Below, one piece after another: positions 1 to 64,000 of a stretch of 64,000 nt of DNA. Position numbers and translations under genes: made by a program. Under the pieces are notes generated by a model. That model was not told the origin of the DNA and did not search any database. It saw only the letters and a program-made list of their open reading frames with translations. Numbering within the stretch: the first letter of the stretch is position 1; each line of letters starts with the position of its first letter. The DNA lies in the IMG/VR virus record IMGVR_UViG_3300028384_000657, positions 1-64,000 of that record. One strand, given 5' to 3'. This DNA comes from a virus.

Positions 1-1023
1 GAGTATTTTCTGTACAATCCAAAGGGTCTCAAGAACTCCACTAATCAGGGCATGAAAATTGCACCCGATTCGGTGACTTACTGCCATTCAGGAATTCAAG
101 ACCTGAATAAGAACATGACTCTTAGTCACCTACATAAAGCAATCAAGGCAGTAAACCAACTGCGTATGATTGAGGACTCTCTGGTTATCTATCGTCTATC
201 CAGAGCTCCTGAGCGTAGAATTTTCTACATTGATGTTGGTAATCTTCCCAAGAACAAAGCAGAACAATATCTGCGTGAGGTCATGGGACGTTATCGCAAC
301 AAACTTGTATATGATGCTAACACGGGTGAAATCAAAGACGATAAGAAATTCATGTCCATGTTGGAAGACTTCTGGCTTCCTAGACGCGAGGGAGGGCGCG
401 GGACTGAAATTACTACCCTTCCTGGCGGGCAGAATCTCGGTGAATTGGAAGATGTCAAATACTTCCAAAAGAAGTTATACAAAGCTTTGAACGTGCCCTC
501 ATCGAGACTAGAAACTGAGACTACATTCAATATCGGTCGTGCTGCTGAAATTACTAGGGACGAAGTAAAATTCCAGAAGTTCATCGCACGTCTAAGAAAG
601 CGTTTCAGCGAACTGTTTATGGACTTGCTGAAAACTCAACTCATTCTGAAAGGAATTGTTTCTATTGAAGAATGGGATGAAATGAAGACCCATATTCAGT
701 TCGACTACATCGCGGATAACTATTTCACTGAACTGAAAGAAATTGAGATTCGCAATGAGCGTATGAATCAGGTTAATACTATGGATCCTTACGTCGGCAA
801 GTACTTCAGTGTTGAGTATATGCGTCGTCAGGTTCTCAAGCAAACAGACGTTGAGATGAAAGAAATTGATGAACAAATTAAATCTGAGATGGAATCTGGT
901 GTTATTGTTGATCCTGCAGCGGAAATGGATCCCGCTATGGCTGCTGGCGATGCCGCTTCCCCAGAAGGTCAACAACCAGAAACTGGGGTAGAACCTGGTG
1001 ATGCGAGTCGCGGAGAGTTCTAA
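1..1023 (+). CDS. 20: Portal vertex protein gp20 (3' part; start lies upstream of the window)
   Basis: The reading frame is open from base 1 and ends with TAA at 1021-1023, so the N-terminus is missing; 340 C-terminal residues are visible. They match the T4 gp20 portal core: a conserved HLHKAIKAVNQLRMIEDSLVIYR-type helix region, the VLYDANTG-like wing segment (here KLVYDANTGEI) and the LPGGQNLGELEDVKYF segment. The protein forms the dodecameric DNA-entry ring at the head vertex. The last ~40 residues are a Pro/Ala/Glu-rich tail. It heads the order 20-67-21-22-23, the same as in T4, which supports the call. Confidence 0.97.
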   Translation, partial: EYFLYNPKGLKNSTNQGMKIAPDSVTYCHSGIQDLNKNMTLSHLHKAIKAVNQLRMIEDSLVIYRLSRAPERRIFYIDVGNLPKNKAEQYLREVMGRYRNKLVYDANTGEIKDDKKFMSMLEDFWLPRREGGRGTEITTLPGGQNLGELEDVKYFQKKLYKALNVPSSRLETETTFNIGRAAEITRDEVKFQKFIARLRKRFSELFMDLLKTQLILKGIVSIEEWDEMKTHIQFDYIADNYFTELKEIEIRNERMNQVNTMDPYVGKYFSVEYMRRQVLKQTDVEMKEIDEQIKSEMESGVIVDPAAEMDPAMAAGDAASPEGQQPETGVEPGDASRGEF

Positions 1024-1054
1024 ATAAACTAAATAATATTATTCGGAGTATATT

Positions 1055-1387
1055 ATGCCAAGTGAAATTTCAAAACAAATCGTTGACCAAATTTTTGGTG
1101 GCGATAGAGCAAAGGCAATTGATTCAGTAAATGATGCATTGTCTGCTGCTGCATTTGATGCGATTCAACAGCGTAAAGTTGATTTCGCACAAAGTATGGG
1201 ATTTGAATTAGATGATACTGCTCAGGATGCTGCTGATCAAATTGCAGATGAACTTCCTGACGGAACTGAAGAACCTGAAACTGTAGAAGTTGATGGTCGC
1301 AAACCCGAAGATCCTCCCGCTGATGAAGTGGAGCAACCTACTGCCGAACAAGAACCTGAGGAACAAACCGATGAGACTGATAGCTGA
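1055..1387 (+). CDS. 67: Prohead core protein, gp67-like
   Basis: 110-residue protein between portal and prohead protease, the place of T4 gene 67. Residues ~15-55 resemble the T4 gp67 helix (AKAIDSVNDALSAAAFDAIQQRK), and residues ~55-110 are a highly acidic, Pro/Glu-rich tail, as in the T4 core protein. It is expected to be part of the scaffold core and to be cut by gp21 during maturation. A CTAAATAAT element (1029-1037) and a GGAG (1045-1048) precede the ATG. It overlaps the protease gene by 17 bases. Confidence 0.75.
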   Translation: MPSEISKQIVDQIFGGDRAKAIDSVNDALSAAAFDAIQQRKVDFAQSMGFELDDTAQDAADQIADELPDGTEEPETVEVDGRKPEDPPADEVEQPTAEQEPEEQTDETDS

Positions 1388-2015
1388 AGAAATTACAAAC
1401 ATCGATTTTCTCTGCGAAGAAAAGGATGGTAAAAGAAATTACTTCATTGAAGGTATCTTCCTGCAATCGGAAATCAAAAACCGTAATGGCAGAATGTACC
1501 CTCAGAAAACTTTAGCGCGTGAAGTTGCTAAATATGACGAGAACTACATTCAAAAAGGGCGTGCCCTTGGAGAATTAGGTCATCCCGATGGTCCATCCAT
1601 CAACCTAGATCGTGTCTCACACAAGATCATTTCCCTCACAGAAGACGGAAATAACTTTGTCGGTAAGGCAAAATTACTCGACACTCCTATGGGTAAGATC
1701 GCTAAAGATCTTCTCGGAGAAGGTGTGAAACTAGGCGTTTCGTCTAGAGGCATGGGTTCTATTCGTAAAGAAGAGAACTGTAGTGTTGTTTGTGATGACT
1801 TTATGCTCGCTACTGCTGCTGATATTGTAGCAGATCCTTCTGCACCTGATGCATTTGTTGATGGAATCATGGAAGGTAAAGAGTGGGTTTGGGATAATGG
1901 CGTCTTGAAAGAATCTGCAGTAGCAGAAATCAAACAAGAAATCGATCAAGCAACCCTTATCAATCTTCAAGAGCGCAAAATTTCCGCGTTTGCAAAGTTC
2001 CTGAAGAGTTTGTAA
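1371..2015 (+). CDS. 21: Prohead core scaffold and maturation protease gp21
   Basis: 214-residue protein of the T4 gp21 serine protease family, which cleaves scaffold and capsid proteins at (L/I)xE sites before DNA packaging. Likely catalytic residues are His71 in ELGHPDGP and the serine in GVSSRGMGS (residues ~122-130). The frame is open upstream to 1290, but the start chosen is ATG 1371, which gives the usual family N-terminus (MRLIAEEI) and overlaps only the end of the gp67-like gene. Confidence 0.93.
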   Translation: MRLIAEEITNIDFLCEEKDGKRNYFIEGIFLQSEIKNRNGRMYPQKTLAREVAKYDENYIQKGRALGELGHPDGPSINLDRVSHKIISLTEDGNNFVGKAKLLDTPMGKIAKDLLGEGVKLGVSSRGMGSIRKEENCSVVCDDFMLATAADIVADPSAPDAFVDGIMEGKEWVWDNGVLKESAVAEIKQEIDQATLINLQERKISAFAKFLKSL

Positions 2016-2026
2016 GGTTATTAATT

Positions 2027-2034
2027 TATAAATA
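2027..2034 (+). promoter_or_regulatory. T4-type late promoter box TATAAATA
   Basis: Exact TATAAATA lies 36 bases before the scaffold gene, in the 55-base gap after the protease gene. This is the T4 late promoter consensus read by the gp55 sigma factor, which this genome encodes at 9754. It would drive scaffold and capsid genes late. Confidence 0.7.
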
Positions 2035-2070
2035 AACATAGACAACGCAAAGTACAACGGAGACCTAGAA

Positions 2071-3096
2071 ATGTCTGAGACCCTCAACACTGTAGATAAT
2101 ATGGAAGAAGTGAACGAAGGCTCTAACGTCGTTACCAAGAATGCAAAGCCTGGTGAAAAAATTGACACCTCTAAAGGTGGCGCTGCCAAGGTTATTGACG
2201 TTAACACCGATTCCATGGAAGGTGCAAAGGGCACCAAGAACGCTGGTGCAAGCGCATCGGGTGCTGTAAAGCACGAAGGTTCTAAATCCCTTTCAACAAA
2301 ACCTTCTGATGCATCTGCTAAGATGGAGGAAACCGATGGCGAAGAAGAAGAAACAATCACTGAAACCAAATACGACTTTAGTGAAGATGTTGACGCTCTT
2401 GTCGCTGGTGAAGACCTCTCAGAAGAATTCAGAGAGCGTGCAGTAACGATCTTTGAAGCAGCGGTCACCGCAAAAGTCAATGCTGAAACAGCTGCGTTGC
2501 AAGAGGCATTTGAATCTACTCTGACTGAAGAAGTCGAACAGATCAAAACAGAATTGGCCGAGAAAGTAGACGACTATCTCACTTATGCCGCCGAGTCCTG
2601 GATGAAGGAGAATGCTCTCCAGATCGAGCACGGCATTAAGACTGAGATGGCAGAGTCGTTCTTCTCTGGCCTCAAGTCTCTCTTTATGGAGCACAATTTT
2701 AGTGTTCCCGAAGAGAAGTTCAACCTGCTGGATGGAATGGCAGGTGAGCTTGATGAAATGGAAGCTAAACTCAACGAGCAAATCGACACCAACGTTGCAT
2801 TGAATAAGCAACTTGGTGAGTTTGTTAAAATGGAGATTGTGAACGAATGTGCCGCTGGTCTTGCAGAGACACAGAAGGAGAAGCTTGCTTCTCTGGCAGA
2901 GGGTGTTGAGTTTGAAACTGAAGAAGACTTTAGAAATAAGGTCAGTACGATTAAGGAATCATACTTCACTAGGAAGGCTGAACTTGCAGAATCTGTAAGC
3001 GACCCCACCGAAGAAGCTGCTGAACCCCTTGTCGAATCTACAGCGAGCGGCTCGATGTCGAAATACGTCGATGCATTAGCACGTTGGTCCAAATAA
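2071..3096 (+). CDS. 22: Prohead scaffold protein gp22
   Basis: 341-residue, very acidic and mostly helical protein between protease and capsid genes, the position of T4 gene 22. The N-terminal third is low-complexity (Glu/Thr/Ser/Lys); residues ~100-330 are predicted long helices with many Glu/Lys/Ala. It forms the prohead core around which gp23 assembles and is degraded by gp21. Preceded by a TATAAATA late box and CGGAG at 2059-2063. Sequence of this family diverges quickly, so the call leans on composition and gene order. Confidence 0.88.
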   Translation: MSETLNTVDNMEEVNEGSNVVTKNAKPGEKIDTSKGGAAKVIDVNTDSMEGAKGTKNAGASASGAVKHEGSKSLSTKPSDASAKMEETDGEEEETITETKYDFSEDVDALVAGEDLSEEFRERAVTIFEAAVTAKVNAETAALQEAFESTLTEEVEQIKTELAEKVDDYLTYAAESWMKENALQIEHGIKTEMAESFFSGLKSLFMEHNFSVPEEKFNLLDGMAGELDEMEAKLNEQIDTNVALNKQLGEFVKMEIVNECAAGLAETQKEKLASLAEGVEFETEEDFRNKVSTIKESYFTRKAELAESVSDPTEEAAEPLVESTASGSMSKYVDALARWSK

Positions 3097-3128
3097 TTAA
3101 TTATCTACTTTAAACCTCGGAGACAACA

Positions 3129-4508
3129 ATGTCCTTACAACAACTCCAGGAGAAGTGGGCACCCGTTCTGAATCACGAAGCTCTGCCCGAGATCGAAGAT
3201 TCCCATAAGCGTGGCGTAGTCGCACAACTCCTTGAAAACCAAGAAAAAGCAATCACTGAAGAAGCTTCCGTTCTCAACGAAACTCTTCAAACCACTGGTT
3301 ATACTGGCGCATCGACCGCTACTGGTCCTGTTGCTGGTTTTGACCCCGTTCTGATCTCCCTGATCAGACGCTCCATGCCTCAACTGATCGCTTACGATAT
3401 CGCAGGCGTTCAACCGATGACTGGTCCTACTGGACTGATCTTCGCAATGCGTACTAACTATGGCGCAGAGCGTGATCCCGCAGCATCTGGCTACGATGAA
3501 GCATTCTTCAACGAGCCTAACGCTGGTTTCTCTGGTGGTGCAGGTTCTGCTTACGATCCTGGCGCATCCAGTTCTGCAAACAACGATGCTGAAGGCACTA
3601 ACCCTTCACTGCTTAACGATTCCCCCGCTGGAACCTATGAGCAAGCAGACGACGCAACTGGCATGACCACTGCAACTGTAGAAGGTCTGGACGATTCCTC
3701 TTCTAACACGGCATTCCGTGAGATGGGTTTCTCGATCGAGAAGGTTACTGTAACCGCTCGTGCTCGTGCGCTGAAGGCAGAATACAGCATCGAACTCGCA
3801 CAAGACCTGAAGGCGATTCATGGTCTGGATGCTGAGCAAGAGCTCGCTAACATTCTCAGCACTGAGATCCTCGCAGAAATCAACCGCGAAGTTGTTAGAA
3901 CCATTTACACCAACGCTGTAAAGGGTGCTCAGAACAACACTGCAAATGCAGGTATCTTCGACCTCGACGTTGACTCCAACGGTCGTTGGTCTGTTGAGAA
4001 GTTCAAGGGTCTCCTGTTCCAGATCGAAAGAGATGCTAACGCTATCGGTCAGCAAACTCGTAGAGGGAAGGGTAACATCCTGATCTGTTCTGCTGACGTT
4101 GCTTCTGCACTTGGCATGGCAGGCGTTCTGGATTACTCCCCTGCTCTGAACGGCAACAACGCTCTGACTGGCGTTGATGATACCTCCAGCACTCTGGTTG
4201 GTACTCTGAACGGTCGCATCAAGGTCTATGTTGATCCTTATTCTGCTAACGTTGCTGATAAGCACTACTACGTTGCAGGTTACAAGGGCACTTCTCCTTA
4301 TGACGCAGGTCTGTTCTACTGCCCTTACGTTCCTCTCCAGCAGGTTCGTGCAATCAACCCTGACACCTTCCAGCCCAAGATCGGATTCAAGACTCGCTAC
4401 GGCATGGTCTCGAACCCCTTCGCACAAGGTCTGACTCAAGGTTCTGGTGCTCTGACTGCAAACACCAACCGTTACTACAGACGTGTTCAGGTTGCTAACT
4501 TGATGTGA
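3129..4508 (+). CDS. 23: Major capsid protein gp23
   Basis: 459-residue T4-type major head protein. The N-terminus (SLQQLQEKWAPVL) and internal segments (TGPVAGFDPVL, AYDIAGVQPMTGPTGLIFAMR) are diagnostic for cyanomyovirus gp23. A candidate gp21 cleavage site is LNE at residues 49-51, in the N-terminal propeptide region. Codon use is strongly biased to C-ending codons compared with neighbours, as expected for the most highly made protein. GGAG at 3119-3122 precedes the ATG and a strong terminator follows the stop. Confidence 0.98.
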   Translation: MSLQQLQEKWAPVLNHEALPEIEDSHKRGVVAQLLENQEKAITEEASVLNETLQTTGYTGASTATGPVAGFDPVLISLIRRSMPQLIAYDIAGVQPMTGPTGLIFAMRTNYGAERDPAASGYDEAFFNEPNAGFSGGAGSAYDPGASSSANNDAEGTNPSLLNDSPAGTYEQADDATGMTTATVEGLDDSSSNTAFREMGFSIEKVTVTARARALKAEYSIELAQDLKAIHGLDAEQELANILSTEILAEINREVVRTIYTNAVKGAQNNTANAGIFDLDVDSNGRWSVEKFKGLLFQIERDANAIGQQTRRGKGNILICSADVASALGMAGVLDYSPALNGNNALTGVDDTSSTLVGTLNGRIKVYVDPYSANVADKHYYVAGYKGTSPYDAGLFYCPYVPLQQVRAINPDTFQPKIGFKTRYGMVSNPFAQGLTQGSGALTANTNRYYRRVQVANLM

Positions 4509-4528
4509 TATTGGTTCACATATTTCAC

Positions 4529-4554
4529 AGAGACCCTACGGGGTCTCTTTTTTT
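4529..4554 (+). terminator. Rho-independent terminator after gp23
   Basis: Perfect 8-bp stem AGAGACCC/GGGTCTCT with TACG tetraloop, followed by a run of T. It ends the head-gene transcript. Confidence 0.9.
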
Positions 4555-4676
4555 ATGTTTACATAAGATGTGTATTCTGATGTATAAAAAATAAGAGTTA
4601 TTATTAGTCATACTAATTTCGTCAGAATTTGCTGACATTTGGTATAGATAGTATCAGAATTATGCGAGGTGTAAAA

Positions 4677-4760
4677 ATGAATCCTATCCTTAACTATATT
4701 ATGCCAATCGATTATGGAGAAGATCATGCACAATTTAACTTCGCGCAATCAACTGGATGA
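4677..4760 (+). CDS. Possible 27-residue leader peptide
   Basis: A short open frame (begins MNPILNYIMPIDYG) with a good GAGGT ribosome site seven bases before its ATG. It overlaps the start of the next gene in another frame. It could be a real micro-protein or a translational-coupling leader; nothing identifies a function. The region 4555-4676 upstream holds no gene; it contains a GTCAG...CTGAC inverted repeat at 4621-4636. Confidence 0.35.
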   Translation: MNPILNYIMPIDYGEDHAQFNFAQSTG

Positions 4761-4899
4761 GTGGCGTCATTTTGAAGATACCATTGATGAAATGGATATG
4801 GAAATGCAAAGAATGAATGACTACTATGAATGCTTAATTGAATGCGACTCCCTAAATCAACATGAATGTAAAAAAATCTGCAAGAGATTACTTCTTTGA
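4726..4899 (+). CDS. Small protein of unknown function, Cys-containing helical
   Basis: 57 residues, rich in Met, Glu and Asp in the first half, with three spaced cysteines (ECLIECDSLNQHECKKIC) near the end. ATG 4726 is preferred to the in-frame ATG 4714 because GGAG lies six bases before it. No family recognised. It is alone between two terminators. Confidence 0.6.
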   Translation: MHNLTSRNQLDEWRHFEDTIDEMDMEMQRMNDYYECLIECDSLNQHECKKICKRLLL

Positions 4900-4910
4900 T
4901 ACAAAACCCT

Positions 4911-4918
4911 TATAAATA
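4911..4918 (+). promoter_or_regulatory. TATAAATA late promoter box
   Basis: Exact TATAAATA just after the stop of the small gene. A terminator hairpin begins only 26 bases downstream, so a transcript from here would be very short unless the terminator is read through into the 5000 gene. Confidence 0.5.
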
Positions 4919-4943
4919 AAACTACCGTGTGAAGGAAGTGACC

Positions 4944-4968
4944 GAGGGGATTCGTCCCCTCTTTTTTT
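4944..4968 (+). terminator. Rho-independent terminator
   Basis: 7-bp stem GAGGGGA/TCCCCTC with TTCG tetraloop and seven T. Followed immediately by CTAAATAAT (4972-4980) before the next gene. Confidence 0.9.
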
Positions 4969-4999
4969 ATGCTAAATAATTTTACTCTGTAATTACATC

Positions 5000-5197
5000 A
5001 TGGATTATAAACCATACACACCAGAGTGGCATAGAAAGAGATGTCTAAAAGAAGCATTAGATCAATACTTAGATGATTATGTTTCTAACGAAGTAATTCG
5101 CAACGACATCTTTGATATTCTCACAGAACGATCCGATGCAGCATATGCGGATTGGAACAAAACTGAAGAATTGACATCGATGTTAGAATCTAAATAA
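5000..5197 (+). CDS. Small protein of unknown function
   Basis: 65 residues, acidic and helical, aromatic-rich at the N-terminus (MDYKPYTPEWHRKR). No signal peptide or membrane segment. No clear Shine-Dalgarno. I recognise no family. Confidence 0.65.
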   Translation: MDYKPYTPEWHRKRCLKEALDQYLDDYVSNEVIRNDIFDILTERSDAAYADWNKTEELTSMLESK

Positions 5198-5218
5198 CAC
5201 TGTATCTGGTGTATTTTT
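5197..5218 (+). terminator. Weak terminator-like hairpin abutting the next start
   Basis: ACACTG/TGGTGT stem with two G-U pairs, TATC loop and ATTTTT, ending one base before the ATG of the 5219 gene. Weak; it may be an attenuator or chance. Confidence 0.3.
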
Positions 5219-5533
5219 ATGCTCTCGACTGCGTACAGACTCCGCCTGGAGTCCATCTGTAGGTGCATTGCTAACAAAGAACAAGTTCCTTTAGAAGATA
5301 TGATCTGGGCAGAGAAACTTGCCAAGGCACACACTCTTGCAAGGGACTGGTTGCAGAAAGCAAGACGCCAAGCTTCTCAAGATATTGAAGAAGGTAGCAC
5401 AGACGATTTTCTCAATAGGATGGGTCTTGGGGACCCCGATCCATCCAATCACAAAACGGGGTTCTCTGGAGCCGATGAAATTATAGATTGGTTTCAACGT
5501 GACAAACCTGATGACTGGAGACAACGCGACTAA
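5219..5533 (+). CDS. Conserved-type cyanophage protein of unknown function
   Basis: 104 residues: a basic/helical first half (LRLESICRCIANKEQ, AEKLAKAHTLARDWLQKARRQA) and an acidic Gly/Asp-rich second half. Soluble, no recognisable motif. No clear ribosome site; a weak hairpin with a U tract abuts the start, so initiation may depend on read-through from upstream. Four bases separate it from the oxygenase gene. Confidence 0.7.
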   Translation: MLSTAYRLRLESICRCIANKEQVPLEDMIWAEKLAKAHTLARDWLQKARRQASQDIEEGSTDDFLNRMGLGDPDPSNHKTGFSGADEIIDWFQRDKPDDWRQRD

Positions 5534-5536
5534 ATT

Positions 5537-6133
5537 ATGAACATTCAAGATTATTACTTTGAAGACTTTATCGGAGTTTTCGATACTGACTATGATACTA
5601 GACCACTAATTGAATATTGGAAGTATCAAGACAAGTGTGGATCAACATTTCAAAGATACGGCATTTTTGGTAAACCTGAAAGAAAGGCACATCAAAGAAA
5701 AGATAGATGTCTTGCTACCGAAGATTTCATGCTCGATCATCAATGCGGGTACGAATATATGCAGCAATATAATATGATTATTGGTGCATGTTTAGAAAAA
5801 TACGTCAATGAATATGAAGCTCTGATCGACTATAGATATCAGCAAGTATATCTAAATGTTCAAAGGACATTACCTGGTGAAGGATTTCATGCTTTTCACT
5901 TCGAGAAAGGATCTTTAGGTAGTAACCGTCGCATCGCGGCAACAATGATGTACCTAAATACAGTTGAAGAAGGTGGAGAAACCGAGTTTCTTTATCAACA
6001 TAAAAGATTCAAACCAGTTGCAGGACAAGTTCTTATTTGGCCAGCAGGTTTCACTCATGTTCATAGAGGTCTTCCTCCATTAAAAGAGGAAAAGTATATC
6101 GCCACTTCCTGGTTAGAAAACATAAACGCATAA
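5537..6133 (+). CDS. 2-oxoglutarate/Fe(II)-dependent oxygenase (prolyl-4-hydroxylase type)
   Basis: 198 residues with the double-stranded beta-helix signature. The Fe-binding pair is in FHAFHFEKG (H-x-E or a nearby H-x-D variant), followed by the strand MMYLNTVEEGGETEF. The distal His is in FTHVHRGLPPLKEEKYIATSWL, which also carries the Lys/Arg that would hold 2-oxoglutarate. Such phage enzymes probably hydroxylate proteins or nucleic acid; the substrate is unknown. It is the first of five oxygenase genes in this window and lies next to the tail-tube-like gene. Confidence 0.85.
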   Translation: MNIQDYYFEDFIGVFDTDYDTRPLIEYWKYQDKCGSTFQRYGIFGKPERKAHQRKDRCLATEDFMLDHQCGYEYMQQYNMIIGACLEKYVNEYEALIDYRYQQVYLNVQRTLPGEGFHAFHFEKGSLGSNRRIAATMMYLNTVEEGGETEFLYQHKRFKPVAGQVLIWPAGFTHVHRGLPPLKEEKYIATSWLENINA

Positions 6134-6134
6134 T

Positions 6135-6701
6135 ATGTCAAGTTGGTATAACTCTCAAATAGAAAATAGGAACTACTTGTCTCCTGTAGGATTTGTCTTT
6201 CTGCTAGAAAAAGCACGAAAGGTCTCTTTCTTATGTCAGCAAGCAGAGATTCCTACAATGTCAATCTCTGAGATTGTTGTTCCAACACCAGGTTTTGTTC
6301 AGTTGCCGCTTCCTGATGGACAAGCAACATTTGCAAATCTGGATATCCAATTTATTGTTGATGAAAACTTAGAAAATTATATGCAGATTCATAACTGGAT
6401 GAGAGCAATCTCAACTCCAGATGCGTATGTAGATCGCTTCCAATGGATTGATGATAACTCTAGAGAGTCTTCTCTTGGTTCGGATACTGCACAATCGTTT
6501 ATATCTGATGGAACACTTCAAGTCTTGAATAATAATAATCTCGCAAACTTTGATGTTACCTTTAGGAACATGTTTCCTGTTGCATTATCATCTCTACCAT
6601 TTGATGTTACCCAAACAGATAATTCATACTTTACAGCAACTGCAACTTTTCAGTATACTAGCTATGAAATGTTGAAGGTTAACACCAATATCAGATTATG
6701 A
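6135..6701 (+). CDS. 3: Tail tube-fold protein, probable gp3 tail completion/tube terminator
   Basis: 188 residues with the tail-tube family layout: N-terminal strand (SPVGFVFLLEKARKVSFLCQQAEIP), the central FxxLxIxFIVDENLENYMQIHNWM segment and a C-terminal FxVTFRNMFPVALSSLPFD...TATFQYTSYEM strand pair. The DENLxNYxxIHNW motif is shared by T4-like tube and tube-completion proteins. Placing it before uvsY matches gp3 in cyanomyoviruses as I remember them. It could instead be another tube-like protein (gp54 or gp19 type). Confidence 0.6.
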   Translation: MSSWYNSQIENRNYLSPVGFVFLLEKARKVSFLCQQAEIPTMSISEIVVPTPGFVQLPLPDGQATFANLDIQFIVDENLENYMQIHNWMRAISTPDAYVDRFQWIDDNSRESSLGSDTAQSFISDGTLQVLNNNNLANFDVTFRNMFPVALSSLPFDVTQTDNSYFTATATFQYTSYEMLKVNTNIRL

Positions 6702-6859
6702 TAGAATGGAAACAGCACATCCTAGACCATTGGGTTATCACACCTGAAGAAAGAAAACTTCTAAAGGAAGGACCTAAAAGTTTAGCACAAGCATGGCACC
6801 TCCAAGCACTTAAATATCGTTATGAATCTAGAAACACTCCAGAGCATGTGGAAGACTGA
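6698..6859 (+). CDS. Small protein of unknown function coupled to the tail gene
   Basis: 53 residues (MIEWKQHILDHWVITPEERK...), basic and helical, with start ATGA overlapping the stop of the tail-tube gene and end overlapping uvsY by 38 bases in another frame. The tight coupling at the start supports translation. No family recognised. Confidence 0.6.
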   Translation: MIEWKQHILDHWVITPEERKLLKEGPKSLAQAWHLQALKYRYESRNTPEHVED

Positions 6860-7250
6860 TTCCAAACTGGATGATGACTTACATGATAATGACTCATTAG
6901 CAATTCCTCAACTCCATATGAAATACATGGAGTTTCATAATACTTACTCTCTAATGAAAAAAGATCGAGAGTTGGAAATGAAGAGGATGCTCAAAGATAA
7001 ATGGATTTACTATAAAGGTAAAGCACCATCCTCTGTGTACAAAGAAATGCCATTCGATCTCAAACTGACTACTAAGGAAGAGATCAGTATGTTTATCGAA
7101 GCAGACGAAGACGTTCAAAAACTACAATACAAGATAGGATACATAGACCAGGTTCTCTTCTTTCTTGACGGTGTGCTGCGAATGATTAATAGTCGCACAT
7201 ACCATATCAAGAACTCTATTGAATGGAAGAGGTTTCAATCAGGTATGTAA
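6822..7250 (+). CDS. uvsY: Recombination mediator UvsY
   Basis: 142 residues, close to T4 UvsY (137). Like T4 UvsY it starts with a LExLQ-type helix (MNLETLQSMWKTD), has a central KDKWIYYKGKAP stretch resembling T4 ALKARLDYYSGR, a D..V.KL.....Y....LFFLDGVLRMINSRTYHIKNSI segment matching T4 ILLDFCSGALDAIKSRGFAIKHI, and ends RFQSG. It loads UvsX recombinase on gp32-coated single strands. It lies two genes before uvsW, as usual in this phage group. Confidence 0.9.
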   Translation: MNLETLQSMWKTDSKLDDDLHDNDSLAIPQLHMKYMEFHNTYSLMKKDRELEMKRMLKDKWIYYKGKAPSSVYKEMPFDLKLTTKEEISMFIEADEDVQKLQYKIGYIDQVLFFLDGVLRMINSRTYHIKNSIEWKRFQSGM

Positions 7251-7795
7251 TGAACTACGGACTGTTATGGAAAGAAGTTGTCTTCAATCGTAAGGCAATG
7301 GATATTGTAAATAAAGCAACTAATGCTGAATTGACATGGCATCAAGGTAAAATACACAACAGTCTAAAAGATAATAGAAGTTCTAATGTTGCATGGATAG
7401 GAGATCAAGATCTCTTGTCCATGCTTTTGCGTATGGTGAAAAAAATAAACAGAGATGCTAGATGGAATTTAAATATTACTGGAGTAGAAGCAGTTCAATA
7501 TGGAGTCTATGGTAAGGGAGACTTTTATGACTGGCATGTGGATCAACATCCAAAACCTGTCAGGGGTGTAGTAAGAAAGATTAGTATGACACTATTCCTA
7601 AACGACGACTACGAAGGTGGCGACTTTGATTTGGAGATATATAGACCAGATGCGGACCCAAGATACAAAACTTTTAAGTTGGAATCTGGGTCTGCTATTT
7701 TTTTCCAAGGGGATCAATGGCACAGGGTTCGCCCCGTCACTTCTGGATTGAGAAAGTCACTTGTAGCATGGTTTTATGGACCTCCTTATTCGTAA
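7250..7795 (+). CDS. 2-oxoglutarate/Fe(II) oxygenase (PKHD/P4H type)
   Basis: 181 residues from ATG 7250, which overlaps the uvsY stop as TAATG; an in-frame ATG at 7223 exists but would overlap uvsY further and lacks a ribosome site. The motif FYDWHVDQH gives H-x-D, followed by ISMTLFLNDDYEGGDFDLEI; the distal histidine and co-substrate arginine are in QWHRVRPVTSGLRKSLVAWFYGP. This is the PKHD-hydroxylase layout. Substrate unknown. The end overlaps uvsW by 20 bases. Confidence 0.85.
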   Translation: MNYGLLWKEVVFNRKAMDIVNKATNAELTWHQGKIHNSLKDNRSSNVAWIGDQDLLSMLLRMVKKINRDARWNLNITGVEAVQYGVYGKGDFYDWHVDQHPKPVRGVVRKISMTLFLNDDYEGGDFDLEIYRPDADPRYKTFKLESGSAIFFQGDQWHRVRPVTSGLRKSLVAWFYGPPYS

Positions 7796-9248
7796 GAAAA
7801 ATGAAGTATATCTCAAGGTTGAGGCAGAACCTGGATTAAATTATGAACTGTCAGACTTTTTCACATTCGAGATAGAGTCTGCAAAGTACATGCAAAAGAC
7901 TCGTCGCTATAAAGGATGGGATGGAAAGATTCGTCTTTACTCTCCAGCGACAGGTGAAATTTATGTTGGTCTTATTGATTACCTTTTAGACTGGGCGGAT
8001 AAGAAGGGATACAAATATCGAATGGAAGACTGTCCTTATTTTGGACATCCATTAGAACGAGATGATATGATCACTCCCAGGTCGGTTGTAGGGTTCGTAA
8101 AATCACTGTGCCTACCCCCGAATCTTCAGGTTCGAGATTATCAATATAAGGCGATATACGAAGCGTTACGATATAACAGACGATTGTTGTTATCCCCAAC
8201 AGCATCAGGCAAGTCTCTGATGATCTACGCATTGGTTAGATTTCATACTAATGTGGATAGGAATGTTTTAATTGTCGTTCCCACTACCTCTCTTGTCGAA
8301 CAAATGTACAAAGACTTTGAGGAATATGGATGGATGGCGACCAAAGATTGCCACAAAATATATGCGGGGCAAGAAAAATACACGGATCATAGCGTGGTAA
8401 TTACCACTTGGCAGTCTATCTACAAGGAACCGCGTAAGTGGTTTGATAGGTTTGATGTCGTCATTGGAGACGAGGCGCACCAATTCAAAGCTAAATCTCT
8501 TACTACGTTGATGTCTAAGTTGCATGAATGTAAATACAGGATTGGTTTTACTGGAACGTTAGATGGTGCTAATGTAAATCAACTAGTATTAGAAGGATTA
8601 TTTGGACGTTGCTCTCAAGTAACTAGAACTAATGAATTGATGAAACAGGGATATGTCGCAAAACTAAAAGTAAAAATTATATTGTGTAAGCACGAAGAAA
8701 AAATATTTGAGGGATATCAAGACGAGATTGGATATCTAGTCGAACATGAAGGTAGGAATAAATTCATTCGTAATTTAGCATTAGATCTCGAAGGAAATAC
8801 TCTGGTCCTTTTTAACTATGTAGAACGCCATGGCATCCCTCTGTATGAACTGATAAATAGTTCCACGGACAAACCAGTTCATTTTGTTCATGGTGGTGTG
8901 GATGTAGAAGATCGCGAAGAGATTCGCAGATTAACGGAACTTTCCACAAACTCCATTATTATTGCCTCGTATGGAACTTTCTCTACAGGCATCAACATTA
9001 AAAGATTACACAATGTGATTTTTGCCAGTCCGTCTAAGTCCAGAGTGAGGAACCTTCAATCTATAGGTCGTGTTCTAAGGAAAGGGGAAAATAAATCACA
9101 AGCAACATTATATGATATTGCGGATGACATCTCTACTGATAGAGGTAATAATTACACCCTCAATCATTTGACAGAGAGAGTCAAGGTATATAACGAAGAA
9201 AAATTTCAGTATGAAATCATAGACGTAAAATTAAAAGCTTATGATTAG
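7776..9248 (+). CDS. uvsW: RNA-DNA and DNA-DNA helicase UvsW
   Basis: 490 residues (T4: 503). N-terminal UvsW-specific domain (~1-100), then superfamily 2 helicase motifs: DYQYKAIYEAL (Q-like), Walker A PTASGKS 141-147, VVPTTSLVEQ (Ia), GDEAH 231-235, FTGTLDG (III), and C-terminal motifs GTFSTGINIKRLHNV and QSIGRVLRKGE (VI). It unwinds R-loops and branched recombination intermediates, switching replication from origin- to recombination-dependent mode. Confidence 0.95.
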   Translation: MDLLIRKKNEVYLKVEAEPGLNYELSDFFTFEIESAKYMQKTRRYKGWDGKIRLYSPATGEIYVGLIDYLLDWADKKGYKYRMEDCPYFGHPLERDDMITPRSVVGFVKSLCLPPNLQVRDYQYKAIYEALRYNRRLLLSPTASGKSLMIYALVRFHTNVDRNVLIVVPTTSLVEQMYKDFEEYGWMATKDCHKIYAGQEKYTDHSVVITTWQSIYKEPRKWFDRFDVVIGDEAHQFKAKSLTTLMSKLHECKYRIGFTGTLDGANVNQLVLEGLFGRCSQVTRTNELMKQGYVAKLKVKIILCKHEEKIFEGYQDEIGYLVEHEGRNKFIRNLALDLEGNTLVLFNYVERHGIPLYELINSSTDKPVHFVHGGVDVEDREEIRRLTELSTNSIIIASYGTFSTGINIKRLHNVIFASPSKSRVRNLQSIGRVLRKGENKSQATLYDIADDISTDRGNNYTLNHLTERVKVYNEEKFQYEIIDVKLKAYD

Positions 9249-9678
9249 TTACGCAAAACACGACGAAGAATTTTACGGTATCTTCAAACTCGTCAATGGA
9301 GAGGAAGTACTTGGTAAAGCAATCCTAACTCAGGATGAAGTGGAGAGTCTTGTCTTCATTCAAGATCCTGTCTGTGTTCAAGTTGTTACCAAAGAAAATG
9401 AAGATGGTAAGATGACACGCGGTATGGGATTCACAAAGTGGATGCAGTTATCTGACGAAGACTTTTATATTATCAGAGAAAAAGATATTATTACAGTATC
9501 TTCTATGAGTAAAGAAGTTATATTCATGTATGAAAGTTTTGTATCGGATGACGACCCGCTCCTAGGAAAAAAGAAACTTAAGACTGATCCCGATAACGCT
9601 CTAGGGTATGTCGGAACTATTGATCAAGCAAGAAAATTGTTTGAAAAGATCTTTAAAGATAAGCCTAGTAACTCTTGA
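9241..9678 (+). CDS. Sm-fold-like small protein of unknown function
   Basis: 145 residues. Residues 10-35 (FYGIFKLVNGEEVLGKAILTQDE) form the beta-hairpin pattern of Sm/LSm-like barrels: a strand, a Gly-Glu-Glu turn, then a strand. A further ...IQDPVCVQVV... and a ...W..L...FYIIREKDIITV strand follow. Three other genes here (18699, 31163, 31491) show the same pattern. It overlaps the end of uvsW by 8 bases and precedes gene 55. RNA binding is an inference only. Confidence 0.6.
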   Translation: MISYAKHDEEFYGIFKLVNGEEVLGKAILTQDEVESLVFIQDPVCVQVVTKENEDGKMTRGMGFTKWMQLSDEDFYIIREKDIITVSSMSKEVIFMYESFVSDDDPLLGKKKLKTDPDNALGYVGTIDQARKLFEKIFKDKPSNS

Positions 9679-9705
9679 ACCCTTACATGGTTATTCTACT
9701 GAGAA

Positions 9706-9733
9706 TTGACACTTCTGTCAAGTGTGCTATAAT
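9706..9733 (+). promoter_or_regulatory. Sigma-70 type promoter for gene 55
   Basis: TTGACA (9706-9711), 16-base spacer, TATAAT (9728-9733) with an extended -10 TG at 9725-9726. Both hexamers are perfect consensus. It would give early host-polymerase expression of the late sigma factor and possibly of 47/46. Confidence 0.9.
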
Positions 9734-9753
9734 AAACACAAAGCAAAGACATT

Positions 9754-10254
9754 ATGAAAACTGGTAGACAAAAGAAACAACACTACGTTGATAACCAAGA
9801 GTTTCTCGCTGAGATCATTAAGTATCGTGATCTTGTTCAACTAGCAGAAGCAAAAGGTCTGCCAAAACCTCGTGTCAATAATTATATTGGTGGTTGCTTT
9901 CTAAAGATTGCAACACATTTATCATACAAACCAAATTTTATCAACTACATGTATAAGGATGACATGATTTGTGATGGAATTGAAAACTGTATTCAGTATA
10001 TCGATAATTTTAATCCAGAGAAATCTAGAAATCCTTTCGCATATTTTACTCAGATTGTGTACTTTGCTTTCTTGAGACGTATTGCAAAGGAAAAACGTCA
10101 GATGGATATTAAAGAGAAGATCATCGAGAAGTCAGGCTACGACGAAGTTATGCATATTGACGGCGATTCAAAAACCGAGTATAATTATATTAAGTCTAGA
10201 ATTGAATCAAATTCTAGGAATGTCCAACGCCGAGATCAACGTCGCGAATCCTGA
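9754..10254 (+). CDS. 55: Late-transcription sigma factor gp55
   Basis: 166 residues (T4: 185). Shows the gp55/sigma region 2-like core: NNYIGGCFLKIATHLSYKPNF, then the -10-recognition helix region DGIENCIQYIDNFNPEKSRNPFAYFTQIVYFAFLRRIAKEKRQ, which parallels sigma-70 region 2.2-2.4 (F.YFT..V..A..R.I..EK). It directs RNA polymerase, with clamp gp45, to TATAAATA late promoters. Tail Arg-rich. Its own start region carries a perfect early promoter. Confidence 0.93.
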   Translation: MKTGRQKKQHYVDNQEFLAEIIKYRDLVQLAEAKGLPKPRVNNYIGGCFLKIATHLSYKPNFINYMYKDDMICDGIENCIQYIDNFNPEKSRNPFAYFTQIVYFAFLRRIAKEKRQMDIKEKIIEKSGYDEVMHIDGDSKTEYNYIKSRIESNSRNVQRRDQRRES

Positions 10255-10257
10255 TTA

Positions 10258-11292
10258 ATGAAAGTCCTCCTGATTACTGATCAACACTTTGGTGTTCGTA
10301 ACGACAATCAGTTTTTTATAAATCATTATAAAAAGTTTTATGGTGAAATTGTAATTCCTTTTTTGAAAGCATCTGGTATCTCCACAGTCATCTGTCTTGG
10401 AGATACCTTTGATCGTCGTAGATCAATTAACTTTATGTCTCTAGATGAGGCGAAGAAGATGTGGTTTGATCCTCTAGAGGAAATGAGTGTCAAAATGCAC
10501 ATGCTTGTAGGAAACCATGATATCTACTACAAAAACACTTTACGAGTTAACGCCCCAAGTGAATTACTTGGACAGTACAGCAACATCACAGTCCACGATA
10601 GACCTACTACCATTGACGTTGATGGTCTTCCTATACTTCTTTTGCCTTGGATATGTGACGAAAACTACGACGAATCCTTACGATCTATTACAGAAAGTCC
10701 TGCTACTGTCGTTATGGGCCATCTTGAGTTTAACGGGTTTGAAGCACATCCTGGTCATATGATGGAAACGGGAATGGATCATTCCATTTTCAAAAAGTTT
10801 GATAAAGTGTTCAGTGGGCACTATCATATGAAGTCGAAGCGTGATAATGTAGTCTATCTTGGTAATCCATATCAACTGTATTGGAATGACTACGCATCAA
10901 AAAGAGGATTCCACGTCCTCGACACTGACACTCTCAAAACTACTTTTTACAGAAATCCCTTTACTACTTTTCATAAGTTGTATTATAATGACGGGGTTGC
11001 TATACCAGATCACCGAGAACTGGAGGGAACATTCGTCAAACTAATCGTAGAAGATAAGGGAGACTATGCTAAGTTTGATTATGCCGTGAATCAACTTCAA
11101 AGCATGGGTTTAGCAGATCTAAAAATTATTGAAGATCTCAGTCTGGACCTTGAAAACGGCAATGCTGTGGTAGAATCCGAAGATACTTTGTCTTTGTTAG
11201 ATAACTACATAGATGAGATAGACCTTAAAGTTAACAAGGGAAATGTCAAATCTGTTATGCGTTCACTCTACATGGAAGCATCGGAGCTATAA
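10258..11292 (+). CDS. 47: Recombination endonuclease subunit gp47 (Mre11-like)
   Basis: 344 residues (T4: 339). Calcineurin-type metallophosphoesterase motifs are intact: DQH 8-10, GDTFDRR 48-54, GNHD 85-88, and later GHLEFNG and SGHYHMK. It is the nuclease of the gp46/gp47 complex that resects ends for recombination-dependent replication. Starts three bases after the gene 55 stop and abuts the next gene. Confidence 0.96.
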   Translation: MKVLLITDQHFGVRNDNQFFINHYKKFYGEIVIPFLKASGISTVICLGDTFDRRRSINFMSLDEAKKMWFDPLEEMSVKMHMLVGNHDIYYKNTLRVNAPSELLGQYSNITVHDRPTTIDVDGLPILLLPWICDENYDESLRSITESPATVVMGHLEFNGFEAHPGHMMETGMDHSIFKKFDKVFSGHYHMKSKRDNVVYLGNPYQLYWNDYASKRGFHVLDTDTLKTTFYRNPFTTFHKLYYNDGVAIPDHRELEGTFVKLIVEDKGDYAKFDYAVNQLQSMGLADLKIIEDLSLDLENGNAVVESEDTLSLLDNYIDEIDLKVNKGNVKSVMRSLYMEASEL

Positions 11293-11553
11293 ATGTTTAT
11301 TTTAACAGAAGAATCCACTGGCGGAGTCTTTGCTGTACAAGACAAACGGAACGAATTTAAAAGAATCGTTCAATGTTTTGAAGATAAAGATGACGCTGAA
11401 AGATATCTGGTATTATTAGAAGGTGATAACTATCCAGATCAATTACAAATTATGGAAGTAGAACCAGAAGTCATCGCTTTTAATTGTGTAAACCATGGTT
11501 ATGAATATACTGTTGTAACTCCTAACGACTTTGTGATCCCCGACATACTATGA
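11293..11553 (+). CDS. DUF3110-like small protein between 47 and 46
   Basis: 86 residues. The pattern GGVFAVQD...IVQCFEDKDDAERYLVLLEGDNYPDQLQIMEVE, then C..HGYEYTVV, resembles the small cyanobacterial DUF3110 family (FEsedDAtRfalLLEaqdfP...). That likeness is from memory. The start directly follows the gp47 stop and the end overlaps gp46 as ATGA, so the three are co-translated; a link to the nuclease complex is possible but unproven. Confidence 0.65.
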   Translation: MFILTEESTGGVFAVQDKRNEFKRIVQCFEDKDDAERYLVLLEGDNYPDQLQIMEVEPEVIAFNCVNHGYEYTVVTPNDFVIPDIL

Positions 11554-13271
11554 TTGTATTTGAAACTATCCGCTGGAAGAATTTTTTATCTACAGGTGAC
11601 CAGTGGACAGAAATTAAACTAGACGAAACAACATCAACGTTGATCGTCGGACAGAATGGTGCTGGAAAATCGACTATGCTCGATGCACTGTGTTTTGGTC
11701 TGTTCAATAAACCATTTAGAAAAATCAACCGTGGACAGTTGGTAAACAGTATCAACGAAAAGGGTCTGAAGGTTGAAGTGTGCTTTACTATAGGTCGTGA
11801 TGATTATCGGGTATTCCGAGGAGCAAAACCAAATGTCTTTGAACTTTATCGAAACAATAAACTGGTCGATCAGGACGCTGCTGCCAAAGACACGCAGAAG
11901 TACTTGGAGCAATCAGTGCTCAAACTCAATTTCAAAAGTTTCACTCAAGTCGTTATACTCGGATCATCAACTTTTGTCCCCTTCATGCAACTCCCTGCCT
12001 CTCACAGGCGAGAAGTTATTGAAGATCTACTTGACATCAACATCTTCTCAAACATGAATTCTTTGCTGAAGGATCGTATCCGAACAGCACAAGGACAGAG
12101 TAAAGATTGCGTTCATATGTTGAGTCTTGCAGAAGAGAAAGTTAATAGTCAAGAGAGACTAATTGAATCTCTCCAGCAAGTTAATAATACACGTCAGAAA
12201 GAGAAGTTAGAAAAATATACCAACAATAAGAATTTAATTGCTGAACACCAGCAAGCAAAAGTATCTAAAGAGAATGAACTTTCTGAGTTAGAATCTCAGA
12301 TCAAAGACGTTACTAGTCACAAAGAACTCTTGAGTAGTTTGAGACAGTCACAGTCTGATATCAACTCGGAACTGAAATCTGCTGCCAAAGAATTAAAGTT
12401 CTTTAAATCACATGACGAGTGCCCTACTTGCTCTCAGCAGATTGAACCTGCATTTAAGAATGCTGTAATCGGTGGTCTTGAGGGTAAAGGTAAGAACCTA
12501 ACTAAGCAGTTTAAGTCTATCACCACCGAGATTGCTGATGCTGTATCGATTGTAGAAAAGATGGAAGATCTTTCTACCAATTGTCATAATGTTCGATCTC
12601 AGATTAGTTCTTCTGAGAGAGAAGTTGTACGTCTAGAGATGGAGAATCTTCAACTTGATAAGGAGATGATCGAACTACAAACTAACACTCCTAACCTTGA
12701 TAAGGAAAAATCATCTCTGGTTGAGTTTGAAGGTCAGTTGAAATCTACAAAAAACGACTGTAGTGAGATCAATCAAACCTTAGATGAGTATCAGGTTGTG
12801 TCATCTTTGTTGAGAGATTCTGGAATCAAAAGTCAGATTATCAAAAAATATGTGCCTGTATTCAATAATCTTATCAATAAATACCTGCATAGCATGGATT
12901 TCTTTGTCAACTTTACCCTTGATGAAGAATTTAATGAAGTTATTAAAAGTAGATTTCGTGATGAGTTCTCATATGCTTCCTTCTCTGAGGGAGAGAAGCA
13001 AAAGATCGATCTCGCTTTGCTTTTTACATGGCGAGAAGTCGCTAGGATGAAAAATAGTGTTGCCACCAATCTACTCATACTTGATGAGGTATTTGATAGT
13101 TCTCTCGATACAGAGGGCACTAATGAACTGTTTAAGATTTTGCGTAGTCTTGGGAGTGATACTAATGTCTTTGTTATTTCGCACAAAGGGGATATTCTTG
13201 TAGATAAATTTTTAAGGACAATCAAATTTGAAAAAGTCAATGACTTCTCAAAAATGTCAGACGATTCGTAA
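11550..13271 (+). CDS. 46: Recombination endonuclease subunit gp46 (Rad50-like ATPase)
   Basis: 573 residues (T4: 560). Walker A GQNGAGKST at 34-42, Q-loop region, two coiled-coil arms flanking the zinc hook CPTC near residue 290, then the signature SFSEGEKQKIDLALLF and Walker B NLLILDEVFDSSLD, D-loop and H-loop (VFVISHK). It powers gp47 nuclease on DNA ends. Full length and intact. Confidence 0.96.
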   Translation: MIVFETIRWKNFLSTGDQWTEIKLDETTSTLIVGQNGAGKSTMLDALCFGLFNKPFRKINRGQLVNSINEKGLKVEVCFTIGRDDYRVFRGAKPNVFELYRNNKLVDQDAAAKDTQKYLEQSVLKLNFKSFTQVVILGSSTFVPFMQLPASHRREVIEDLLDINIFSNMNSLLKDRIRTAQGQSKDCVHMLSLAEEKVNSQERLIESLQQVNNTRQKEKLEKYTNNKNLIAEHQQAKVSKENELSELESQIKDVTSHKELLSSLRQSQSDINSELKSAAKELKFFKSHDECPTCSQQIEPAFKNAVIGGLEGKGKNLTKQFKSITTEIADAVSIVEKMEDLSTNCHNVRSQISSSEREVVRLEMENLQLDKEMIELQTNTPNLDKEKSSLVEFEGQLKSTKNDCSEINQTLDEYQVVSSLLRDSGIKSQIIKKYVPVFNNLINKYLHSMDFFVNFTLDEEFNEVIKSRFRDEFSYASFSEGEKQKIDLALLFTWREVARMKNSVATNLLILDEVFDSSLDTEGTNELFKILRSLGSDTNVFVISHKGDILVDKFLRTIKFEKVNDFSKMSDDS

Positions 13272-13485
13272 AGCGTGGCGAGTCTGGGCAAAAGCATTAG
13301 GGCAGAAAGATGGACGAAACGACAGAGAGGCTGATACTATTGCTGGCATACGCACCCTTATTTTTGTTTCTTACATGGTTACAAACATCGCTATTGTGGC
13401 TAATGCAGTAAGACATTGGGACAATCGACAAACTGTCCCCATGGTGGACCATGCCATTGACGATCGTGTTATACTTAACAAGTAA
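13240..13485 (+). CDS. Small membrane protein of unknown function
   Basis: 81 residues from ATG 13240 (a TTG at 13228 is also in frame). A basic, Trp-rich helix (IRKAWRVWAKALGQKDGRNDREAD) is followed by one membrane segment (TLIFVSYMVTNIAIVANAV) and a short polar tail. Overlaps the gp46 end by 32 bases. No family function is known to me. Confidence 0.7.
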   Translation: MTSQKCQTIRKAWRVWAKALGQKDGRNDREADTIAGIRTLIFVSYMVTNIAIVANAVRHWDNRQTVPMVDHAIDDRVILNK

Positions 13486-13497
13486 TCGAAAGAAAGC

Positions 13498-15657
13498 ATG
13501 ATCAACACCGAAGTCAAAGGAACCCTCGCCAAATTGTTGGCAACCGAAAATCTGACTGTGGAACACCGCAAAGTCAGTACTGCATACTTTGATGTTGATG
13601 AACGGGTTCTGTGTCTTCCTATCTGGGAGCGTGCTTCTAGCACTGTATATGATCTCCTGGTAGGTCATGAGGTTGGTCATGCTCTCTACACCCCTCCAGA
13701 GGACTACTCAGACGCTCCTAAGGCGTTTATGAACGTCCTAGAGGATGCTCGTATCGAGCGTATGATGAAGCAGACATATCCTGGTCTTCGTCAAACTTTC
13801 TTTGAAGGTTACAAAGAATTGTGGGAAGATGATTTCTTCGGAGTCTCGGAAGATGAACTTCCCTACATCCCATTCATCGATCGTATCAACCTGTATTTCA
13901 AAGGTAATAACCTGGTTGAATTTTCTGATGAAGAGATGCCATATGTTGTACGTGCTGGACAAACTAAGACTTTCCGAGAAGTTATTGACCTTGCTGTAGA
14001 GATCTATGAGTTCTCTAAGCAGAAGCAAGAGGAAAAGGATGATGATTTCCAAACACCTCCTGAACGAGATACTGATAATAACACCACTGCAGATGATGAA
14101 GTTCAGGTAGGTAATACTGAGGATGAAGATAAAGAGTGGCCTACAGAGAGCGATCCAGAAAGTGATCATCGTAGTGATCGAGACTTTTCTGATGATGAGG
14201 ATCCCGATTTAGATACTCCTAGTTACAGTCAGGAGGAGACTGGTGGTAGCGACTTTGATGAAACTGAAAGTATCACCGACAGCGCACTTCAAGAGTCTCT
14301 GTCACGTCTTATCTCTGATGATGCTAAGGAATGGGTCTATCTAGATCTGCCTCAGTTCAATTATCGTGACTTTACTGAAGGATATGATGACATTCAAAAA
14401 GATCTGAAGAAGTGGTTTGATCGTAGTATTGACGGATTTGTTGATATTGACAACTATGATTACTTCCATAAAAATGTTGCATACGCCGTAGACAAATATA
14501 CTTCCTTTAAGAAAGATGCACAGAAGTCTGTGAACTATCTTGTTAAACAGTTTGAGATGAAGAAGTCTGCTGATGAATACAAGCGTTCTGCAACTTCTAA
14601 GACAGGTGTTATTGATACAAATAAACTGTTCAAATATAAGTTGACTGATGATATCTTTAAGAAAGTTACTGTTGTGCCTGAAGGTAAGAACCATGGTTTG
14701 GTGATGTATCTGGACTGGTCTGGTTCTATGCAGTATCAATTGCTTGATACATTAAAGCAAACTTACAACCTCATTTGGTTCTGTCGCAAGGCAAATATTC
14801 CCTTCCGTGTGTATGGATTCCAAAGTGGATTGCGTCCAGAACAAGCTCCTCCCGTTAATCATAATAGGGGTGTTGGTATTACTCTTGCTGAGGACTTCAA
14901 ACTTTTTGAGTTCTTCTCTTCTCGTCAGAATCGACAGTCCCTGGATGAATCCATGCGACTAGTTTGGACTCAAGTATTTGCTTTTGCTGGTCATCGTATT
15001 CCATATTGCAACAAGTACACACTTGGCGGAACTCCTTTGGTCGAAGCGGTTCTTTGCACTCGTCAGATTGCACAAGAACTTAAAAAGGTTGAACAAGTTC
15101 AGAAGGTTACTATCATCTCTCTTACTGATGGTGAGTCTAATCCAATGATGTTTGCTCAGAAAATTGACGCTAGTAATGATTATCTTGGCAGAGAATATAA
15201 GAACACCTATCTGTGTCATCAGATCAGTAAAGTCTTTATTCTTCGTGATCCTGTTACTGGGTATTCTCGTAAAATCAATCCCTCTGCATATTACACTACT
15301 AAAGAGATTGTTTCTTTCTATAGAGAGATTACTGATTACAATTGGATTGGTATTCGTATCTGTAATAAAGGTGAACTCACACGTCTAATTCGTTACTTCG
15401 ATATGCAAGTTGATGAAGATGCCATCGATAAGCAGTGGAGGAAGGATAAGTTTGCCTCTCTGAAGAATGTTGCTGGATTTACTGAGTCTTTCTATATGCC
15501 TGATAAGAATACGGGCATGGGAACTACAGAACTTAATGTCAATCAGAAGAGTGAAGTTGCTACTAAATCTGAGTTGACTCGTGCTTTCAAAAAGCATATG
15601 GGTTCTAAGATGATGAACAAGACTGTTCTGAATGCATTCATAGACCAGATCGCATAG
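13498..15657 (+). CDS. CobT-like protein with HExxH metallopeptidase motif and VWA domain
   Basis: 719 residues. Residues 57-61 HEVGH with the downstream NVLEDARIERMM (79-90) form a gluzincin-like zinc site. Residues ~170-275 are an extremely acidic Asp/Glu/Ser linker. A von Willebrand A domain begins at ~402 with MIDAS DWSGS (406-410), a GGTPLVEA threonine loop near 510 and LTDGES near 541. Acidic linker plus C-terminal VWA is the layout of cobaltochelatase subunit CobT. Together with the next gene (CobS-type AAA+) it resembles MoxR/CobS-VWA chaperone pairs. Substrate unknown. Confidence 0.75.
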   Translation: MINTEVKGTLAKLLATENLTVEHRKVSTAYFDVDERVLCLPIWERASSTVYDLLVGHEVGHALYTPPEDYSDAPKAFMNVLEDARIERMMKQTYPGLRQTFFEGYKELWEDDFFGVSEDELPYIPFIDRINLYFKGNNLVEFSDEEMPYVVRAGQTKTFREVIDLAVEIYEFSKQKQEEKDDDFQTPPERDTDNNTTADDEVQVGNTEDEDKEWPTESDPESDHRSDRDFSDDEDPDLDTPSYSQEETGGSDFDETESITDSALQESLSRLISDDAKEWVYLDLPQFNYRDFTEGYDDIQKDLKKWFDRSIDGFVDIDNYDYFHKNVAYAVDKYTSFKKDAQKSVNYLVKQFEMKKSADEYKRSATSKTGVIDTNKLFKYKLTDDIFKKVTVVPEGKNHGLVMYLDWSGSMQYQLLDTLKQTYNLIWFCRKANIPFRVYGFQSGLRPEQAPPVNHNRGVGITLAEDFKLFEFFSSRQNRQSLDESMRLVWTQVFAFAGHRIPYCNKYTLGGTPLVEAVLCTRQIAQELKKVEQVQKVTIISLTDGESNPMMFAQKIDASNDYLGREYKNTYLCHQISKVFILRDPVTGYSRKINPSAYYTTKEIVSFYREITDYNWIGIRICNKGELTRLIRYFDMQVDEDAIDKQWRKDKFASLKNVAGFTESFYMPDKNTGMGTTELNVNQKSEVATKSELTRAFKKHMGSKMMNKTVLNAFIDQIA

Positions 15658-15664
15658 TGGCACA

Positions 15665-15682
15665 TGGGGTGGTCACACCCCA
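15665..15682. promoter_or_regulatory. Inverted repeat upstream of cobS
   Basis: Perfect 7-bp arms TGGGGTG/CACCCCA with GTCA loop. It overlaps the -35 position of the cobS promoter, and no U-run follows, so an operator is as likely as a terminator. Confidence 0.5.
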
Positions 15683-15690
15683 CATACATC

Positions 15691-15699
15691 TGCTATAAT
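15691..15699 (+). promoter_or_regulatory. Extended -10 promoter for cobS
   Basis: TGCTATAAT (15691-15699). The -35 region is poor (GGTCAC around 15671), as expected for an extended -10 or an activator-dependent promoter. Confidence 0.65.
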
Positions 15700-15723
15700 T
15701 AATTCATACAAACAAACAATCCA

Positions 15724-16803
15724 ATGCCTTTCGCCCCAAATCCTGTTACTACCGAAGACCTTGTTCAGTATCTCAATGAGCATGTCGGAACTGAAGTCGG
15801 ATGTAAGAACATCCGTGAGGCAGCAAAGCAATTGAACGTATCTTACGCTACTGCTTGCAAACGTCTTAAATCTTATAAATCAGGTACGGGCAAGTGGAAC
15901 CTGACCGCTCAAGAAATTGAGCGAGCATATGATGCTCCTTCTGCTCAACCTGCCGTCGAAATCTCTTACATCCCTGACACCGATGATTCCTACGTCCAGT
16001 TTGGTAACTTCGCTACTGTTAAAAAAATTATTCAGTCCCGTCTATTCTACCCTGCATTTATCACGGGTCTCTCGGGTAATGGTAAAACGCTCTCTGTTGA
16101 GCAAGCGTGTGCCTCAACAAAGCGAGAGTTGATTCGTGTCAACATCACCATCGAAACGGACGAAGATGATCTTATTGGCGGTTTCCGTCTCGTCAATGGC
16201 GATACTGTTTGGCACAATGGTCCTGTCATCGAAGCTCTGGAGAGGGGAGCTATTCTTCTTCTAGACGAGATCGACCTTGCCTCTAACAAGATTCTCTGTC
16301 TTCAGTCTGTCCTTGAGGGCAAGGGAGTGTTCCTCAAGAAAATTGGTAAATATGTAAAACCCGCTAAAGGATTCAATGTTATTGCAACTGCAAATACTAA
16401 AGGTAAAGGCAGCGATGACGGTCGCTTTGTTGGAACCAATGTTCTTAATGAAGCATTCCTTGAGCGTTTCCCAGTCACCTTCGAGCAAGATTATCCCGTT
16501 GCCTCTGTTGAGACAAAGATCCTTTTGAACGCTGGTGCTGACCAAGACTTTGCTGATAACCTGGTCAAGTGGGCAGGTGTGATCCGTAAAACTTTCTTCG
16601 ATGGTGGGGTTGATGAAGTCATTACCACTCGTCGTCTAGTTCATATTGTTCAGGCATTCGGTATCTTTGGTAATCGCTTGAATGCAATCAAGGCATGTGT
16701 CAATCGTTTTGATGATGACACTAAGCAATCCTTCCTGGATCTTTATACAAAGGTTGACGCAGGAGAGGAAACAGAGTACAATGATGAAGATGAATCCATC
16801 TGA
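15724..16803 (+). CDS. cobS: CobS-type AAA+ ATPase (MoxR family)
   Basis: 359 residues. An N-terminal helix-turn-helix-like region (KNIREAAKQLNVSYATACKRLKSY, 28-51) is followed by the AAA+ core: Walker A GLSGNGKT 115-122, Walker B LLLDEID 178-184, sensor 1 VIATANTKGKG and the arginine-finger region NEAFLERFPVTF. Cyanophages carry this gene widely, annotated as the cobalt-insertion subunit CobS. No CobN is in the window; the upstream neighbour is CobT/VWA-like, so an ATPase-adaptor machine acting on another target is at least as likely as B12 synthesis. Confidence 0.88.
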   Translation: MPFAPNPVTTEDLVQYLNEHVGTEVGCKNIREAAKQLNVSYATACKRLKSYKSGTGKWNLTAQEIERAYDAPSAQPAVEISYIPDTDDSYVQFGNFATVKKIIQSRLFYPAFITGLSGNGKTLSVEQACASTKRELIRVNITIETDEDDLIGGFRLVNGDTVWHNGPVIEALERGAILLLDEIDLASNKILCLQSVLEGKGVFLKKIGKYVKPAKGFNVIATANTKGKGSDDGRFVGTNVLNEAFLERFPVTFEQDYPVASVETKILLNAGADQDFADNLVKWAGVIRKTFFDGGVDEVITTRRLVHIVQAFGIFGNRLNAIKACVNRFDDDTKQSFLDLYTKVDAGEETEYNDEDESI

Positions 16804-16805
16804 TT

Positions 16806-17084
16806 ATGAAATACAATGAAGAGGAGCTCCTTAAGGAGATCCGAGACTATATCATTGGCACTTACAAACAGCACTATGCAACTGATAGTATTCAGACGCT
16901 AGACTTGATTGATGCCTGTGGAGACGCTGAAGCATTCTGTCGGAGTAATATTCTGAAGTATGCATCTCGATATGATAAGAAGGGAACTGCTCGTCGTGAT
17001 ATCATTAAGATCCTTCACTACGGTCTTCTCCTTCTTCATTTCAACGACAAATACGCATCCCCTACTGAAACTTATCCTCAATGA
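16806..17084 (+). CDS. DUF3310-like small protein
   Basis: 92 residues. The pattern YATDSIQTLDLIDACGDAEAFCRSNILKYASRYDKKGTARRDIIKILHYGLLLL resembles the phage DUF3310 family, in which a helix F...N..KY..R...KG...D..K..HY is conserved; sometimes annotated as a putative nucleotide kinase. The gene is coupled to the sliding clamp by ATGA overlap. Confidence 0.65.
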   Translation: MKYNEEELLKEIRDYIIGTYKQHYATDSIQTLDLIDACGDAEAFCRSNILKYASRYDKKGTARRDIIKILHYGLLLLHFNDKYASPTETYPQ

Positions 17085-17746
17085 CCGTAATTTCCCGCCC
17101 AACAATTGAAGTCCTTAAGAACTTTTGTTCAATCAATAAATCGATCGTTATCAAACCTGGTAATCAAGTTGCCACTCTCAGCATCAACAAAAACATTCTT
17201 GCTATTGCTGAAGTAGAAGAACAGTTTGATTCGCAGATTTCTATTTACGATCTGGGTGTATTCATTGGAGGTTTGTCTCTCTTTAACGAACCCAAGATCG
17301 ATACAACTCAAACTAACTTTATCACTGTAAGTGATGAGAGGGGTAAGTCTAAGACTCGTTATTTCTACGCTGATCCTGATGTTATTGTTCAACCTCCTGA
17401 GAAAGAGATCTCTCTACCCTCTGTAGATGTTGAATTCACTCTCTCTTCTAACACACTGGCACAATTGCAGCGAGCGGCATCTGTGTATGCTCTGCCAGAT
17501 CTCTGTCTGTATGGATTCAATGGATCGTTGCAACTTTGTGTGACTGACAAAAAGAATGATACCTCTAATAGTTACTCTGTTGAAGTTGGTGAGACCAACG
17601 ACAATCAGTTCTGTTATTGTTTCAAAGTAGAGAATCTCAAACTTCTTCCTGGTGACTACAAAGTTTCTATCAGTAAGCAAAACGTAGCACTCTTTGAAGG
17701 TGAAAACATCAAGTACTATATCGCACTTGAACCCTCTGTTTCCTGA
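17081..17746 (+). CDS. 45: Sliding clamp gp45
   Basis: 221 residues (T4: 228). Matches the T4 trimeric clamp family: N-terminal TIEVLKNFCSINKSIVIKPGN, SISIYDLGVFIGGLSLFNEP-type middle (T4 has the same YDLNxFLGxLxL core) and C-terminal LLPGDYKVSISKQNVALFEGENIKYYIALE. It tethers the polymerase gp43 and is the mobile activator of late transcription together with gp55. Confidence 0.95.
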   Translation: MTVISRPTIEVLKNFCSINKSIVIKPGNQVATLSINKNILAIAEVEEQFDSQISIYDLGVFIGGLSLFNEPKIDTTQTNFITVSDERGKSKTRYFYADPDVIVQPPEKEISLPSVDVEFTLSSNTLAQLQRAASVYALPDLCLYGFNGSLQLCVTDKKNDTSNSYSVEVGETNDNQFCYCFKVENLKLLPGDYKVSISKQNVALFEGENIKYYIALEPSVS

Positions 17747-17760
17747 TTTATTTTTTTATT

Positions 17761-18702
17761 ATGAATGATTTCCTCTGGGTAGAAAAGTATCGTCCTCAGA
17801 AAGTTGAGGAGTGCATTCTACCCGAATCTGTGAAGCACACCTTCCAGAGTTTTATTGATCAGGGTGAGATTCCTAATCTCCTGCTTTCTGGAACTGCTGG
17901 TGTTGGTAAGACTACTATTGCTAAAGCACTCTGTAACGAACTAGGAGCAGATTATTATGTTATCAATGGGTCCGATGAAGGTCGATTCCTGGATACTGTA
18001 CGCAATCAAGCAAAAAACTTTGCTTCTACTGTGTCTCTCACTGCTTCTGCTCGTCACAAGGTTCTTATCATCGATGAGGCAGACAATACAACACCTGATG
18101 TTCAACTTCTACTCAGGGCGTCGATTGAGGAGTTTCAAAAGAACTGTCGATTCATCTTTACTTGTAACTTCAAGAACAAGATCATCGAGCCGCTACATAG
18201 TAGGACGACTGTCGTAGAGTTCAATGTTCGTGGACAGACTAAGCAAGAGTTGGCAGGTGCTTTCTTCAATAGGTGCCAAGATATCCTCAAACGCGAGGAG
18301 GTCGCCTTCCAACCTAGAGTTGTTGCTGAAGTCGTACAGAAATACTTCCCCGACTTCCGACGCACCCTCAACGAACTCCAGCGATATGCAAGCACAGGGT
18401 CTATCGACACTGGCATTCTGGCGACGCTAGGTGATGCAAACATCAACACCCTGGTCGATAGTCTCAAGAACAAGAAATTCAACGATGTAAAAAAGTGGGT
18501 AACACAGAACCTTGATTCTGATCCCACATCTATCATGCGTAAACTCTATGATAATCTGTCTACTGTGATGGACGGTCCTAGTGTTGCCGCTGCTGTTCTA
18601 ATTATTGCTGAGTATCAATACAAGTCTGCATTTGTTGTAGACCAAGAAATTAATCTGCTCGCTTGTCTTACTCAACTAATGCTGGAGTGTAATTTCAAAT
18701 GA
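17761..18702 (+). CDS. 44: Clamp loader large subunit gp44
   Basis: 313 residues (T4: 319). AAA+ features: FLWVEKYRPQKVEECILP opening, Walker A GTAGVGKTT 44-52, Walker B VLIIDEAD, sensor 1 FIFTCNFKNKIIEPLHSR with arginine, and sensor 2 PDFRRTLNELQRY. It loads gp45 on primed DNA with gp62, encoded two genes downstream. Confidence 0.96.
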   Translation: MNDFLWVEKYRPQKVEECILPESVKHTFQSFIDQGEIPNLLLSGTAGVGKTTIAKALCNELGADYYVINGSDEGRFLDTVRNQAKNFASTVSLTASARHKVLIIDEADNTTPDVQLLLRASIEEFQKNCRFIFTCNFKNKIIEPLHSRTTVVEFNVRGQTKQELAGAFFNRCQDILKREEVAFQPRVVAEVVQKYFPDFRRTLNELQRYASTGSIDTGILATLGDANINTLVDSLKNKKFNDVKKWVTQNLDSDPTSIMRKLYDNLSTVMDGPSVAAAVLIIAEYQYKSAFVVDQEINLLACLTQLMLECNFK

Positions 18703-18995
18703 AAGATGTGAAACTGATTAGGATGATCACTGGAGAGGAGATCATCGCTGAAGTCCTTGATTGGAAAGATGGTGTTCTTACTATCAAGAATGCCTTGCTA
18801 GTAATTCCTCAGCAGAATCAAGTTGGGTTTGCTCCCTGGGCAACGGTAATCGATCCAGAGCATCCCGAGATTGGTCTTGATATGAAACATGTTATCTACA
18901 GTGTTGAGGTAGCACCAGCAGTTGCAGACCAGTACAATCAAATCTTTGGCAACAAAATTATTACTACTCCCGAAGAGAAGAAACTTATTCTATGA
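18699..18995 (+). CDS. Sm-fold-like small protein inside the clamp-loader operon
   Basis: 98 residues. VKLIRMITGEEIIAEVLDWKDGVLTIKNALLVIP shows the Sm-like strand-turn-strand pattern with GEEIIAEV, then PWATVIDPEH and a C-terminal VADQYNQIFG helix. It is coupled on both sides by ATGA overlaps to gene 44 and dam. Similar to the 9241, 31163 and 31491 products. Confidence 0.65.
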   Translation: MKDVKLIRMITGEEIIAEVLDWKDGVLTIKNALLVIPQQNQVGFAPWATVIDPEHPEIGLDMKHVIYSVEVAPAVADQYNQIFGNKIITTPEEKKLIL

Positions 18996-19825
18996 CCGCT
19001 CTGAAAACTCCCCTTCGTTATCCTGGTGGGAAGTCTCGTGCTGTCAAAAAGATGGCACCCTTCTTTCCGCTCTTCAAAGACTATACTGAATATCGTGAAC
19101 CATTTCTCGGTGGTGGTTCTGTAGCACTTTATATCACTCAGATGTATCCTCATCTAGATATTTGGGTGAACGATCTCTACGAACCGCTTTACAATTTCTG
19201 GCGTGAACTACAGGAGAATCCTGATGAAATTAGGTCCCAACTCATCCAACTTAAACAAAGGCACCCTGACCCCTCTTCCGCAAAATATCTTTTCAAGGAG
19301 TCTAAAGAGTATCTCGGGAATGACCCCCGACGCTGTGATGCTACGGCTCGTGCTGTCAGTTTCTATATTGTTAACAAGTGCTCTTTTTCTGGTCTCACTG
19401 AATCCTCGTCCTTTTCAAAACAGGCGTCCGATAACAACTTCTCCTTCAGGGGATTTGACAAACTGCCATACTACTCACAAGTCATCAGAAACTGGAAGAT
19501 CACAAATCTTTCTTACGACGCCTTGATGACCGATGACAAAAAAACTTTTGTTTATCTAGATCCTCCGTACGATATTAAGTCAAACCTGTATGGTAAAAAG
19601 GGTGACATGCATAAAGGGTTTGACCATGACGAATTTTATTATACTTGCGATCGATATACCTGCGATCAAATGGTCTCCTATAACTCTTCTAATCTTATTA
19701 AGTCTAGATTTATTGACTGGAAACCTCTTGAATACGATCATACTTACACCATGCGATCCGTTGGTGAATACATGCAAGAACAACAAACCCGTAAAGAACT
19801 CCTGCTCCTAAATTATGTCGTATGA
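18992..19825 (+). CDS. dam: DNA adenine N6-methyltransferase (Dam/D12 class)
   Basis: 277 residues. Motif I-region TPLRYPGGKSRAVKKM (7-20), REPFLGGGSVAL (SAM-binding FxGGG), and the catalytic DPPY at 190-193 are intact; length fits the D12 family. It methylates adenine, probably GATC as in T4 Dam, though the target site cannot be read from the sequence. It is inserted between the two clamp-loader subunits. Coupled to the upstream gene by ATGA and to gene 62 by an 11-base overlap. Confidence 0.93.
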   Translation: MTALKTPLRYPGGKSRAVKKMAPFFPLFKDYTEYREPFLGGGSVALYITQMYPHLDIWVNDLYEPLYNFWRELQENPDEIRSQLIQLKQRHPDPSSAKYLFKESKEYLGNDPRRCDATARAVSFYIVNKCSFSGLTESSSFSKQASDNNFSFRGFDKLPYYSQVIRNWKITNLSYDALMTDDKKTFVYLDPPYDIKSNLYGKKGDMHKGFDHDEFYYTCDRYTCDQMVSYNSSNLIKSRFIDWKPLEYDHTYTMRSVGEYMQEQQTRKELLLLNYVV

Positions 19826-20216
19826 TGAAAGGTATCCTCTTAAGGATTATCTAAATACCATCAATCAAACTAAACAGTATTTGATGGATGAAGATCCTGG
19901 TTGGGAAAAGAACTATCCTGCTTATGTAATTAATAAGTGTATGTCGCAACACATGGACACCATCATGTATGCGAATGAAATGAATCAGTATCAAGGTCTA
20001 GACAAGAAATTACAATATGATTTCTTTATAAATATCGTCAGACCCCGCAAGAGATTCTCTCCTTGGGGTAAGAAACAAAAGGTGAAAGATCTTGAACTTG
20101 TCAAGCAATATTATGGTTACTCAACCGAAAAAGCATTGCAGGCATTGCGGATTCTATCTCCTGAACAACTTGAAATTATCCGAGATAAATTGAATAAAGG
20201 GGGTAAGACCAGATGA
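19815..20216 (+). CDS. 62: Clamp loader small subunit gp62
   Basis: 133 residues (T4: 187, cyanophage forms are shorter as I recall). The segment YPLKDYLNTINQTKQYLMDED, then YVINKCMSQHMDTIMYANEMNQYQGLDKKLQYDFFINIVRPRKRFSPW is characteristic of T4-family gp62 (INKC...YDF..N..R..KRFS.W). Works with gp44 to load gp45. Coupled to regA by ATGA. Confidence 0.88.
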   Translation: MSYDERYPLKDYLNTINQTKQYLMDEDPGWEKNYPAYVINKCMSQHMDTIMYANEMNQYQGLDKKLQYDFFINIVRPRKRFSPWGKKQKVKDLELVKQYYGYSTEKALQALRILSPEQLEIIRDKLNKGGKTR

Positions 20217-20644
20217 GTGAACTTAACGAAGTTCAGTGGACAAAAGATGATATGGTTGAGGTGAACCTAAAGGAACCAGATGATTTCCTGAAGGTCCGTG
20301 AAACTCTTACCCGTATTGGTGTCGCGTCGAGAAAAGAAAAGAAACTTTATCAATCCTGCCATATCTTACATAAGAAGGGTCAGTATTATATCGTTCACTT
20401 CAAGGAACTATTTGCGTTGGATGGTAAGAAAGTAAATCTTTCTGAAAATGATGTTCAACGTAGAAATAGAATTGTAAAACTTCTTTCCGACTGGGGATTG
20501 GTAGAGATTGTAAAGGAGGCAGTTGTCTCTGATGCTGCTCCACTCAGTCAGATTAAAGTGATCGCCTATAAAGATAAGGGCGAATGGATTCTAGAATCCA
20601 AATATAACATTGGGAAGAAACGTCAAACAAATGAGCACTCATGA
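20213..20644 (+). CDS. regA: Translational repressor RegA
   Basis: 143 residues (T4: 122). Very close to T4 RegA: VEVNLKEPDDFLKVRETLTRIGVASRKEKKLYQSCHILHKKGQYYIVHFKELFALDGK, then NRIVKLLSDWGLVEIV and WILESKYNIGKK. RegA binds start regions of early mRNAs and represses them. There is an ~11-residue N-terminal extension compared with T4. Confidence 0.96.
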   Translation: MSELNEVQWTKDDMVEVNLKEPDDFLKVRETLTRIGVASRKEKKLYQSCHILHKKGQYYIVHFKELFALDGKKVNLSENDVQRRNRIVKLLSDWGLVEIVKEAVVSDAAPLSQIKVIAYKDKGEWILESKYNIGKKRQTNEHS

Positions 20645-21272
20645 ATTTGAAATCAAACCACACTGGATACAACAACCAGGATGGTTATACGCAGTTGTTC
20701 CTGACTCAGTTAAGGAAGAACTGATTAAATCCATGGAGACCCCTGGAGAGGACGCTAGAAGCACTCTCAGGGGTCATCTCAAAGAAGAGTATTCACTTCC
20801 TCTAACCGAGGAAGTTTCTCAGTTTACACGGTTCCTATCGTATCAGTACATCGAAACCTTTGGTGTGCAAGCGAATATGGGAATCCAAGAAGATTTTCAA
20901 AGAAAGGATCCTGACTTTGAGTTAGGTCAACTATGGGTTAACTATCAAAGTAAGTATGATTTTAATCCAAGTCATATTCATTCGGGAGTTTTTTCATTCG
21001 TTATCTGGGTGAAGCTCCCTTACAATTGGCAAGAAGAGAGAGAAAGATATCCAAAAGCAAATGGTAATGAGACTGCTGCATTTTATTTTACATATAGCAG
21101 TCCTATGGGAGGACTAGATGCACATTACATCAACTTAGATTCTGCATGGGAGTGGTCTATGGTGTTCTTCCCTGCCAGAATGTATCATGGCGTGAACCCA
21201 TTTTATACATCTGACGAGAAACGCATATCGATCTCGGGTAATATATACGTTGTAGACAAATCATATTCCTAA
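20631..21272 (+). CDS. Putative 2-oxoglutarate/Fe(II) oxygenase (HxH subfamily)
   Basis: 213 residues from ATG 20631 (TTG 20610 also in frame). The C-terminal half has NPSHIHSGVFSFVIWVKLPY and, ~75 residues later, RMYHGVNPF...TSDEKRISISGNIYV. This HxH...H..V....RISISGN pattern matches the 2OG-FeII_Oxy_5 type family and is shared with the 55880 product. Start overlaps regA by 14 bases. Substrate unknown. Confidence 0.7.
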   Translation: MSTHEFEIKPHWIQQPGWLYAVVPDSVKEELIKSMETPGEDARSTLRGHLKEEYSLPLTEEVSQFTRFLSYQYIETFGVQANMGIQEDFQRKDPDFELGQLWVNYQSKYDFNPSHIHSGVFSFVIWVKLPYNWQEERERYPKANGNETAAFYFTYSSPMGGLDAHYINLDSAWEWSMVFFPARMYHGVNPFYTSDEKRISISGNIYVVDKSYS

Positions 21273-21296
21273 ATAGAGCTGCCACGCTATCTACTA

Positions 21297-21587
21297 ATGA
21301 AAGATACAAAACCTCAGGTAGATGAGAAGGGAGATGACGATGATAAGAGTGAAGTTCTTGGTAACTTAGTTAAAGTTGTTGTTCTTATATGGTCTGCCTC
21401 TCTACTAACGTTCTCTTACGTTAGACTTCCTAACGGTCAAAAAATTCTAGATTTTGATCCGACGTTTATAGCCTCGGTATTTTCTGGATCTTTAGCTGCG
21501 TTCGGATTGAGTCCTGCTAAAAATGGTAGTTCTGCTAAGAAAGCACCCGAGATCAAGAAAAAAGAAGAAGTTGAACCAAAGGTATAA
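21297..21587 (+). CDS. Small membrane protein with two hydrophobic segments
   Basis: 96 residues: acidic N-terminus (DEKGDDDDKSE), a membrane segment VVVLIWSASLLTFSYV, a second weaker one FIASVFSGSLAAFGLS, and a Lys/Glu-rich tail. Two segments plus charged tail is holin-like in outline, but nothing else supports that function. First of four consecutive envelope-type genes. Confidence 0.65.
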   Translation: MKDTKPQVDEKGDDDDKSEVLGNLVKVVVLIWSASLLTFSYVRLPNGQKILDFDPTFIASVFSGSLAAFGLSPAKNGSSAKKAPEIKKKEEVEPKV

Positions 21588-21589
21588 TT

Positions 21590-21832
21590 ATGCAAAAAAT
21601 TATTAATACACTAGCAGTGCTCTCTTTCATCGGTGTCTCAGGCATCGTCGGTGGTGGAGCATATGTTTATTTCCAAAGAGATGCACTGATTGAATCCGCT
21701 AAGGCGAAGATCACTGCAGCGGCAGCAGAGGCGCTTACAGGAGCACTTCCTGGTATGTTAGATAGCGCAGTTCCTAAGGCTATGCCTGGGGCGACAGGTC
21801 TGCCTGTTCCCGTTAAACTACCAGGACAATGA
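21590..21832 (+). CDS. Small single-pass membrane protein
   Basis: 80 residues: N-terminal membrane anchor TLAVLSFIGVSGIVGGGAYVYFQ, then an Ala-rich amphipathic helix (ESAKAKITAAAAEALTGALPGMLDSAVPKAM) and a Pro/Gly tail. Looks like an N-terminally anchored periplasmic peptide. Overlaps the next gene by ATGA. Confidence 0.65.
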   Translation: MQKIINTLAVLSFIGVSGIVGGGAYVYFQRDALIESAKAKITAAAAEALTGALPGMLDSAVPKAMPGATGLPVPVKLPGQ

Positions 21833-22389
21833 AACCCCTACACTGGTTCGCAGGTGGGCTCGGTGTCATTCTTGGCATTGGGCACATTGGCATGATTGGG
21901 ATGATTGCTCGTAATAATACGTTTCCAACTATCAATCCACCTGTAGGAGAGTACTCTTCTTATAAAGCAAAGGTTGGACCTGATGGATATGAGATCGATT
22001 ACAAAGGTAACGATCCTAAAACCATGGAGGTTGAAAAGTTTGTCGATAAGAAGAATGGATTCTTCGGTATCGGTGGTAAATCTGTTGTAACCTTCAAAGA
22101 AGAATATACTATGGATGGTCAACGCCACCTAGGAGGTAACGGCGAGGGAAAGTTAACCGCTGCCAAACTCGCATGTATCGAAACGGTGGGAGGTGGCAAA
22201 CAGACTGGTCGTGTCGTCGGCGCTAGCATGGGTGCCGCTGCTGCTCCTGCTGTGACGGGGATACCCTTCGTAGGACCCGTTCTAGGCGGTCTGGTTGCTA
22301 TCTTCGCATCTGATAAGGGTGCTGAGGTTGGTGGTGAAATTGCTACTGAATTAAGTGAGGACTGTGAGGATGGAGATACCAAAGATTAG
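21829..22389 (+). CDS. Membrane-anchored protein with glycine-zipper segment
   Basis: 186 residues: N-terminal hydrophobic segment GGLGVILGIGHIGMIGMIA, a polar domain (~30-115), then GRVVGASMGAAAAPAVTGIPFVGPVLGGLVAIFASDKGAEVGGEIA, a glycine-zipper-like stretch typical of membrane-inserting or oligomerising proteins, and an acidic tail. No named family recognised. Confidence 0.65.
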   Translation: MKPLHWFAGGLGVILGIGHIGMIGMIARNNTFPTINPPVGEYSSYKAKVGPDGYEIDYKGNDPKTMEVEKFVDKKNGFFGIGGKSVVTFKEEYTMDGQRHLGGNGEGKLTAAKLACIETVGGGKQTGRVVGASMGAAAAPAVTGIPFVGPVLGGLVAIFASDKGAEVGGEIATELSEDCEDGDTKD

Positions 22390-23149
22390 TATTCCCCGTA
22401 GGGAGATTGGCGTTAAGCAGATCCCTAGGGTATACACTCCACAATGGTTAAAGGAAGCACCTACGGTTATTCCTCCCAATCCTCCAGTAACTAGTCAGAT
22501 TGGTGTGCCTATCATCAATCTGCCTGGTTGTGTTGAAGCACATGAACAGAATAGTGGTAAAGAGAAGAGTGGTATTCTTTCTGCAGATGACCCTAAAGGT
22601 GTTAAGGTCTTCTGTGACTCTGGTGTGCCATCTTTCAATCCTATTGATTATGACAAAGATAAATTAAAGTTTCCTCCGAAGAAAACAGAACCTCCGAAGA
22701 TTGCACCACCAAAACCTCCAGAGACTAAAACACCAGAGGTTCCCAAAACAGAGAAACCTGAGTGTCCTACAAAAGTGCAGAAGATTGAAGCACCTGTAGG
22801 TACGTTGACTGATGCTGGTAAGAAAAAGATTGTAGAGTATAGACTGGTCGAGAAGCAGTGTGTTGCGATCAAAGAAGATTTAAAAATACCTGATCAAATT
22901 GTCAAAGCAATTCCATCAGTAGGGCAGGTTACAACTACAGCAGGTATCACCATCATTGCAACTGCTGCAGCAACTGCAACACCATTCTTACTGAAAGTTG
23001 TTAAACCTATTGTTAAACAGATAATCAAAAAAATTAAGAAGGCACTCGGAAAAGAACCTCCTAAGTTATCTCAGAGCGAAGTTCGTGCCAATAAGTATAG
23101 AGAAAAGAAAGGGTTGCCTGAACTCAAGCAACCCAAAAAGAAGAAGTAA
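22370..23149 (+). CDS. Proline-rich protein with C-terminal membrane segment
   Basis: 259 residues from ATG 22370 (GAGG nine bases before; GTG 22355 is also in frame). Residues 1-90 form a Pro/Ile-rich domain with two Cys; ~95-140 is a PPK/PPE repeat (TonB-like stalk); ~190-215 is hydrophobic (TTAGITIIATAAATATPFLL); the end is strongly basic (KKIKKALGKEPP...KQPKKKK). I recall similar proteins in other cyanomyoviruses but know no function. Ends exactly where the leftward gene ends. Confidence 0.7.
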   Translation: MEIPKISIPRREIGVKQIPRVYTPQWLKEAPTVIPPNPPVTSQIGVPIINLPGCVEAHEQNSGKEKSGILSADDPKGVKVFCDSGVPSFNPIDYDKDKLKFPPKKTEPPKIAPPKPPETKTPEVPKTEKPECPTKVQKIEAPVGTLTDAGKKKIVEYRLVEKQCVAIKEDLKIPDQIVKAIPSVGQVTTTAGITIIATAAATATPFLLKVVKPIVKQIIKKIKKALGKEPPKLSQSEVRANKYREKKGLPELKQPKKKK

Positions 23150-24037
23150 TTATCTCTTTTTCTCTATAGGAGGACCTAAGTCCTCTGCTTTTGTAGAAAC
23201 TTTTCGGGGAATCTGATGAACGTGTGGTGCAATAGCATTTTTATTTTGCACTACGATATCTTGGCACAGACGATAATAAGGACTCCATGATGCGAAGGAG
23301 ATACCTTTCTGTGCCATTTCACCGCACTTGGTTAATCTTGTAAGCTCAAATTCCAATCTACGATTAGCAGTCATTTGACTACGCAATTCATTATGGTGTT
23401 GTGCAGCTTCTTTACAAAGTTGTTGTTGCTTTCTATCTAATGGCCAAGAGATAGTAGCAGAGAAACCTGCGTTCCAGTTATAGTTATCTTTCTGACCAGT
23501 TCTTATTCTTCGATGATATAATATCTCTCCTGGGCGATCGGGAATTCCATCCCCAACTGCATTTCCATCAGCATCAAAATCACCTTCTAGATCCAGTACA
23601 TTATATACAGGATCATCATAGTGAGATTCAAATGGAAACTGCCAACTATAGCTTCGTGTCACATATGGAGTCACATTAAGTGTAGGACCCTGACAACTAA
23701 TGCCGTCTCCGTAAGTGTTAGTGATATAAGGACCTTGTAAAACCTGAATGGCTTGATTGGTCACTGAGCCAGAGCTATTCGCGACTGGAGCTGCTGTTGC
23801 ACTTACACCCCCTACAGTTTCCGCCAGTGTGGCAGGGGCAGTCGCAATTGATGTTAGACATAGTGCTATTGGGTAAAGATACTTGTGGTGTCTGTTACGC
23901 TTTGAATTTTTGTTGTTCTCTCGATAATTGTATGGTTCGAGAGACCTGGAGCCATGTAAGATTCTACGAACGAGAATTGTCCTCCAGGAGTTGTTTGACT
24001 CCATGTTGGTCTCGTTCCCATATTCAATCCTGTCCAT
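23150..24037 (-). CDS. Exported protein of unknown function, start uncertain
   Basis: Up to 295 residues. A Sec signal peptide is clear at residues ~43-72 (basic KNSKRNRHHK, hydrophobic YPIALCLTSIATAPATLA, then E), but no ATG, GTG or TTG lies between Met12 (24004) and that segment. The first ~45 codons overlap the upstream gene in another frame. The mature part has Cys-paired segments and a D-rich loop (DLEGDFDADGNAVGDGIPD). The stop abuts the rightward gene with zero spacing. Possibly initiated at a rare codon or by frameshift from the 24348 gene. Confidence 0.65.
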   Translation of the reverse strand: MDRIEYGNETNMESNNSWRTILVRRILHGSRSLEPYNYRENNKNSKRNRHHKYLYPIALCLTSIATAPATLAETVGGVSATAAPVANSSGSVTNQAIQVLQGPYITNTYGDGISCQGPTLNVTPYVTRSYSWQFPFESHYDDPVYNVLDLEGDFDADGNAVGDGIPDRPGEILYHRRIRTGQKDNYNWNAGFSATISWPLDRKQQQLCKEAAQHHNELRSQMTANRRLEFELTRLTKCGEMAQKGISFASWSPYYRLCQDIVVQNKNAIAPHVHQIPRKVSTKAEDLGPPIEKKR

Positions 24038-24348
24038 GTCGAAGAAATACCATTACTATTAGTTGTTGATGCAGGAGCTCTTACGCTCTGCTGTTCTGTT
24101 CCCGAAGGGGCAATATTGCCGCCAGAAGGTTTTACCCCATGACCACTTACAGAATATGTATATCCTGTGTTGTAGTCCATCGAGTTAATAACCTCAACCA
24201 CCTCAGATGTCGTCTCTGTGTGAGTCGTCATTTGGCCCTGCTGGAAATTTGGGACCACGGGGACCGCCTGGGCAGGTGCAGCAGAAATTAAGACTACCAC
24301 CGCACTTGTCGCAGTAAATATGAAGGTCTTTCCAGAAAGGATGCTCAC
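23866..24348 (-). CDS. Exported protein of unknown function
   Basis: 160 residues from GTG 24348, chosen because AAGGAG lies seven bases before it. Sec signal peptide: SGKTFIFTATSAVVVLISAAPAQA then VPVV. The mature protein is Ser/Thr/Gly-rich, lacks Cys and has no recognised domain. Second gene of the leftward unit. Confidence 0.65.
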   Translation of the reverse strand: MSILSGKTFIFTATSAVVVLISAAPAQAVPVVPNFQQGQMTTHTETTSEVVEVINSMDYNTGYTYSVSGHGVKPSGGNIAPSGTEQQSVRAPASTTNSNGISSTWTGLNMGTRPTWSQTTPGGQFSFVESYMAPGLSNHTIIERTTKIQSVTDTTSIFTQ

Positions 24349-24359
24349 GAGGATTCTCC

Positions 24360-24845
24360 TTACTTGATGAGGAGCTCACTAGAGAACTGTCCGATTGCAG
24401 ATGTTCCTGCGCCGCCAGCTGTCAGTGACATTGTTCCTGACGAATCGATCGTTCCAGCTAAGGATCCAGCAGATCCAGCTGCATTACTCGTCATGATACC
24501 GAAGTTTTGAACTTCTCCAGTAGTCGCTGCGCTTGTGGGGATGGCGTCAGCTTGTGTGAACGAGGCAGTGAAAGAAAATGCTTCTCCAGCAGTTGCTTGG
24601 GTTGCTGAAATAGAACCAGGAGAATATACACCAGACGTGATACCGCCAGTAGAGATTGTATTGACAGTTGTACCGTCTGTAGTGTTTACATTATTACCTG
24701 TGATACTGTATGAATTTCCTAATCTCGTCGCTTGTGTTGCTGCTGAATTCACTTGCAGTTGAACACTAGAAGATAGTCGATGGGTGATATCAGCGTGTGC
24801 TGGTGCTGCCATCAAGAGCATAACGAATGGTAAAATTTTACGCAT
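24360..24845 (-). CDS. Exported Ser/Thr/Ala-rich protein of unknown function
   Basis: 161 residues with a short clean signal peptide (MRKILPFVMLLMAAPAHA, then DITHRL). The mature region is low-complexity Thr/Ser/Gly/Ala with beta-strand spacing, no Cys, ending in the hydrophobic SELLIK. First gene of the only leftward operon in the window. Function unknown; extracellular or periplasmic. Confidence 0.7.
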   Translation of the reverse strand: MRKILPFVMLLMAAPAHADITHRLSSSVQLQVNSAATQATRLGNSYSITGNNVNTTDGTTVNTISTGGITSGVYSPGSISATQATAGEAFSFTASFTQADAIPTSAATTGEVQNFGIMTSNAAGSAGSLAGTIDSSGTMSLTAGGAGTSAIGQFSSELLIK

Positions 24846-24887
24846 TTTTCCATCGATGAGGGTGCTATTCTATATAGGGAATTTAGC

Positions 24888-24916
24888 TTGACATACCCTG
24901 TTCAAGATGCTACCAT
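24888..24916 (+). promoter_or_regulatory. Promoter-like sequence before the 24907 gene
   Basis: TTGACA (24888-24893), 17-base spacer, TACCAT (24911-24916) with TG at 24908-24909. It overlaps the first codons of the 24907 frame, so the true start of that gene may be further downstream. The stretch 24846-24906 is the divergent intergenic region. Confidence 0.55.
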
Positions 24917-25422
24917 ATGTGAGTAACGCAACGGACCCTGCCTTGGACTCCACCACACTCCCCGAAATCAACTACGATGAGGTCTACCAGTTTGATCTGA
25001 CTAGTCAAGTCAAGTTCTGGAAACTGCCTCAAGAAGAAGTCTTTGAACTCTTCCGTGATGGTCGAACTGCGTCTCGTTTTCTTGAGCGCATGGTCCCTCG
25101 TCTCTTTGCTGACTTTAAGTATGTTGATGAGAAAGGTTATGATTGGTTGCGTAGGGCGATTGAAAAGGTAGAAGGTAAGTGTGTGACCAAGAATGGTTGT
25201 AAGTTCGCTCCTTCTGCTATGGTTGGATCTGGTCGTAAGATCATTCCTGAAGAAGTAAAGGAACATATTGAAGAGAATGACCTTGACTATATCCTCATGG
25301 ATATTGTAGAATTCCCTTTGGTTCGTATGCGATTTGTGAAGGGTAGCGATCTGATTGCAACTCATCCTAATTGTGATATCTCCAAAGCAAAGAAGTGGCG
25401 CACCAAGTATTTCAACGTATGA
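24907..25422 (+). CDS. Unknown protein coupled to a DNA methyltransferase
   Basis: 171 residues (171 codons from ATG 24907; GTG 24919 is an alternative because the promoter-like -10 covers the ATG). Soluble, mixed alpha/beta: LTSQVKFWKLPQEEVFELFRDGRTASRFLERMVPRLF, a Cys/Gly turn (GKCVTKNGCKF) and a DYILMDIVEFPLVRMRFVKG strand pair. ATGA overlap with the methyltransferase suggests a shared function such as restriction or target recognition, but no nuclease motif is convincing. Confidence 0.65.
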   Translation: MLPYVSNATDPALDSTTLPEINYDEVYQFDLTSQVKFWKLPQEEVFELFRDGRTASRFLERMVPRLFADFKYVDEKGYDWLRRAIEKVEGKCVTKNGCKFAPSAMVGSGRKIIPEEVKEHIEENDLDYILMDIVEFPLVRMRFVKGSDLIATHPNCDISKAKKWRTKYFNV

Positions 25423-26207
25423 TTTATTTGAAAGATTGTCTAGAAGGAATGAAAGAACTGGAGGATGGAAGCATTGATGCTATCATCACTTCTCCTCCGT
25501 ACAATCTCAATATTAAATATGGAAGGTATTCTGACAACAAACCTCGTCAAGAATACCTTTCTTGGTTGGTAGATATTTTTCGTGAAGCAAAACGTATTCT
25601 TGCAGATGATGGTCATCTGTTTGTCAATATGGGATATTCTAATATCGATCCTTGGATTGGTATGGAAGTAGGTCTTGCACTTCGCGAAGACTGGATTCTC
25701 CAGAATCATATCAACTGGGTCAAATCTATTCATGTAAATGGAAAGACCTCTGGACATTTCAAACCAATCAATAGTAAAAGGTTTGTATGTCCTACCTGGG
25801 AACATCTGTTTCACTTTACCAAGGATGGTAATGTTGAGATCGATCGTCTCTCTGTCGGTGTTCAATATGAGTACTATGAAGCAAACATTCGCGGCAACAA
25901 CACAGCAGAAACAAAACCAAATCTACGAGACAAGGGTAACTGTTGGTTCGTGCCGTATGAAACTATTAACAGTAAAGAACTCAGAGGAAAGCATCCTGCC
26001 ACCTTCCCTGTCAAACTTGCTGAAGACTGTCTGAAACTCACTGGAAAGGATACTGGTATTGCTCTAGATCCTTTTATGGGCACAGGCACGACTGCTGTGG
26101 CAGCACAGATCCTTGGATGGGATTGCATTGGTTATGACATTGATGAAGATTATATTAAGTTTGCTAATAATCGACTGAATCGGGGATTGACATCCTTCTT
26201 AAGTTGA
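25419..26207 (+). CDS. DNA methyltransferase, SPPY type (N4-cytosine or N6-adenine)
   Basis: 262 residues from ATG 25419, overlapping the upstream stop as ATGA. Catalytic motif IV TSPPYNL at 24-30 precedes the SAM-binding motif I DPFMGTGTT at 217-225, so this is the beta-class order. Also TRGNNT-like and HPATFPVKLAEDC (motif X region). SPPY is most typical of N4-cytosine enzymes but the base is not certain. Second methyltransferase of the window, different class from Dam. Confidence 0.9.
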   Translation: MIYLKDCLEGMKELEDGSIDAIITSPPYNLNIKYGRYSDNKPRQEYLSWLVDIFREAKRILADDGHLFVNMGYSNIDPWIGMEVGLALREDWILQNHINWVKSIHVNGKTSGHFKPINSKRFVCPTWEHLFHFTKDGNVEIDRLSVGVQYEYYEANIRGNNTAETKPNLRDKGNCWFVPYETINSKELRGKHPATFPVKLAEDCLKLTGKDTGIALDPFMGTGTTAVAAQILGWDCIGYDIDEDYIKFANNRLNRGLTSFLS

Positions 26208-26277
26208 TATATAGTTCTGTTGCTGCAATGGACAACTGTCCGCAGTGATTTCACTACTATATCCATAGGAGGATATC

Positions 26278-27342
26278 ATGACTCGAAAGAGAAAGACGAT
26301 GGAAGATATCGTCACGGGATTGAACGTATCCCAAAATCCTGGTTCGACAGGTAGACCACTGAAGATCGAAGAGTGTGATAGAGAAAAAGCACTTCGTTTC
26401 TTCGTTGACCCTTTGTACCAACGACTTATTTCCCCTGCGAAACTGCAGAGTTATGGGCAGTTAGATTTTAATCTGCTTGTTCCTGTTGTTGTATCGCGCC
26501 GCCCTCTGTCTCTTGGTGAACTGCTTGCAGGTGACCACGTTATTGATGGGCAAAATAAAGTCGCCAAGTTTCTCCTGAGTCTGGTAGAGACTGGGTTGAC
26601 TATTGCTATCTTGGAGCATGATGAAGATGCAACTTATGAAGAGGTGCTGGAAAAAGAAGCACTTGTCTTCAATCGCCTGAATACCTGGCGCAAGAAACTA
26701 ACTACCATTGACAACCTTCGTTCTGAAGTTTGTTTTGGTGATCCTACTGCATGTCACATTGAGAATGTTATGAAAACTCTCAATGTTGTTGCACAACCAG
26801 ATACCTTTGGTTCTGACAAAAAGAATGCTTTCCCTGTAAAGTCTTTCACCCACTTCTACTATTGTGTGAAGGATGACTATGATCTTAGTGAAGATGGAAC
26901 ACTGGCTCTTTCCGAAGGGTATGAGTTCTGGAAGTCCATTTATGGTTATGCTGGTTCTAGTGATGTTGTAAGCATCATTCCTGCTGCTTTCATGCATGGA
27001 ACTGCATTCCGTGCTATCTGTTTCCTCAGAGAGTTTATTGAGAATGGTTTACACAACGGTAAGCAGTCTCTGTTCCGTCAGTGGTGCCAGTCTCGAATTC
27101 CATTTATTTGGACGCAAGCAAAACTCGTTAAGGGTTTTGGATCTTTTGCATCTCCTCGTTGGATCCTGTATCGTATCATCGAAAAGTATAATGAGGAAAT
27201 CTCTATTAATGGTTCTGGAGCACAGACACTTGGACCTAAGACTTTGGTCGAAGCATCCCGAGTGAACTTTGACTTCTCACATCCTGATGAAGATCAGTGG
27301 CAGCGTATTGTTAACCCTCCAAAAAAGAAGGACGCTAAATAA
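26278..27342 (+). CDS. Large protein with ParB/sulfiredoxin-like segment, function unknown
   Basis: 354 residues, with an excellent AGGAGG ribosome site. Residues ~70-105 (SRRPLSLGELLAGDHVIDGQNKVAKFLLSL) resemble the ParB/Srx-like fold (GxxxVIDGQNR), seen in some phage DGQHR-type proteins; the rest is helical and unassigned. A hairpin (CTGC..GGAC/GTCC.GCAG, 26223-26245) lies in the 70-base leader. Followed by a strong terminator. Confidence 0.6.
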   Translation: MTRKRKTMEDIVTGLNVSQNPGSTGRPLKIEECDREKALRFFVDPLYQRLISPAKLQSYGQLDFNLLVPVVVSRRPLSLGELLAGDHVIDGQNKVAKFLLSLVETGLTIAILEHDEDATYEEVLEKEALVFNRLNTWRKKLTTIDNLRSEVCFGDPTACHIENVMKTLNVVAQPDTFGSDKKNAFPVKSFTHFYYCVKDDYDLSEDGTLALSEGYEFWKSIYGYAGSSDVVSIIPAAFMHGTAFRAICFLREFIENGLHNGKQSLFRQWCQSRIPFIWTQAKLVKGFGSFASPRWILYRIIEKYNEEISINGSGAQTLGPKTLVEASRVNFDFSHPDEDQWQRIVNPPKKKDAK

Positions 27343-27393
27343 TATTGTCGCCTTCGTGCGCGACCGCTACAAACGGAATATACGCTACTATGA

Positions 27394-27420
27394 GACGGGT
27401 TTCACCACCCGTCTTTTTTT
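27394..27420 (+). terminator. Rho-independent terminator
   Basis: 7-bp stem GACGGGT/ACCCGTC with TTCACC loop and seven T. Region 27343-27393 upstream holds no gene; 27421-27495 is the leader of hsp20 and shows no strong promoter. Confidence 0.9.
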
Positions 27421-27495
27421 GTACAATCTGTTAAATACTATTGGTTGCCTTCGGGGACCACACAATCAAACTCGCTTACAAAAGGAGCATAACAA

Positions 27496-27942
27496 ATGAC
27501 TGGACTTAGAAAGTTCACCAGTAAAGATCTTGGTGCCATCGTAGACGCTGCAGAAAGATATAGCGTCGGACTCGATGATGTTTTTTATAGATTACATTCC
27601 TATGGAATGGGAACAGCAAACAATGCATATCCTCCATATAACTTAGTACAGGAATCAAATATTAAATGGAGGATTGAAGTAGCACTTGCTGGTTGGTCGA
27701 AGGACGAGATTGAAGTCTCTACAGAATCGAACGTCCTCCTAATCAGGTCTAAGACAGCGAAGAATAAAGGAGAAGAGGAATACATGCACAGAGGTATTTC
27801 TACTCGCACCTTCGCTAGAGGTTTCAACTTGTCAGACGATGTTGAGATTGGTGATGTGGCATTTAATAATGGAATGCTGACAATTGAGTTAAAGAAAATT
27901 ATCCCAGAGCACCAGAAACTTCGTGTCTATGACATAGACTAA
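27496..27942 (+). CDS. hsp20: Small heat shock protein Hsp20
   Basis: 148 residues with an alpha-crystallin domain: YPPYNLVQESNIKWRIEVALAGWSKDEIEVSTESNVLLIRS, HRGISTRTFARGFNLSDDVEI and FNNGMLTIELKKIIPEHQK, matching the YNI...d..Y.I.valaGf..deiev..e...L.I.g and GvL.I.lp signature. A core gene of cyanomyoviruses; likely protects host or virion proteins from aggregation. AAAGGAG ribosome site. Confidence 0.93.
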   Translation: MTGLRKFTSKDLGAIVDAAERYSVGLDDVFYRLHSYGMGTANNAYPPYNLVQESNIKWRIEVALAGWSKDEIEVSTESNVLLIRSKTAKNKGEEEYMHRGISTRTFARGFNLSDDVEIGDVAFNNGMLTIELKKIIPEHQKLRVYDID

Positions 27943-27959
27943 TCAAAGTTTATTGATAC

Positions 27960-28004
27960 CTTAAACTACCCATAACTCAATTGTAGCAGTAAGTATGCTA
28001 TATT
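27960..28004 (+). promoter_or_regulatory. Pho-box-like promoter of the porin-pstS operon
   Basis: CTTAAACT (27960-27967) and CATAACTC (27971-27978) are 8-base units with the 11-base period of cyanobacterial PhoB boxes (consensus CTTAACCT); 27982-27989 is a weak third unit. Ten bases later is TATATT (27999-28004) with TGC before it. This geometry, box replacing the -35, fits PhoB activation under phosphate stress. Confidence 0.6.
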
Positions 28005-28054
28005 ACTTGGGCGATCGATCGGGGTCGCTTAAGTATACTTCACATGTAAAAGAA

Positions 28055-28429
28055 ATGAAAAAAGCACTGGCACTTTCTGCCCTGGCAGCACTCTCCGCTG
28101 CTTCCGTAGCACCTGCTATGGCTGGTCCTTACCTCACCACCAAAGTCGGAGTCAAGGGCGAAGGAAGCGAATTTGATAAGTCCTATGTAGAAACTCGTGT
28201 TGGTTATGAAACCAAGATGGGTAACCTTAAGCCTTATATCGAAGTTGGTCCCGCATGGGAAACTGGTAATGGTGAGGAGACTGAGAACTTTGGTCAACTC
28301 GAAGTTGGCACCAAGATCAAACTGACGGACAACCTGTCTTCTAAAGTCAAGGCAGAGTTCACCAACGCATTTGAGTCTGGTACAGATATGGAATGGAAGT
28401 ACGAAGCAACTCTAACTTACGACTTCTGA
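28055..28429 (+). CDS. Small porin-like outer-membrane beta-barrel protein
   Basis: 124 residues from ATG 28055, giving signal peptide MKKALALSALAALSAASVAPAMA then GPYLTTK. The mature part is alternating strands (YVETRVGYETKMG, LKPYIEVGPAWE, GQLEVGTKIKL, MEWKYEATLTYDF) and ends in Phe, the outer-membrane sorting mark. About eight short strands fit a small barrel. First gene of the pstS operon. The 61229 product is a paralogue. Confidence 0.7.
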   Translation: MKKALALSALAALSAASVAPAMAGPYLTTKVGVKGEGSEFDKSYVETRVGYETKMGNLKPYIEVGPAWETGNGEETENFGQLEVGTKIKLTDNLSSKVKAEFTNAFESGTDMEWKYEATLTYDF

Positions 28430-28471
28430 TCTATTAATATTTTCCTGTAAACACTTCCTCACGAATCTAAA

Positions 28472-29437
28472 ATGAAAGCAATCGCCGCTATTGCTCTGGG
28501 AGCCACCGCTATGGTCGCTCCTATGGCAGCTCAAGCAGGATCGTTGGACGGTGCTGGAGCATCGTTCCCTGCTCCAATCTATCAACGTTGGTTCAAGGAT
28601 TATACCGATAAGACAGGCAACCAAGTCAACTATCAAGCAGTTGGTAGTGGTGCTGGTGTCCGTCAATACAAAGCAGGCACTACCGACTTCGGTGCGTCTG
28701 ACAAAGCAGTTTCTGATAAGAAACTTGCTGGCATCTCCCGTCCTATGGTTCAGATCCCTATGACTGGTGGTGCAATCGCTGTTGCATACAACAAGCCTGG
28801 TTGTGACCTCAAACTGTCCCAAGTCGAACTCGCTAAGGTCTTCTATGGACGTATTGATAACTGGTCGCAGCTCGGTTGTGCTGCAGGTCCTATCACTGTC
28901 GCTGTTCGCTCTGATGGTTCGGGCACGACCGCTGGTTTCACCAACTCTCTTTCTGCTTTCTCGCCTTATTGGGCAATCAAAGTAGGACGTGGTAAGTCGG
29001 TTGCATGGCCCGCTGCTGGCACTGTTGGTGGTAAGGGTAACTCTGGTGTTGCTGGTGTTATCAAGAACACCCCTGGTGCGATTGGTTACTTGAACTATGG
29101 TTATGTTGTTGGTGGCAAGTTCCAACAGGCTGCTGTTCAAAACAAAGCAGGTAACTATGTGAAAGCAAGTGGAGAAACCTCTGCTGCTGGTCTGTCCCAG
29201 ATCAAACTGGACAGCAAACTGCGTGGATCCGACGCTAATCCCGCTGGTGCTAACGCATTCCCTATCGTTTCTCTGACCTGGATCCTTGCTGAACCTGGTC
29301 ATAAGACCGATGCAGTCAAACCTGCTCTTCGTTATATGCTGAGTGAAGAAGCACAAGGTATTTCAGATTCTCTGGGATATGTACCTCTCCCCGAGTCTCT
29401 TCGACAGAAGTCCCTTGCTGCTGTGGAGGGTCTTTGA
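28472..29437 (+). CDS. pstS: Phosphate-binding periplasmic protein PstS
   Basis: 321 residues: signal peptide MKAIAAIALGATAMVAPMAAQA, then GSLDGAGASFPAPIYQRWFKDY, the phosphate-site loops (GSGAGVRQYKAGTTDFGASD and RSDGSGTTAGFTNSLS) and a C-terminal YMLSEEAQGISDSLGYVPLPE typical of PstS. It supplies phosphate to the host PstCAB importer during infection. Known as PhoB-regulated in cyanophages, consistent with the upstream box. Confidence 0.96.
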   Translation: MKAIAAIALGATAMVAPMAAQAGSLDGAGASFPAPIYQRWFKDYTDKTGNQVNYQAVGSGAGVRQYKAGTTDFGASDKAVSDKKLAGISRPMVQIPMTGGAIAVAYNKPGCDLKLSQVELAKVFYGRIDNWSQLGCAAGPITVAVRSDGSGTTAGFTNSLSAFSPYWAIKVGRGKSVAWPAAGTVGGKGNSGVAGVIKNTPGAIGYLNYGYVVGGKFQQAAVQNKAGNYVKASGETSAAGLSQIKLDSKLRGSDANPAGANAFPIVSLTWILAEPGHKTDAVKPALRYMLSEEAQGISDSLGYVPLPESLRQKSLAAVEGL

Positions 29438-29438
29438 T

Positions 29439-30698
29439 ATGATTATTGAGCTCCTCAAACTGGTAGCAGTACCAGTAGCAATTGGTGGAGCATTGGTTGG
29501 GGCGGATATCACCGCCCTTTCTAGTGCTATCGCTGGACCTGCTTTTGAGCAGGTTGGTCAGTATGGAGTCGGTGAAGATTCCGCTGCTGAAATTATTGCA
29601 TCTGATGGAAAAAACCTCGCATACACCAATTCGGATAAAGGAAGTGTTGACTTCGTTAACATTTCTGATCCTTCTAACCCTACCGCTATCACTGCTGTGG
29701 ATGTCGGCGGTGAACCAACCAGTGTGGCGATCCACGACGGATATGCGGTTGCGGCTGTTAACACCTCATCATCCTACACGAATCCATCGGGCAAGGTGGT
29801 AGTGATTGATATGTGGGACTATAAAGTAGTAAAGGAGATTTCTCTTGCTGGTCAACCAGATGCTGTGTCTATTAGTCCCGATGGCAAGTTTGCTGCTATT
29901 GCTATTGAAAATGAACGAGACGAAGACCTCAACGATGGACTGATTCCTCAGTATCCTGCAGGTAACGTCGCTATTGTAACTCCTGGGGGTGAAGTAACTT
30001 ATGCAGATGTTCGTGGTCTCGCTGGCATTGCTCCTAGCGATCCTGAACCTGAGTTTGTTGACATCAATGACAAAGGTGAAATTGTTGTTACTCTTCAAGA
30101 GAACAACCATATGGTTGTTCTTGATTCCAGTGGTAATGTCATCTCCGATTTCGATGCTGGCAAGGTAGACTTGTATGATATTGACGACACCAAAGACGGT
30201 TATTATATGCCTGTTGGTTCTCGTCAGGGTGTACGTCGTGAGCCTGATGCTGTTGCTTGGATCGACAACGATCACTTTGTTACTGCTAATGAAGGTGACT
30301 ATAAACTGAAGCGTCGTGGTGAGCACAAGCGTGGTGGATCCAGAGGGTTTACAATCTTCCATAAGGATGGTAGTATTGTGTATGACTCAGGTAACACCTT
30401 TGAGAATACTCTCGCCAAGGCAGGTTACTGGAACGACAAGCGTGCTGAGAAGAAAGGTGTTGAACCTGAATCCGTCACGGTTGGAACTTACGGTGGCACT
30501 CGTATGCTGTTCGTAGGTGCTGAGAGAGCAAACGCTGTTGGTGTTTATGACATCACTGACCTGTCTGCTCCTAAACTCCTCCAGATCCTCCCTACGGGTA
30601 AGGCACCTGAGGGTCTTCTCGCTCTAGAAGATGAAGGTCTCTTCATTACTTCTAACGAGAAGGATGCCAAAAACTCTATTTCTATCTTTAAATTCTGA
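29439..30698 (+). CDS. Beta-propeller exported protein (choice-of-anchor I / phosphatase-like)
   Basis: 419 residues from ATG 29439 (GGAGGG before). Hydrophobic N-terminus, then propeller blades: VDFVNISDPSNPTAITAVDVG, VVVIDMWDYKVVKEISLAGQPDAVSISPDGKFAAIAIENE, the FVTANEGDY motif, and GVEPESVTVGTYGGTRMLFVGAERANAVGVYDI. This is the choice-of-anchor I / esterase-like propeller family, at times annotated as an alkaline-phosphatase-type enzyme. Position after pstS supports phosphate scavenging; catalysis is unproven. Confidence 0.75.
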   Translation: MIIELLKLVAVPVAIGGALVGADITALSSAIAGPAFEQVGQYGVGEDSAAEIIASDGKNLAYTNSDKGSVDFVNISDPSNPTAITAVDVGGEPTSVAIHDGYAVAAVNTSSSYTNPSGKVVVIDMWDYKVVKEISLAGQPDAVSISPDGKFAAIAIENERDEDLNDGLIPQYPAGNVAIVTPGGEVTYADVRGLAGIAPSDPEPEFVDINDKGEIVVTLQENNHMVVLDSSGNVISDFDAGKVDLYDIDDTKDGYYMPVGSRQGVRREPDAVAWIDNDHFVTANEGDYKLKRRGEHKRGGSRGFTIFHKDGSIVYDSGNTFENTLAKAGYWNDKRAEKKGVEPESVTVGTYGGTRMLFVGAERANAVGVYDITDLSAPKLLQILPTGKAPEGLLALEDEGLFITSNEKDAKNSISIFKF

Positions 30699-30907
30699 TG
30701 AATTGTGACCCCAAGTGGAAGAAGTGGTGTATTGCCTGCTGCTCATCGCAACTATGGATATTCCCAATGCTTCTACTTGGGATTCTTATTGTTATTGAAG
30801 GTGTTCATACCGATGCTCACCGAAAGATGGAAATGGATGTTCATAACTATTGCAAACAAAATGCAGAACATCAAGAGAATTTGAAATTTAATGATGATGA
30901 TTGGTAA
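30698..30907 (+). CDS. Small single-pass membrane protein, Cys/Trp-rich
   Basis: 69 residues, start overlapping the propeller stop as TGATG. CDPKWKKWCIACCSSQLW then membrane segment IFPMLLLGILIVIEGV and a polar His/Asp tail. End of the phosphate operon, before a terminator. Confidence 0.65.
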   Translation: MNCDPKWKKWCIACCSSQLWIFPMLLLGILIVIEGVHTDAHRKMEMDVHNYCKQNAEHQENLKFNDDDW

Positions 30908-30930
30908 ATGTATACATAATACATAATTAA

Positions 30931-30954
30931 AGAGACCCTCAGGGTCTCTTTTTA
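30931..30954 (+). terminator. Rho-independent terminator
   Basis: 8-bp stem AGAGACCC/GGGTCTCT, TCA loop, five T. Nearly the same stem as the gp23 terminator. Confidence 0.88.
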
Positions 30955-30966
30955 TTTGAGGTTAGT

Positions 30967-31197
30967 ATGAACATTTATCTAAACCTAAAACCGAATAACT
31001 ATGATGGAGAATCAGATCTCCTAACACTAGACTTGCCGCAAAATTATCTTGATGATATAATGAGGTATGTTCGTCCTATTGCTGAACAAAAAGAAACTTC
31101 AGACATGAAAGTTCTGAAGGAATTATTTAAAGAAGCAGCATTTGAAATTTCAAGGAGATCCAATGAGCGTAAAAATCGTAAGAACAAAAGGCGGTGA
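30967..31197 (+). CDS. Small protein of unknown function
   Basis: 76 residues: N-terminal strand-rich part (MNIYLNLKPNNYDGESDLLTLDLPQNYL) and a basic C-terminal helix (SRRSNERKNRKNKRR). AGGTTAGT precedes the ATG. Overlaps the next gene by 35 bases. Function unknown. Confidence 0.6.
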   Translation: MNIYLNLKPNNYDGESDLLTLDLPQNYLDDIMRYVRPIAEQKETSDMKVLKELFKEAAFEISRRSNERKNRKNKRR

Positions 31198-31537
31198 AGA
31201 CATCATCTGCGACTTACACGAAGTTGTAACCAAAGATGAACAGCAAAGTGTTGTAGGTTTTCAATTCAGTAAACCATATTCGGTTTATCTGGAAAGTGCA
31301 AATCAACGTGAGTTTCTGATTGAGGGCGACAGTCCAATTCAAGAGGAAGCAGAACCTATTCTGATGATGGAACCCTGGGTTCCTCTTGCAGCAAAGCAGC
31401 ACGTTATCGTTCGAGCAGATGAGGTTGTCACCGCATATGACCCTCTGCCCGAAGTAATTAACAAGTACAATGAATTAGTGGAGGCAACCCATGGAAGAGT
31501 CACAGGTGAAATTGATCCTGTTGAAAACAAGGAATGA
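31163..31537 (+). CDS. Sm-fold-like protein upstream of DNA polymerase
   Basis: 124 residues from ATG 31163 (AAGGAG site). VKIVRTKGGEDIICDLHEVV is the strand-GGED-strand pattern, followed by FSKPYSVYL, LMMEPWVPLAAKQHVIVRADEVVTAYDPLPEVINKYNE. Same layout as the 9241, 18699 and 31491 products. Function unknown; position in the gene 43 operon suggests a role in DNA or RNA metabolism. Confidence 0.65.
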   Translation: MSVKIVRTKGGEDIICDLHEVVTKDEQQSVVGFQFSKPYSVYLESANQREFLIEGDSPIQEEAEPILMMEPWVPLAAKQHVIVRADEVVTAYDPLPEVINKYNELVEATHGRVTGEIDPVENKE

Positions 31538-31736
31538 GTATCTGATTGGTAAAGTTACTCAACTGGATGAAGAACCAAGTTGTTTGATTGAAAACTGTAT
31601 GCAAGTGACGGAAGACGACACCCTGGTGCCATTTCCTCGCTTCACAGAACAACGTGACATGTTCTTGACTTCTGACATGATTCTGACTATACTGGATCCG
31701 AGTCCTAAAGTCTTGGAAACATACAAGAACGCATGA
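31491..31736 (+). CDS. Sm-fold-like small protein abutting DNA polymerase
   Basis: 81 residues, GGAGG six bases before ATG. VKLILLKTRNEYLIGKVTQLDEEPSCLIENCMQV, then LVPFPRF, MFLTSDMILTILDPSPKVLETYKNA. Follows the same strand order and same DPxPxVxxxY ending as its upstream neighbour, so the two look like tandem paralogues. ATGA overlap with gene 43. Confidence 0.65.
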   Translation: MEESQVKLILLKTRNEYLIGKVTQLDEEPSCLIENCMQVTEDDTLVPFPRFTEQRDMFLTSDMILTILDPSPKVLETYKNA

Positions 31737-34231
31737 GTTCCTTCTATACAAACATTCAACTGGCAGGAGATACTATCCTTTATCGGGGATACGAGAACGG
31801 CGAACCAGTTCAGTTTCGCACACAGTTCTCTCCTACTCTGTATGTCTTGTCTAATAAGAAGGAAGAGTTTCAAACACTGGATGGGCGATATGTGTCTCCC
31901 ATTCAGTTTGGTGTAGCAAGAGAAGCACGGGACTTCATCAAAAAGTATGAGGGTGTGCAAGGATTTGAAGTTCATGGATATGAACGTTTTGTATATCAAT
32001 ACATCCGACGTGAGTTTCCTGGTGAAGTTCAATATTCAATCCCTCAGATGAAAATCTATGCACTGGATATTGAGGTCCAGTGTGAGAATGGATTCCCTGA
32101 TGTAGAAGCGGCAGCAGAAGAAATGCTGTCGATCACTGTTAAAGACATGGTGTCCAAGCAATATTATTGCTGGGCAATGAGAGAGTTTACACCACCTGAA
32201 GGTGTCAAGCATAAAATTTTCTGGACAGAAAATGAAATGCTGCAAGACTTCATTACCTGGTGGTCACATAATACACCTGATATCCTTACGGGTTGGAACG
32301 TGAATCTTTATGACGTTCCATACATCGCCCGTAGGGTTAATCGTGTACTTGGGGAGAAATGGATGAAGAGTCTATCTCCCTGGAACCGAGCAAACGAAAG
32401 GGAGGTCTATGTCCAAGGTCGTAAAAATTATGCTTACGATATCTCTGGTGTCAATATTCTTGACTATCTGGATCTATATCGAAAGTTTACGTACTCAAGT
32501 CAAGAGTCTTACCGACTTGACCATATCGCTTTCATCGAACTTGGGCAGCGAAAAGTTGATCACTCTGAATACGAAAACTTCAAAGACTTCTATACCTCTG
32601 ATTGGCAGAAGTTTATGGAATACAACATCCAAGACGTTGAACTGATTGACCGATTGGAAGATAAGATGAAGTTGCTTGAACTTGCCATCACGATGAGTTA
32701 CGATGCCAAGGTCAACTTTGAAGATGTGTATAGTCAGGTCCGCATGTGGGACACCATGATCTATAACTATCTCACCGATAGAAAAGTTGTAGTTCCCCCC
32801 CGTAAAGGTGCTAAGAAGGATGAGAAATACGCAGGAGCATATGTCAAGGAACCGATTCCTGGAAAGTATGATTGGGTTGTCTCTTTTGACCTCAATAGCC
32901 TTTATCCTCATCTTATCATGCAGTACAATATCTCGCCAGAGACACTCATTGATGCGAGACATCCCTCAGCAACGGTTGATCGAATCCTTGAGGAAACGCT
33001 AGATATTGATGGGGAATATTGTGTATGTGCTAACGGTGCTCAGTATCGTAAGGACATCCATGGTTTCCTTCCAGAAATGATGCAGAAGATTTACGATGAA
33101 CGAACCATTTACAAAAAGAGGATGCTTGCCGCTAAGCAAAATCTTGAACATGCCACCACACCTGCAGAGACCGCATCATTACAAAAGGATGTGTCCAAGT
33201 TCAACAACATCCAAATGGCAAGAAAAATCCAACTCAACTCTGCCTATGGTGCCATCGGAAACCAATACTTCCGATACTACAATCTGGCAAATGCTGAGGC
33301 AATTACCCTCTCGGGTCAAGTCTCGATTCGTTGGATCGAAGGAAAAGTAAACCAGTATCTAAACAAACTACTTAAAACGGAGAACAAAGATTATGTTATT
33401 GCCAGTGATACTGACAGCATCTATATCTGTCTTGATATACTTGTTCGCTCTGTATTTGATTCACAAGATGTTTCTTCACAGAGGATTGTCAGTTTTCTCG
33501 ACGCGGCGTGTCAGAGTAAGATCGAACCATTCATCGACAAGTCCTACAAGGAACTAGCAGACTATGTTGGTGCCTATGAACAGAAGATGTTCATGAAGCG
33601 AGAGAACATCGCTAACAAGGGCATCTGGACTGCTAAGAAGCGATATATCCTCAACGTCTGGGACAGCGAGGGTGTTCGTTATGAGAAACCCAAACTCAAG
33701 ATCATGGGTCTTGAGGCAGTTAAGTCTTCTACTCCTGCTGCTTGTCGCACTGCAATTAGAGATTGCATGAAAGTGATCATGAACAAAGATGAGAAAGCGG
33801 CACAGAAGTTCATCGCTGATTTTAAGGATGAGTTTTCGTCATTGCCAATCGAAGATATTTCTTTCCCACGCGGTTGTAATGGAATAAATAAATGGTCGCA
33901 TCCAGCGACAATCTATAGCAAGGGCACACCTATTCACGTTAGAGGAGCATTGCTTTACAACTTCCATAACAAGAAGAACAAACTTACTCATAAGTATCCT
34001 CTTATTCAGGACGGTGAGAAGATTAAGTTTGTGTACTTGAAAACACCCAATAAAATTGGGGAGAATGTGATCAGTTATCTGGGCACATTCCCGAAGGAGT
34101 TCGGTCTTGACAAACAGGTAGACTATGATCTACAATTCTCAAAGTCGTTTCTAGATCCTATTAAAGTAATCATGGACGTTATGGGGTGGCAACCCGAAAA
34201 AGTAGCATCACTGGAGTTTTTATTTGGATGA
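31733..34231 (+). CDS. 43: DNA polymerase gp43 (family B)
   Basis: 832 residues (T4: 898). Exonuclease motifs YALDIEVQ (Exo I) and LTGWNVNLYDVPYI (Exo II) with YNIQDVELIDRLE (Exo III); polymerase motifs SFDLNSLYPHLIMQYNISPET (A), KIQLNSAYGAIGNQYFRYY (B) and ASDTDSIYI (C). Also KIMGLEAVKSSTP. Replicates the phage genome with gp45, gp44/62, gp41/61. All catalytic motifs intact. No intron or intein seen. Confidence 0.98.
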   Translation: MSSFYTNIQLAGDTILYRGYENGEPVQFRTQFSPTLYVLSNKKEEFQTLDGRYVSPIQFGVAREARDFIKKYEGVQGFEVHGYERFVYQYIRREFPGEVQYSIPQMKIYALDIEVQCENGFPDVEAAAEEMLSITVKDMVSKQYYCWAMREFTPPEGVKHKIFWTENEMLQDFITWWSHNTPDILTGWNVNLYDVPYIARRVNRVLGEKWMKSLSPWNRANEREVYVQGRKNYAYDISGVNILDYLDLYRKFTYSSQESYRLDHIAFIELGQRKVDHSEYENFKDFYTSDWQKFMEYNIQDVELIDRLEDKMKLLELAITMSYDAKVNFEDVYSQVRMWDTMIYNYLTDRKVVVPPRKGAKKDEKYAGAYVKEPIPGKYDWVVSFDLNSLYPHLIMQYNISPETLIDARHPSATVDRILEETLDIDGEYCVCANGAQYRKDIHGFLPEMMQKIYDERTIYKKRMLAAKQNLEHATTPAETASLQKDVSKFNNIQMARKIQLNSAYGAIGNQYFRYYNLANAEAITLSGQVSIRWIEGKVNQYLNKLLKTENKDYVIASDTDSIYICLDILVRSVFDSQDVSSQRIVSFLDAACQSKIEPFIDKSYKELADYVGAYEQKMFMKRENIANKGIWTAKKRYILNVWDSEGVRYEKPKLKIMGLEAVKSSTPAACRTAIRDCMKVIMNKDEKAAQKFIADFKDEFSSLPIEDISFPRGCNGINKWSHPATIYSKGTPIHVRGALLYNFHNKKNKLTHKYPLIQDGEKIKFVYLKTPNKIGENVISYLGTFPKEFGLDKQVDYDLQFSKSFLDPIKVIMDVMGWQPEKVASLEFLFG

Positions 34232-34383
34232 ACAGAACACGATTTGTAGTCACATATCAAAATGCTTTTGGATTCTCTCCTAGAGAAGAAAAAGTTTTTG
34301 AAGATCATAAAGAAGCAGAATGGTTTGAACGTGCCATGAAACGTTCTAATTACATCACAACATTATTGGAGGTTAAAGAGTGA
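34228..34383 (+). CDS. Small protein of unknown function between 43 and uvsX
   Basis: 51 residues from ATG 34228, overlapping the polymerase stop as ATGA (a GTG 34186 in frame is rejected). [36 protein letters not shown] suggests a small beta-alpha fold. Linked to uvsX by GTGA overlap. Function unknown. Confidence 0.65.
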
Positions 34384-35390
34384 ATTTTTTACAGGATGTA
34401 GCAAAGGAGATTGGTAATGAGTATGCAGGACTTGTCAGCGATGGTGTCGCAGCAGGAGACACTTCTGATTTCATTGACACTGGTAGTTACATTTTCAATG
34501 CTTTGGTTAGCGGTTCAATCTACGGTGGAGTCCCCTCAAACAAGATCACTGCTATCGCTGGTGAGTCTTCTACTGGCAAGACTTTCTTTTGCCTTGGGAT
34601 TGTCCAGCATTTTCTTGACAGCAATCCCGACGCTGGGGTAATTTATTTTGAGTCTGAGTCTGCTATCTCAAAGCAGATGATTGAGGATCGTGGTATTGAT
34701 TCTTCTCGTATGATGATCGTGCCAGTTGCAACCATTGAACAGTTCCGAACTCAGTCTTGCCGTATCCTTGACAAGTATATGGAGCAGGATGCTGCTGACC
34801 GCAAACCTCTGATGTTTGTCCTGGATTCTCTGGGTATGCTCTCCACTGAGAAGGAGATTGCAGACGTTGCTGCTGACAAGCAGGTTCGTGACATGACTAA
34901 GAGTCAGTTGATCAAGGGTGCCTTCCGTGTGCTAACGCTCAAATTGGGTAAGGCAAACGTTCCAATGCTTGTTACCAATCATACATATGATGTAATCGGA
35001 AGTTATATTCCCACAAAAGAAATGGGAGGAGGAAGTGGACTCAAATACGCTTCATCGACAATTATATATCTATCAAAGAAGAAGGAAAAGGATGGTACGG
35101 AGATTGTTGGTAATATTATCAAATGCAAAGCACAGAAATCTCGATTAACAAAGGAGAACTCACAAGTTGAAACACGTCTTTATTACGATCGTGGACTTGA
35201 CAGGTATTACGGACTACTGGAACTGGGTGAGAAATACGGAGTCTTCACCAAGCGTGGGAATCGCATCGTCGTTGGTGAATCTACTGTTTATCCTAAGTCT
35301 ATTCTCTCTGATCCGCAGAAGTATTTCACCCCCGAAGTGATGGAACAACTCGACGAAGCTGCAGCAAAGGAATTTCGTTATGGAACTTGA
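34380..35390 (+). CDS. uvsX: UvsX recombinase (RecA/Rad51 family)
   Basis: 336 residues (T4: 391) from a GTG start overlapping the upstream stop (GTGA), with GGAGG before it. [17 protein letters not shown] (Walker A), [27 protein letters not shown] (Walker B) and [14 protein letters not shown] with [22 protein letters not shown] (L2 region) match T4 UvsX. It pairs and exchanges strands to start recombination-dependent replication, loaded by UvsY. Confidence 0.95.
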
Positions 35391-35940
35391 GTCTTATGTT
35401 AGAACGTATGATAATGTTCTTGTTCCAGATGTATGTAAATCTATCATCGAAGCATTTTCTAAATCCAACAGCGAGTATATTGATCGAGAGCAGCGACCTG
35501 CCTTCACGCACTTAAACATATCCAGACCATATAAAGAAAATGACATTCTATGGGTGAAACATCATGACACTATTATGAATGTCTTTGATGAATACATTGA
35601 ACAGTATGTCACTTCACTTGATTGTGGTCCTGATTTTCCATTCAATTCTTCATATGAAGAATTTCGTATGAAACGATATGTAAATGATGGGCATGATCAG
35701 TTTAAAGATCATGTTGATGTTCAGGATCACCCAACTTCTCGTAGAATGTTGGCTATGTTCATATACTTAAATGATGTATCGGAAGGTGGTGAGACATATT
35801 TCCCTAAACTTGACTTGAAAATCACACCCAGGTGTGGTAAACTCTTGATATTCCCACCTCTTTGGATGTTTAGACACGCAGGACTTCCTCCTGTGTCAAA
35901 CGAGAAGTACATTATCGGATCGTATTTGCACTACCTATGA
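35380..35940 (+). CDS. 2-oxoglutarate/Fe(II) oxygenase (prolyl-4-hydroxylase type)
   Basis: 186 residues. [44 protein letters not shown] gives H-x-D and the GGET strand; distal motif [25 protein letters not shown]. Very close in layout to the 5537 product (both end GLPP...EKYI..S). Lies between uvsX and helicase gene 41, overlapping the former by 11 bases and the latter by ATGA. Confidence 0.87.
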
Positions 35941-37316
35941 ATCTTGAAGTCACAATCCTCAGTAATCTTCTCTATAATGAGAAATATGTGAGGAAGGTAT
36001 TGCCTTTCTTGAAGGTTGATTATTTTACTGATCGATCTCATAAGGTTATCTTTCTCGAAATTCATGAGTATGTGAGTCAGTATGATGCACTACCCAGTCT
36101 GAACGCAATTGGTATAGAATGCCAAGAACGAATTGATCTCACCGAGGATCAGTTCAAAGATATTATTGGAGTTTTGAATGTCCTTTCCGATGATCCCACA
36201 GACCACGATTGGCTCGTTGATACTACAGAAAAGTGGTGTCAAGAGCGTGCGATCTACCTATCTCTTATGGAATCTGTCAAGATTGCTGACGGACAGGATA
36301 CCAAGAGGGATAAAGGCGCTATTCCTCAAATCCTTTCGGAAGCTCTTGGGGTTACGTTTGATCAAAATGTAGGTCACGATTACGTTTCAAACGCAGAAGA
36401 ACGCTATGAGTTCTACCACAGAAAAGAAGACAAAATCCCCTTCGATCTTTCGTTCTTTAATAAGATTACGAAGGGCGGTCTTTCTAACAAAAGTCTTAAC
36501 ATCGCACTCGCTGGCACTGGCGTGGGCAAGTCTTTGTTTATGTGTCACTGCGCCGCTGCAGCACTCCTTCAAGGCAAGAACGTCCTTTATATCACACTGG
36601 AAATGGCAGAAGAGAAGATCGCTGAACGCATTGATGCGAATCTACTCAACGTCCCGATCCAAAAACTAGCAGAACTTCCTAAGGCAATGTTCGATAAGAA
36701 GATTGCAACTCTTGCTAAGAAGACTCAGGGCAAACTTATAATTAAAGAATACCCAACAGCATCTGCACATGTTGGACATTTTAAATCTCTTGTTAGTGAT
36801 CTTGCTCTTAAGCGGTCTATCAAACCCGATATTATCTTTGTGGATTACCTTAATATTTGTGCGTCCGAAAGATATAAGAGTAGCGTTGTCAACTCGTACA
36901 CCTATGTTAAATCTATCGCAGAAGAACTTAGGGGTTTTGCTTGTCAGTGTGGAGTTCCTATTGTCTCTGCTACACAGACCACTCGTTCAGGTTATGGTAG
37001 CACTGATGTTGATCTTACTGACACTAGTGAGTCCTTTGGTCTTCCTGCTACTGCTGATCTTATGTTTGCCCTTATTAGCACGGAAGAACTTGAGGGTATG
37101 AACCAGATTATGGTCAAGCAACTCAAGAACAGGTACAATGATCCGACAATGAACAAAAGATTCTGTGTAGGTATTGACAGAGCGAAGATGAGGTTGTATG
37201 ATGTGGAGGAATCTGCACAGGAAGATCTTCAAGATTCTGGGCAGGAAAGCGAGAAAGTCGATCTCGTAAAACGATTTACAGCAAAGAAAACATTTCAAGA
37301 TCTAAAGTATGATTGA
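35937..37316 (+). CDS. 41: Replicative DNA helicase gp41
   Basis: 459 residues (T4: 475). DnaB-type RecA fold: N-terminal helical domain, then NIALAGTGVGKSLFM (Walker A), NVLYITLEMAEEKIAERIDANLL (H1a), PDIIFVDYLNICASERY (Walker B), PIVSATQTTRSGYG (sensor), ESFGLPATADLMFALIS and a final ...KNRYNDPTMNKRFCVGIDRAKMRLYD. Unwinds the fork ahead of gp43 and stimulates primase gp61. Confidence 0.96.
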   Translation: MNLEVTILSNLLYNEKYVRKVLPFLKVDYFTDRSHKVIFLEIHEYVSQYDALPSLNAIGIECQERIDLTEDQFKDIIGVLNVLSDDPTDHDWLVDTTEKWCQERAIYLSLMESVKIADGQDTKRDKGAIPQILSEALGVTFDQNVGHDYVSNAEERYEFYHRKEDKIPFDLSFFNKITKGGLSNKSLNIALAGTGVGKSLFMCHCAAAALLQGKNVLYITLEMAEEKIAERIDANLLNVPIQKLAELPKAMFDKKIATLAKKTQGKLIIKEYPTASAHVGHFKSLVSDLALKRSIKPDIIFVDYLNICASERYKSSVVNSYTYVKSIAEELRGFACQCGVPIVSATQTTRSGYGSTDVDLTDTSESFGLPATADLMFALISTEELEGMNQIMVKQLKNRYNDPTMNKRFCVGIDRAKMRLYDVEESAQEDLQDSGQESEKVDLVKRFTAKKTFQDLKYD

Positions 37317-37710
37317 CCCTAACAAGTATCTGGAGTTTGTAGATGCCGTTACGTCGGAACCATCGAAAGACCATGAAGCATTCATTTATCGTCTTCAAGA
37401 ACTCGAAGGCGAGGAGTTTCCTGCCGAGCGATTGCTTACTGCTTCTGTAGGTATGTGTGCTGAGGCAGGTGAGTTTACCGAAGTGGTAAAGAAGATTGTC
37501 TTTCAAGGCAAACTTGTCAACGAAGATAATCTGTTTCATCTGAAGCGTGAACTCGGTGACATCATGTGGTATGTTGCTCAAGCATGTATCAGTCTGAATA
37601 TCAGTCTCGATGAAGTTCTTGCTATGAATGTAGAGAAACTCTCTGCTCGATATCCTGCAGGAACTTTTGACGTTCATTTTTCAGAAAACCGTAAAGAAGG
37701 AGATGTATGA
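37309..37710 (+). CDS. mazG: MazG nucleotide pyrophosphohydrolase
   Basis: 133 residues. Helical NTP-PPase core: LTASVGMCAEAGEFTEVVKKIVFQG with the metal-binding ExxE.. (EAGEFTE) and LKRELGDIMWYVAQACISLNISLDEVLAMNVEKLSARYP with the ELGD motif. Removes pyrophosphate from (d)NTPs or (p)ppGpp; in cyanophages proposed to influence host nutrient-stress state. Overlaps gene 41 by 8 bases. Confidence 0.93.
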   Translation: MIDPNKYLEFVDAVTSEPSKDHEAFIYRLQELEGEEFPAERLLTASVGMCAEAGEFTEVVKKIVFQGKLVNEDNLFHLKRELGDIMWYVAQACISLNISLDEVLAMNVEKLSARYPAGTFDVHFSENRKEGDV

Positions 37711-37853
37711 CTAAAAAACAACATATAACCAAGTCTGGAGACACCTTTGAGTGGGAAGAGACTGATGAAGTTCGTGCCGCAGTAGAAAGACTGCATCAAA
37801 CCATTCGCGAACTTGAAAAGAAAAACGCACCTGATTATGGAGTTGGAAAATGA
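37707..37853 (+). CDS. 48-residue protein of unknown function
   Basis: Begins MTKKQHITKSGDTFEWEE, helical Glu-rich remainder. AAGGAG precedes the ATG, the start overlaps the mazG stop and its stop overlaps the next ATG, both as ATGA, so translation is very likely. Unknown function. Confidence 0.72.
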   Translation: MTKKQHITKSGDTFEWEETDEVRAAVERLHQTIRELEKKNAPDYGVGK

Positions 37854-38068
37854 AACTACTCACACTTGAAGATTATCAACAGGCAGGAGAAACATTCTGG
37901 CCAAAGTATTGGTATGTTGCCAAAGAACTTGGTGAAGATGTAAAACCTGAGCAAGTCTTGAAAGTCATGGAAGCGGTAGGTGGTCTTGCACTGAAACTTG
38001 CATTGGAAAAGAAAGAAAAAGAAGGACCGTTTGGTTTTAACAAACAATCTGGAGAATTTAATGAGTGA
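37850..38068 (+). CDS. Small helical protein of unknown function
   Basis: 72 residues, MKLLTLEDYQQAGETFWPKYWYVAKELGEDVKPEQVLKVMEAVGGLALKL, ending in a Lys/Glu tail. Soluble. Coupled on both sides (ATGA upstream, 8-base overlap downstream). Confidence 0.7.
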   Translation: MKLLTLEDYQQAGETFWPKYWYVAKELGEDVKPEQVLKVMEAVGGLALKLALEKKEKEGPFGFNKQSGEFNE

Positions 38069-38405
38069 AGAATCTTTGATCTATCCTGGCAAGATGCTAG
38101 GAGAACTTGCTATTGCACTTGAGAAACTAGGTTGGGACTACGGTGACGATGTTGCTGTAGAAATTGCTGGCACTCAAATCTATGAGATTGAAGGTGCAGG
38201 CACTAAGTGGGCACCTGTCAAAGGCACCCGTAAGTACAATAAAGATGCCTTCATTGTCATCAAAAATAGATCCCGAAATCCATTCGTCCCTTCGCAAGCA
38301 CCTAAAGATGACCCAGAACGACTACAACACCATTCCAAGGTGGAAGCAAGCAAGCAACAAAGCGATAGCGGAGAACCTGCTAACGAGCATAGCGGAGCTG
38401 GTTGA
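38061..38405 (+). CDS. Protein of unknown function
   Basis: 114 residues from ATG 38061 (GGAG site). Residues 1-70 look folded (IYPGKMLGELAIALEKLGWDYGDDVAVEIAGTQIYEI); the last ~40 are low-complexity, and from 38308 they are shared out of frame with the next gene. No family recognised. Confidence 0.62.
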   Translation: MSEESLIYPGKMLGELAIALEKLGWDYGDDVAVEIAGTQIYEIEGAGTKWAPVKGTRKYNKDAFIVIKNRSRNPFVPSQAPKDDPERLQHHSKVEASKQQSDSGEPANEHSGAG

Positions 38406-38541
38406 TGGAAGATGGTATCGAACCGAAACCCTCGACTACAAAGGACACAGAACTAGAAAATACATCATCGAGCACGACATTACCGAAGGACCCGATAGTG
38501 CCGAGTCTAATGTTTCTGGGAGTGATAGCAGCGACACTTAG
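38308..38541 (+). CDS. Small protein of unknown function, overlapping frame
   Basis: 77 residues: MTQNDYNTIPRWKQASNKA then a folded-looking IAELVDGRWYRTETLDYKGHRTRKYIIEHD, and a Ser/Asp-rich tail. Overlaps the gene before by 98 bases and the gene after by 137 bases in different frames. The central part looks like genuine protein; the tail looks like overprinted sequence. Confidence 0.55.
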   Translation: MTQNDYNTIPRWKQASNKAIAENLLTSIAELVDGRWYRTETLDYKGHRTRKYIIEHDITEGPDSAESNVSGSDSSDT

Positions 38542-38611
38542 TGTGATCGTTGCTGGTTACTTTAAGGGTAACATGCACATTGAGGCAGTATGGAAAACTC
38601 TCCATAGTTAA
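38405..38611 (+). CDS. Small single-pass membrane protein, overlapping frame
   Basis: 68 residues, start overlapping the 38061 gene stop as TGATG. Low-complexity Thr/Ser/Glu N-terminus (inside the overlap), then membrane segment IVPSLMFLGVIAATLSVIVAGYF and a short tail. Function unknown. Confidence 0.55.
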   Translation: MEDGIEPKPSTTKDTELENTSSSTTLPKDPIVPSLMFLGVIAATLSVIVAGYFKGNMHIEAVWKTLHS

Positions 38612-38630
38612 TAAATAGTCAAAAAGAACA

Positions 38631-39767
38631 ATGGCAGCAGAAAAGATTGATGCTAATAGAGGGGATTTATTTGAAGCATTCTTTGCTGCTGCCGTAGCAG
38701 CACGGTTTATTAAACGTGCAAAGAGTAAAACTGAAAAAGTTCTACCTAAGATTACAGCATCTGATTGTGACCTGGTGCTGACTGAGATGATGAAGAAAGG
38801 ATTTACAAGGAAGGTAAATGATGTTGGTAGTGCAGTTATTGACACTGTGACTGTCAACGTTTCTATTCCAAAGAAAGCAAGTGCATTTCTTTCTACTAGA
38901 AATAATTGGTCGAAAGTTAGTGACCTTAGAACAGGTGCTGTAAACTTTGCTAATGGTCACTCTAGACTGAATGCTCAGGCACGAGGTTTGTCAATTAATA
39001 ATAGAGAAGACATTATCAAGATTACTGCTGCTGGTACAGAAGATCAGAAGGGAACAAAAGCAGACGTTAAGGTAGAAGTTAACTCTCCTACTAATCCAGA
39101 TAGAAGATTCCGAAATATTGATTACTCTTTGAAGGTTACTGGCGGTGAACAATTTCACCAAGTATCTGGTCTTGGGTTTGATAAGTTTGTAAATATCTTT
39201 GCTGAGATGGGATTGGATGTAAGAGAGATCGGACCAAAATATGAAAAGCAGTTAAGTGAATTCTTTGACAAGGAAGTATATACTAAAAAGTATACGAGTA
39301 GAGATCAAGCACAAAGAACTGGTGGTGGAGATAATTTAAAAGCATCTGCTCGACTTGTGTATGAATATGCAAAAGAGAAACTTCATAAAGGATTGAATGA
39401 TCCTAATCAGAATGATGTCAAGAAGAAGTTTGCTGATTATATTATCTTTGGATTATCGAGAAATGTTAAGACCGAACTTGTAAAATTTGCAGGAAATGGT
39501 CAGGTAAAGACAAGAGTAGCAGACAGAGCATTTAGAACTGTTTTGATTGGTAAAAGATTTGTTTGTGAAATGAAACCATCTGGCGATCCAAAGATTGAAA
39601 TTTATCTTGCTGATGAAGAGGGTAAGAAAATGCCAGGTAAAGATGCATTCATCATGCAAATCAGATATAAACTTGAGGTTGCTAGTGGTAAGTCTGCTGG
39701 TATGAAAGTATATAAGTTTTATCCAAGGAACTACCTGGAAGCCCAGGCAGGTATGTTCAGTATCTAA
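38631..39767 (+). CDS. Protein of unknown function, first of an accessory block
   Basis: 378 residues. Begins MAAEKIDANRGDLFEAFFAAAVAARFI; later ...NIDYSLKVTGGEQFHQVSGLGFDKFVNIFAEMGLD and a basic C-terminal domain. The opening (NRGDLFEAFFAAAVAARF) and the IDYSLKV strand with Asp/Lys are loosely like restriction-endonuclease-fold proteins (E...D...xK), but I cannot place the residues with confidence. Followed by the ligase-like gene. Confidence 0.6.
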   Translation: MAAEKIDANRGDLFEAFFAAAVAARFIKRAKSKTEKVLPKITASDCDLVLTEMMKKGFTRKVNDVGSAVIDTVTVNVSIPKKASAFLSTRNNWSKVSDLRTGAVNFANGHSRLNAQARGLSINNREDIIKITAAGTEDQKGTKADVKVEVNSPTNPDRRFRNIDYSLKVTGGEQFHQVSGLGFDKFVNIFAEMGLDVREIGPKYEKQLSEFFDKEVYTKKYTSRDQAQRTGGGDNLKASARLVYEYAKEKLHKGLNDPNQNDVKKKFADYIIFGLSRNVKTELVKFAGNGQVKTRVADRAFRTVLIGKRFVCEMKPSGDPKIEIYLADEEGKKMPGKDAFIMQIRYKLEVASGKSAGMKVYKFYPRNYLEAQAGMFSI

Positions 39768-39800
39768 ACTGGCACACTACATTATGGACTCGACTTTAAC

Positions 39801-39809
39801 CTGCTATAA
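39801..39809 (+). promoter_or_regulatory. Extended -10 promoter inside the 5' end of the ligase-like frame
   Basis: TGCTATAAT, a perfect extended -10, with no good -35. Same element as at 15691 and 9725. If active, transcription starts near 39816 and the gene must start downstream, which fits the TTG at 39835. Confidence 0.55.
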
Positions 39810-39834
39810 TAACGGTATAGAGACAGAGGAATCC

Positions 39835-40758
39835 TTGCCCAACACTCACCTAGATCACCTGGAAGATCTTATCTTCACGGGTCGTGGTCAGTTGCTCAAT
39901 GCTCTTCGTGAGATCTATTCTGGTGTTCGTCTCTCTGTGAAGTGGGACGGTGCTCCTGCTATTGTTTTCGGTACTGATCCTCGTAATGGCAAATTTTTCG
40001 TGGGAACAAAGTCAGTCTTCAACAAAGTCAAAGTCAAAATCTGCTACGACCAGGAAGACATCGACAAATATTATAAGGGGAATGTTGCGGACATCCTTCG
40101 TCTATGTCTGTGCCATCTGCCTCGCCTCTCTGGCATTATCCAAGCTGATTGGATCGGGGTCGGTGGCGGCAGTGTTTACTGCCCTAATACTGTGGAGTAT
40201 CGCTTTTCCTCTAAAACTTGTCGTGATATTATCCTTGCTCCACATACTTACTATGACGAAATTTCTCCGAATGCTGTGGGGCGGGGTGGCGTTAGTCTTC
40301 CTTCTGCACTTGGCACTCAGTTCCTAGGACACGAAGAAGCACATGCTGTGCTTCGTAAGAAGGTAGGATTCAACTGGATTAAATTTATGTATCGTCTTGC
40401 CCGTTGTAAGGTGCCTAGCGAGAAGGCACGTCCTCATATTCTCAAGAATATCAACGCATTTATTCGTATTGGTAGTCTGCCTTCTATGGATGTAATCTAC
40501 TCTACGTTAGATGATAAATACAAGTGTGAGATTAATGTTACAACTTTAGAGGTGTGGCACCAAATCTTCCAACTGAAACAGCGTCTACTCGATGCTATTG
40601 TCGTTAATGGAACAGTTGATTGCTACATCGATGGACATCCCTCTCAACACGAAGGGTTTGTAACTGTTTCTGATAACCCAGTAAAACTAGTAGACCGACT
40701 GACTTTTAGTAAAGCAAACTTCAACCTTAATAAGAATTGGAAGAATGAAAAAGTTTAG
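39835..40758 (+). CDS. Ligase-like covalent nucleotidyltransferase candidate
   Basis: 307 residues from TTG 39835 (GAGG five bases before); an upstream in-frame ATG at 39784 lies across the promoter. N-terminus PNTHLDHLEDLIF. LSVKWDGAPAIVFG (KWDG at 36-39) matches motif I KxDG of DNA/RNA ligases, then GKFFVGTKSVFNK. Near the C-terminus HEGFVTV (EGFV 273-276) resembles motif IV and VKLVDRLTFSKANF resembles motif V with lysines 284 and 293. Together they suggest AMP or GMP transfer. Possibly the phage DUF6267 group, from memory. Overlaps the NMNAT-like gene. Confidence 0.6.
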   Translation: MPNTHLDHLEDLIFTGRGQLLNALREIYSGVRLSVKWDGAPAIVFGTDPRNGKFFVGTKSVFNKVKVKICYDQEDIDKYYKGNVADILRLCLCHLPRLSGIIQADWIGVGGGSVYCPNTVEYRFSSKTCRDIILAPHTYYDEISPNAVGRGGVSLPSALGTQFLGHEEAHAVLRKKVGFNWIKFMYRLARCKVPSEKARPHILKNINAFIRIGSLPSMDVIYSTLDDKYKCEINVTTLEVWHQIFQLKQRLLDAIVVNGTVDCYIDGHPSQHEGFVTVSDNPVKLVDRLTFSKANFNLNKNWKNEKV

Positions 40759-41905
40759 TGCTTTTCTAAACGAAGCCGAGAAATCATTCGCAGCAAAATC
40801 TGCAGAGAAATTAAATCTTAAGCATATTGGTTACGGTAGATATGCAGACCCTTCGGGGAATGTAACCCATATGAGTAAGGATGGAAAGCTTGTAAAATTA
40901 ACACCAGGATCAGACACAGGAGAACGTCAGCAGAATGGAGGAGAAGAAACTGCAGATGGCTCGGGTAAGGTCGATCAAGGTGCAATATCTGTTACATTTG
41001 GAAGATTTAATCCACCTACTGTTGGACATGAACGTCTCATAGCAAAAGTAGCACAAGAGGCAAAATCCAATGGAGGAGAGTATAGAATATACCCCTCAAG
41101 GTCGCAGGATCCTAAGAAGAATCCCCTCGACCCAGGCACTAAAATTAAATTCATGCGCTTGGCTTACCCTGATCATGCCAATGCGATTGTCGATAGCGAC
41201 AATATGCGTACTATTTTTGATGTTCTCACCGCCCTCGATTCTGACGGGTATAGTTCAGTTAATATTGTGGTGGGAGGCGACAGGGTTTCTGAGTTCAATT
41301 CGCTCGCAACAAAATACAACGGCAAGTTATATACATTCGATGAAATCAAAGTAACATCTGCAGGTGGACGTGATCCTGATGCTGATGGTGTGGAGGGTAT
41401 GTCTGCATCTAAGATGCGTAAGGCAGCAGTCGAAGGAGACTTTGATACATTTGATGACGGTCTTACTAAAGACTTGTCTAAGAAAGATCGAGAAGCATTA
41501 TACTTGACACTTCGTCAATCTATGCAAGTAGAAGAATCTTACGATGATTTTGCTGAAGCATCTTATGCTGTTCATGAGATTGCTCCTAAGTTAGATCCTC
41601 AAGGTCTTCGTGAAGCATACTTTGATAGTGATATGTTTCAGGTAGGATGTTTTCTTGAAAATCTTAACACAGGGATCATTGGTAAAGTCGTTAGTCGTGG
41701 TAGCAATTATGTCATCTATATTGATGAGCATGATAATGTATTTCGTTCCTGGTTGAAAGATCTGGTAGAGCGCAATGATATCAAGTATTTTAATTTCACT
41801 CCTGCTGGTGAAATGGGTACAGATAAATTAGCAAACTACATGAGAAAATTAACTCCTGGTGAGTTCATAAAGAAGATAAATAAAAAGGACAAGGTTACTG
41901 AGTAA
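40745..41905 (+). CDS. NMNAT/cytidylyltransferase-like enzyme with capsid-targeting-like N-terminus
   Basis: 386 residues. Residues 83-100 [18 protein letters not shown] carry the TxxGH (PTVGH 91-95) nucleotide-binding motif; VVGGDR 175-180 and MSASKMR 219-225 match the second (GGD) and the ISxTxxR-like motifs of nicotinamide-nucleotide/phosphopantetheine adenylyltransferases. Residues 1-11 [11 protein letters not shown] look like the T4 internal-protein targeting peptide with an LNE/A gp21 site. The C-terminal ~120 residues are unassigned. Likely makes NAD or a related dinucleotide, perhaps from within the head. Confidence 0.72.
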
Positions 41906-41906
41906 G

Positions 41907-43580
41907 ATGAACTTAAACGAATTACCTGATATGTCTGCTGCACTGAAGAAGGTTCAGCAGTTCGATGAAAAGAAAAAATTAGATCCTGTTGGCAAGGAAG
42001 ATTCCGATGTCAATAATGACGGGAAGGTAGATAGTAGTGACTCTTATCTTAAGAACCGAAGAAAAACTGTAAAGGCAGCGATTGCTAAAGAAGAGACTGA
42101 GCAAATCGATGAGATGATGCCTATCAGTATGATGAGAAATATGGGAATGAGTGGTAGTCAAATGGGTATTAAACCTGGTGGTGGTAATCCCCTTGGACTT
42201 ACTGGCGGTAAAACTGATGCTGGTGGCGGTAAAACATTTACCAATAACGCTCGTTTGTTAGCAAGAAACCCTGCTAGTTATACTAGAGGAACCGTTCCTG
42301 GTAAGTCCAAAGGTGGTAAGGTAAAAACCCGTAAGGAAGCATGGGAGTATCTCGACAATAATGTTGATGAGATTCTGGAATGGTTTGATACTGAAGGTGT
42401 AGATGTTGAGGCACTGACCGAAGAGCAACTGCAGGAACTCCTCGGCGGTATCGCTGGTGGACTCATGAACATGGGTAAGAAAGGCGGATTCATGAAGGGT
42501 GCTAGCACTGGTATTGGTGGTCTTCTTGGCAAGTCAATGGGCAACAGTCTGTTGGGATTCTCCAAGGGTGGTAAAGTCAAGAAAAAAATGAAGAAAGAAG
42601 CATTTGCATTTTCCGAAGAGGAAGAAGCATTGCTTGAAGAGCATGGTGCTGAAATCGATGAACTTACCGATGAGCAACTGGTTGACTTCTTTGTAGAAGC
42701 AATCGAAGATCTTGCTGTTGATGAAGAGGATCTGCTTGAGATCTGTGAAGAACTGGAAGCAGTAGAACTTACTGAGGCAAGTGATAAGTATTATGATTCT
42801 GCAGTCAAGGCATCCAAGGATGCTGCTAAGAGACAACGCCCCTCTCGCGTTGAGCGTATGAAGGGTGCTGCTAAGAAGGCAGCAGGTGCAGTTAAGGCAG
42901 GCGTTAAGGGTGCTGCTAAGAAAGCAATCGGTGCTGGTGCTCGTGCTGCTGGTCATGCCAAGGGTGAGTTTGAAGCGGCTCGTATTAAGTCGAAGCGTGC
43001 TTCAATGGAGAGAACTCCTAAGAAGAAAGAAGATAAGAAAGATGACGATGGTACAGGTGGTAAGTTAGACGCACTGCTGAAGGATACCAGAGGCACCTCC
43101 AGTAGCAGTTCTTCCTCTGGTGGTGGCGGGGAAAGAGACGCAGGTTCTGAAGCAAGAGAGCGTATCAAGTCTAAGAAGAAGGGTCCTGGTCTCTTGAGCA
43201 GGATTGGTGGTGCAGTTAAGAAGGGTCTGAAGAAAGCGGTTGGTAAGACTGCTCGTGCCGTATCTAGCGGTAGCGACAAACTCGCTAAGCGTATGAACGA
43301 AGACTACGATAAGATTGCACATCTGCATGAGTCTGGTTTGTTCTCTATCGAAGAGATCGAGAACGTTATCGAAGAGGGTTACAAGCCCATCGATAAAAAG
43401 AAAGAAAACAAGATGTATCGCAGAGCAGGTAACCTGAGTCGTGAAGCACTTAGTAAAGGAATGAGTACTAAGGAAGGTTCTAAGGCACAGGACAAGTCTG
43501 GTAAGATTGTAAGCGCAATCTCTCGTCAAAAAGAGAAAGAGCGTTTCGATAAAATGGTAGACCACGACGCGAGGAAATGA
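41907..43580 (+). CDS. Basic low-complexity virion-type protein with dockerin-like loop
   Basis: 557 residues, alternating acidic helices and Lys/Ala/Gly-rich stretches ([34 protein letters not shown]). Residues 34-45 [12 protein letters not shown] are a perfect EF-hand/dockerin-type calcium loop. SKGGKVK occurs near residues 134 and 218. N-terminus MNLNELPDM has an (L)NE site like targeting peptides. Probably a head-internal DNA-condensing or structural protein; this is inference from composition and neighbours. Confidence 0.62.
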
Positions 43581-44509
43581 TGTTATCTTTTAACGAACTA
43601 CAAGAAAAAAAATCCAAGATCAAGATCAATCCTAAAAAAGATGATGTCATGGAAGGTTCTTGCGGATCCTACTCTAAGGGTGGTGAAGTAAAGAAGAACC
43701 ATGGTGAGGATTGTGATTGTCAGAAATGCGAAAAGAAACGTCGCAAAGAAGATCTTGGTGATGAAAAAACAGTATCTACGGAGGAATTAGCTTATGACAG
43801 TCAGGAAAAAGTTTCAGAAGAAGGCAATCAAGAAATCGCAGAAACTGAAATTAAAAACCTCCTGACATTCGACGAACTTCAGTACGCGAAGACGTTGAAC
43901 GAAGAACAACTTCAAGAGTTCCTCAAAGGTCTCTTTGGTGGTGGTAGCAAACCTACTTCCAGCAGCAGTGGTCAAATGCCTAACCATAGTGGTCTTGCTA
44001 GTAAATTAGGTCAGCGTCGTCAGATGTTGAATAAGGCAATGGGCAAACCAGACAACAAAGTTCTTGGTTTCTCCAAGGGCGGTAAGGTCAAGAAAGAAGA
44101 AGTTGAGCAAGTTAATGAGATCCTCGGTGGTATGTCTAAACCTGCTCCTGGTGGAAAAGGTGGTGGAGGTGGTTCTACCATGTCTAAACCACCTATCTCT
44201 TCTGGAGCACCAGATTCATCTATGGCTGCATTGAAATTATCGAAAGGTGGTAAAGTTAAGAAGAAGTCGTACAAAGAATCGTTAGAAATCTTTGGAGAAA
44301 GAAAGGAACTATCAATTGCTGATCAGATGAAAATCTCTCGCGAAGCAGCAGCGAAGAGAAAACCATATCAACCTGGTGATCGCGAAAAGCAACGTGCTGC
44401 TCAAATGAGAAATGCTGCTAAGAATGCGAAGAAGGATACTAGAACTGATGCTGAAAAGATGACTGATGCAACGGGTCCAAGACCTGGATCACGTTATAGA
44501 GGTGACTGA
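43577..44509 (+). CDS. Low-complexity basic protein with SKGGKVK repeats
   Basis: 310 residues; start overlaps the previous stop (ATGATG). N-terminus [24 protein letters not shown] could bind zinc. SKGG(K/E)VKK occurs at residues 33-40, ~165-172 and ~221-228, matching the repeat in the gene before. Middle Gly/Ser/Pro-rich, end Arg/Lys/Ala-rich. Related in architecture to its upstream neighbour; likely virion-associated. Confidence 0.6.
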
Positions 44510-44545
44510 GCATATATAGGATAGACCCCTTTATAGGCAAAAATT

Positions 44546-44752
44546 ATGTTAGTATCTTTCCTTCTCCCATTTGCTAAAAAGATTGTAGCAGATGCAGTTT
44601 CCAAGATTCCTGATGATGCGGAACTTGGTGAAAAACTGATTGATATCTGTATCATGGTTCTGGAGAAAGCAGTCAAACTCACGAAGACAACTGCTGACGA
44701 TAAACTGTTAGAAGCAGTGAAGAAAGCACTGGTCACTCGTGACGGTGAATGA
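44546..44752 (+). CDS. Small helical protein of unknown function
   Basis: 68 residues: MLVSFLLPFAKKIVADAVSKIPDDAELGEKLIDICIMVLEKAVKL..., amphipathic and hydrophobic helices without a clean membrane span. I recall close relatives next to structural genes in other cyanophages; no function known. Confidence 0.7.
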   Translation: MLVSFLLPFAKKIVADAVSKIPDDAELGEKLIDICIMVLEKAVKLTKTTADDKLLEAVKKALVTRDGE

Positions 44753-44754
44753 TT

Positions 44755-44762
44755 TATAAATA
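44755..44762 (+). promoter_or_regulatory. TATAAATA late promoter box
   Basis: Exact TATAAATA, 30 bases before the Ig-like virion gene. Fits gp55-dependent late expression. Confidence 0.7.
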
Positions 44763-44792
44763 ACTAATACGGAATACAACGTCGGAGAAACA

Positions 44793-45374
44793 ATGTCTTT
44801 ATACGGAAGAGTTGACTCCACTGCTAACCAGACCGCTGTCGGTCTTACTATTGGTAACAGCGGTGGGTCTGTAACAAAAACAATCGTCTTTGTTGACGAA
44901 ACTGAAGCAGGTCTTGATGAGAACAAATCTCGTGGCATCACTGCTCCTGGTTGGTGGGCATATCACACCTATACTGATGTATCTGGTGCAACCCGTCACC
45001 GTGCAGAGCACCTGATGTTCCTCACGAATCCTGAGGCTAACGCTGATGAGACCCTGAGCGACGACACCATCGCAGCAGACGTAACCAACACGATTGCATT
45101 CACCACCAATAACACCGACAAGACTGCATCTGGTGGCGCAGCAACCTTCCTGGTCGCTGTTACCGTTACCAACTCTGGCACCGCTACCTTCCAATGGCAG
45201 CGCCGCACCAGCAGCACTGGTCGCTTCAGCAATATCTCTGGTGCAACCAGCACATCTCTGGCACTTACAGGTCTTACCACTGACGAAAACGGATACCAGT
45301 ATCGCGTTAAAGTCAACTCCGACAATGGTGCTGAAGAGGTAATCTCCGACGTAGCAACACTGACAGTTAGCTAA
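44793..45374 (+). CDS. Virion decoration protein with Ig-like domain
   Basis: 193 residues. Residues 1-95 are strand-rich (MSLYGRVDSTANQTAVGLTIGNSG...GWWAYHTYTDVSGATRHRAEHLMFLTN); residues ~115-193 form an immunoglobulin-like domain (ATFQWQRRTSSTGRFSNISGATSTSLALTGLTTDENGYQYRVKVNSDNG...ISDVATLTV). Codon bias resembles gp23. Probably a head or tail surface protein, Hoc-like in idea. CGGAG ribosome site and late box upstream. Confidence 0.8.
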   Translation: MSLYGRVDSTANQTAVGLTIGNSGGSVTKTIVFVDETEAGLDENKSRGITAPGWWAYHTYTDVSGATRHRAEHLMFLTNPEANADETLSDDTIAADVTNTIAFTTNNTDKTASGGAATFLVAVTVTNSGTATFQWQRRTSSTGRFSNISGATSTSLALTGLTTDENGYQYRVKVNSDNGAEEVISDVATLTVS

Positions 45375-45736
45375 TGAAATTTGACGAACTGAATGAGTCT
45401 AACTACGTTCTGTTCGCCATTAAACATTATGAAAACCCTCATTGCGTAACACGCGATGACTTTGATGAAGACATGAAACGCTTCAAGTATCTGAAAAGAC
45501 TCTTGAAGCGTTATCTGCGAAGAGGTCCATTAAGGATTCATTTAATTATAAATCATCTAATAATTTTGTATAATGTTTTTGGCGAAGCAGCGACTCCGCT
45601 ATTATTTTTTAAGTTTGAACAAGAGTATTGGGGTATACTAAAGACGTTCTTGGTATACTTGAATAAATACCCCATAGGAATGTTACCTGAAATAGAAATT
45701 CAGGGAGAAATCTTAGAACAACTAGAAAGGATATGA
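45374..45736 (+). CDS. Conserved virion-region protein, capsid-targeting-like N-terminus
   Basis: 120 residues: MKFDELNES..., then VTRDDFDEDMKRFKYLKRLLKRYLRRG and IHLIINHLIILYNVFGEAATPLLFFKFEQEYWGILKTFLVYLN. A compact, aromatic-rich fold common in cyanophages as I remember. LNE/S at residues 6-8 fits a gp21 site. Start overlaps the Ig-like gene stop (TAATG), end overlaps the next gene. Confidence 0.72.
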   Translation: MKFDELNESNYVLFAIKHYENPHCVTRDDFDEDMKRFKYLKRLLKRYLRRGPLRIHLIINHLIILYNVFGEAATPLLFFKFEQEYWGILKTFLVYLNKYPIGMLPEIEIQGEILEQLERI

Positions 45737-45738
45737 CC

Positions 45739-46290
45739 ATGATGACTGCTGGCACTGGTGGATTTAGCGGGAGTGCTCCTGCTACAGGTCCCAATGCGGG
45801 TTTCGATCCGATTATGAAGTTTCGCAAGAAATTAAAAAAGACCAAAGTTAAACTTGCTGGCGGCAATACGAACGAATCGTTTAGTGAATCTAAGGAAAAT
45901 CCTAAGGCACCATCTAGGTTGTTTCAATACAAGGTAAAACTCCCTGAAGTTGGTGAGACTATTGTGTATGCATCTTCTCCTGCGGAACTAGCACGAAAAC
46001 TTCGTATGGTTATCGCTCCTGGACATAGAGGAGATATTGAAATTGAAAGGGTACTGCCAGCAGCAGCAGGTAAGTTCTTTATGGACAAGCGCACAAAGCA
46101 CATGCGAAATATTATGGGCGAAGAGGCGGACGGTGCTAGAGATGCTAAAGAAATGGCAGATGAAAGAGTTCGTGCTGAAAGAAAGAGAGCAGCGATGAAG
46201 AAGCAGGAACTTCAAAAAAGATTACAGACAAAGACCAGACAGTTGAAAAAGTCTGCTGCTGCAGGTCAAGCTCCGCCAGAGGAGAATTGA
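45739..46290 (+). CDS. Virion structural protein sharing a gp23 N-terminal motif
   Basis: 183 residues; ATG 45739 chosen over 45733 because AAAGG lies eight bases before it. Residues 15-24 ATGPNAGFDP repeat the gp23 motif ATGPVAGFDP, followed by a basic FRKKLKKTK. Residues ~60-115 are a folded domain (FQYKVKLPEVGETIVYASSPAELARKLRMVI) and the end is a long Lys/Arg/Glu/Gln helix. Function unknown, probably head-associated. Confidence 0.7.
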   Translation: MMTAGTGGFSGSAPATGPNAGFDPIMKFRKKLKKTKVKLAGGNTNESFSESKENPKAPSRLFQYKVKLPEVGETIVYASSPAELARKLRMVIAPGHRGDIEIERVLPAAAGKFFMDKRTKHMRNIMGEEADGARDAKEMADERVRAERKRAAMKKQELQKRLQTKTRQLKKSAAAGQAPPEEN

Positions 46291-46291
46291 T

Positions 46292-46720
46292 ATGGCATTC
46301 GGTCTAGGTAAACTTGCTGTTCTAGAAAGCAAGTTAGATATTTACGAAGACTTATCCAAAGAAATGTTGGATAAGTTAGAACGTGCTTTAACAACACTTT
46401 CAGAGAATAGTAATAAAATCTCTATTGTGTTGGAGAGGCATGAGAACCGATTGGAAGAAGGTGATAAATCTAATCTATTGATTATTAAAATGATCGAAGA
46501 GATGAAGGGTCAAGAAGAGAAGAATCATAAAGTCCTTCATGACAGAATCGATAGAATACAAAAGAAAGTAGATGCTAACCAAAGGTTTGTAATTGGTGCA
46601 GGTGCTGTGCTAGCAACGCTAGGTCTGGTGGCACAGATTGCATTTCCTATTTACAGAACCTTGACAACCTCCACTCAAACGAGTATGATGGACGCACCAG
46701 CGATCCATCGAGTTGTCTGA
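46292..46720 (+). CDS. Coiled-coil membrane protein
   Basis: 142 residues: long helix (~10-95, ESKLDIYEDLSKEMLDKLERALTTLSE...EEKNHKVLHDRIDRIQKKVDANQ) followed by membrane segment FVIGAGAVLATLGLVAQIAFPIY and a short tail. This cytoplasmic coiled-coil plus anchor is seen in phage lysis accessory proteins, but no direct evidence for lysis. Overlaps the primase start by 8 bases. Confidence 0.7.
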   Translation: MAFGLGKLAVLESKLDIYEDLSKEMLDKLERALTTLSENSNKISIVLERHENRLEEGDKSNLLIIKMIEEMKGQEEKNHKVLHDRIDRIQKKVDANQRFVIGAGAVLATLGLVAQIAFPIYRTLTTSTQTSMMDAPAIHRVV

Positions 46721-47702
46721 ATTTGTAGATGAGCATTACGTCAATCTTCTTTCTGGTCGTCTAGATAAGTTTTCTAGAAAGAAGAACGGACTATATAATT
46801 TTCGGTGTCCTTATTGCGGTGACTCTCAGAAGCATCGTAACAAGGCACGAGGGTATTTCTTTCGCCTCAAAGCGGATATGGTATACAAGTGCCATAACTG
46901 TGGCGTAGGTAGAACGCTGCCAAACTTTCTTAAGGATCAGGCACCTGATCTCTATGATGAATATATCATGGAGAGATACAAGAGTGGAACGACAGGTAAA
47001 GGATCTTATGTTCCCAAACCAAAATTTGAGAAACCTAAGTTTAAGAAAAAAGGTGAACTACAATCGATTGCCGATCTAAATAGTGATCACCCAGCAAAAG
47101 GATATCTACTTGGCAGAAAAATCCCTGAACAATTTTTTAAAGAAATTTTCTACGCAGAAAGATTCTGTACATGGGTTAACACACAAAAACCATGTTTTGA
47201 AGAGGTCACTCGCGATCACTCTAGAATCATTATCCCGTTCATCGGAAGAGATAACGAATGGTTTGGATTCCAAGGACGATCCCTCCGACCAGATGACAAA
47301 CTCAGATACATAACTATCATGTTGGACGAGAATCGTCCAAAAGTGTATGGACTAAATCGTGTTGATTTCAACAAAACGATCTATGTCACCGAAGGACCAT
47401 TCGATAGTCTATACATAGATAACGCAATCGCCATGGCAGGTGCTGATGTAGATTGGAACTTGCTTGAAGGGAGAGATGCTGTCTTTGTTTATGATAATGA
47501 ACAGCGAAACAAACAAATCATCGACCGTATTAGTCAAACAATTGATAAGGGATACGAAGTCGTTATTTGGCCAGATAATCTAGAAGAGAAAGATCTCAAT
47601 GACATGTATATCGCTGGACATAACGTTCAATCTCTGGTAGAATTCAACACATACTCAGGCTTAGAGGCACACATTAAATTAACTGAATGGAAAAAGGTAT
47701 GA
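46713..47702 (+). CDS. 61: DNA primase gp61
   Basis: 329 residues (T4: 342). Zinc finger YNFRCPYCGDSQKHRNKARGYFFRLKADMVYKCHNCG, and TOPRIM-like YVTEGPFDSLYIDN with VFVYDNEQRNK. Makes primers with gp41. The only usable start is TTG 46713; a stop at 46686 limits the frame, and no strong ribosome site precedes it, so translation probably depends on coupling with the upstream gene. Confidence 0.94.
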   Translation: MSEFVDEHYVNLLSGRLDKFSRKKNGLYNFRCPYCGDSQKHRNKARGYFFRLKADMVYKCHNCGVGRTLPNFLKDQAPDLYDEYIMERYKSGTTGKGSYVPKPKFEKPKFKKKGELQSIADLNSDHPAKGYLLGRKIPEQFFKEIFYAERFCTWVNTQKPCFEEVTRDHSRIIIPFIGRDNEWFGFQGRSLRPDDKLRYITIMLDENRPKVYGLNRVDFNKTIYVTEGPFDSLYIDNAIAMAGADVDWNLLEGRDAVFVYDNEQRNKQIIDRISQTIDKGYEVVIWPDNLEEKDLNDMYIAGHNVQSLVEFNTYSGLEAHIKLTEWKKV

Positions 47703-49996
47703 AAGAAATTCATGTAATCAAGCGTAGTGGTGAGAAAACACCCCTAGACCTTGATAAGATCCATGCAATGGCAGAACACGCCTGTAGAGGTCTTGCAGGT
47801 GTCTCTGAGAGTCAGGTTGAGATGAATGCCAACCTGCAATTTTTTGATGGTATTAAGACTTCGGACATTCAAGAAATCTTGATCCGTTCGGCAAATGATT
47901 TGATTTCCCTGGAGTCTCCAAACTATCAGTTTGTTGCTGCTCGTCTTCTCTTGTTTAGTTTGAGAAAGGCAGTGTACAATGGTCATCCTGATGGGCACCC
48001 TCCTTTACTAGAGCATGTCAAAAAGTGTGTGGACATGGGCGTCTATGATGATGGTATTCTCAGCAAATACTCTGAGGAGGAGTGGGAGAAACTGAATAGT
48101 TTCATGGATCATGACCGAGACTATTTGTTTACATATGCTGGCATTAGACAAGTAGCAGATAAATACCTTGTACAAGATAGAAGCAGTGGCGAAGTTTACG
48201 AAACGCCCCAGTTCATGTATATGATGGTGGCAGCGACACTGTTCCAAGATGATGATAAGTTCTATCGTCTCGAATACGTCAAAAAGTATTATGACGCAAT
48301 CTCCAAACACCGACTCAACATTCCCACACCTATCATGGCAGGGGTGCGAACTCCACTTCGACAATTTGCGAGCTGTGTTCTTGTTGATGTTGATGACACC
48401 CTCGATAGCATCTTTAGTAGCGACATGGCTATTGGTCACTACGTTGCACAACGTGCTGGTATCGGCATCAACGCAGGCAGAATCAGGGGTATCAACGCTA
48501 AAATCAGGGGCGGTGAAGTTCAGCACACAGGCGTTATTCCATTTCTCAAAAAGTTTGAGGCAACTGTCAGATGCTGCACTCAAAATGGAATCCGAGGTGG
48601 ATCAGCTACTGTCCACTTTCCAATCTGGCACCAAGAAATCCAAGACATCATCGTCCTAAAGAATAATAAAGGAACTGAGGACAACCGAGTCCGTAAGTTA
48701 GACTACAGTATTCAGTTCAGTAAACTCTTCTATGAGCGATTCATCTCCAACGGTATCATCTCCCTCTTCAGTCCTCACGACGTGCCAGGTCTTTATGATG
48801 CTTTTGGTACTGATTCATTTGATAGTCTCTATGTGGACTATGAATCAGATCTCTCTATTCCAAGACAGACTATCGGCGCTCAAGAACTCATTCTTAGTCT
48901 CCTGAAGGAGAGAGCAGAGACTGGTCGTATTTACATTATGAATATTGACCACTGTAATACTCACTCGTCCTTTAAGGATAAGGTTACTATGTCTAACCTT
49001 TGTCAGGAGATTACTCTTCCGACTGATCCTATCAATCATATTGATGGGTTGGGTGAGATTGCTTTGTGTATCCTGTCTGCTATCAACGTTGGTAAACTGA
49101 AGTCTCTTGATGAACTGGATGAACTGTGTGAACTGGCAGTTCGTGGTCTGGATGCTCTGATTGACTATCAGCAATATCCTGTTAAGGCAGCAGAGAATAG
49201 CACTAAGAATCGTCGCTCTCTTGGTATTGGGTTCATTGGTCTGGCACATTATCTTGCTAAGCATGGTGCCAACTATGATTCGCAGAAGGCGCATGACCTC
49301 GTTCATAAACTCACTGAGAGGTTCCAGTTTGCTCTTCTAACAGCGTCTAATCGTATGGCAATGGAGAAGGGTCCTTGCGGTTATTTTGGTAAAACCAAAT
49401 ACGCTGATGGAATACTTCCTATCGATACATATAAGAAGGAAGTGGACGAAATTGTACCGAATGATCTTTCATGTGATTGGGAATATCTCAGGGGACGGAT
49501 TGTTGAGTACGGACTACGGCACAGCACGTTGTCCGCACAGATGCCTTCGGAGAGCAGCTCCGTTGTGTCAAACGCTACCAATGGAATCGAGCCGCCTCGC
49601 GACTACTTGTCCGTTAAGAAATCAAAGAAAGGACCTCTTAAGCAAATTGTGCCATCTTATACAACCCTCAAGGGAGCATACACCCTCCTCTGGGACATGC
49701 ACAACAACGACGGATACATCAAAGTTACCGCCGTAATGCAGAAGTTCTTTGATCAGGCAATTAGTGGTAACTGGAGTTACAATCCAGAGAATTATTCTGA
49801 TAATGAAGTGCCTGTTTCTGAGATGGCAAAAGATCTTTTGACCACTTACAAGTATGGTTGGAAGACATCTTATTATCAAAACACATATGATAATAAGAAA
49901 GACGGAGAAGAGGTTGAACAAACTCCATCCGTAGATAATTTAATTGACCAACTTATCACAGAAGAGGAAGATGACTGCGAGTCCTGTAAAATCTGA
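47699..49996 (+). CDS. nrdA: Ribonucleotide reductase class Ia large subunit NrdA
   Basis: 765 residues from ATG 47699 (ATGA overlap with gene 61). N-terminal ATP-cone-like HVIKRSGEKTPLDLDKIHAMAEHACRGL, substrate-site FASCVLVDVDDT, radical-site RCCTQNGIRGGSATVHFPIWH with YIMNIDHCNTHSS, and the C-terminal DDCESCKI with the redox CxxC. All catalytic Cys present. Makes dNDPs for phage DNA; reduced by the glutaredoxin encoded at 61670. Confidence 0.97.
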   Translation: MKEIHVIKRSGEKTPLDLDKIHAMAEHACRGLAGVSESQVEMNANLQFFDGIKTSDIQEILIRSANDLISLESPNYQFVAARLLLFSLRKAVYNGHPDGHPPLLEHVKKCVDMGVYDDGILSKYSEEEWEKLNSFMDHDRDYLFTYAGIRQVADKYLVQDRSSGEVYETPQFMYMMVAATLFQDDDKFYRLEYVKKYYDAISKHRLNIPTPIMAGVRTPLRQFASCVLVDVDDTLDSIFSSDMAIGHYVAQRAGIGINAGRIRGINAKIRGGEVQHTGVIPFLKKFEATVRCCTQNGIRGGSATVHFPIWHQEIQDIIVLKNNKGTEDNRVRKLDYSIQFSKLFYERFISNGIISLFSPHDVPGLYDAFGTDSFDSLYVDYESDLSIPRQTIGAQELILSLLKERAETGRIYIMNIDHCNTHSSFKDKVTMSNLCQEITLPTDPINHIDGLGEIALCILSAINVGKLKSLDELDELCELAVRGLDALIDYQQYPVKAAENSTKNRRSLGIGFIGLAHYLAKHGANYDSQKAHDLVHKLTERFQFALLTASNRMAMEKGPCGYFGKTKYADGILPIDTYKKEVDEIVPNDLSCDWEYLRGRIVEYGLRHSTLSAQMPSESSSVVSNATNGIEPPRDYLSVKKSKKGPLKQIVPSYTTLKGAYTLLWDMHNNDGYIKVTAVMQKFFDQAISGNWSYNPENYSDNEVPVSEMAKDLLTTYKYGWKTSYYQNTYDNKKDGEEVEQTPSVDNLIDQLITEEEDDCESCKI

Positions 49997-50006
49997 AGTA
50001 GAAGGA

Positions 50007-51137
50007 ATGACCGTATTTAACAAAACCAAAGTAGACACAAAAAATCAACCTATGTTCTTTGGGCAACCTCTTGGTGTCCAAAGATATGACGAATATAAGT
50101 ATCCTGTATTTGACAAATTGACCCAGCAGCAACTGGGATATTTCTGGAGACCAGAAGAAGTATCATTACAAAAGGACCGCAGTGATTACCAAACTTTATC
50201 GGAACAGCAAAGGCACATTTTTACCAGCAATCTTAAATACCAAATCATGCTGGATTCTGTACAAGGGCGCGGTCCTGGGATGGCTTTTATCCCTTACTGC
50301 TCACTCCCTGAACTAGAAGCATGTATGACAGTATGGGAATTTATGGAGATGATCCATAGTCGTTCCTATACATATATTATTAAGAATGTATATTCTAATC
50401 CTGGTGATGTCTTTGACACTATCTTGGATGATGAGAATGTAATGTCTCGTGCCTCATCAGTTACTGAATCGTATGATAGTTTCATCGAACATGCTCATCA
50501 GTATGATGGCAGCACTATGTGGGATCTTGCAAGAGAAGGTCACCAGGGTGGACAATGGGAACGCCGTGAGTTGAAGCGTAAACTCTATAGAGCAATTGCT
50601 AATGTCAATATCCTCGAAGGAATCCGTTTCTATGTGTCGTTTGCGTGCTCGTTTGCTTTTGGCGAGAATAAACTTATGGAGGGCTCGGCTAAGATTCTCT
50701 CTCTTATCGCTAGAGATGAAAGCCAACACCTGGTTATCACGCAAAATATCCTCAGAAAATGGTCAGAAGGAGACGACCCAGAAATGAAACTGATTGCTCA
50801 GGAGGAGCAATCATATGTCACTGAAATGTTTAAGCGTACTGTAGAAGAAGAGAAAGCGTGGGCTAATTATCTTTTCAGAGATGGTAGTTTGATTGGACTT
50901 AACGATCGTTTGTTGTATAACTATGTTGAGTGGATTGCAAATCGTAGGATGAAGGCAGTCGGTATCAAACCGATTTACGACATTCCTGCAAAGAACAATC
51001 CTCTTCCTTGGACTGAGCACTGGCTCAATTCTAAGGGACAACAAAACGCACCTCAGGAAACGGAGATTGAATCGTATGTCGTCGGAGGAATTAAACAAGA
51101 TGTCACAGCAGGAACCTTCGCTGGATTCTCTTTGTGA
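50007..51137 (+). CDS. nrdB: Ribonucleotide reductase class Ia small subunit NrdB
   Basis: 376 residues from ATG 50007, which gives the T4-like N-terminus (MTVFNKTKVDTKNQPMFFG); in-frame ATGs at 49971 and 49944 overlap nrdA. Di-iron ligands appear in LPELEACMTVWEFMEMIHSRSYTY and LSLIARDESQHLVITQNIL. Provides the tyrosyl radical to NrdA. Ends FAGFSL. Confidence 0.94.
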   Translation: MTVFNKTKVDTKNQPMFFGQPLGVQRYDEYKYPVFDKLTQQQLGYFWRPEEVSLQKDRSDYQTLSEQQRHIFTSNLKYQIMLDSVQGRGPGMAFIPYCSLPELEACMTVWEFMEMIHSRSYTYIIKNVYSNPGDVFDTILDDENVMSRASSVTESYDSFIEHAHQYDGSTMWDLAREGHQGGQWERRELKRKLYRAIANVNILEGIRFYVSFACSFAFGENKLMEGSAKILSLIARDESQHLVITQNILRKWSEGDDPEMKLIAQEEQSYVTEMFKRTVEEEKAWANYLFRDGSLIGLNDRLLYNYVEWIANRRMKAVGIKPIYDIPAKNNPLPWTEHWLNSKGQQNAPQETEIESYVVGGIKQDVTAGTFAGFSL

Positions 51138-51381
51138 AGATGCTATCTATGATGCAGCAGAACATGGTTGGGATGATCTTTTAGATAAGACAGACCAACC
51201 TGGTAACCCCTTTGCAGAAGACCTTTGGGAAATGGAAAAGAAAAAAGCACAACAGCAAGAACGTAACACTCGACACAGTGTTGATAAGGGTAAAGATTTT
51301 ATTGAATCTGGTATGACCCTTATCACTGATGTAGAATCTGACAAATACTTAAACAGAAATCGTAAAACGGTATCAGATTGA
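51100..51381 (+). CDS. Acidic small protein of unknown function
   Basis: 93 residues from ATG 51100 (GGAGG eleven bases before). SLDSLCEDAIYDAAEHGWDDLLDKTDQPGNPFAEDLWEMEKKKAQQQ, highly charged, no membrane segment. Overlaps nrdB by 38 bases. Unknown function. Confidence 0.65.
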   Translation: MSQQEPSLDSLCEDAIYDAAEHGWDDLLDKTDQPGNPFAEDLWEMEKKKAQQQERNTRHSVDKGKDFIESGMTLITDVESDKYLNRNRKTVSD

Positions 51382-51405
51382 ACTACATTTATTGTGAATT
51401 CATGG

Positions 51406-51419
51406 TATAAATATAAATG
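51406..51419 (+). promoter_or_regulatory. Overlapping late promoter boxes
   Basis: TATAAATA (51406-51413) immediately overlapped by TATAAATG (51412-51419), 43 bases before the 51462 gene. Fits a T4-type late promoter. Confidence 0.6.
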
Positions 51420-51461
51420 TAGCAATACTGTATTAGTCGCTACAACTTATACGTTCATCCA

Positions 51462-51662
51462 ATGTTTAGTATCTTACTGGCATTGACCCTTGCCCATCAT
51501 AATGACGGGTCACCTTATGGGTGGCACATGAGTTGTGAAAGGTTTCTACAGAGAAGAGTTGAAATCCTTATGGATGACAACTTAGATCGTCGCACCAAGT
51601 ATAACCTTATTGGTTATCTTAAGTCGAAGGTAGAAGGTCAGTGTGATAGTATGCTAATCTAG
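51462..51662 (+). CDS. Small conserved-type protein with hydrophobic N-terminus
   Basis: 66 residues: MFSILLALTLAHHNDGSPYGWHMSCERFLQRRVEILMDDNLDRRTKYNLIGYLKSKVEGQC. The first 11 residues could be a signal or anchor. Two Cys. I recall near-identical cyanophage proteins; function unknown. Confidence 0.72.
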   Translation: MFSILLALTLAHHNDGSPYGWHMSCERFLQRRVEILMDDNLDRRTKYNLIGYLKSKVEGQCDSMLI

Positions 51663-51685
51663 GACGCAAGTAAGTCGCGGAACGG
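51662..51685 (+). repeat. Copy 1 of a 24-base degenerate repeat
   Basis: GGACGCAA-N9-GGAACGG, beginning at the last base of a TAG stop. The same 15 fixed bases with the same N9 spacing recur at 51844-51867. Confidence 0.6.
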
Positions 51686-51697
51686 AGCGTTCATCCC

Positions 51698-51859
51698 ATG
51701 TTTGAGTTATTACTCTATTCTAATATTGCTTGTGCTGATGCTATCGAAATGATCGAGCGTATCAGCAAACATGAGCATATGGAAGCAGCAATCAGGACAG
51801 AGCTTATTGAAGTAATTCAAGAAGCAACCCCCGAGTGTCCATGGGACGCAAACGACTGA
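51698..51859 (+). CDS. 53-residue protein of unknown function
   Basis: MFELLLYSNIACADAIEMIERISKHEH... ending ATPECPWDAND. Helical with a hydrophobic start; Cys near both ends. Relatives with the same CPWDAND ending are common in cyanophages in my memory. It lies between the two copies of the GGACGCAA-N9-GGAACGG repeat, the second covering its stop. Confidence 0.68.
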   Translation: MFELLLYSNIACADAIEMIERISKHEHMEAAIRTELIEVIQEATPECPWDAND

Positions 51860-51867
51860 AGGAACGG
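51844..51867 (+). repeat. Copy 2 of the 24-base degenerate repeat
   Basis: GGACGCAA-N9-GGAACGG, overlapping the final codons (WDAND-stop) of the 51698 gene. See copy 1. Confidence 0.6.
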
Positions 51868-51925
51868 GTAACGGATCCTCCGAGAGGAGAGAAGGTTAAT
51901 CACCCTATTATTTCAGGAGTCAATT

Positions 51926-52093
51926 ATGAACACCCTCAATCTCATTAGAAAGCAGATCAATAAAGCATCTGCCCTTCACGACGCACAGATCTTTCATACC
52001 ACATACCGTGGTGTCAAGTACGATGTAAACTGTGCTGAGCAAAAGGATGCCCATGGCACCTATTGCTATCGTGGACATGTCTATATCAAGTGA
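51926..52093 (+). CDS. DUF4278-like 55-residue protein
   Basis: CAGGAG site before ATG. Residues 25-33 TTYRGVKYD and 47-53 YCYRGHVY repeat the YRGxxY unit typical of the small cyanobacterial DUF4278 family. Two Cys. The next-but-one gene carries one more YRGxxY. Function of the family is unknown. Confidence 0.65.
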   Translation: MNTLNLIRKQINKASALHDAQIFHTTYRGVKYDVNCAEQKDAHGTYCYRGHVYIK

Positions 52094-52100
52094 GGTAGAC

Positions 52101-52196
52101 ATGTTAGCACTACAAACAGTCGGATTGGTGTCTGTTGGATGTGTAGCATTCATCGGCATGATCTATGGAGAACTTATCCTTTTACAAAGAGTATAA
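52101..52196 (+). CDS. 31-residue membrane peptide
   Basis: MLALQTVGLVSVGCVAFIGM then IYGELILLQRV: almost entirely one membrane helix. GAGGT six bases before the ATG and tight packing support translation. Confidence 0.6.
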   Translation: MLALQTVGLVSVGCVAFIGMIYGELILLQRV

Positions 52197-52208
52197 GGAG
52201 TAGGACAA

Positions 52209-52367
52209 ATGCTGAAGGTCAGACTCGAATATGACCTTCCAGAATTTGATCCAGCGAAACACGATCCAGATAAAACGTTCGCGTTTTTAACTTATCGTGG
52301 CATACACTATGCTAAATGGGTTAATCTAAAACCCTTTGGTAGCAAATCCTGGAAGATCAAATTTTGA
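52209..52367 (+). CDS. 52-residue YRGxxY protein
   Basis: MLKVRLEYDLPEFDPAKHD... FLTYRGIHYAKWVNLKPFGSKSWKIKF. Contains the YRGxxY unit seen twice in the 51926 product. GGAG eight bases before ATG; followed by a terminator. Confidence 0.65.
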   Translation: MLKVRLEYDLPEFDPAKHDPDKTFAFLTYRGIHYAKWVNLKPFGSKSWKIKF

Positions 52368-52378
52368 TTTCCACACAA

Positions 52379-52401
52379 AGGACCCAAACGGGTCCTTTTT
52401 T
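52379..52401 (+). terminator. Rho-independent terminator
   Basis: AGGACCC/GGGTCCT stem, AAAC loop, six T. Confidence 0.88.
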
Positions 52402-52437
52402 GCTATCCTAAATAGGTACAACCTATACAGGAGAGTC

Positions 52438-53094
52438 ATGAAACTATTTCTGGACTGTTCTGACCCAGAACTTATTGCCTCTGCCTTCGAGACTGGTTTA
52501 ATTGATGGAGCTACTACAAACCCCAGTCTTATGCTGAAAGCGGGTAAAGACCCGATGCAAGTAATCAAAGAAATTTCCTCTATCTTCCCTTGGAATGCTT
52601 CAGTATCCGCTGAAGTTGTTGGAGATACTGCAGAGGAAATGCTTGATATGGCAGAAGATTATCTGGAGATCGGACCAAACATTACTATCAAAGTTCCCTG
52701 CACTATAGAAGGTCTAAAAGCATGTAGAGAACTTGCAGACGACGATGTACCTGTAAACGTAACACTAATTTTCAGCACGGCACAAGCATTACTAGCTGCG
52801 AAAGCGGGAGCAACATATGTTTCTCCTTTCGTTGGTCGTGTATTTGATCAACACTGGGATGGAATTCACCTTATTGAGGAGATTGCAGATGTCTTCGCTA
52901 CTCATGAACTCAAGACAGAAGTTCTTGCCGCTTCTATTAGAGAACCTGTTCAAGTCTCCGACGCTTTTAGAGTGGGAGCTGATATATGTACTCTACCGCT
53001 TCCCATCTTTTACAAACTCTATAAACATATTCTCACTGACAAGGGTTTAGAACTCTTTGATCAGGATTGGAAATCGCTTCAAGAAAAATTGTGA
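52438..53094 (+). CDS. talC: Transaldolase TalC
   Basis: 218 residues from ATG 52438 (CAGGAGAG site), the family length. MKLFLDCSDPELI, GATTNPSLMLKAG, NITIKVPCTIEGLKA with the Schiff-base lysine in the IKVP strand, VNVTLIFSTAQALLAAKAGATYVSPFVGR, and EVLAASIREPVQV. Channels host carbon through the pentose phosphate pathway to supply NADPH and ribose for nucleotide synthesis. Confidence 0.96.
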   Translation: MKLFLDCSDPELIASAFETGLIDGATTNPSLMLKAGKDPMQVIKEISSIFPWNASVSAEVVGDTAEEMLDMAEDYLEIGPNITIKVPCTIEGLKACRELADDDVPVNVTLIFSTAQALLAAKAGATYVSPFVGRVFDQHWDGIHLIEEIADVFATHELKTEVLAASIREPVQVSDAFRVGADICTLPLPIFYKLYKHILTDKGLELFDQDWKSLQEKL

Positions 53095-53102
53095 GAAACT
53101 CT

Positions 53103-53252
53103 ATGACTAAAGAAGAAGTCGAAGTTCGGATTCTAAAGTTAAAGAATGAATTATACGATGGATCCTGGAGTGCCAGGAATGGTGACTGGCATGATGGTGC
53201 CCACACAATGCTCAATCGAGTGTTGGATATTATACAAGAGTATCGTCTATGA
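53103..53252 (+). CDS. 49-residue protein of unknown function
   Basis: MTKEEVEVRILKLKNELYDGSWSARNGDWHDGAHTMLNRVLDIIQEYRL; helical. Eight bases after talC, ATGA overlap with the next gene. Confidence 0.65.
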   Translation: MTKEEVEVRILKLKNELYDGSWSARNGDWHDGAHTMLNRVLDIIQEYRL

Positions 53253-53413
53253 ATAAAAAAAATTTAAAGACCCTCATTCATGACCTTGAGATCGCGATCA
53301 CTGAACTCAAGGCAGAAGTTTACGCTGATCCCTCTGCTTACATAGATAAAAGTAGCGAGAGGACAGCGAGTAGCTACATTGAACAAAACGACGACGACGG
53401 AGACCCCGACTAA
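53249..53413 (+). CDS. 54-residue protein of unknown function
   Basis: MNKKNLKTLIHDLEIAITELKAEVYADPSAYID, then Ser/Asp tail ending DDDGDPD. Coiled-coil-like first half. Coupled to the gene before; overlaps the next by 35 bases. Confidence 0.65.
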   Translation: MNKKNLKTLIHDLEIAITELKAEVYADPSAYIDKSSERTASSYIEQNDDDGDPD

Positions 53414-53834
53414 TTATGAAAACCCCTGGATTTTTAACGGACACCCTTTTCTATCTGAGGACATTGACGACCATTTCGGTTTTGTCTATTGCATTACAAA
53501 CACACTCACTGGTAAGAGGTACATCGGGAGGAAGTACTTTCACCAATTACGAAAACCTAGAGGTGGAGGTAGGAGAGTTAAAAGTGAAAGCGACTGGAAA
53601 AAATACTACGGAAGCTCTAGTGAACTTACTGAAGATCGCAAACTCCTCGGAAATCTGGTCTTCAAACGAGACATTTTAAGCCTACATAAAACAAAGGGTC
53701 TCACAAACTTTGAAGAGACCCGACAATTATTTCTCAACAACGTACTTACGGAGGCTATGACAGATGGAACGCCTGCTTTCTACAACAGCAACATACTCGG
53801 TAGGTACATGCGAAAAGATTATTTCAACCCTTGA
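53379..53834 (+). CDS. GIY-YIG-like nuclease domain protein
   Basis: 151 residues if started at TTG 53379; homologues I remember begin near NYENPWIFNG. FGFVYCITNTLTGKRYIGRKYF matches the GIY-YIG pattern (Y.I.....gk.YIG), with conserved R/K and SDWKKYYGSSSELTED following, resembling the YG.S..L region. Could cut DNA (homing-like or recombination); catalytic Glu not placed with certainty. Confidence 0.65.
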   Translation: MNKTTTTETPTNYENPWIFNGHPFLSEDIDDHFGFVYCITNTLTGKRYIGRKYFHQLRKPRGGGRRVKSESDWKKYYGSSSELTEDRKLLGNLVFKRDILSLHKTKGLTNFEETRQLFLNNVLTEAMTDGTPAFYNSNILGRYMRKDYFNP

Positions 53835-53859
53835 CCTAAGACCCTGAACCTGCTATACT
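53831..53859 (+). promoter_or_regulatory. Sigma-70 type promoter before the tRNA
   Basis: TTGACC (53831-53836), 17-base spacer, TATACT (53854-53859) with TGC before it. Drives the 53883 gene, tRNA-Arg and probably the downstream membrane protein. Confidence 0.85.
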
Positions 53860-53882
53860 TACAGGGTAGTTGAGGGACACCA

Positions 53883-54047
53883 ATGCACATCGACTTTGAA
53901 CCTGAAACTGAAACCTCTCTTGAGGAACAGTATCTAGATCAACTCATCGATCAACTTCACACTCTCGCTGAGAGAGGATTTGAAGAAGACGCTAAGCGTC
54001 TCAATGTGTCTATCAACTCTGCCCATAAGATTCTAATGGGTCAGTAG
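53883..54047 (+). CDS. 54-residue acidic protein overlapping the tRNA
   Basis: MHIDFEPETETSLEEQYLDQLIDQLHTLAERGFEEDAKRLNVSINSAHKILMGQ; helical. Its last codons and TAG stop lie inside the 5' end of the tRNA-Arg gene (10-base overlap). No strong ribosome site. Confidence 0.6.
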   Translation: MHIDFEPETETSLEEQYLDQLIDQLHTLAERGFEEDAKRLNVSINSAHKILMGQ

Positions 54048-54110
54048 TTCAGCGGATAGAACAACGCTCTTCTAAAGCGTTTGTCGGGGGTTCGATTCCC
54101 TCCTGACCCG
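54038..54110 (+). tRNA. tRNA-Arg (anticodon UCU)
   Basis: Full cloverleaf: acceptor GGGTCAG/CTGACCC, D-arm with GTTCAGCGGATAGAAC, anticodon stem ACGCT/AGCGT with loop CTTCTAA (anticodon TCT), T-arm GGGTTCGATTCCC, discriminator G. CCA is not encoded. It reads AGA codons, which are frequent in this AT-leaning genome. Confidence 0.93.
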
Positions 54111-54126
54111 TTGCCCTTAAGGGCAA
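54111..54126. other. Perfect 16-base palindrome directly after the tRNA
   Basis: TTGCCCTTAAGGGCAA, immediately 3' of the discriminator base. No U-run follows, so it may aid tRNA 3' processing or be a weak terminator or protein site. Confidence 0.6.
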
Positions 54127-54149
54127 AACGGTCCATTGAGGAAAAGCAC

Positions 54150-55283
54150 ATGACTACAACACAAAAGTTCTCGTCCTGTCTCGAAATTCTTTATGAAGCT
54201 GTTGACAGGCAAGTGACACTTGACACCTTACTAAACTTGAACAAGACCTTTTTTATTATGATTGAATCAGTTCTAAAGAACGAACTTTACATGGGTTACA
54301 TCTTCGGTATCATGATACTTGGAGGTTTCATCCGAGAGTATCATGCGCTAGAAGATGTGTATTCTCTTGCTAAGAGATACATTACAGACAATAGAGTTCT
54401 GATTATGATTACCTCCCTACTGGGAGGTATTTTACCTATCCCTGGACGTGTTGCTCTTTCAGCACCACTCCTTGATGCCATCGCCCCGCCTGATAAGAAA
54501 AAGCGTTCTGCTTTCGGTGTGATTGATTACCTATCTACACACCATTACTATTGGTGGTCTCCTCTGGAGAAAACTGTTGTTCTTCCGATGGCAGTCATGG
54601 GTATCACATACTCAGCATGGTTGGGTATGGTTGCTGTTCCTCTGATTATCACTGTGGGATACACATGGTGGTATATCTTCAGCAAAGTTGACCCTAACAA
54701 CTTAGATGTTCTCCAGAATGTTCGTGAGTTTAACTGGCGTCGTGCCCTTAGAGGTTGGGCTCCATTAATTGCTACAGTTATTCTCTTGCTGAATACAGGT
54801 AAGAGTGGTGCGATTTTCTTTTTCCCATGGTTTGGTATGATGTGTGCTTATTACAGCATCATCTACAAAGATTGGAAGTGGGGACGCTGGATCGATGGTA
54901 AGTTTGCTATCGTTGCTACGATCGTCCTTGCCTTCAGTGGCATCGTTGGACAACTCAACGGACCTGTCAAGGAATACTTGGCAAACGCACCTGTTGATGC
55001 TATACTACCAGCATCCCTGGTGGCGGCAGTCGCTGCTTTCATCATGGGTTCCTCTGGTAAGTATGCTGGCATGGCATCCATCTTGATCAAGGTCTTCGGT
55101 CCTCAGTATCTTGTCTGGTTCCTTGCCACTGAGTATGCTGGTTACCTCCTATCACCAGCACACAAGTGCCTTATGATTGGGCAGCAATACTTCGGCACTC
55201 CAATCCGTAAATACTACAAAGTCATTGGCGGATTGTGTGCTATACTGATTGCATACGCAGGTCTCACTACCTTCCTTCTATGA
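54150..55283 (+). CDS. Multi-pass membrane protein, DUF401/permease-like
   Basis: 377 residues from ATG 54150 (GAGGA site). About 8-10 membrane segments. ITSLLGGILPIPGRVALSAPLLDAIA and VFGPQYLVWFLATEYAGYLLSPAHKCLMIGQQYF match the DUF401 family (LLPxPGxxxxSAPL and GYxxSPxHxCL), related to anion/Na+ antiporters. Substrate unknown. A multi-pass transporter-like protein in a lytic phage is unusual. Confidence 0.75.
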   Translation: MTTTQKFSSCLEILYEAVDRQVTLDTLLNLNKTFFIMIESVLKNELYMGYIFGIMILGGFIREYHALEDVYSLAKRYITDNRVLIMITSLLGGILPIPGRVALSAPLLDAIAPPDKKKRSAFGVIDYLSTHHYYWWSPLEKTVVLPMAVMGITYSAWLGMVAVPLIITVGYTWWYIFSKVDPNNLDVLQNVREFNWRRALRGWAPLIATVILLLNTGKSGAIFFFPWFGMMCAYYSIIYKDWKWGRWIDGKFAIVATIVLAFSGIVGQLNGPVKEYLANAPVDAILPASLVAAVAAFIMGSSGKYAGMASILIKVFGPQYLVWFLATEYAGYLLSPAHKCLMIGQQYFGTPIRKYYKVIGGLCAILIAYAGLTTFLL

Positions 55284-55753
55284 ACAAAGTTGAAGTTCTT
55301 CTTGAACGATTCCCCTATCGGTATGTCTCTGTTGGGGTGCTCGAAAACGGGCACCCTGACTACCGAATCCAAAAATTCGATGAATGGACTAAACGATACA
55401 AAGACATGTATCTTCTAGACAATTCAATTCAATTGGATTATGCCATGGAAGATTTTGAATACACGAAATGGTTAACCATGACATCTTATCAAAAAGCAAT
55501 CAAAGCACTCGAAAAATGCGTCAAAGACGCAATGGAGAATGATGTTGACCCTGGTCTCCAAATGGAAATCTGGCGTCATTATCAAGGCATGAAGGCAGTT
55601 GATCGTCAACTTCCTAAACCTCCTCGCTTCTCTTTCAAACTTGATGGAGTAGATAGGGTCTTTGATGAATATGATCCTGACTATAATATCCAAGCAGCAC
55701 AACCAGTTGACTTGGGTGATACATATGGTAAGGACGTAATCACGTTCTCTTGA
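55280..55753 (+). CDS. Soluble protein of unknown function after the membrane protein
   Basis: 157 residues from ATG 55280, ATGA overlap with the permease-like gene. Helical middle (SYQKAIKALEKCVKDAMENDVDP) and an acidic Asp/Tyr-rich C-terminus. No domain recognised. Confidence 0.68.
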   Translation: MNKVEVLLERFPYRYVSVGVLENGHPDYRIQKFDEWTKRYKDMYLLDNSIQLDYAMEDFEYTKWLTMTSYQKAIKALEKCVKDAMENDVDPGLQMEIWRHYQGMKAVDRQLPKPPRFSFKLDGVDRVFDEYDPDYNIQAAQPVDLGDTYGKDVITFS

Positions 55754-55768
55754 TCTTTGCCAATAGAT

Positions 55769-55826
55769 CTAAAACTAAATGGTTTTAGGCGCGACAGAAG
55801 CAAATATTCCTAGTTTACTAACTAGG
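55769..55826 (+). promoter_or_regulatory. Two tandem leader hairpins before the 55880 gene
   Basis: CTAAAAC-TAAATG-GTTTTAG (55769-55788) and CCTAGTT-TACT-AACTAGG (55809-55826), followed by GTCAAGTTGAC (55833-55843) and then a terminator. The 126-base gap 55754-55879 has no gene; the ordered hairpins suggest a small RNA or an attenuator leader. Confidence 0.45.
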
Positions 55827-55852
55827 TGGTGGAGTCAAGTTGACCCTTATCT

Positions 55853-55877
55853 GGGACGCTATATGCGTCCCTTTTTT
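55853..55877 (+). terminator. Rho-independent terminator abutting a start codon
   Basis: GGGACGC/GCGTCCC stem, TATAT loop, six T, then the ATG of the next gene only two bases later. Confidence 0.88.
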
Positions 55878-55879
55878 AT

Positions 55880-56440
55880 ATGAACTTATCTACATTTCTC
55901 TTAGATAAAATTGGATTAATTTGTGAGCAGATTCCTCCTGAAGAATTTGAGGAACTAACTGAATGTGCGTATGAAGGATTAGAAAATAAAATTCCTCTTG
56001 GTGATAATCAATCGATATCAATCAAGGAAGAGTATAAGATGCGTATTCCAAGAAGGTTTTCTGCTTGGATGACTAATACGGTTCATGAAAAGATGACACG
56101 TCATTGTCGTGAGTATGGTTTCTACAACATGCCAAGAGAGGGACTATTCATTCCTATGATGTGGGTGAATAGAATGAAAAAGGGTGACCAACATCAAGTG
56201 CATCAACACAATAATTCATTGTACTCCTTCAGTGCATACATTTCATGTAGTGATAATGATGCTCCATTCTTTTTTATGCATTCGGATCACATTGAATATC
56301 TTCAAATCAATGAGTACAGTCGTGGGAATACTCTGATATTCCCATCTTTATTGCCGCATAGTGTAGCAATGAAGACTAGTGACGGAGAAAGAATCAGCGT
56401 TTCAGGAAATATTGTTTTTGATTGGGGCTTGACAATGTAA
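55880..56440 (+). CDS. Putative 2-oxoglutarate/Fe(II) oxygenase (HxH subfamily)
   Basis: 186 residues. MWVNRMKKGDQHQVHQHNNSLYSFSAYIS and LIFPSLLPHSVAMKTSDGERISVSGNIVFDW match the HxH...H..V...RISxSGN pattern of 2OG-FeII_Oxy_5 type proteins; the 20631 product shares it. There is no ribosome site, because the ATG sits two bases after a terminator U-tract; expression probably depends on read-through, or on a downstream start. Confidence 0.68.
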   Translation: MNLSTFLLDKIGLICEQIPPEEFEELTECAYEGLENKIPLGDNQSISIKEEYKMRIPRRFSAWMTNTVHEKMTRHCREYGFYNMPREGLFIPMMWVNRMKKGDQHQVHQHNNSLYSFSAYISCSDNDAPFFFMHSDHIEYLQINEYSRGNTLIFPSLLPHSVAMKTSDGERISVSGNIVFDWGLTM

Positions 56441-56456
56441 AGAAATGCTATATAAT
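56429..56456 (+). promoter_or_regulatory. Sigma-70 type promoter for hli
   Basis: TTGACA (56429-56434), 16-base spacer, TATAAT (56451-56456). It lies in the last codons of the oxygenase gene. TTGACA and TATAAT are both perfect. Confidence 0.88.
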
Positions 56457-56480
56457 AGTAACAGTTCTTTACATAAGACA

Positions 56481-56699
56481 ATGACCGTTACAACCAACGA
56501 ACATGGTCAGAACAATATGTTCGCCCGCGAGCCGCAAATGTACATCGACAAGACCGAAGCAGAACGCTACGGTTATGAAACATATGCAGAACGTGCCGAG
56601 AAACTGAATGGTCGCACAGCGATGCTCGGTTTTGTGGCAGCACTTATTTCATATGCTACTACTGGTAGTATCTTTTTCTTTGGTGCCTTCGGCATCTAA
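56481..56699 (+). CDS. hli: High-light-inducible protein (Hli)
   Basis: 72 residues from ATG 56481. EKLNGRTAMLGFVAALISYATTGSIFFFGAF carries the ExxNGRxAMxGF chlorophyll-binding motif and a single membrane helix. Binds chlorophyll/carotenoid to quench excess energy and protect PSII during infection. Strong promoter directly upstream. Confidence 0.95.
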   Translation: MTVTTNEHGQNNMFAREPQMYIDKTEAERYGYETYAERAEKLNGRTAMLGFVAALISYATTGSIFFFGAFGI

Positions 56700-56743
56700 T
56701 GATTCCCTCACTTTTATCACTAAATTTTTATAGGAGATTTACA

Positions 56744-56851
56744 ATGACACCTGAAGCAGAAAAGTTTAACGGTTGGGCAGCAATGATTGGTATTATTGCA
56801 GCATTCGGAGCATACGCAACTACAGGACAATTGATTCCTGGAGTATGGTGA
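56744..56851 (+). CDS. hli: Miniature Hli protein, 35 residues
   Basis: MTPEAEKFNGWAAMIGIIAAFGAYATTGQLIPGVW: the ExxNGxxAMxG motif with Trp instead of Arg, one membrane helix. Little more than the core helix of the family. TAGGAG site nine bases before ATG. Tandem to the 72-residue hli. Confidence 0.85.
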   Translation: MTPEAEKFNGWAAMIGIIAAFGAYATTGQLIPGVW

Positions 56852-56991
56852 ACGATATGTTGGTCATAGCAGCGTCTCTCATAGGAGGATTTATAGTCGC
56901 ATCCCTATTGAATGAGGACGTAGATGATGATGATCACCATGATGGCGGAATGTTACAACCATTACCAGTCCAAGCACCTAACCCTACCTAA
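56845..56991 (+). CDS. Small membrane protein of unknown function
   Basis: 48 residues: MVNDMLVIAASLIGGFIVASLLNEDVDDDDHHDGGMLQPLPVQ; one membrane helix, acidic/His tail. Starts possible at ATG 56845, GTG 56848 (GTGA overlap with hli stop) or ATG 56857. Confidence 0.55.
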   Translation: MVNDMLVIAASLIGGFIVASLLNEDVDDDDHHDGGMLQPLPVQAPNPT

Positions 56992-57011
56992 ATAATTTCT
57001 TTGTATAGGAA

Positions 57012-57152
57012 ATGCTGACCGATCTCTATCAAGACATGGAAACCCTGAACGCTCTTTATGAAGAGTTATGCTGGAATCCAGAAACACCCTTAGAGTTTAA
57101 AGCAGATTACGAGAACGATCGTATTATCATCACGCTAAACAAAGATAAATAA
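57012..57152 (+). CDS. 46-residue protein of unknown function
   Basis: MLTDLYQDMETLNALYEELCWNPETPLEFKADYENDRIIITLNKDK: helix then two strands. A CTAAATAAT element (56988-56996) lies 15 bases before the ATG. Confidence 0.6.
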   Translation: MLTDLYQDMETLNALYEELCWNPETPLEFKADYENDRIIITLNKDK

Positions 57153-57176
57153 AACTGAATATCGTCGTCGCATGAC

Positions 57177-57217
57177 AACGGGGTAACTGGCACAATCCAG
57201 TTGACACCCCGTTTTTT
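57177..57217 (+). terminator. Two-part stem terminator
   Basis: Outer AACGGGGT/ACCCCGTT (8 bp) and inner AACTGG/CCAGTT (6 bp) stems around CACAAT, a three-base bulge, then six T. The descending arm contains the -35 of the next promoter. Confidence 0.88.
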
Positions 57218-57229
57218 ATGCATTATACT
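57201..57229 (+). promoter_or_regulatory. Sigma-70 type promoter for the endolysin gene
   Basis: TTGACA (57201-57206), 17-base spacer, TATACT (57224-57229). It overlaps the preceding terminator. TSS would be only a few bases before ATG 57244. Confidence 0.75.
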
Positions 57230-57243
57230 ATGAAGGTAGTCTC

Positions 57244-57834
57244 ATGAAACTAATGTCTATCGCAACAACTATTGGTGCCCTTACGATAGGAGCAGGTGCT
57301 CTTACTATAGGTATCCAGTCTGTTCCTGAGGCACCACCGCCAGTGGTTGAGATTACCGTCGATGAATATGAACCTAGATGGACCTTACCTGGCGGTAGTC
57401 CCAACGAAAAATATGTCCTCGAACAACTACAAGAACACACCCAAATCACCGATCGTAACGCTCTTGCTACAATCATGGGTAACATTAAACAAGAGAGCAA
57501 GTTCATTCCCAACATATGCGAGGGAGGGGATAGAGTTTCTTACTCTGATTGCCGTGTCGGGGGTTATGGTCTTATTCAATGGACAACCCTAGGACGCTAT
57601 AATAATCTCGGTAAGTTCTGTGAGAAGTATGGTTGTGACCCTAGCAGTTTGGAAGGTCAAACTCGCTACATGATCAACGAATCTGTATTCCAAAAGGTTC
57701 TTCCTGATTTTGAAGGTCATGGGCAAACTGTTAGACAGTACATGGTGCCCTCTTACTACTGGTTAGGTTGGGGTATCAAGGGCAATCGTGAGGTCTATGC
57801 CTACGAGTATGCCCAAAACCTAGTTAAATTATGA
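57244..57834 (+). CDS. Endolysin, phage tail-lysozyme/lysozyme_2 type, with signal-anchor
   Basis: 196 residues. N-terminus MKLMSIATTIGALTIGAGALTIG is a weakly hydrophobic Gly/Ala/Thr segment like a signal-arrest-release anchor, then a Pro-rich linker. Residues ~55-196: ATIMGNIKQESKFIPN (likely catalytic Glu), GGYGLIQWTTLGRYNNL, and YMINESVFQKVL, matching the phage lysozyme domain in which NixxES.f and GyGl.QWT are conserved. Expected to degrade peptidoglycan at lysis. Confidence 0.82.
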   Translation: MKLMSIATTIGALTIGAGALTIGIQSVPEAPPPVVEITVDEYEPRWTLPGGSPNEKYVLEQLQEHTQITDRNALATIMGNIKQESKFIPNICEGGDRVSYSDCRVGGYGLIQWTTLGRYNNLGKFCEKYGCDPSSLEGQTRYMINESVFQKVLPDFEGHGQTVRQYMVPSYYWLGWGIKGNREVYAYEYAQNLVKL

Positions 57835-57857
57835 GTATTAATACTCTAATTTTTGTC

Positions 57858-57886
57858 TTGACGGGAAAATCGAACTCCTGTATAAT
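57858..57886 (+). promoter_or_regulatory. psbA promoter
   Basis: TTGACG (57858-57863), 17-base spacer, TATAAT (57881-57886). Nearly perfect sigma-70 promoter. Confidence 0.9.
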
Positions 57887-57892
57887 AAATAG

Positions 57893-58049
57893 GTAAACAA
57901 ATGTAAAGCACATCGCTTTTCCTTTATACTACTCCCCGCAAACCGAGACCTCTAGGGAGTCAAAATTACGTCTCTCATACCTCTGCTTAGGGTGCAGAGG
58001 AATAGTAACTCCACCATGTCCCTGATGGTCTTACTTATTCTTATTCAAA
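57893..58049 (+). promoter_or_regulatory. psbA: Long structured psbA leader
   Basis: About 155 bases from the expected start site to the ATG. Contains CCTCTGC-TTAGGGT-GCAGAGG (57980-58000), a perfect 7-bp hairpin. No Shine-Dalgarno immediately before ATG, as is common for psbA. No gene in this stretch. Confidence 0.55.
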
Positions 58050-59129
58050 ATGGCTAGTTCAACTCTGTCACGCTCTGGCGTGTCTAACTGGGAATCCTTT
58101 TGCGATTGGGTTACCAGCACTAACAACCGTCTGTATGTCGGTTGGTTCGGCGTTCTGATGATTCCTACGTTGCTTGCAGCAACCATCTGTTTCATCATCG
58201 CCTTCGTCGGTGCTCCTCCTGTGGACATTGACGGTATCCGCGAACCCGTTGCTGGTTCGCTCATGTATGGTAACAACATCATCTCAGGTGCAGTTGTTCC
58301 TTCTTCTAATGCTATTGGTCTTCACTTCTATCCCATCTGGGAAGCAGCAACCCTCGATGAGTGGTTGTATAATGGTGGTCCTTTCCAACTCGTAGTTTTC
58401 CACTTCCTGATTGGCATCTATGCTTATATGGGTCGTGAGTGGGAACTCTCTTACCGTCTTGGTATGCGTCCCTGGATCTGTGTTGCATACTCTGCTCCAG
58501 TCGCTGCAGCATCTGCTGTATTCCTCGTCTATCCTTTCGGTCAAGGTTCTTTCTCTGACGCGATGCCTCTTGGTATCTCTGGTACATTCAACTACATGCT
58601 TGTTTTCCAAGCAGAGCACAACATTCTGATGCACCCCTTCCATATGCTCGGCGTTGCTGGCGTATTTGGCGGTTCTCTGTTCAGTGCAATGCACGGTTCT
58701 CTGGTTACTTCTTCGCTGGTTCGTGAAACCACCGAAACTGAGTCCCAGAACTATGGTTACAAGTTCGGTCAGGAAGAAGAGACCTATAACATCGTCGCTG
58801 CTCATGGTTACTTCGGTCGCCTGATCTTCCAATACGCTTCCTTCAACAACTCCCGTTCGCTGCACTTCTTCTTGGCAGCATGGCCTGTTGTAGGTATCTG
58901 GTTCACTGCTCTTGGTGTTAGCACCATGGCATTCAACCTGAACGGTTTCAACTTCAACCAATCCATCCTTGATGGTTCTGGTAAGGTTCTGCCTACTTGG
59001 GCAGACGTTCTGAACCGTGCTGGACTTGGTATGGAAGTCATGCACGAGCGCAACGCTCACAACTTCCCTCTGGATCTTGCTGCTGCAGAATCCACCCCCG
59101 TCGCTCTGACTGCACCCGCTATCGGTTGA
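58050..59129 (+). CDS. psbA: Photosystem II D1 protein PsbA
   Basis: 359 residues, full length. Five membrane helices; all known D1 landmarks are present: [18 protein letters not shown]-type opening, the QB-pocket and D-E loop ([50 protein letters not shown]), Mn ligands in the C-terminal [13 protein letters not shown]. Replaces photodamaged host D1 to keep electron flow during infection. No intron. Strong C-ending codon bias. Confidence 0.98.
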
Positions 59130-59150
59130 TAGTCTAACGACATACACTCT

Positions 59151-59173
59151 AAGGACCCTACGGGGTCCTTTTT
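59151..59173 (+). terminator. Rho-independent terminator after psbA
   Basis: AAGGACCC/GGGTCCTT stem with TACG loop and five T. Confidence 0.9.
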
Positions 59174-59194
59174 ATTTCCTTGCTATGTAAAGTT

Positions 59195-59425
59195 ATGTCT
59201 CACGATCTACTAGAACTACTTACCTACTATGTAATCGTCGCTGTTGTATTTGTTGGTGCTCCTGGAGTCTTCTTCTTCATTGTCTTCATGCCTGCTCTTC
59301 AGAATACAAAAGGTCGTATGGTGGGTTACAAAGATCACAAGACCTACGGTGATTCGTCCATCTACGAGAATACACCTAGTGATACCTCAAAATTCTTCTT
59401 ACAAGTTAGCGGAAATAATTCGTGA
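59195..59425 (+). CDS. Small membrane protein between psbA and psbD
   Basis: 76 residues from ATG 59195. MSHDLLELLTYYVIVAVVFVGAPGVFFFIVFMPAL is one long membrane helix, followed by a polar tail (QNTKGRMVGYKDHKTYGDSSIYENTPSD). Not a PSII subunit I can name. Its place between psbA and psbD suggests a photosynthetic membrane role. Confidence 0.68.
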   Translation: MSHDLLELLTYYVIVAVVFVGAPGVFFFIVFMPALQNTKGRMVGYKDHKTYGDSSIYENTPSDTSKFFLQVSGNNS

Positions 59426-59463
59426 TACTTGGCCTCAATTGTACTATCTAAAAGGAATGAAAA

Positions 59464-60519
59464 ATGGTCGCTTCAACACTAAGTCCCCCACGGAGGGGGT
59501 GGTTCGATGTCCTCGATGACTGGCTTAAACGAGATCGTTTCGTTTTTGTTGGTTGGTCTGGACTTCTTCTTTTTCCCACTGCTTATCTTGCTATTGGCGG
59601 TTGGCTTACTGGGACTGCTTTCGTCACGAGTTGGTATACTCATGGGTTGGCAAGTTCCTATCTGGAGGGTGCAAACTTTCTTACTGCGGCAGTTTCTACT
59701 CCAGCAGACGCTATGGGTCATTCTCTTCTGCTTCTCTGGGGTCCTGAGGCTCAAGGGGATTTCGTCAGGTGGTGTCAACTTGGAGGACTCTGGAATTTTG
59801 TGGCGCTCCACGGGGCTTTCGCTCTAATTGGTTTCATGCTTCGCCAGTTTGAACTGGCACGTCTCATCGGTATCCGTCCGTACAATGCAATCGCTTTTTC
59901 TGGTCCTATTGCTGTCTTCGTTAGTGTCTTTCTCATCTACCCTCTGGGTCAATCGAGTTGGTTTTTCGCTCCATCTTTCGGGGTCTCAGCAATCTTTCGA
60001 TTCCTTCTCTTCCTACAAGGATTTCACAACTGGACTCTGAATCCATTTCATATGATGGGTGTCGCAGGTATCTTGGGTGGAGCATTGCTTTCTGCCATTC
60101 ATGGTGTTACAGTAGAAAATACTTTGTATGAAGATGGTGAGCAGGCAAATACTTTTAAGGCATTCGATTCTACTCAGGAAGAAGAGACTTATTCAATGGT
60201 TACGGCTAACAGATTCTGGTCACAGATCTTTGGCATTGCTTTCAGCAACAAACGCTGGCTTCATTTCTTTATGCTATTCGTTCCAGTTATGGGACTTTGG
60301 ACATCATCGATTGGCATCATTGGTCTGGCTCTTAATCTTCGTGCTTACGACTTTGTTTCTCAGGAGATCAGAGCGGCAGAAGATCCTGAGTTTGAAACTT
60401 TCTATACTAAAAACATCCTTCTCAATGAAGGACTGAGAGCATGGTTAGCACCAGTCGATCAACCTCATGAGAACTTCGTGTTCCCTGAGGAAGTACTTCC
60501 CCGAGGTAACGCACTGTGA
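59464..60519 (+). CDS. psbD: Photosystem II D2 protein PsbD
   Basis: 351 residues, full length. [91 protein letters not shown] and [28 protein letters not shown] are D2 signatures, with the QA and iron His in place. Partners D1 in the reaction centre. A 38-base gap to the previous gene with AAAGGA before ATG. Confidence 0.98.
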
Positions 60520-60528
60520 ACCCATTCT

Positions 60529-60651
60529 TTGTTGTCAGCACCTGAACCTGGTGAAGAAGTGATGTATGTTGATGTATCTGAAATGAATAGTCAACAATTC
60601 AATGATACTAAGCAATCATTAGAAGATCTTTACAGACAAGATGATGATTGA
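60529..60651 (+). CDS. Possible 40-residue acidic protein
   Basis: TTG start (60529 or 60532); SAPEPGEEVMYVDVSEMNSQQFNDTKQSLEDLYRQDDD. An internal ATG at 60562 would give 29 residues. Composition looks coding and I recall a similar short protein after psbD in other cyanophages. Start uncertain. Confidence 0.5.
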   Translation: MLSAPEPGEEVMYVDVSEMNSQQFNDTKQSLEDLYRQDDD

Positions 60652-60659
60652 TATAATAG

Positions 60660-60681
60660 GGGTCTTCGGACCCTTTTTTTT
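60660..60681 (+). terminator. Rho-independent terminator after psbD
   Basis: GGGTC/GACCC stem, TTCG loop, eight T, then CTAAATAAT (60684-60692). Confidence 0.88.
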
Positions 60682-60695
60682 ATCTAAATAATATT

Positions 60696-60929
60696 ATGAA
60701 ACTGCCTAAAATTCCAAATGATAACTTGACTCCCGAACTTAGGGAGGTAGTTGGTGATGGCGATTTGGAATTTGAATCGATTGTAGACCCGATGGATATT
60801 ATGGACATTCAGATTGATCCTGATTCTTATTATGAAGATCGTCTACATGCAGCGAAGTTACTCGTAGAATCTAGGAATAATTTAAATGAGATACAAAGAC
60901 ACCATAAAGGGAGCAAAAAAGATCCTTAA
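60696..60929 (+). CDS. Small acidic protein of unknown function
   Basis: 77 residues: MKLPKIPNDNLTPELREVVGDGDLEFESIVDPMDIMDIQIDPDSYYEDRLHAAKLLVESRNNLNEIQRHHK. Helical end. Overlaps the next gene by 44 bases. Confidence 0.65.
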   Translation: MKLPKIPNDNLTPELREVVGDGDLEFESIVDPMDIMDIQIDPDSYYEDRLHAAKLLVESRNNLNEIQRHHKGSKKDP

Positions 60930-61050
60930 AATAGCAAAGCAACGTCCTGAATACTATACAAAAGACGAATTACTATATGTACGTCTGATTAAAAAGCAAG
61001 CACAGAGAGCATTAGAATATAAACAGTCTAAACTTGACGGTAATCAGTAA
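60886..61050 (+). CDS. 54-residue basic protein of unknown function
   Basis: MRYKDTIKGAKKILKIAKQRPEYYTKDELLYVRLIKKQAQRALEYKQSK: basic, helical, possibly nucleic-acid binding. AGGA about nine bases before ATG. Confidence 0.65.
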   Translation: MRYKDTIKGAKKILKIAKQRPEYYTKDELLYVRLIKKQAQRALEYKQSKLDGNQ

Positions 61051-61062
61051 TCATTCGGTAAC

Positions 61063-61088
61063 ATTTATAAGTGTTAATGCTTATAAAT
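61063..61088. promoter_or_regulatory. Palindromic late-promoter-like element
   Basis: ATTTATAAG (61063-61071) and CTTATAAAT (61080-61088) are perfect inverted 9-mers, spacer TGTTAATG. The right arm continues as TATAAATA (61082-61089). Could be a bidirectional late promoter or a dimer-binding operator. Confidence 0.5.
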
Positions 61089-61118
61089 ATTCCTCGTAAC
61101 GTTACTAAATTGTAACAC

Positions 61119-61147
61119 TTGCCTTCTCTCCAAGGTTGTGTTATAAT
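61119..61147 (+). promoter_or_regulatory. Extended -10 promoter for the porin-like gene
   Basis: TTGCCT (61119-61124), 17-base spacer, TATAAT (61142-61147) with TG at 61139-61140. The leader 61155-61228 contains GCAGAC/GTCTGC (61157-61175) and TGCGG/CCGCA (61183-61201) hairpins and no gene. Confidence 0.8.
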
Positions 61148-61228
61148 CGTTCCAACGCAGACGTGTCGAGTCTGCTTTCATCTGCGGGTAATCACTCCGC
61201 AAGTAAAAACAAAACGAGGTATTTTCAA

Positions 61229-61600
61229 ATGATTAAAACTGCTTTCGCAGCTGCTGCTGCTCTCTCCATGTCCGCTGGCGCTGCTGTTGCAGGTCCGTAC
61301 GTCAACGTGGAAACCAATGCAGGTTGGACGGGATCGGATTACACTGGTGCCGCGACAGATTTCCATGTAGGCTACGAAGGTCCTCTGGGTGATACTGCTT
61401 CCTACTATGTTCAAGGTGGCGGTACTCTGGTGACTCCTGACAGTGGCACTGACGATTTCGTTCCTTCTGGTAAGGCAGGTGTCGGTGTTGCTCTGAGCGA
61501 TGCCCTGGGCGCATATGGTGAAGTCTCCTTCGTCGGTTCTGGCGATGAGGACATCGACCGCGGCTATGGTGCTAAACTGGGTCTGAAGTATTCCTTCTGA
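61229..61600 (+). CDS. Small porin-like outer-membrane beta-barrel protein
   Basis: 123 residues from ATG 61229 (GAGGT nine bases before). Signal peptide MIKTAFAAAAALSMSAGAAVA then GPYVNVE; alternating strands (DFHVGYEG, ASYYVQGGGTLV, GKAGVGVALSD, LGAYGEVSFVG, YGAKLGLKYSF) and terminal Phe. Same length, cleavage junction (AxA-GPY) and ending as the 28055 product, so a paralogue. Own strong promoter and terminator. Role: perhaps solute entry. Confidence 0.7.
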   Translation: MIKTAFAAAAALSMSAGAAVAGPYVNVETNAGWTGSDYTGAATDFHVGYEGPLGDTASYYVQGGGTLVTPDSGTDDFVPSGKAGVGVALSDALGAYGEVSFVGSGDEDIDRGYGAKLGLKYSF

Positions 61601-61623
61601 TTCCTGTCTATATAAGATAAATT

Positions 61624-61648
61624 AAGGGACTCCTGGAGTCCCTTTTTT
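61624..61648 (+). terminator. Rho-independent terminator
   Basis: 9-bp stem AAGGGACTC/GAGTCCCTT with CTG loop and six T. Confidence 0.92.
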
Positions 61649-61669
61649 ATTCTTTCGCACACATCAACT

Positions 61670-61909
61670 ATGACTAATTTTGCTGTATACACCAAACCTG
61701 GTTGTCCATACTGCACAAAAATCAAACAAGTCTTAGAGGGGAAAGGATTTTCTTATCGTGAGTATCAATTAGATAAGGACTTTGATAGAGAATCTTTTTA
61801 TGGTGAGTTCGGTGAGGGTAGCACATTTCCCCAAGTTCTGCTAAACTCAGAAAAGCTCGGCGGTTGCGTCGATGCTGTTAAATACATGCGACAAAAAAAT
61901 CTTATCTAA
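61670..61909 (+). CDS. grx: Glutaredoxin
   Basis: 79 residues. FAVYTKPGCPYCTKIKQVLEGKGFSYREYQLD gives the CPYC active site; STFPQVLLNSEKLGGCVDAVKYM has the cis-Pro (TFPQV) and GG..D glutathione-binding motif. Reduces NrdAB (47699, 50007). Overlaps the next ATG by one base (TAATG). Confidence 0.95.
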   Translation: MTNFAVYTKPGCPYCTKIKQVLEGKGFSYREYQLDKDFDRESFYGEFGEGSTFPQVLLNSEKLGGCVDAVKYMRQKNLI

Positions 61910-62247
61910 TGAACGAAGAGTTTTACGACCTTATTGAACGATCAATTGATGTTGCGTTTAAGGATAACAAGTATCTGTTTAGATGCTACAACTACTTACT
62001 GACATCAAAGGCTACTCGTAAAGAAGTTCGTGAATTTATCCAGTCTCCAACTGCGAATAATGTCAATGGATTGGTTTCTGAACTTGATGGTTATATCAAG
62101 GGTGGTAACAAACAACTTCGTGAAGCATATGGACATTTAGGAAAACCTCATGCACGAAAGATCAAAAACTTCTTAGAAACTCTTCTAGAAGATGCATCTC
62201 GATACGAGCATGATCGCCGTCCAGGACGTAAAAAACGTTCTAAATAA
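61909..62247 (+). CDS. Helical basic protein of unknown function
   Basis: 112 residues: MNEEFYDLIERSIDVAFKDNKYLFRCYNYLLTSKATRKEVREFIQSP..., ending RRPGRKKRSK. Soluble. Coupled to glutaredoxin by TAATG. Confidence 0.7.
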   Translation: MNEEFYDLIERSIDVAFKDNKYLFRCYNYLLTSKATRKEVREFIQSPTANNVNGLVSELDGYIKGGNKQLREAYGHLGKPHARKIKNFLETLLEDASRYEHDRRPGRKKRSK

Positions 62248-62312
62248 TGTCAGAGTTCACACATGGGAGGTTGGTTTCCATATTATTTTTTGAAAACATA
62301 GGGGAGGAAGCC

Positions 62313-62543
62313 ATGTTAATTGCACTAGCAGTTTTAGTTACAATCGGTGCGTTCATTCTAGGAATCACCGTTTCTTGGTTAGCAAAAGGGTATGTCGAAG
62401 ATTTTATCGAGAATGCTGCTTATGCTAAATCAGTCACCCATCCAGAAATGTTTGACCAGGATGGTAATATGTTACATGATGAATTGATTTACATCAGACC
62501 TGAGACTAATCTTTGGGAACTTGATGATGATGATGATGATTAA
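62313..62543 (+). CDS. Small single-pass membrane protein, acidic tail
   Basis: 76 residues from ATG 62313 (GGGAGG site); an in-frame ATG at 62247 (98 residues) overlaps the previous stop but lacks a site. MLIALAVLVTIGAFILGITVSWLAKGYVEDFIENAAYAKSVTHPEMFDQDGNMLHDELIYIRPETNLWELDDDDDD. I recall it as common in cyanophages; function unknown. Confidence 0.7.
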   Translation: MLIALAVLVTIGAFILGITVSWLAKGYVEDFIENAAYAKSVTHPEMFDQDGNMLHDELIYIRPETNLWELDDDDDD

Positions 62544-62558
62544 TTAACGGAGTTTATG

Positions 62559-63026
62559 ATGCCTACACGATCTATTGAAAACAGCAACTCAAGATTGCTA
62601 CTTAGTGAGATTCTTAGAAAGGTCTCTAATGCAAAAACGAAGGCAGAGAAAATTTCTCTCCTTCAGCGGTACAATTCTATCGCTCTTCGTCAACTATTGA
62701 TTTGGAACTTTGACGAGAGCGTTGTTTCTATGATTCCTGAAGGGGAAGTACCATACACACCCAATGATGCACCAGTGGGCACAGACCACACTCGCTTGGA
62801 GCAGGAGTATAGAGGTTTCTATCGCTTCGTAAAAGGTGGTCAGGATCGTCTCCCTGCAGCAAAGAGGGAGTCAATGTTCATTCAATTGCTTGAAGGTCTT
62901 TCGGCAGAAGAAGCAGAACTTGTTTGCCTAGTCAAAGACAAAAAGTTGAATAACAAGTATAAAAGAATTACTAAAGCAGTGATCCAAGAAGCATTTCCCT
63001 CAATCACCTGGGGAGGGCGCAGTTGA
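62559..63026 (+). CDS. Conserved-type cyanophage protein of unknown function
   Basis: 155 residues from ATG 62559 (ATG 62556 also possible; GGAG spacing favours 62559). Helical N-terminus (RLLLSEILRKVSNAKTKAEKISLLQRYNSIALRQLLIWNFD), PYTPNDAPVGTDHTRLEQEYRGFYRFVKGGQD, then a helical C-terminus with LEGLSAEEAELVCLVKDKKL. Soluble. No function known to me. Confidence 0.75.
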   Translation: MPTRSIENSNSRLLLSEILRKVSNAKTKAEKISLLQRYNSIALRQLLIWNFDESVVSMIPEGEVPYTPNDAPVGTDHTRLEQEYRGFYRFVKGGQDRLPAAKRESMFIQLLEGLSAEEAELVCLVKDKKLNNKYKRITKAVIQEAFPSITWGGRS

Positions 63027-63286
63027 GTAAGGTCAGAATTTTACAGCAAGGATGTGATCCCAGTGCTGCTGAGGACACATCTCTACCATACACTACGTAC
63101 TTGGTTGAATACCTTCAAGATGGTATTACCAAGTTTGATATTGTCATTGCTTCAAAGCAAGTCGATATCTTTGATTATTATTGGGATCTGTATCGAAATG
63201 ATTTCGTGACATTTAATCAAACTAATGGTAGAATTAATCCGAAGCTATGGAATGATCCCTCAAAACCAAAAGGTAAAAAGAAATGA
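63023..63286 (+). CDS. Small protein of unknown function (TTG start)
   Basis: 87 residues from TTG 63023, overlapping the previous stop (TTGA) with GGAGGG six bases before. SKVRILQQGCDPSAAEDTSLPYTTYLVEYLQDGITKFDIVIASKQVDIFDYYWDLYRND: strand-rich start, aromatic helix, basic Pro/Lys tail. ATGA overlap with the next gene. Confidence 0.7.
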   Translation: MSKVRILQQGCDPSAAEDTSLPYTTYLVEYLQDGITKFDIVIASKQVDIFDYYWDLYRNDFVTFNQTNGRINPKLWNDPSKPKGKKK

Positions 63287-63564
63287 CACACAGTATTTAC
63301 GTCAGTAAACAAGGTCCTACACAGGAAGAACTTGAAGAGCAGCAAGCAGAAGCTGCTGCCGCTGCAAAGAAAGCAGAACAAGAGAAGAATGTGAAAGCAG
63401 TTGCCAAAGGTGTTGCTGCACTTGTCAAACCTTTGGTTCTTATGTTAGTATGGAACTGGTTAATGCCAGGTCTCTTTGGTTTACAAACCATTGGGTATCT
63501 CAAGGCATTCGGAATGATCATTATTACAAGTATTCTCTTTAAGAATGACGAATCAGAAAGTTGA
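63283..63564 (+). CDS. Small membrane protein with Ala/Glu coiled coil
   Basis: 93 residues: Glu/Gln/Ala-rich helix (EELEEQQAEAAAAAKKAEQEKN), then two hydrophobic segments (VKPLVLMLVWNWLMPGLFGL and LKAFGMIIITSILF). Overlaps thyX by 20 bases. Confidence 0.68.
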   Translation: MTHSIYVSKQGPTQEELEEQQAEAAAAAKKAEQEKNVKAVAKGVAALVKPLVLMLVWNWLMPGLFGLQTIGYLKAFGMIIITSILFKNDESES

Positions 63565-64000
63565 ATTAGTATCCGTTACCCCAGAAGCAGAGAAGACTAT
63601 GGGGTATGTTGCACGAGTCAGCAACCCCTCTAACCAGGATAATCCTAAGGTTGCAGGTCTTCTCAAGTATTGCATCAAACACGGGCACTGGAGCGTCTTT
63701 GAGCAGGCGTTCATGACGCTTGAGATTCATACTACCAGGGGACTCGCAGCTCAACTGCTCCGTCATAGGAGTATGACATATCAAGAATTTTCACAACGCT
63801 ATGCTGATTCTTCCCTACTCACGGAGGAGATCTCTCTACCTGAACTACGCCGTCAAGACACCAAGAATCGTCAGAATTCTATTGATGATATTGACCCGTT
63901 TGTCAGGCAAGAGTTTGAGATCAAAATGAGGCAGCACTTTGATGCTGGCATGAAACTCTACAAAGAGATGCTCGATGCCAATATCGCAAAGGAGTGTGCT
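63545..64000 (+). CDS. thyX: Flavin-dependent thymidylate synthase ThyX (5' part; continues past the window)
   Basis: 152 N-terminal residues visible, frame open to the window end. MTNQKVELVSVTPEAEKTMGYVARVSNPSN, KYCIKHGHWSVFEQAFMTLEIHTTRGLAAQLLRHRSMTYQEFSQRYAD contains the ThyX signature RHRxxxxxxxSQRY. Converts dUMP to dTMP using FAD and methylene-tetrahydrofolate. Confidence 0.95.
   Translation, partial: MTNQKVELVSVTPEAEKTMGYVARVSNPSNQDNPKVAGLLKYCIKHGHWSVFEQAFMTLEIHTTRGLAAQLLRHRSMTYQEFSQRYADSSLLTEEISLPELRRQDTKNRQNSIDDIDPFVRQEFEIKMRQHFDAGMKLYKEMLDANIAKECA

Follow-up and report, generated by a model that had tools for sequence, protein, structure and literature searches.

Which signal switches on a pstS-containing operon in a phage genome, and what do the genes around pstS contribute during infection? 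These questions are raised by a locus in a 64-kb stretch of DNA (the window) from a virus record of 74,151 bases. The window belongs to a T4-like cyanophage, a virus of ocean cyanobacteria: Hsp20 and DNA polymerase gp43 genes lie around the operon in the order typical of T4-like cyanophages, and 331 phage records match a 4.1-kb query, nearly all of them named Synechococcus, Prochlorococcus or Cyanophage. We favour, with a probability of roughly 0.8, a Pho-regulated auxiliary metabolic operon of this phage, in which host PhoB, PstS, a propeller protein and a small barrel would play the roles set out below.

Operon layout

The locus comprises the following features, the -10 score referring to the weight matrix described in the next section.

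27960..27967, plus strand: Pho unit 1, CTTAAACT, 7 of 8 positions matching YTTAAYYW
27971..27978, plus strand: Pho unit 2, CATAACTC, at an 11-bp period, 6 of 8 positions matching the consensus
27996..28004, plus strand: extended -10, TGCTATATT, 10.5 bits in the matrix
28055..28429, plus strand: barrel, a 124-aa secreted small outer-membrane-like beta protein (PF24653 Phage_OMP, PHROG 417, T4-GC 241)
28472..29437, plus strand: PstS, periplasmic phosphate-binding protein with signal peptide (TIGR00975, phrog_5385)
29439..30698, plus strand: propeller, 419 aa, choice-of-anchor I family (PF22494, phrog_23282)
30698..30907, plus strand: 69-aa single-pass membrane protein with HTxAH motif (phrog_27060)
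30929..30951, plus strand: intrinsic terminator closing the operon, a 10-pair stem followed by a T-rich tail

The barrel was taken to start at 28055, the start that provides the signal peptide, within a longer in-frame ORF opening at 27995. The propeller gene begins one base past the end of pstS and its stop overlaps the start of the 69-aa protein; this tight spacing, together with the terminator at 30929-30951, argues for one operon. Homologues of the 69-aa protein follow either the barrel or the propeller in many phage contigs. Family matches bear out the gene content given in the initial annotation (small barrel, PstS and choice-of-anchor I propeller), and the identity of PstS is certain, its score against the TIGR00975 equivalog (262 bits) lying above the cut-off of 205.

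A Pho-type promoter

Two Pho octamers with an 11-bp period are present at 27960-27978, as had been proposed, and in eight related promoters seven of the eight columns of unit 1 are at least 88% identical. The ten bases initially said to separate the box from the -10 do not apply to unit 2, which lies 17 nt from TGCTATATT, and are roughly right only if TGTAGCAG (27982-27989) is taken as a third unit. We discarded this third unit, which is not conserved in relatives; its sole hint is an 11-bp-shorter spacer in three promoters. The arrangement is that of a cyanobacterial Pho box, i.e. tandem YTTAAYYW or CTTA-N7-CTTA units that repeat every 11 bp and are closely followed by a -10: the pair agrees with the published consensus YTTAAYYW (PMC10976474) at 13 of 16 positions and with CTTA-N7-CTTA with a single mismatch. 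Agreement at 13 or more positions occurs at 76 places in the window, so that the consensus alone is not significant for the site, and a consensus scan was rejected as sole criterion since it is too weak to call it. The paper that gives the consensus also cautions against relying on phage Pho boxes predicted by bioinformatics (PMC10976474). A sigma-70 scan of the window did not pick up the promoter, which is what one would expect if it depends on an activator.

Could the box then be a chance match, with transcription of the operon starting at ordinary phage promoters of the early or middle class or reading through from hsp20? Such a view can draw on the frequency of 13-of-16 matches in an AT-rich genome and on the interval between hsp20 and the operon, in which no terminator was found. 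It has to be weighed against the conservation of the promoter. When the regions upstream of the barrel gene were aligned from relatives with unrelated flanking DNA, two TTAA-type units at an 11-bp period, a fixed gap and TGNTATAAT recurred in most of them. A weight matrix was trained on 13 promoters of barrel-pstS operons from other cyanophages, with the window and its close kin left out. It gave the window site 21.4 bits and the next best site on either strand of the 64 kb 7.8 bits, which places box and -10 combined at rank 1 with a margin of 13.6 bits; the box alone, with both units, scored 10.9 bits and ranked second. Ten order-1 Markov sequences as long as the window had maxima of 6.9 to 13.8, none of 3000 background windows of 180 bp reached 20 (gaps of 16-17 scored), and nothing above 5 was found in the remaining 10 kb of the 74-kb record. 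With a score far above all background and a box conserved across unrelated flanks, we consider a chance match hardly credible.

The same architecture extends to other cyanophages. Among 80 viral barrel loci, 55 have pstS directly after the barrel and 47 of these score at least 20, a count that includes training sequences or near copies and allows gaps of 5-6 and 15-18. Box and TGN lie 16 nt apart in 43, 17 in 10, 18 in one and 5 in three of 57 distinct cyanophage barrel promoters, which were collected for fitting the pattern and thus describe the class rather than provide an independent test. The promoter of P-SSM2 is among them. The gap-5 class (L157, on the same contig as L022, L169 and L141) is 11 bp tighter than the common class, which amounts to one helical turn and keeps the helical phase. 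Judged by this comparison of promoter sequences, the initially proposed control by host PhoB appears strongly supported, and the comparison yields a sharp, testable promoter rule made up of units, spacing and helical phase.

As a separate observation, the spacer between box and -10 is filled in about a dozen promoters (L160, L178, L140, L207, L172 and L152 among them) by a 20-bp palindrome, ACAGGAT-N6-ATCCTGT or ACAGATC-N6-GATCTGT. Spacer palindromes with arms of at least 5 occur in 16 of 54 promoters, compared with 3.1 expected from shuffling. They could represent a candidate operator for a second regulator; the promoter of the window has none.

The barrel and its link to the promoter

With which gene of the operon does this promoter go? 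Natural contrasts among cyanophages are informative here. No promoter site was found in S-IOM18 and syn9, which have hsp20 and neither barrel nor pstS, nor in S-RIM12, in which pstS follows straight after hsp20 and the barrel is missing. In S-H35, which has the barrel and lacks pstS, the -10 is kept and the box has decayed to a score of 1.1. In twelve contigs, the box precedes a barrel gene in the absence of pstS, and a small membrane protein is the only gene recognised after the barrel; hence phosphate transport is not all that the box is linked to. Taken together, the contrasts and the twelve contigs suggest that the promoter tracks the barrel more than pstS, making an uncharacterised barrel the gene that seems most tightly linked to the Pho switch. 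We tentatively raise the possibility, which we think rather unlikely, that a cyanophage Pho regulon began with the barrel rather than with PstS and has the barrel as its constant member, itself serving the infection of phosphate-starved cells, and that pstS and propeller were added later behind its promoter. If true, envelope remodelling or a superinfection block by the barrel would be examples of such a function.

Several variants of the layout were noted in passing. The twelve contigs represent minimal Pho-box operons of a barrel and a small membrane protein with an HTHAH motif, free of pstS and propeller. At L020 and L149, the order is barrel-propeller-pstS instead of barrel-pstS-propeller, still behind a Pho box. 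Tandem barrel genes occur at L003, L010, L020, L016 and other loci without hsp20, the upstream copy being about 22-33% identical to the barrel of the window. The window itself holds a second Phage_OMP-like gene (61229-61591; 24-28% identical to the barrel of the operon), which lacks a Pho box but has TATAAATA, a late promoter sequence of the T4 type, at 61082-61089.

The barrel had initially been regarded as an entry pore for phosphate or phosphoesters. It matches PF24653 Phage_OMP over its full length (124 bits, cut-off 27, E 4.7e-36) and is thus a member of that family. A true porin would be in keeping with this outer-membrane barrel family and with the position of the gene at the head of a Pho operon, whose box stays with the barrel even without pstS. 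The AlphaFold2 model, at a moderate mean pLDDT of 77, points elsewhere: 101 mature residues form six predicted strands, whereas a porin is a closed barrel wide enough for diffusion, with 12-18 strands and often trimeric. Known single-chain pores have more than six strands. The best structural matches are small barrels, i.e. OmpX, OprF and OmpA, together with designed barrels (modest Z of 7-10). From the model, a diffusion pore is unlikely, and we give the idea of a porin admitting phosphate or phosphoesters a slim chance.

The propeller

The propeller gene is called phoA in relatives, and according to a review (PMC5083919) it is unclear what phage phoA does. Its product scores 60 bits against PF22494 (cut-off 32), which makes it a member of the choice-of-anchor I family, and has a hydrophobic, signal-like N terminus. 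In structure searches with the model (pLDDT 86), seven-bladed WD40-type chains match its whole length. VIA-align listed general propellers, and as the Foldseek and VIA-align matches are mostly generic propellers, the fold does not show the function. PhoX was not among the fold matches listed, which leaves room for kinship.

Does the propeller release phosphate, as first suggested? Acidic and polar motifs invariant across 40 relatives (IENERDED, DPEPE, QENN, REPD, ANEGD and KGVEPE) favour a metal-dependent enzyme, and a role as phosphate releaser is plausible given the name phoA in S-SM1 and the occurrence of the propeller, among phage records, solely in those with pstS. One might argue instead that the promoter is Pho-controlled and that the propeller is a secreted binding protein carried along with pstS rather than a phosphatase. 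General WD40 and YncE-like propellers returned by the fold search would fit this view, as would the score of 147 bits against the NCBIfam model NF038117 for choice-of-anchor I, which stays under the cut-off of 300, and the alphaproteobacterial relatives, among whose conserved neighbours, judged by eye, no recurrent phosphate gene was evident. It accords less well with motifs that look catalytic or metal-binding, with the Sphingobium phosphotriesterase propeller 5hrm at Foldseek rank 2 (E 1.8e-12) and with the presence of pstS in all nine phage records that carry the propeller, and we regard a mere binding protein as doubtful.

The nearest cellular relatives found, in a comparison set made up of other than cyanobacterial genomes, belong to the Rhodobacterales and are about 50% identical; plasmid searches likewise gave no cyanobacterial entry among the matches listed. 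The choice-of-anchor I model also matches in the S. elongatus control genome. The cyanophage copies of the propeller group in a single clade, which lends no support to separate acquisitions by different phages. The phage gene shares its name with atypical PhoA (PhoAaty, the PhoA of Synechococcus PCC 7942 and marine relatives), for which conserved Asp/Glu-rich motifs have been described (PMC4548154), a likeness to the propeller that is one of description.

A model for the operon

How might the operon work during infection? In a phosphate-starved Synechococcus cell, phosphorylated host PhoB would bind the two 11-bp-spaced units, as the conserved architecture and published relatives suggest, and bring the RNA polymerase of the host to the extended -10. 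A single transcript would then deliver barrel, PstS, propeller and small membrane protein when phosphate is short. Periplasmic PstS, to judge from its family, would feed the PstCAB importer of the host, and the propeller would most likely act as atypical PhoA enzymes do, hydrolysing organic phosphoesters either in the periplasm or on the cell surface. The barrel would reside in the outer membrane, more likely as a small surface or envelope protein than as a diffusion pore. Read in this way, the operon would be another clear case of lytic phage genes placed under a host nutrient sensor.

Comparison with known systems

The initial annotation took the locus for a notable complete scavenging unit, but the unit is not new: a description of the phosphate cluster dates from 2010 (PMC3037559), and Zeng and Chisholm tested how it is regulated and, as cited by the review PMC6359870, found phage pstS and phoA raised in phosphate-limited hosts. 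Sullivan and colleagues reported promoters flanking pstS, phoA beside pstS in S-SM1 and S-SM2, and a Pho-box scan (PMC3037559), and host PhoBR is reported to control pstS of P-SSM2 (PMC10976474). The cluster is annotated in S-SM1, S-SM2, Syn30, S-BM1 and Sf-CH5, and the operon DNA is about 86% identical to that of S-SM1, Syn30, S-BM1 and S-SM2. In P-SSM2, barrel and pstS (PSSM2_247-248) follow a promoter that matches in box, spacing and -10 architecture, but the phage lacks the propeller, its barrel is about 39% identical to that of the window, and the pair lies at another genomic site. The closer counterpart is the S-SM1 cluster SSM1_172-175 (DUF680 barrel, pstS, phoA and a hypothetical gene), which shares genes, order, promoter and the neighbouring hsp20 and DNA polymerase genes, with 87% identical DNA over 94% of the 4.1-kb query. 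Its phoA corresponds to the propeller of the window at 95.5% identity, whereas the barrels are only 77% identical and the boxes show point differences (CTTAAACTGCCCTTACCC against CTTAAACTACCCATAACT). The arrangement is thus already known from relatives such as S-SM1 and is ordinary for this phage group.

Follow-up and report, generated by a model that had tools for sequence, protein, structure and literature searches.

A predicted T4-type capsid-targeting leader on the NMNAT-like protein of a cyanomyovirus, and its recurrence on unrelated phage proteins

The internal head proteins IPII and IPIII of phage T4 are small, basic cargo with a ten-residue N-terminal leader, MKTYQEFIAE (as read in the T4 record for both ipII and ipIII). 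Experiments on this capsid-targeting sequence (CTS) assign targeting to residues 4 and 7, and processing by the prohead protease gp21 to residues 8 and 10 (PMC9026906). The T4 Alt ADP-ribosyltransferase is likewise packed in the head; gp21 removes the Alt propeptide and the enzyme is ejected into the host (PMC9026906).

A cytidylyltransferase/NMNAT (T4-GC190) of cyanophage virions belongs to the same family as the protein analysed here. According to the accessible text of the respective papers, the homologue is present in virions of S-SM1 (PMC3037559), S-CREM2 (3 peptides; PMC10665884) and S-SCSM1 (PMC9602691), and was not detected in an earlier study of S-PM2 (PMC3037559); it is also reported from S-SZBM1 virions (2 peptides; PMC9146016). 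Carriage of the enzyme into the host has already been suggested in the accessible text of three of these papers (PMC3037559, PMC10665884, PMC9602691), in which neither a leader nor a targeting signal nor a cleavage site is named, and a literature search on cyanophages and capsid targeting, covering open-licence papers without their supplementary tables, returned no description of the leader. Packing of the enzyme is already known; the targeting signal is the addition of the present work. Also comparable are Namat of NARP1 and related phage enzymes which, in the accessible text of PMC12774641, restore NAD+ against NAD-depleting defences.

The NMNAT-like protein and its N-terminal leader

The source genome is a T4-like cyanomyovirus, represented by a contig of 74,151 bases. 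Among the genes of the window – the whole 64,000-nucleotide stretch analysed – are gp21, gp22 and gp23, which belong to the head, and, near 40 kb, the candidates for tagged proteins. The gp22 scaffold and gp23 are present, and gp21 was assigned by position, the order in Synechococcus phage Syn19 being gp20-gp21-gp22-gp23. The NMNAT-like protein, designated 40745 after the start of its gene, is 97% identical to that of Syn19 and 82% identical to that of S-SM1. The features referred to below are as follows.

1371..2015, + strand: gp21 prohead protease; open reading frame from 1290 with an alternative ATG at 1371; position as in Syn19
3273..3281, + strand: predicted gp21 site LNE/T in gp23, where the conserved mature region begins; compare the FLTE/A site of T4
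40745..41905, + strand: NMNAT-like nucleotidyltransferase gene (T4-GC190), 386 aa; Pfam CTP_transf_like, E=3.8e-5; phrog_395 cytidyltransferase, E=6e-128; AF2 fold; S-SM1 orthologue in the virion
40745..40774, + strand: predicted capsid-targeting leader, residues 1-10 of the 40745 product, with a predicted gp21 cut at E10/A11; 4/4 T4 CTS residues, conserved in 80/80 loci
40775..40954, + strand: post-leader module, residues 11-70, a small alpha/beta domain; HMM matches in other tagged cargo; AF2 core
40982..41524, + strand: nucleotidyltransferase domain, residues 80-260; active-site motifs, including SASKMR, intact; Foldseek NadD/NMNAT
41585..41779, + strand: C-terminal beta-rich domain, residues 281-345; AF2 strands at 303-343; kept in loci L107, L218 and L273
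41907..43580, + strand: basic protein, leader proposal rejected; Glu varies in homologues; segment common to S-SCSM1_92
43577..44509, + strand: basic protein (pI 9.3) with L-x-E-K-K near its start, a possible gp21 site only; 2/4 targeting residues
45374..45736, + strand: DUF7207 protein, leader proposal rejected; Glu varies; S-CREM2 homologue gp159 absent from the virion table

N-termini were scored for an aromatic residue at positions 4 and 7, L/I at 8 and E at 10, with offsets allowed. The 40745 product scores 4/4 (F4 and F7 at the targeting positions, L8 and E10 at the processing positions), and is the sole start to do so among 851 candidate starts on the 74-kb contig. Homologous loci, 80 in number, were fetched by peptide patterns lying outside the leader: M-K-[KS]-F-x-x-F-L-x-E is kept in all 80, and residue 9 varies, as expected from cleavage at L-x-E. 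Permuted versions of the motif matched no gene start within these loci; shifted versions matched a small number of starts within one acidic repeat protein. The leader is absent from the NMNATs of the jumbo phages KP13-7 and Ettore. In the T4-like Vibrio phage EniLVp02 (L331, 520-1407) the NMNAT has, in place of the short leader, a 120-residue N-terminal extension; this extension ends in QYLVE/A immediately ahead of the enzyme domain, and may be a longer propeptide of the gp21 type.

The arrangement resembles that of IPII and IPIII in having an N-terminal leader of ten residues, aromatic at 4 and 7, with I/L at 8 and with E10 followed by Ala, and in a protease of the same gp21 family. It differs in its cargo, here not a small basic protein but a 386-residue acidic enzyme (pI 5.6) with an extra post-leader module. 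The gp21 encoded at 1371 is the predicted processing enzyme, and the tripeptide LNE is common to the predicted gp21 site in gp23 and to the 40745 leader; in T4 the gp23 precursor is 65 residues longer than the mature chain.

The AF2 model of 40745 has a mean pLDDT of 78, with a well-folded nucleotidyltransferase domain, for which the best solved Foldseek matches to the model are NadD/NMNAT, the PPAT and FAD synthetase families following close behind. The T/HxGH and SxxxxR active-site motifs are present on the nucleotidyltransferase fold; across 58 aligned homologues H95 is invariant, and T92, G94, S220, S222 and R225 are each at least 90% conserved. An NMNAT profile search of solved structures gave no match, and TIGR00482 scores 15 bits against the protein, the cut-off being 112. 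Fold likeness of this kind does not by itself tell NMNAT apart from related adenylyltransferases; activity on NMN is, on the model, plausible.

We read the first ten residues of 40745 as a T4-type CTS that would be cut by gp21 after E10, with ejection of the enzyme alongside the DNA, and give this reading a probability of about 0.8. By analogy with T4, the leader would bring the enzyme into the prohead core during head assembly, gp21 would free it inside the head, and it would then enter the host with the DNA and act at once, probably on NAD or a related nucleotide. Packing into the head is well supported. Targeting to the prohead, the first step, is suggested by sequence together with virion data; cleavage of the leader and ejection into the host are proposed by analogy. 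The Alt enzyme of T4, likewise packed in the head, has a different chemistry.

The leader in virion proteomes and viral contigs

Virion carriage of the enzyme is documented through the published proteomes of relatives (S-SM1, S-CREM2, S-SZBM1 and S-SCSM1), not of the source phage itself. The virion-detected NMNATs begin with MKNFSSFLTE in S-CREM2, MRFRQFIIE in S-SZBM1 and MKSFLQFLKE in S-SCSM1.

Of the 219 proteins of S-CREM2, 52 were detected in the virion. Five of the 219 open with the strict leader, where 0.03 are expected by chance at that position, and each of the five belongs to the virion set (Fisher p=6.5e-4) – an association that is significant but small. They are the SAM lyase gp6, the kinase gp14, the NMNAT gp154, and gp13 and gp136, which are unknowns. 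Pfam confirms the SAM lyase, and the kinase match of gp14 is sub-threshold. The HNH/Cas9-like virion protein gp12 has this motif too, preceded by a 15-residue extension; the name "Cas9" is the annotation of the record, and Pfam finds no family. A short form of the motif (MNFSEFNE) opens gp15, also in the virion. In S-CREM2 (L082, 3837-13331) the minus strand has, within a short distance of one another, genes for the SAM lyase, the Cas9-like protein, the kinase and small proteins, all tagged or virion-detected, in the manner of a cargo cluster.

Viral contigs were scanned with the pattern MKxFxxF[L/I]xEA, in which the constrained positions are conserved by construction. There are at least 241 matches, and 233 of the 241 listed stand at gene starts; a permuted control pattern of the same make-up, run over the entire collection, gave 23 matches, two at gene starts and one in a locus with a core gene. 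Beyond NMNAT the leader is found on at least 50 unrelated families. Those among the matches listed include DUF6267, adenylate kinase, P-loop kinase, GNAT acetyltransferase and DUF192, while for most of the families Pfam has no match; for 30 further tagged proteins Pfam gave confident names only to GNAT, adenylate kinase and DUF192. T4-like core genes accompany 66 of the 103 non-NMNAT loci among the matches listed, and across the 50 families the unconstrained positions also agree with T4 (Thr3 in 28/50 and Gln/Glu6 in 33/50 families). Many proteins of marine T4-like phages that have no relation to one another bear this one leader, which argues for a general cargo tag.

Beyond the NMNAT family, an HMM built from its residues 11-75 matches S-CREM2 gp12, S-CREM2 gp14 (two copies) and a protein of locus L102 (two copies), and in these proteins a leader-like stretch precedes each copy. 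In the AF2 model of 40745 the core of the module is folded at residues 15-51. The proteins of L107, L218 and L273 possess leader, module and C-terminal domain with no recognisable nucleotidyltransferase part. Together these data suggest a cargo frame that serves to accommodate enzymes.

The same relatives, which keep the frame and have no recognisable nucleotidyltransferase, would fit a different role: the leader might target the prohead while the enzyme serves assembly, or stays in the particle, and does not act in a new host. T4 IPIII mutants do build heads more slowly (PMC9026906). We nevertheless regard this as unlikely, for the 58 aligned homologues retain the active-site motifs, and tagged SAM lyase, kinase, adenylate kinase and acetyltransferase fit the cell better than the shell.

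A little less likely again is that a late, highly expressed enzyme adheres to virions or is carried along in their purification, and that the motif, without any role in packing, is conserved as an element of the enzyme itself, such as a helix lying against its own module. Carry-over in CsCl preparations is allowed for by the authors of the S-CREM2 and S-SCSM1 studies in the accessible text (PMC10665884, PMC9602691), and AF2 predicts a helix at residues 4-12 of 40745, with low confidence for the leader (about 54). Against this, the motif precedes at least 50 unrelated families, its strict form occurs in S-CREM2 only on virion proteins, it matches the tested T4 signal at the four functional residues and also at the free positions 3 and 6, and two jumbo-phage NMNATs manage without it. 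A targeting leader followed by delivery to the host is the reading we retain.

Neighbouring genes

The first-pass annotation had proposed capsid-targeting peptides at the start of four open reading frames, 40745, 41907, 43577 and 45374, all of which exist with the N-termini it gave. For 40745 the proposal is very probably right: the T4 residues match, the leader is conserved and homologues occur in purified virions. The argument from recurrence, that four of six neighbours start with (L)xE, has a nominal P of about 9e-4, but for a run picked after the fact; L/I-x-E falls within the first 10 residues of 20/219 S-CREM2 proteins (9%), and the short motif is consequently weak evidence.

Alignment of homologues, suggested in the annotation as a check, separates the cases. 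In 40745 the leader is kept and residue 9 is free; in 45374 conservation crosses the supposed cut. The glutamate of 41907 (score 1/4) is replaced by D, K or N in homologues, with LPDM kept, and that of 45374 (score 2/4) by D, N or K; because this residue is not conserved, both leaders are rejected. Nearly all homologues of 43577 retain L-x-E-K-K, x being variable, but the targeting aromatics at 4 and 7 are both absent (score 2/4), so that its start is not supported as a targeting leader; 41907 and 45374 likewise lack the aromatic pair. The idea that two basic proteins are packed by means of leaders is rejected for 41907 and not supported for 43577; they may reach the head by another route. S-SCSM1_92, an annotated virion protein, has a segment in common with 41907. 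Homologues of 45374 are missing from the proteins detected in virions of S-CREM2 (gp159) and S-SZBM1, and the one in S-SCSM1 has no virion label. The four proposed leaders thus comprise one clear case, one possible cleavage site (43577) and two coincidences. That all four neighbours carry leaders, loose variants of the motif sufficing, is very improbable: the L-x-E of 43577 with its free x and the short form on S-CREM2 gp15 favour it, and the loss of Glu in homologues of 41907 and 45374, the undetected 45374 homologue in the S-CREM2 virion and an S-CREM2 terminase small subunit (MAAFDELNE) that stands outside the virion table all count against it.

A short form, F-x-E-L-x-E, was considered as a second tag and rejected as unspecific, the same terminase subunit being an example. 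The repeat SKGGKVKK is present in two copies in 41907 and three in 43577.

The product of 45733-46290 carries, from about 45760, the motif GGFSGSAPATGPNAGFDP, which is close to the mature N-arm of gp23 near 3297, GYTGASTATGPVAGFDP. In each of the source contig, Syn19 and S-CREM2, only gp23 and the 45733-type protein match this motif, and homologues of the latter are found among virion proteins; judged from the sequence, mimicry of a capsid protein arm is possible. A tagged DUF192-domain protein (L134, 339-1253) also has a stretch resembling the gp23 N-arm, GFGANAADGGPVAGFDKYFF.

Just upstream of the NMNAT gene lies a DUF6267 protein (39784-40758) with an invariant KxDG and a C-terminal HEGFV, as in ligase-type nucleotidyltransferases. 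Assignment as a ligase-type enzyme was not retained: KxDG is invariant, but the Foldseek matches to DNA ligase are weak (E=0.09). DUF6267 itself carries the leader in some phages (L215, L266), and phrog_455 covers the DUF6267 and NMNAT genes as a single protein.

Implications for marine T4-like phages

The odds seem to us even that marine T4-like phages use one cargo tag, often followed by a further common module, to which enzymes of unrelated families are attached, giving a swappable, pre-made arsenal that is delivered with the DNA and can be predicted from the tag alone. If true, that arsenal would include an NAD-type enzyme, a kinase, an HNH-like nuclease, a SAM lyase that counters restriction and numerous proteins of no assigned function. 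The isolated observations of kinases, SAM lyase and NMNAT in virions of cyanophages would then come under one testable mechanism. The leader would also supply a sequence rule for predicting the head cargo of marine T4-like phages, so far the province of proteomics on a few isolates, and would mark dozens of tagged but uncharacterised families as candidate proteins of first-minute takeover or counter-defence.
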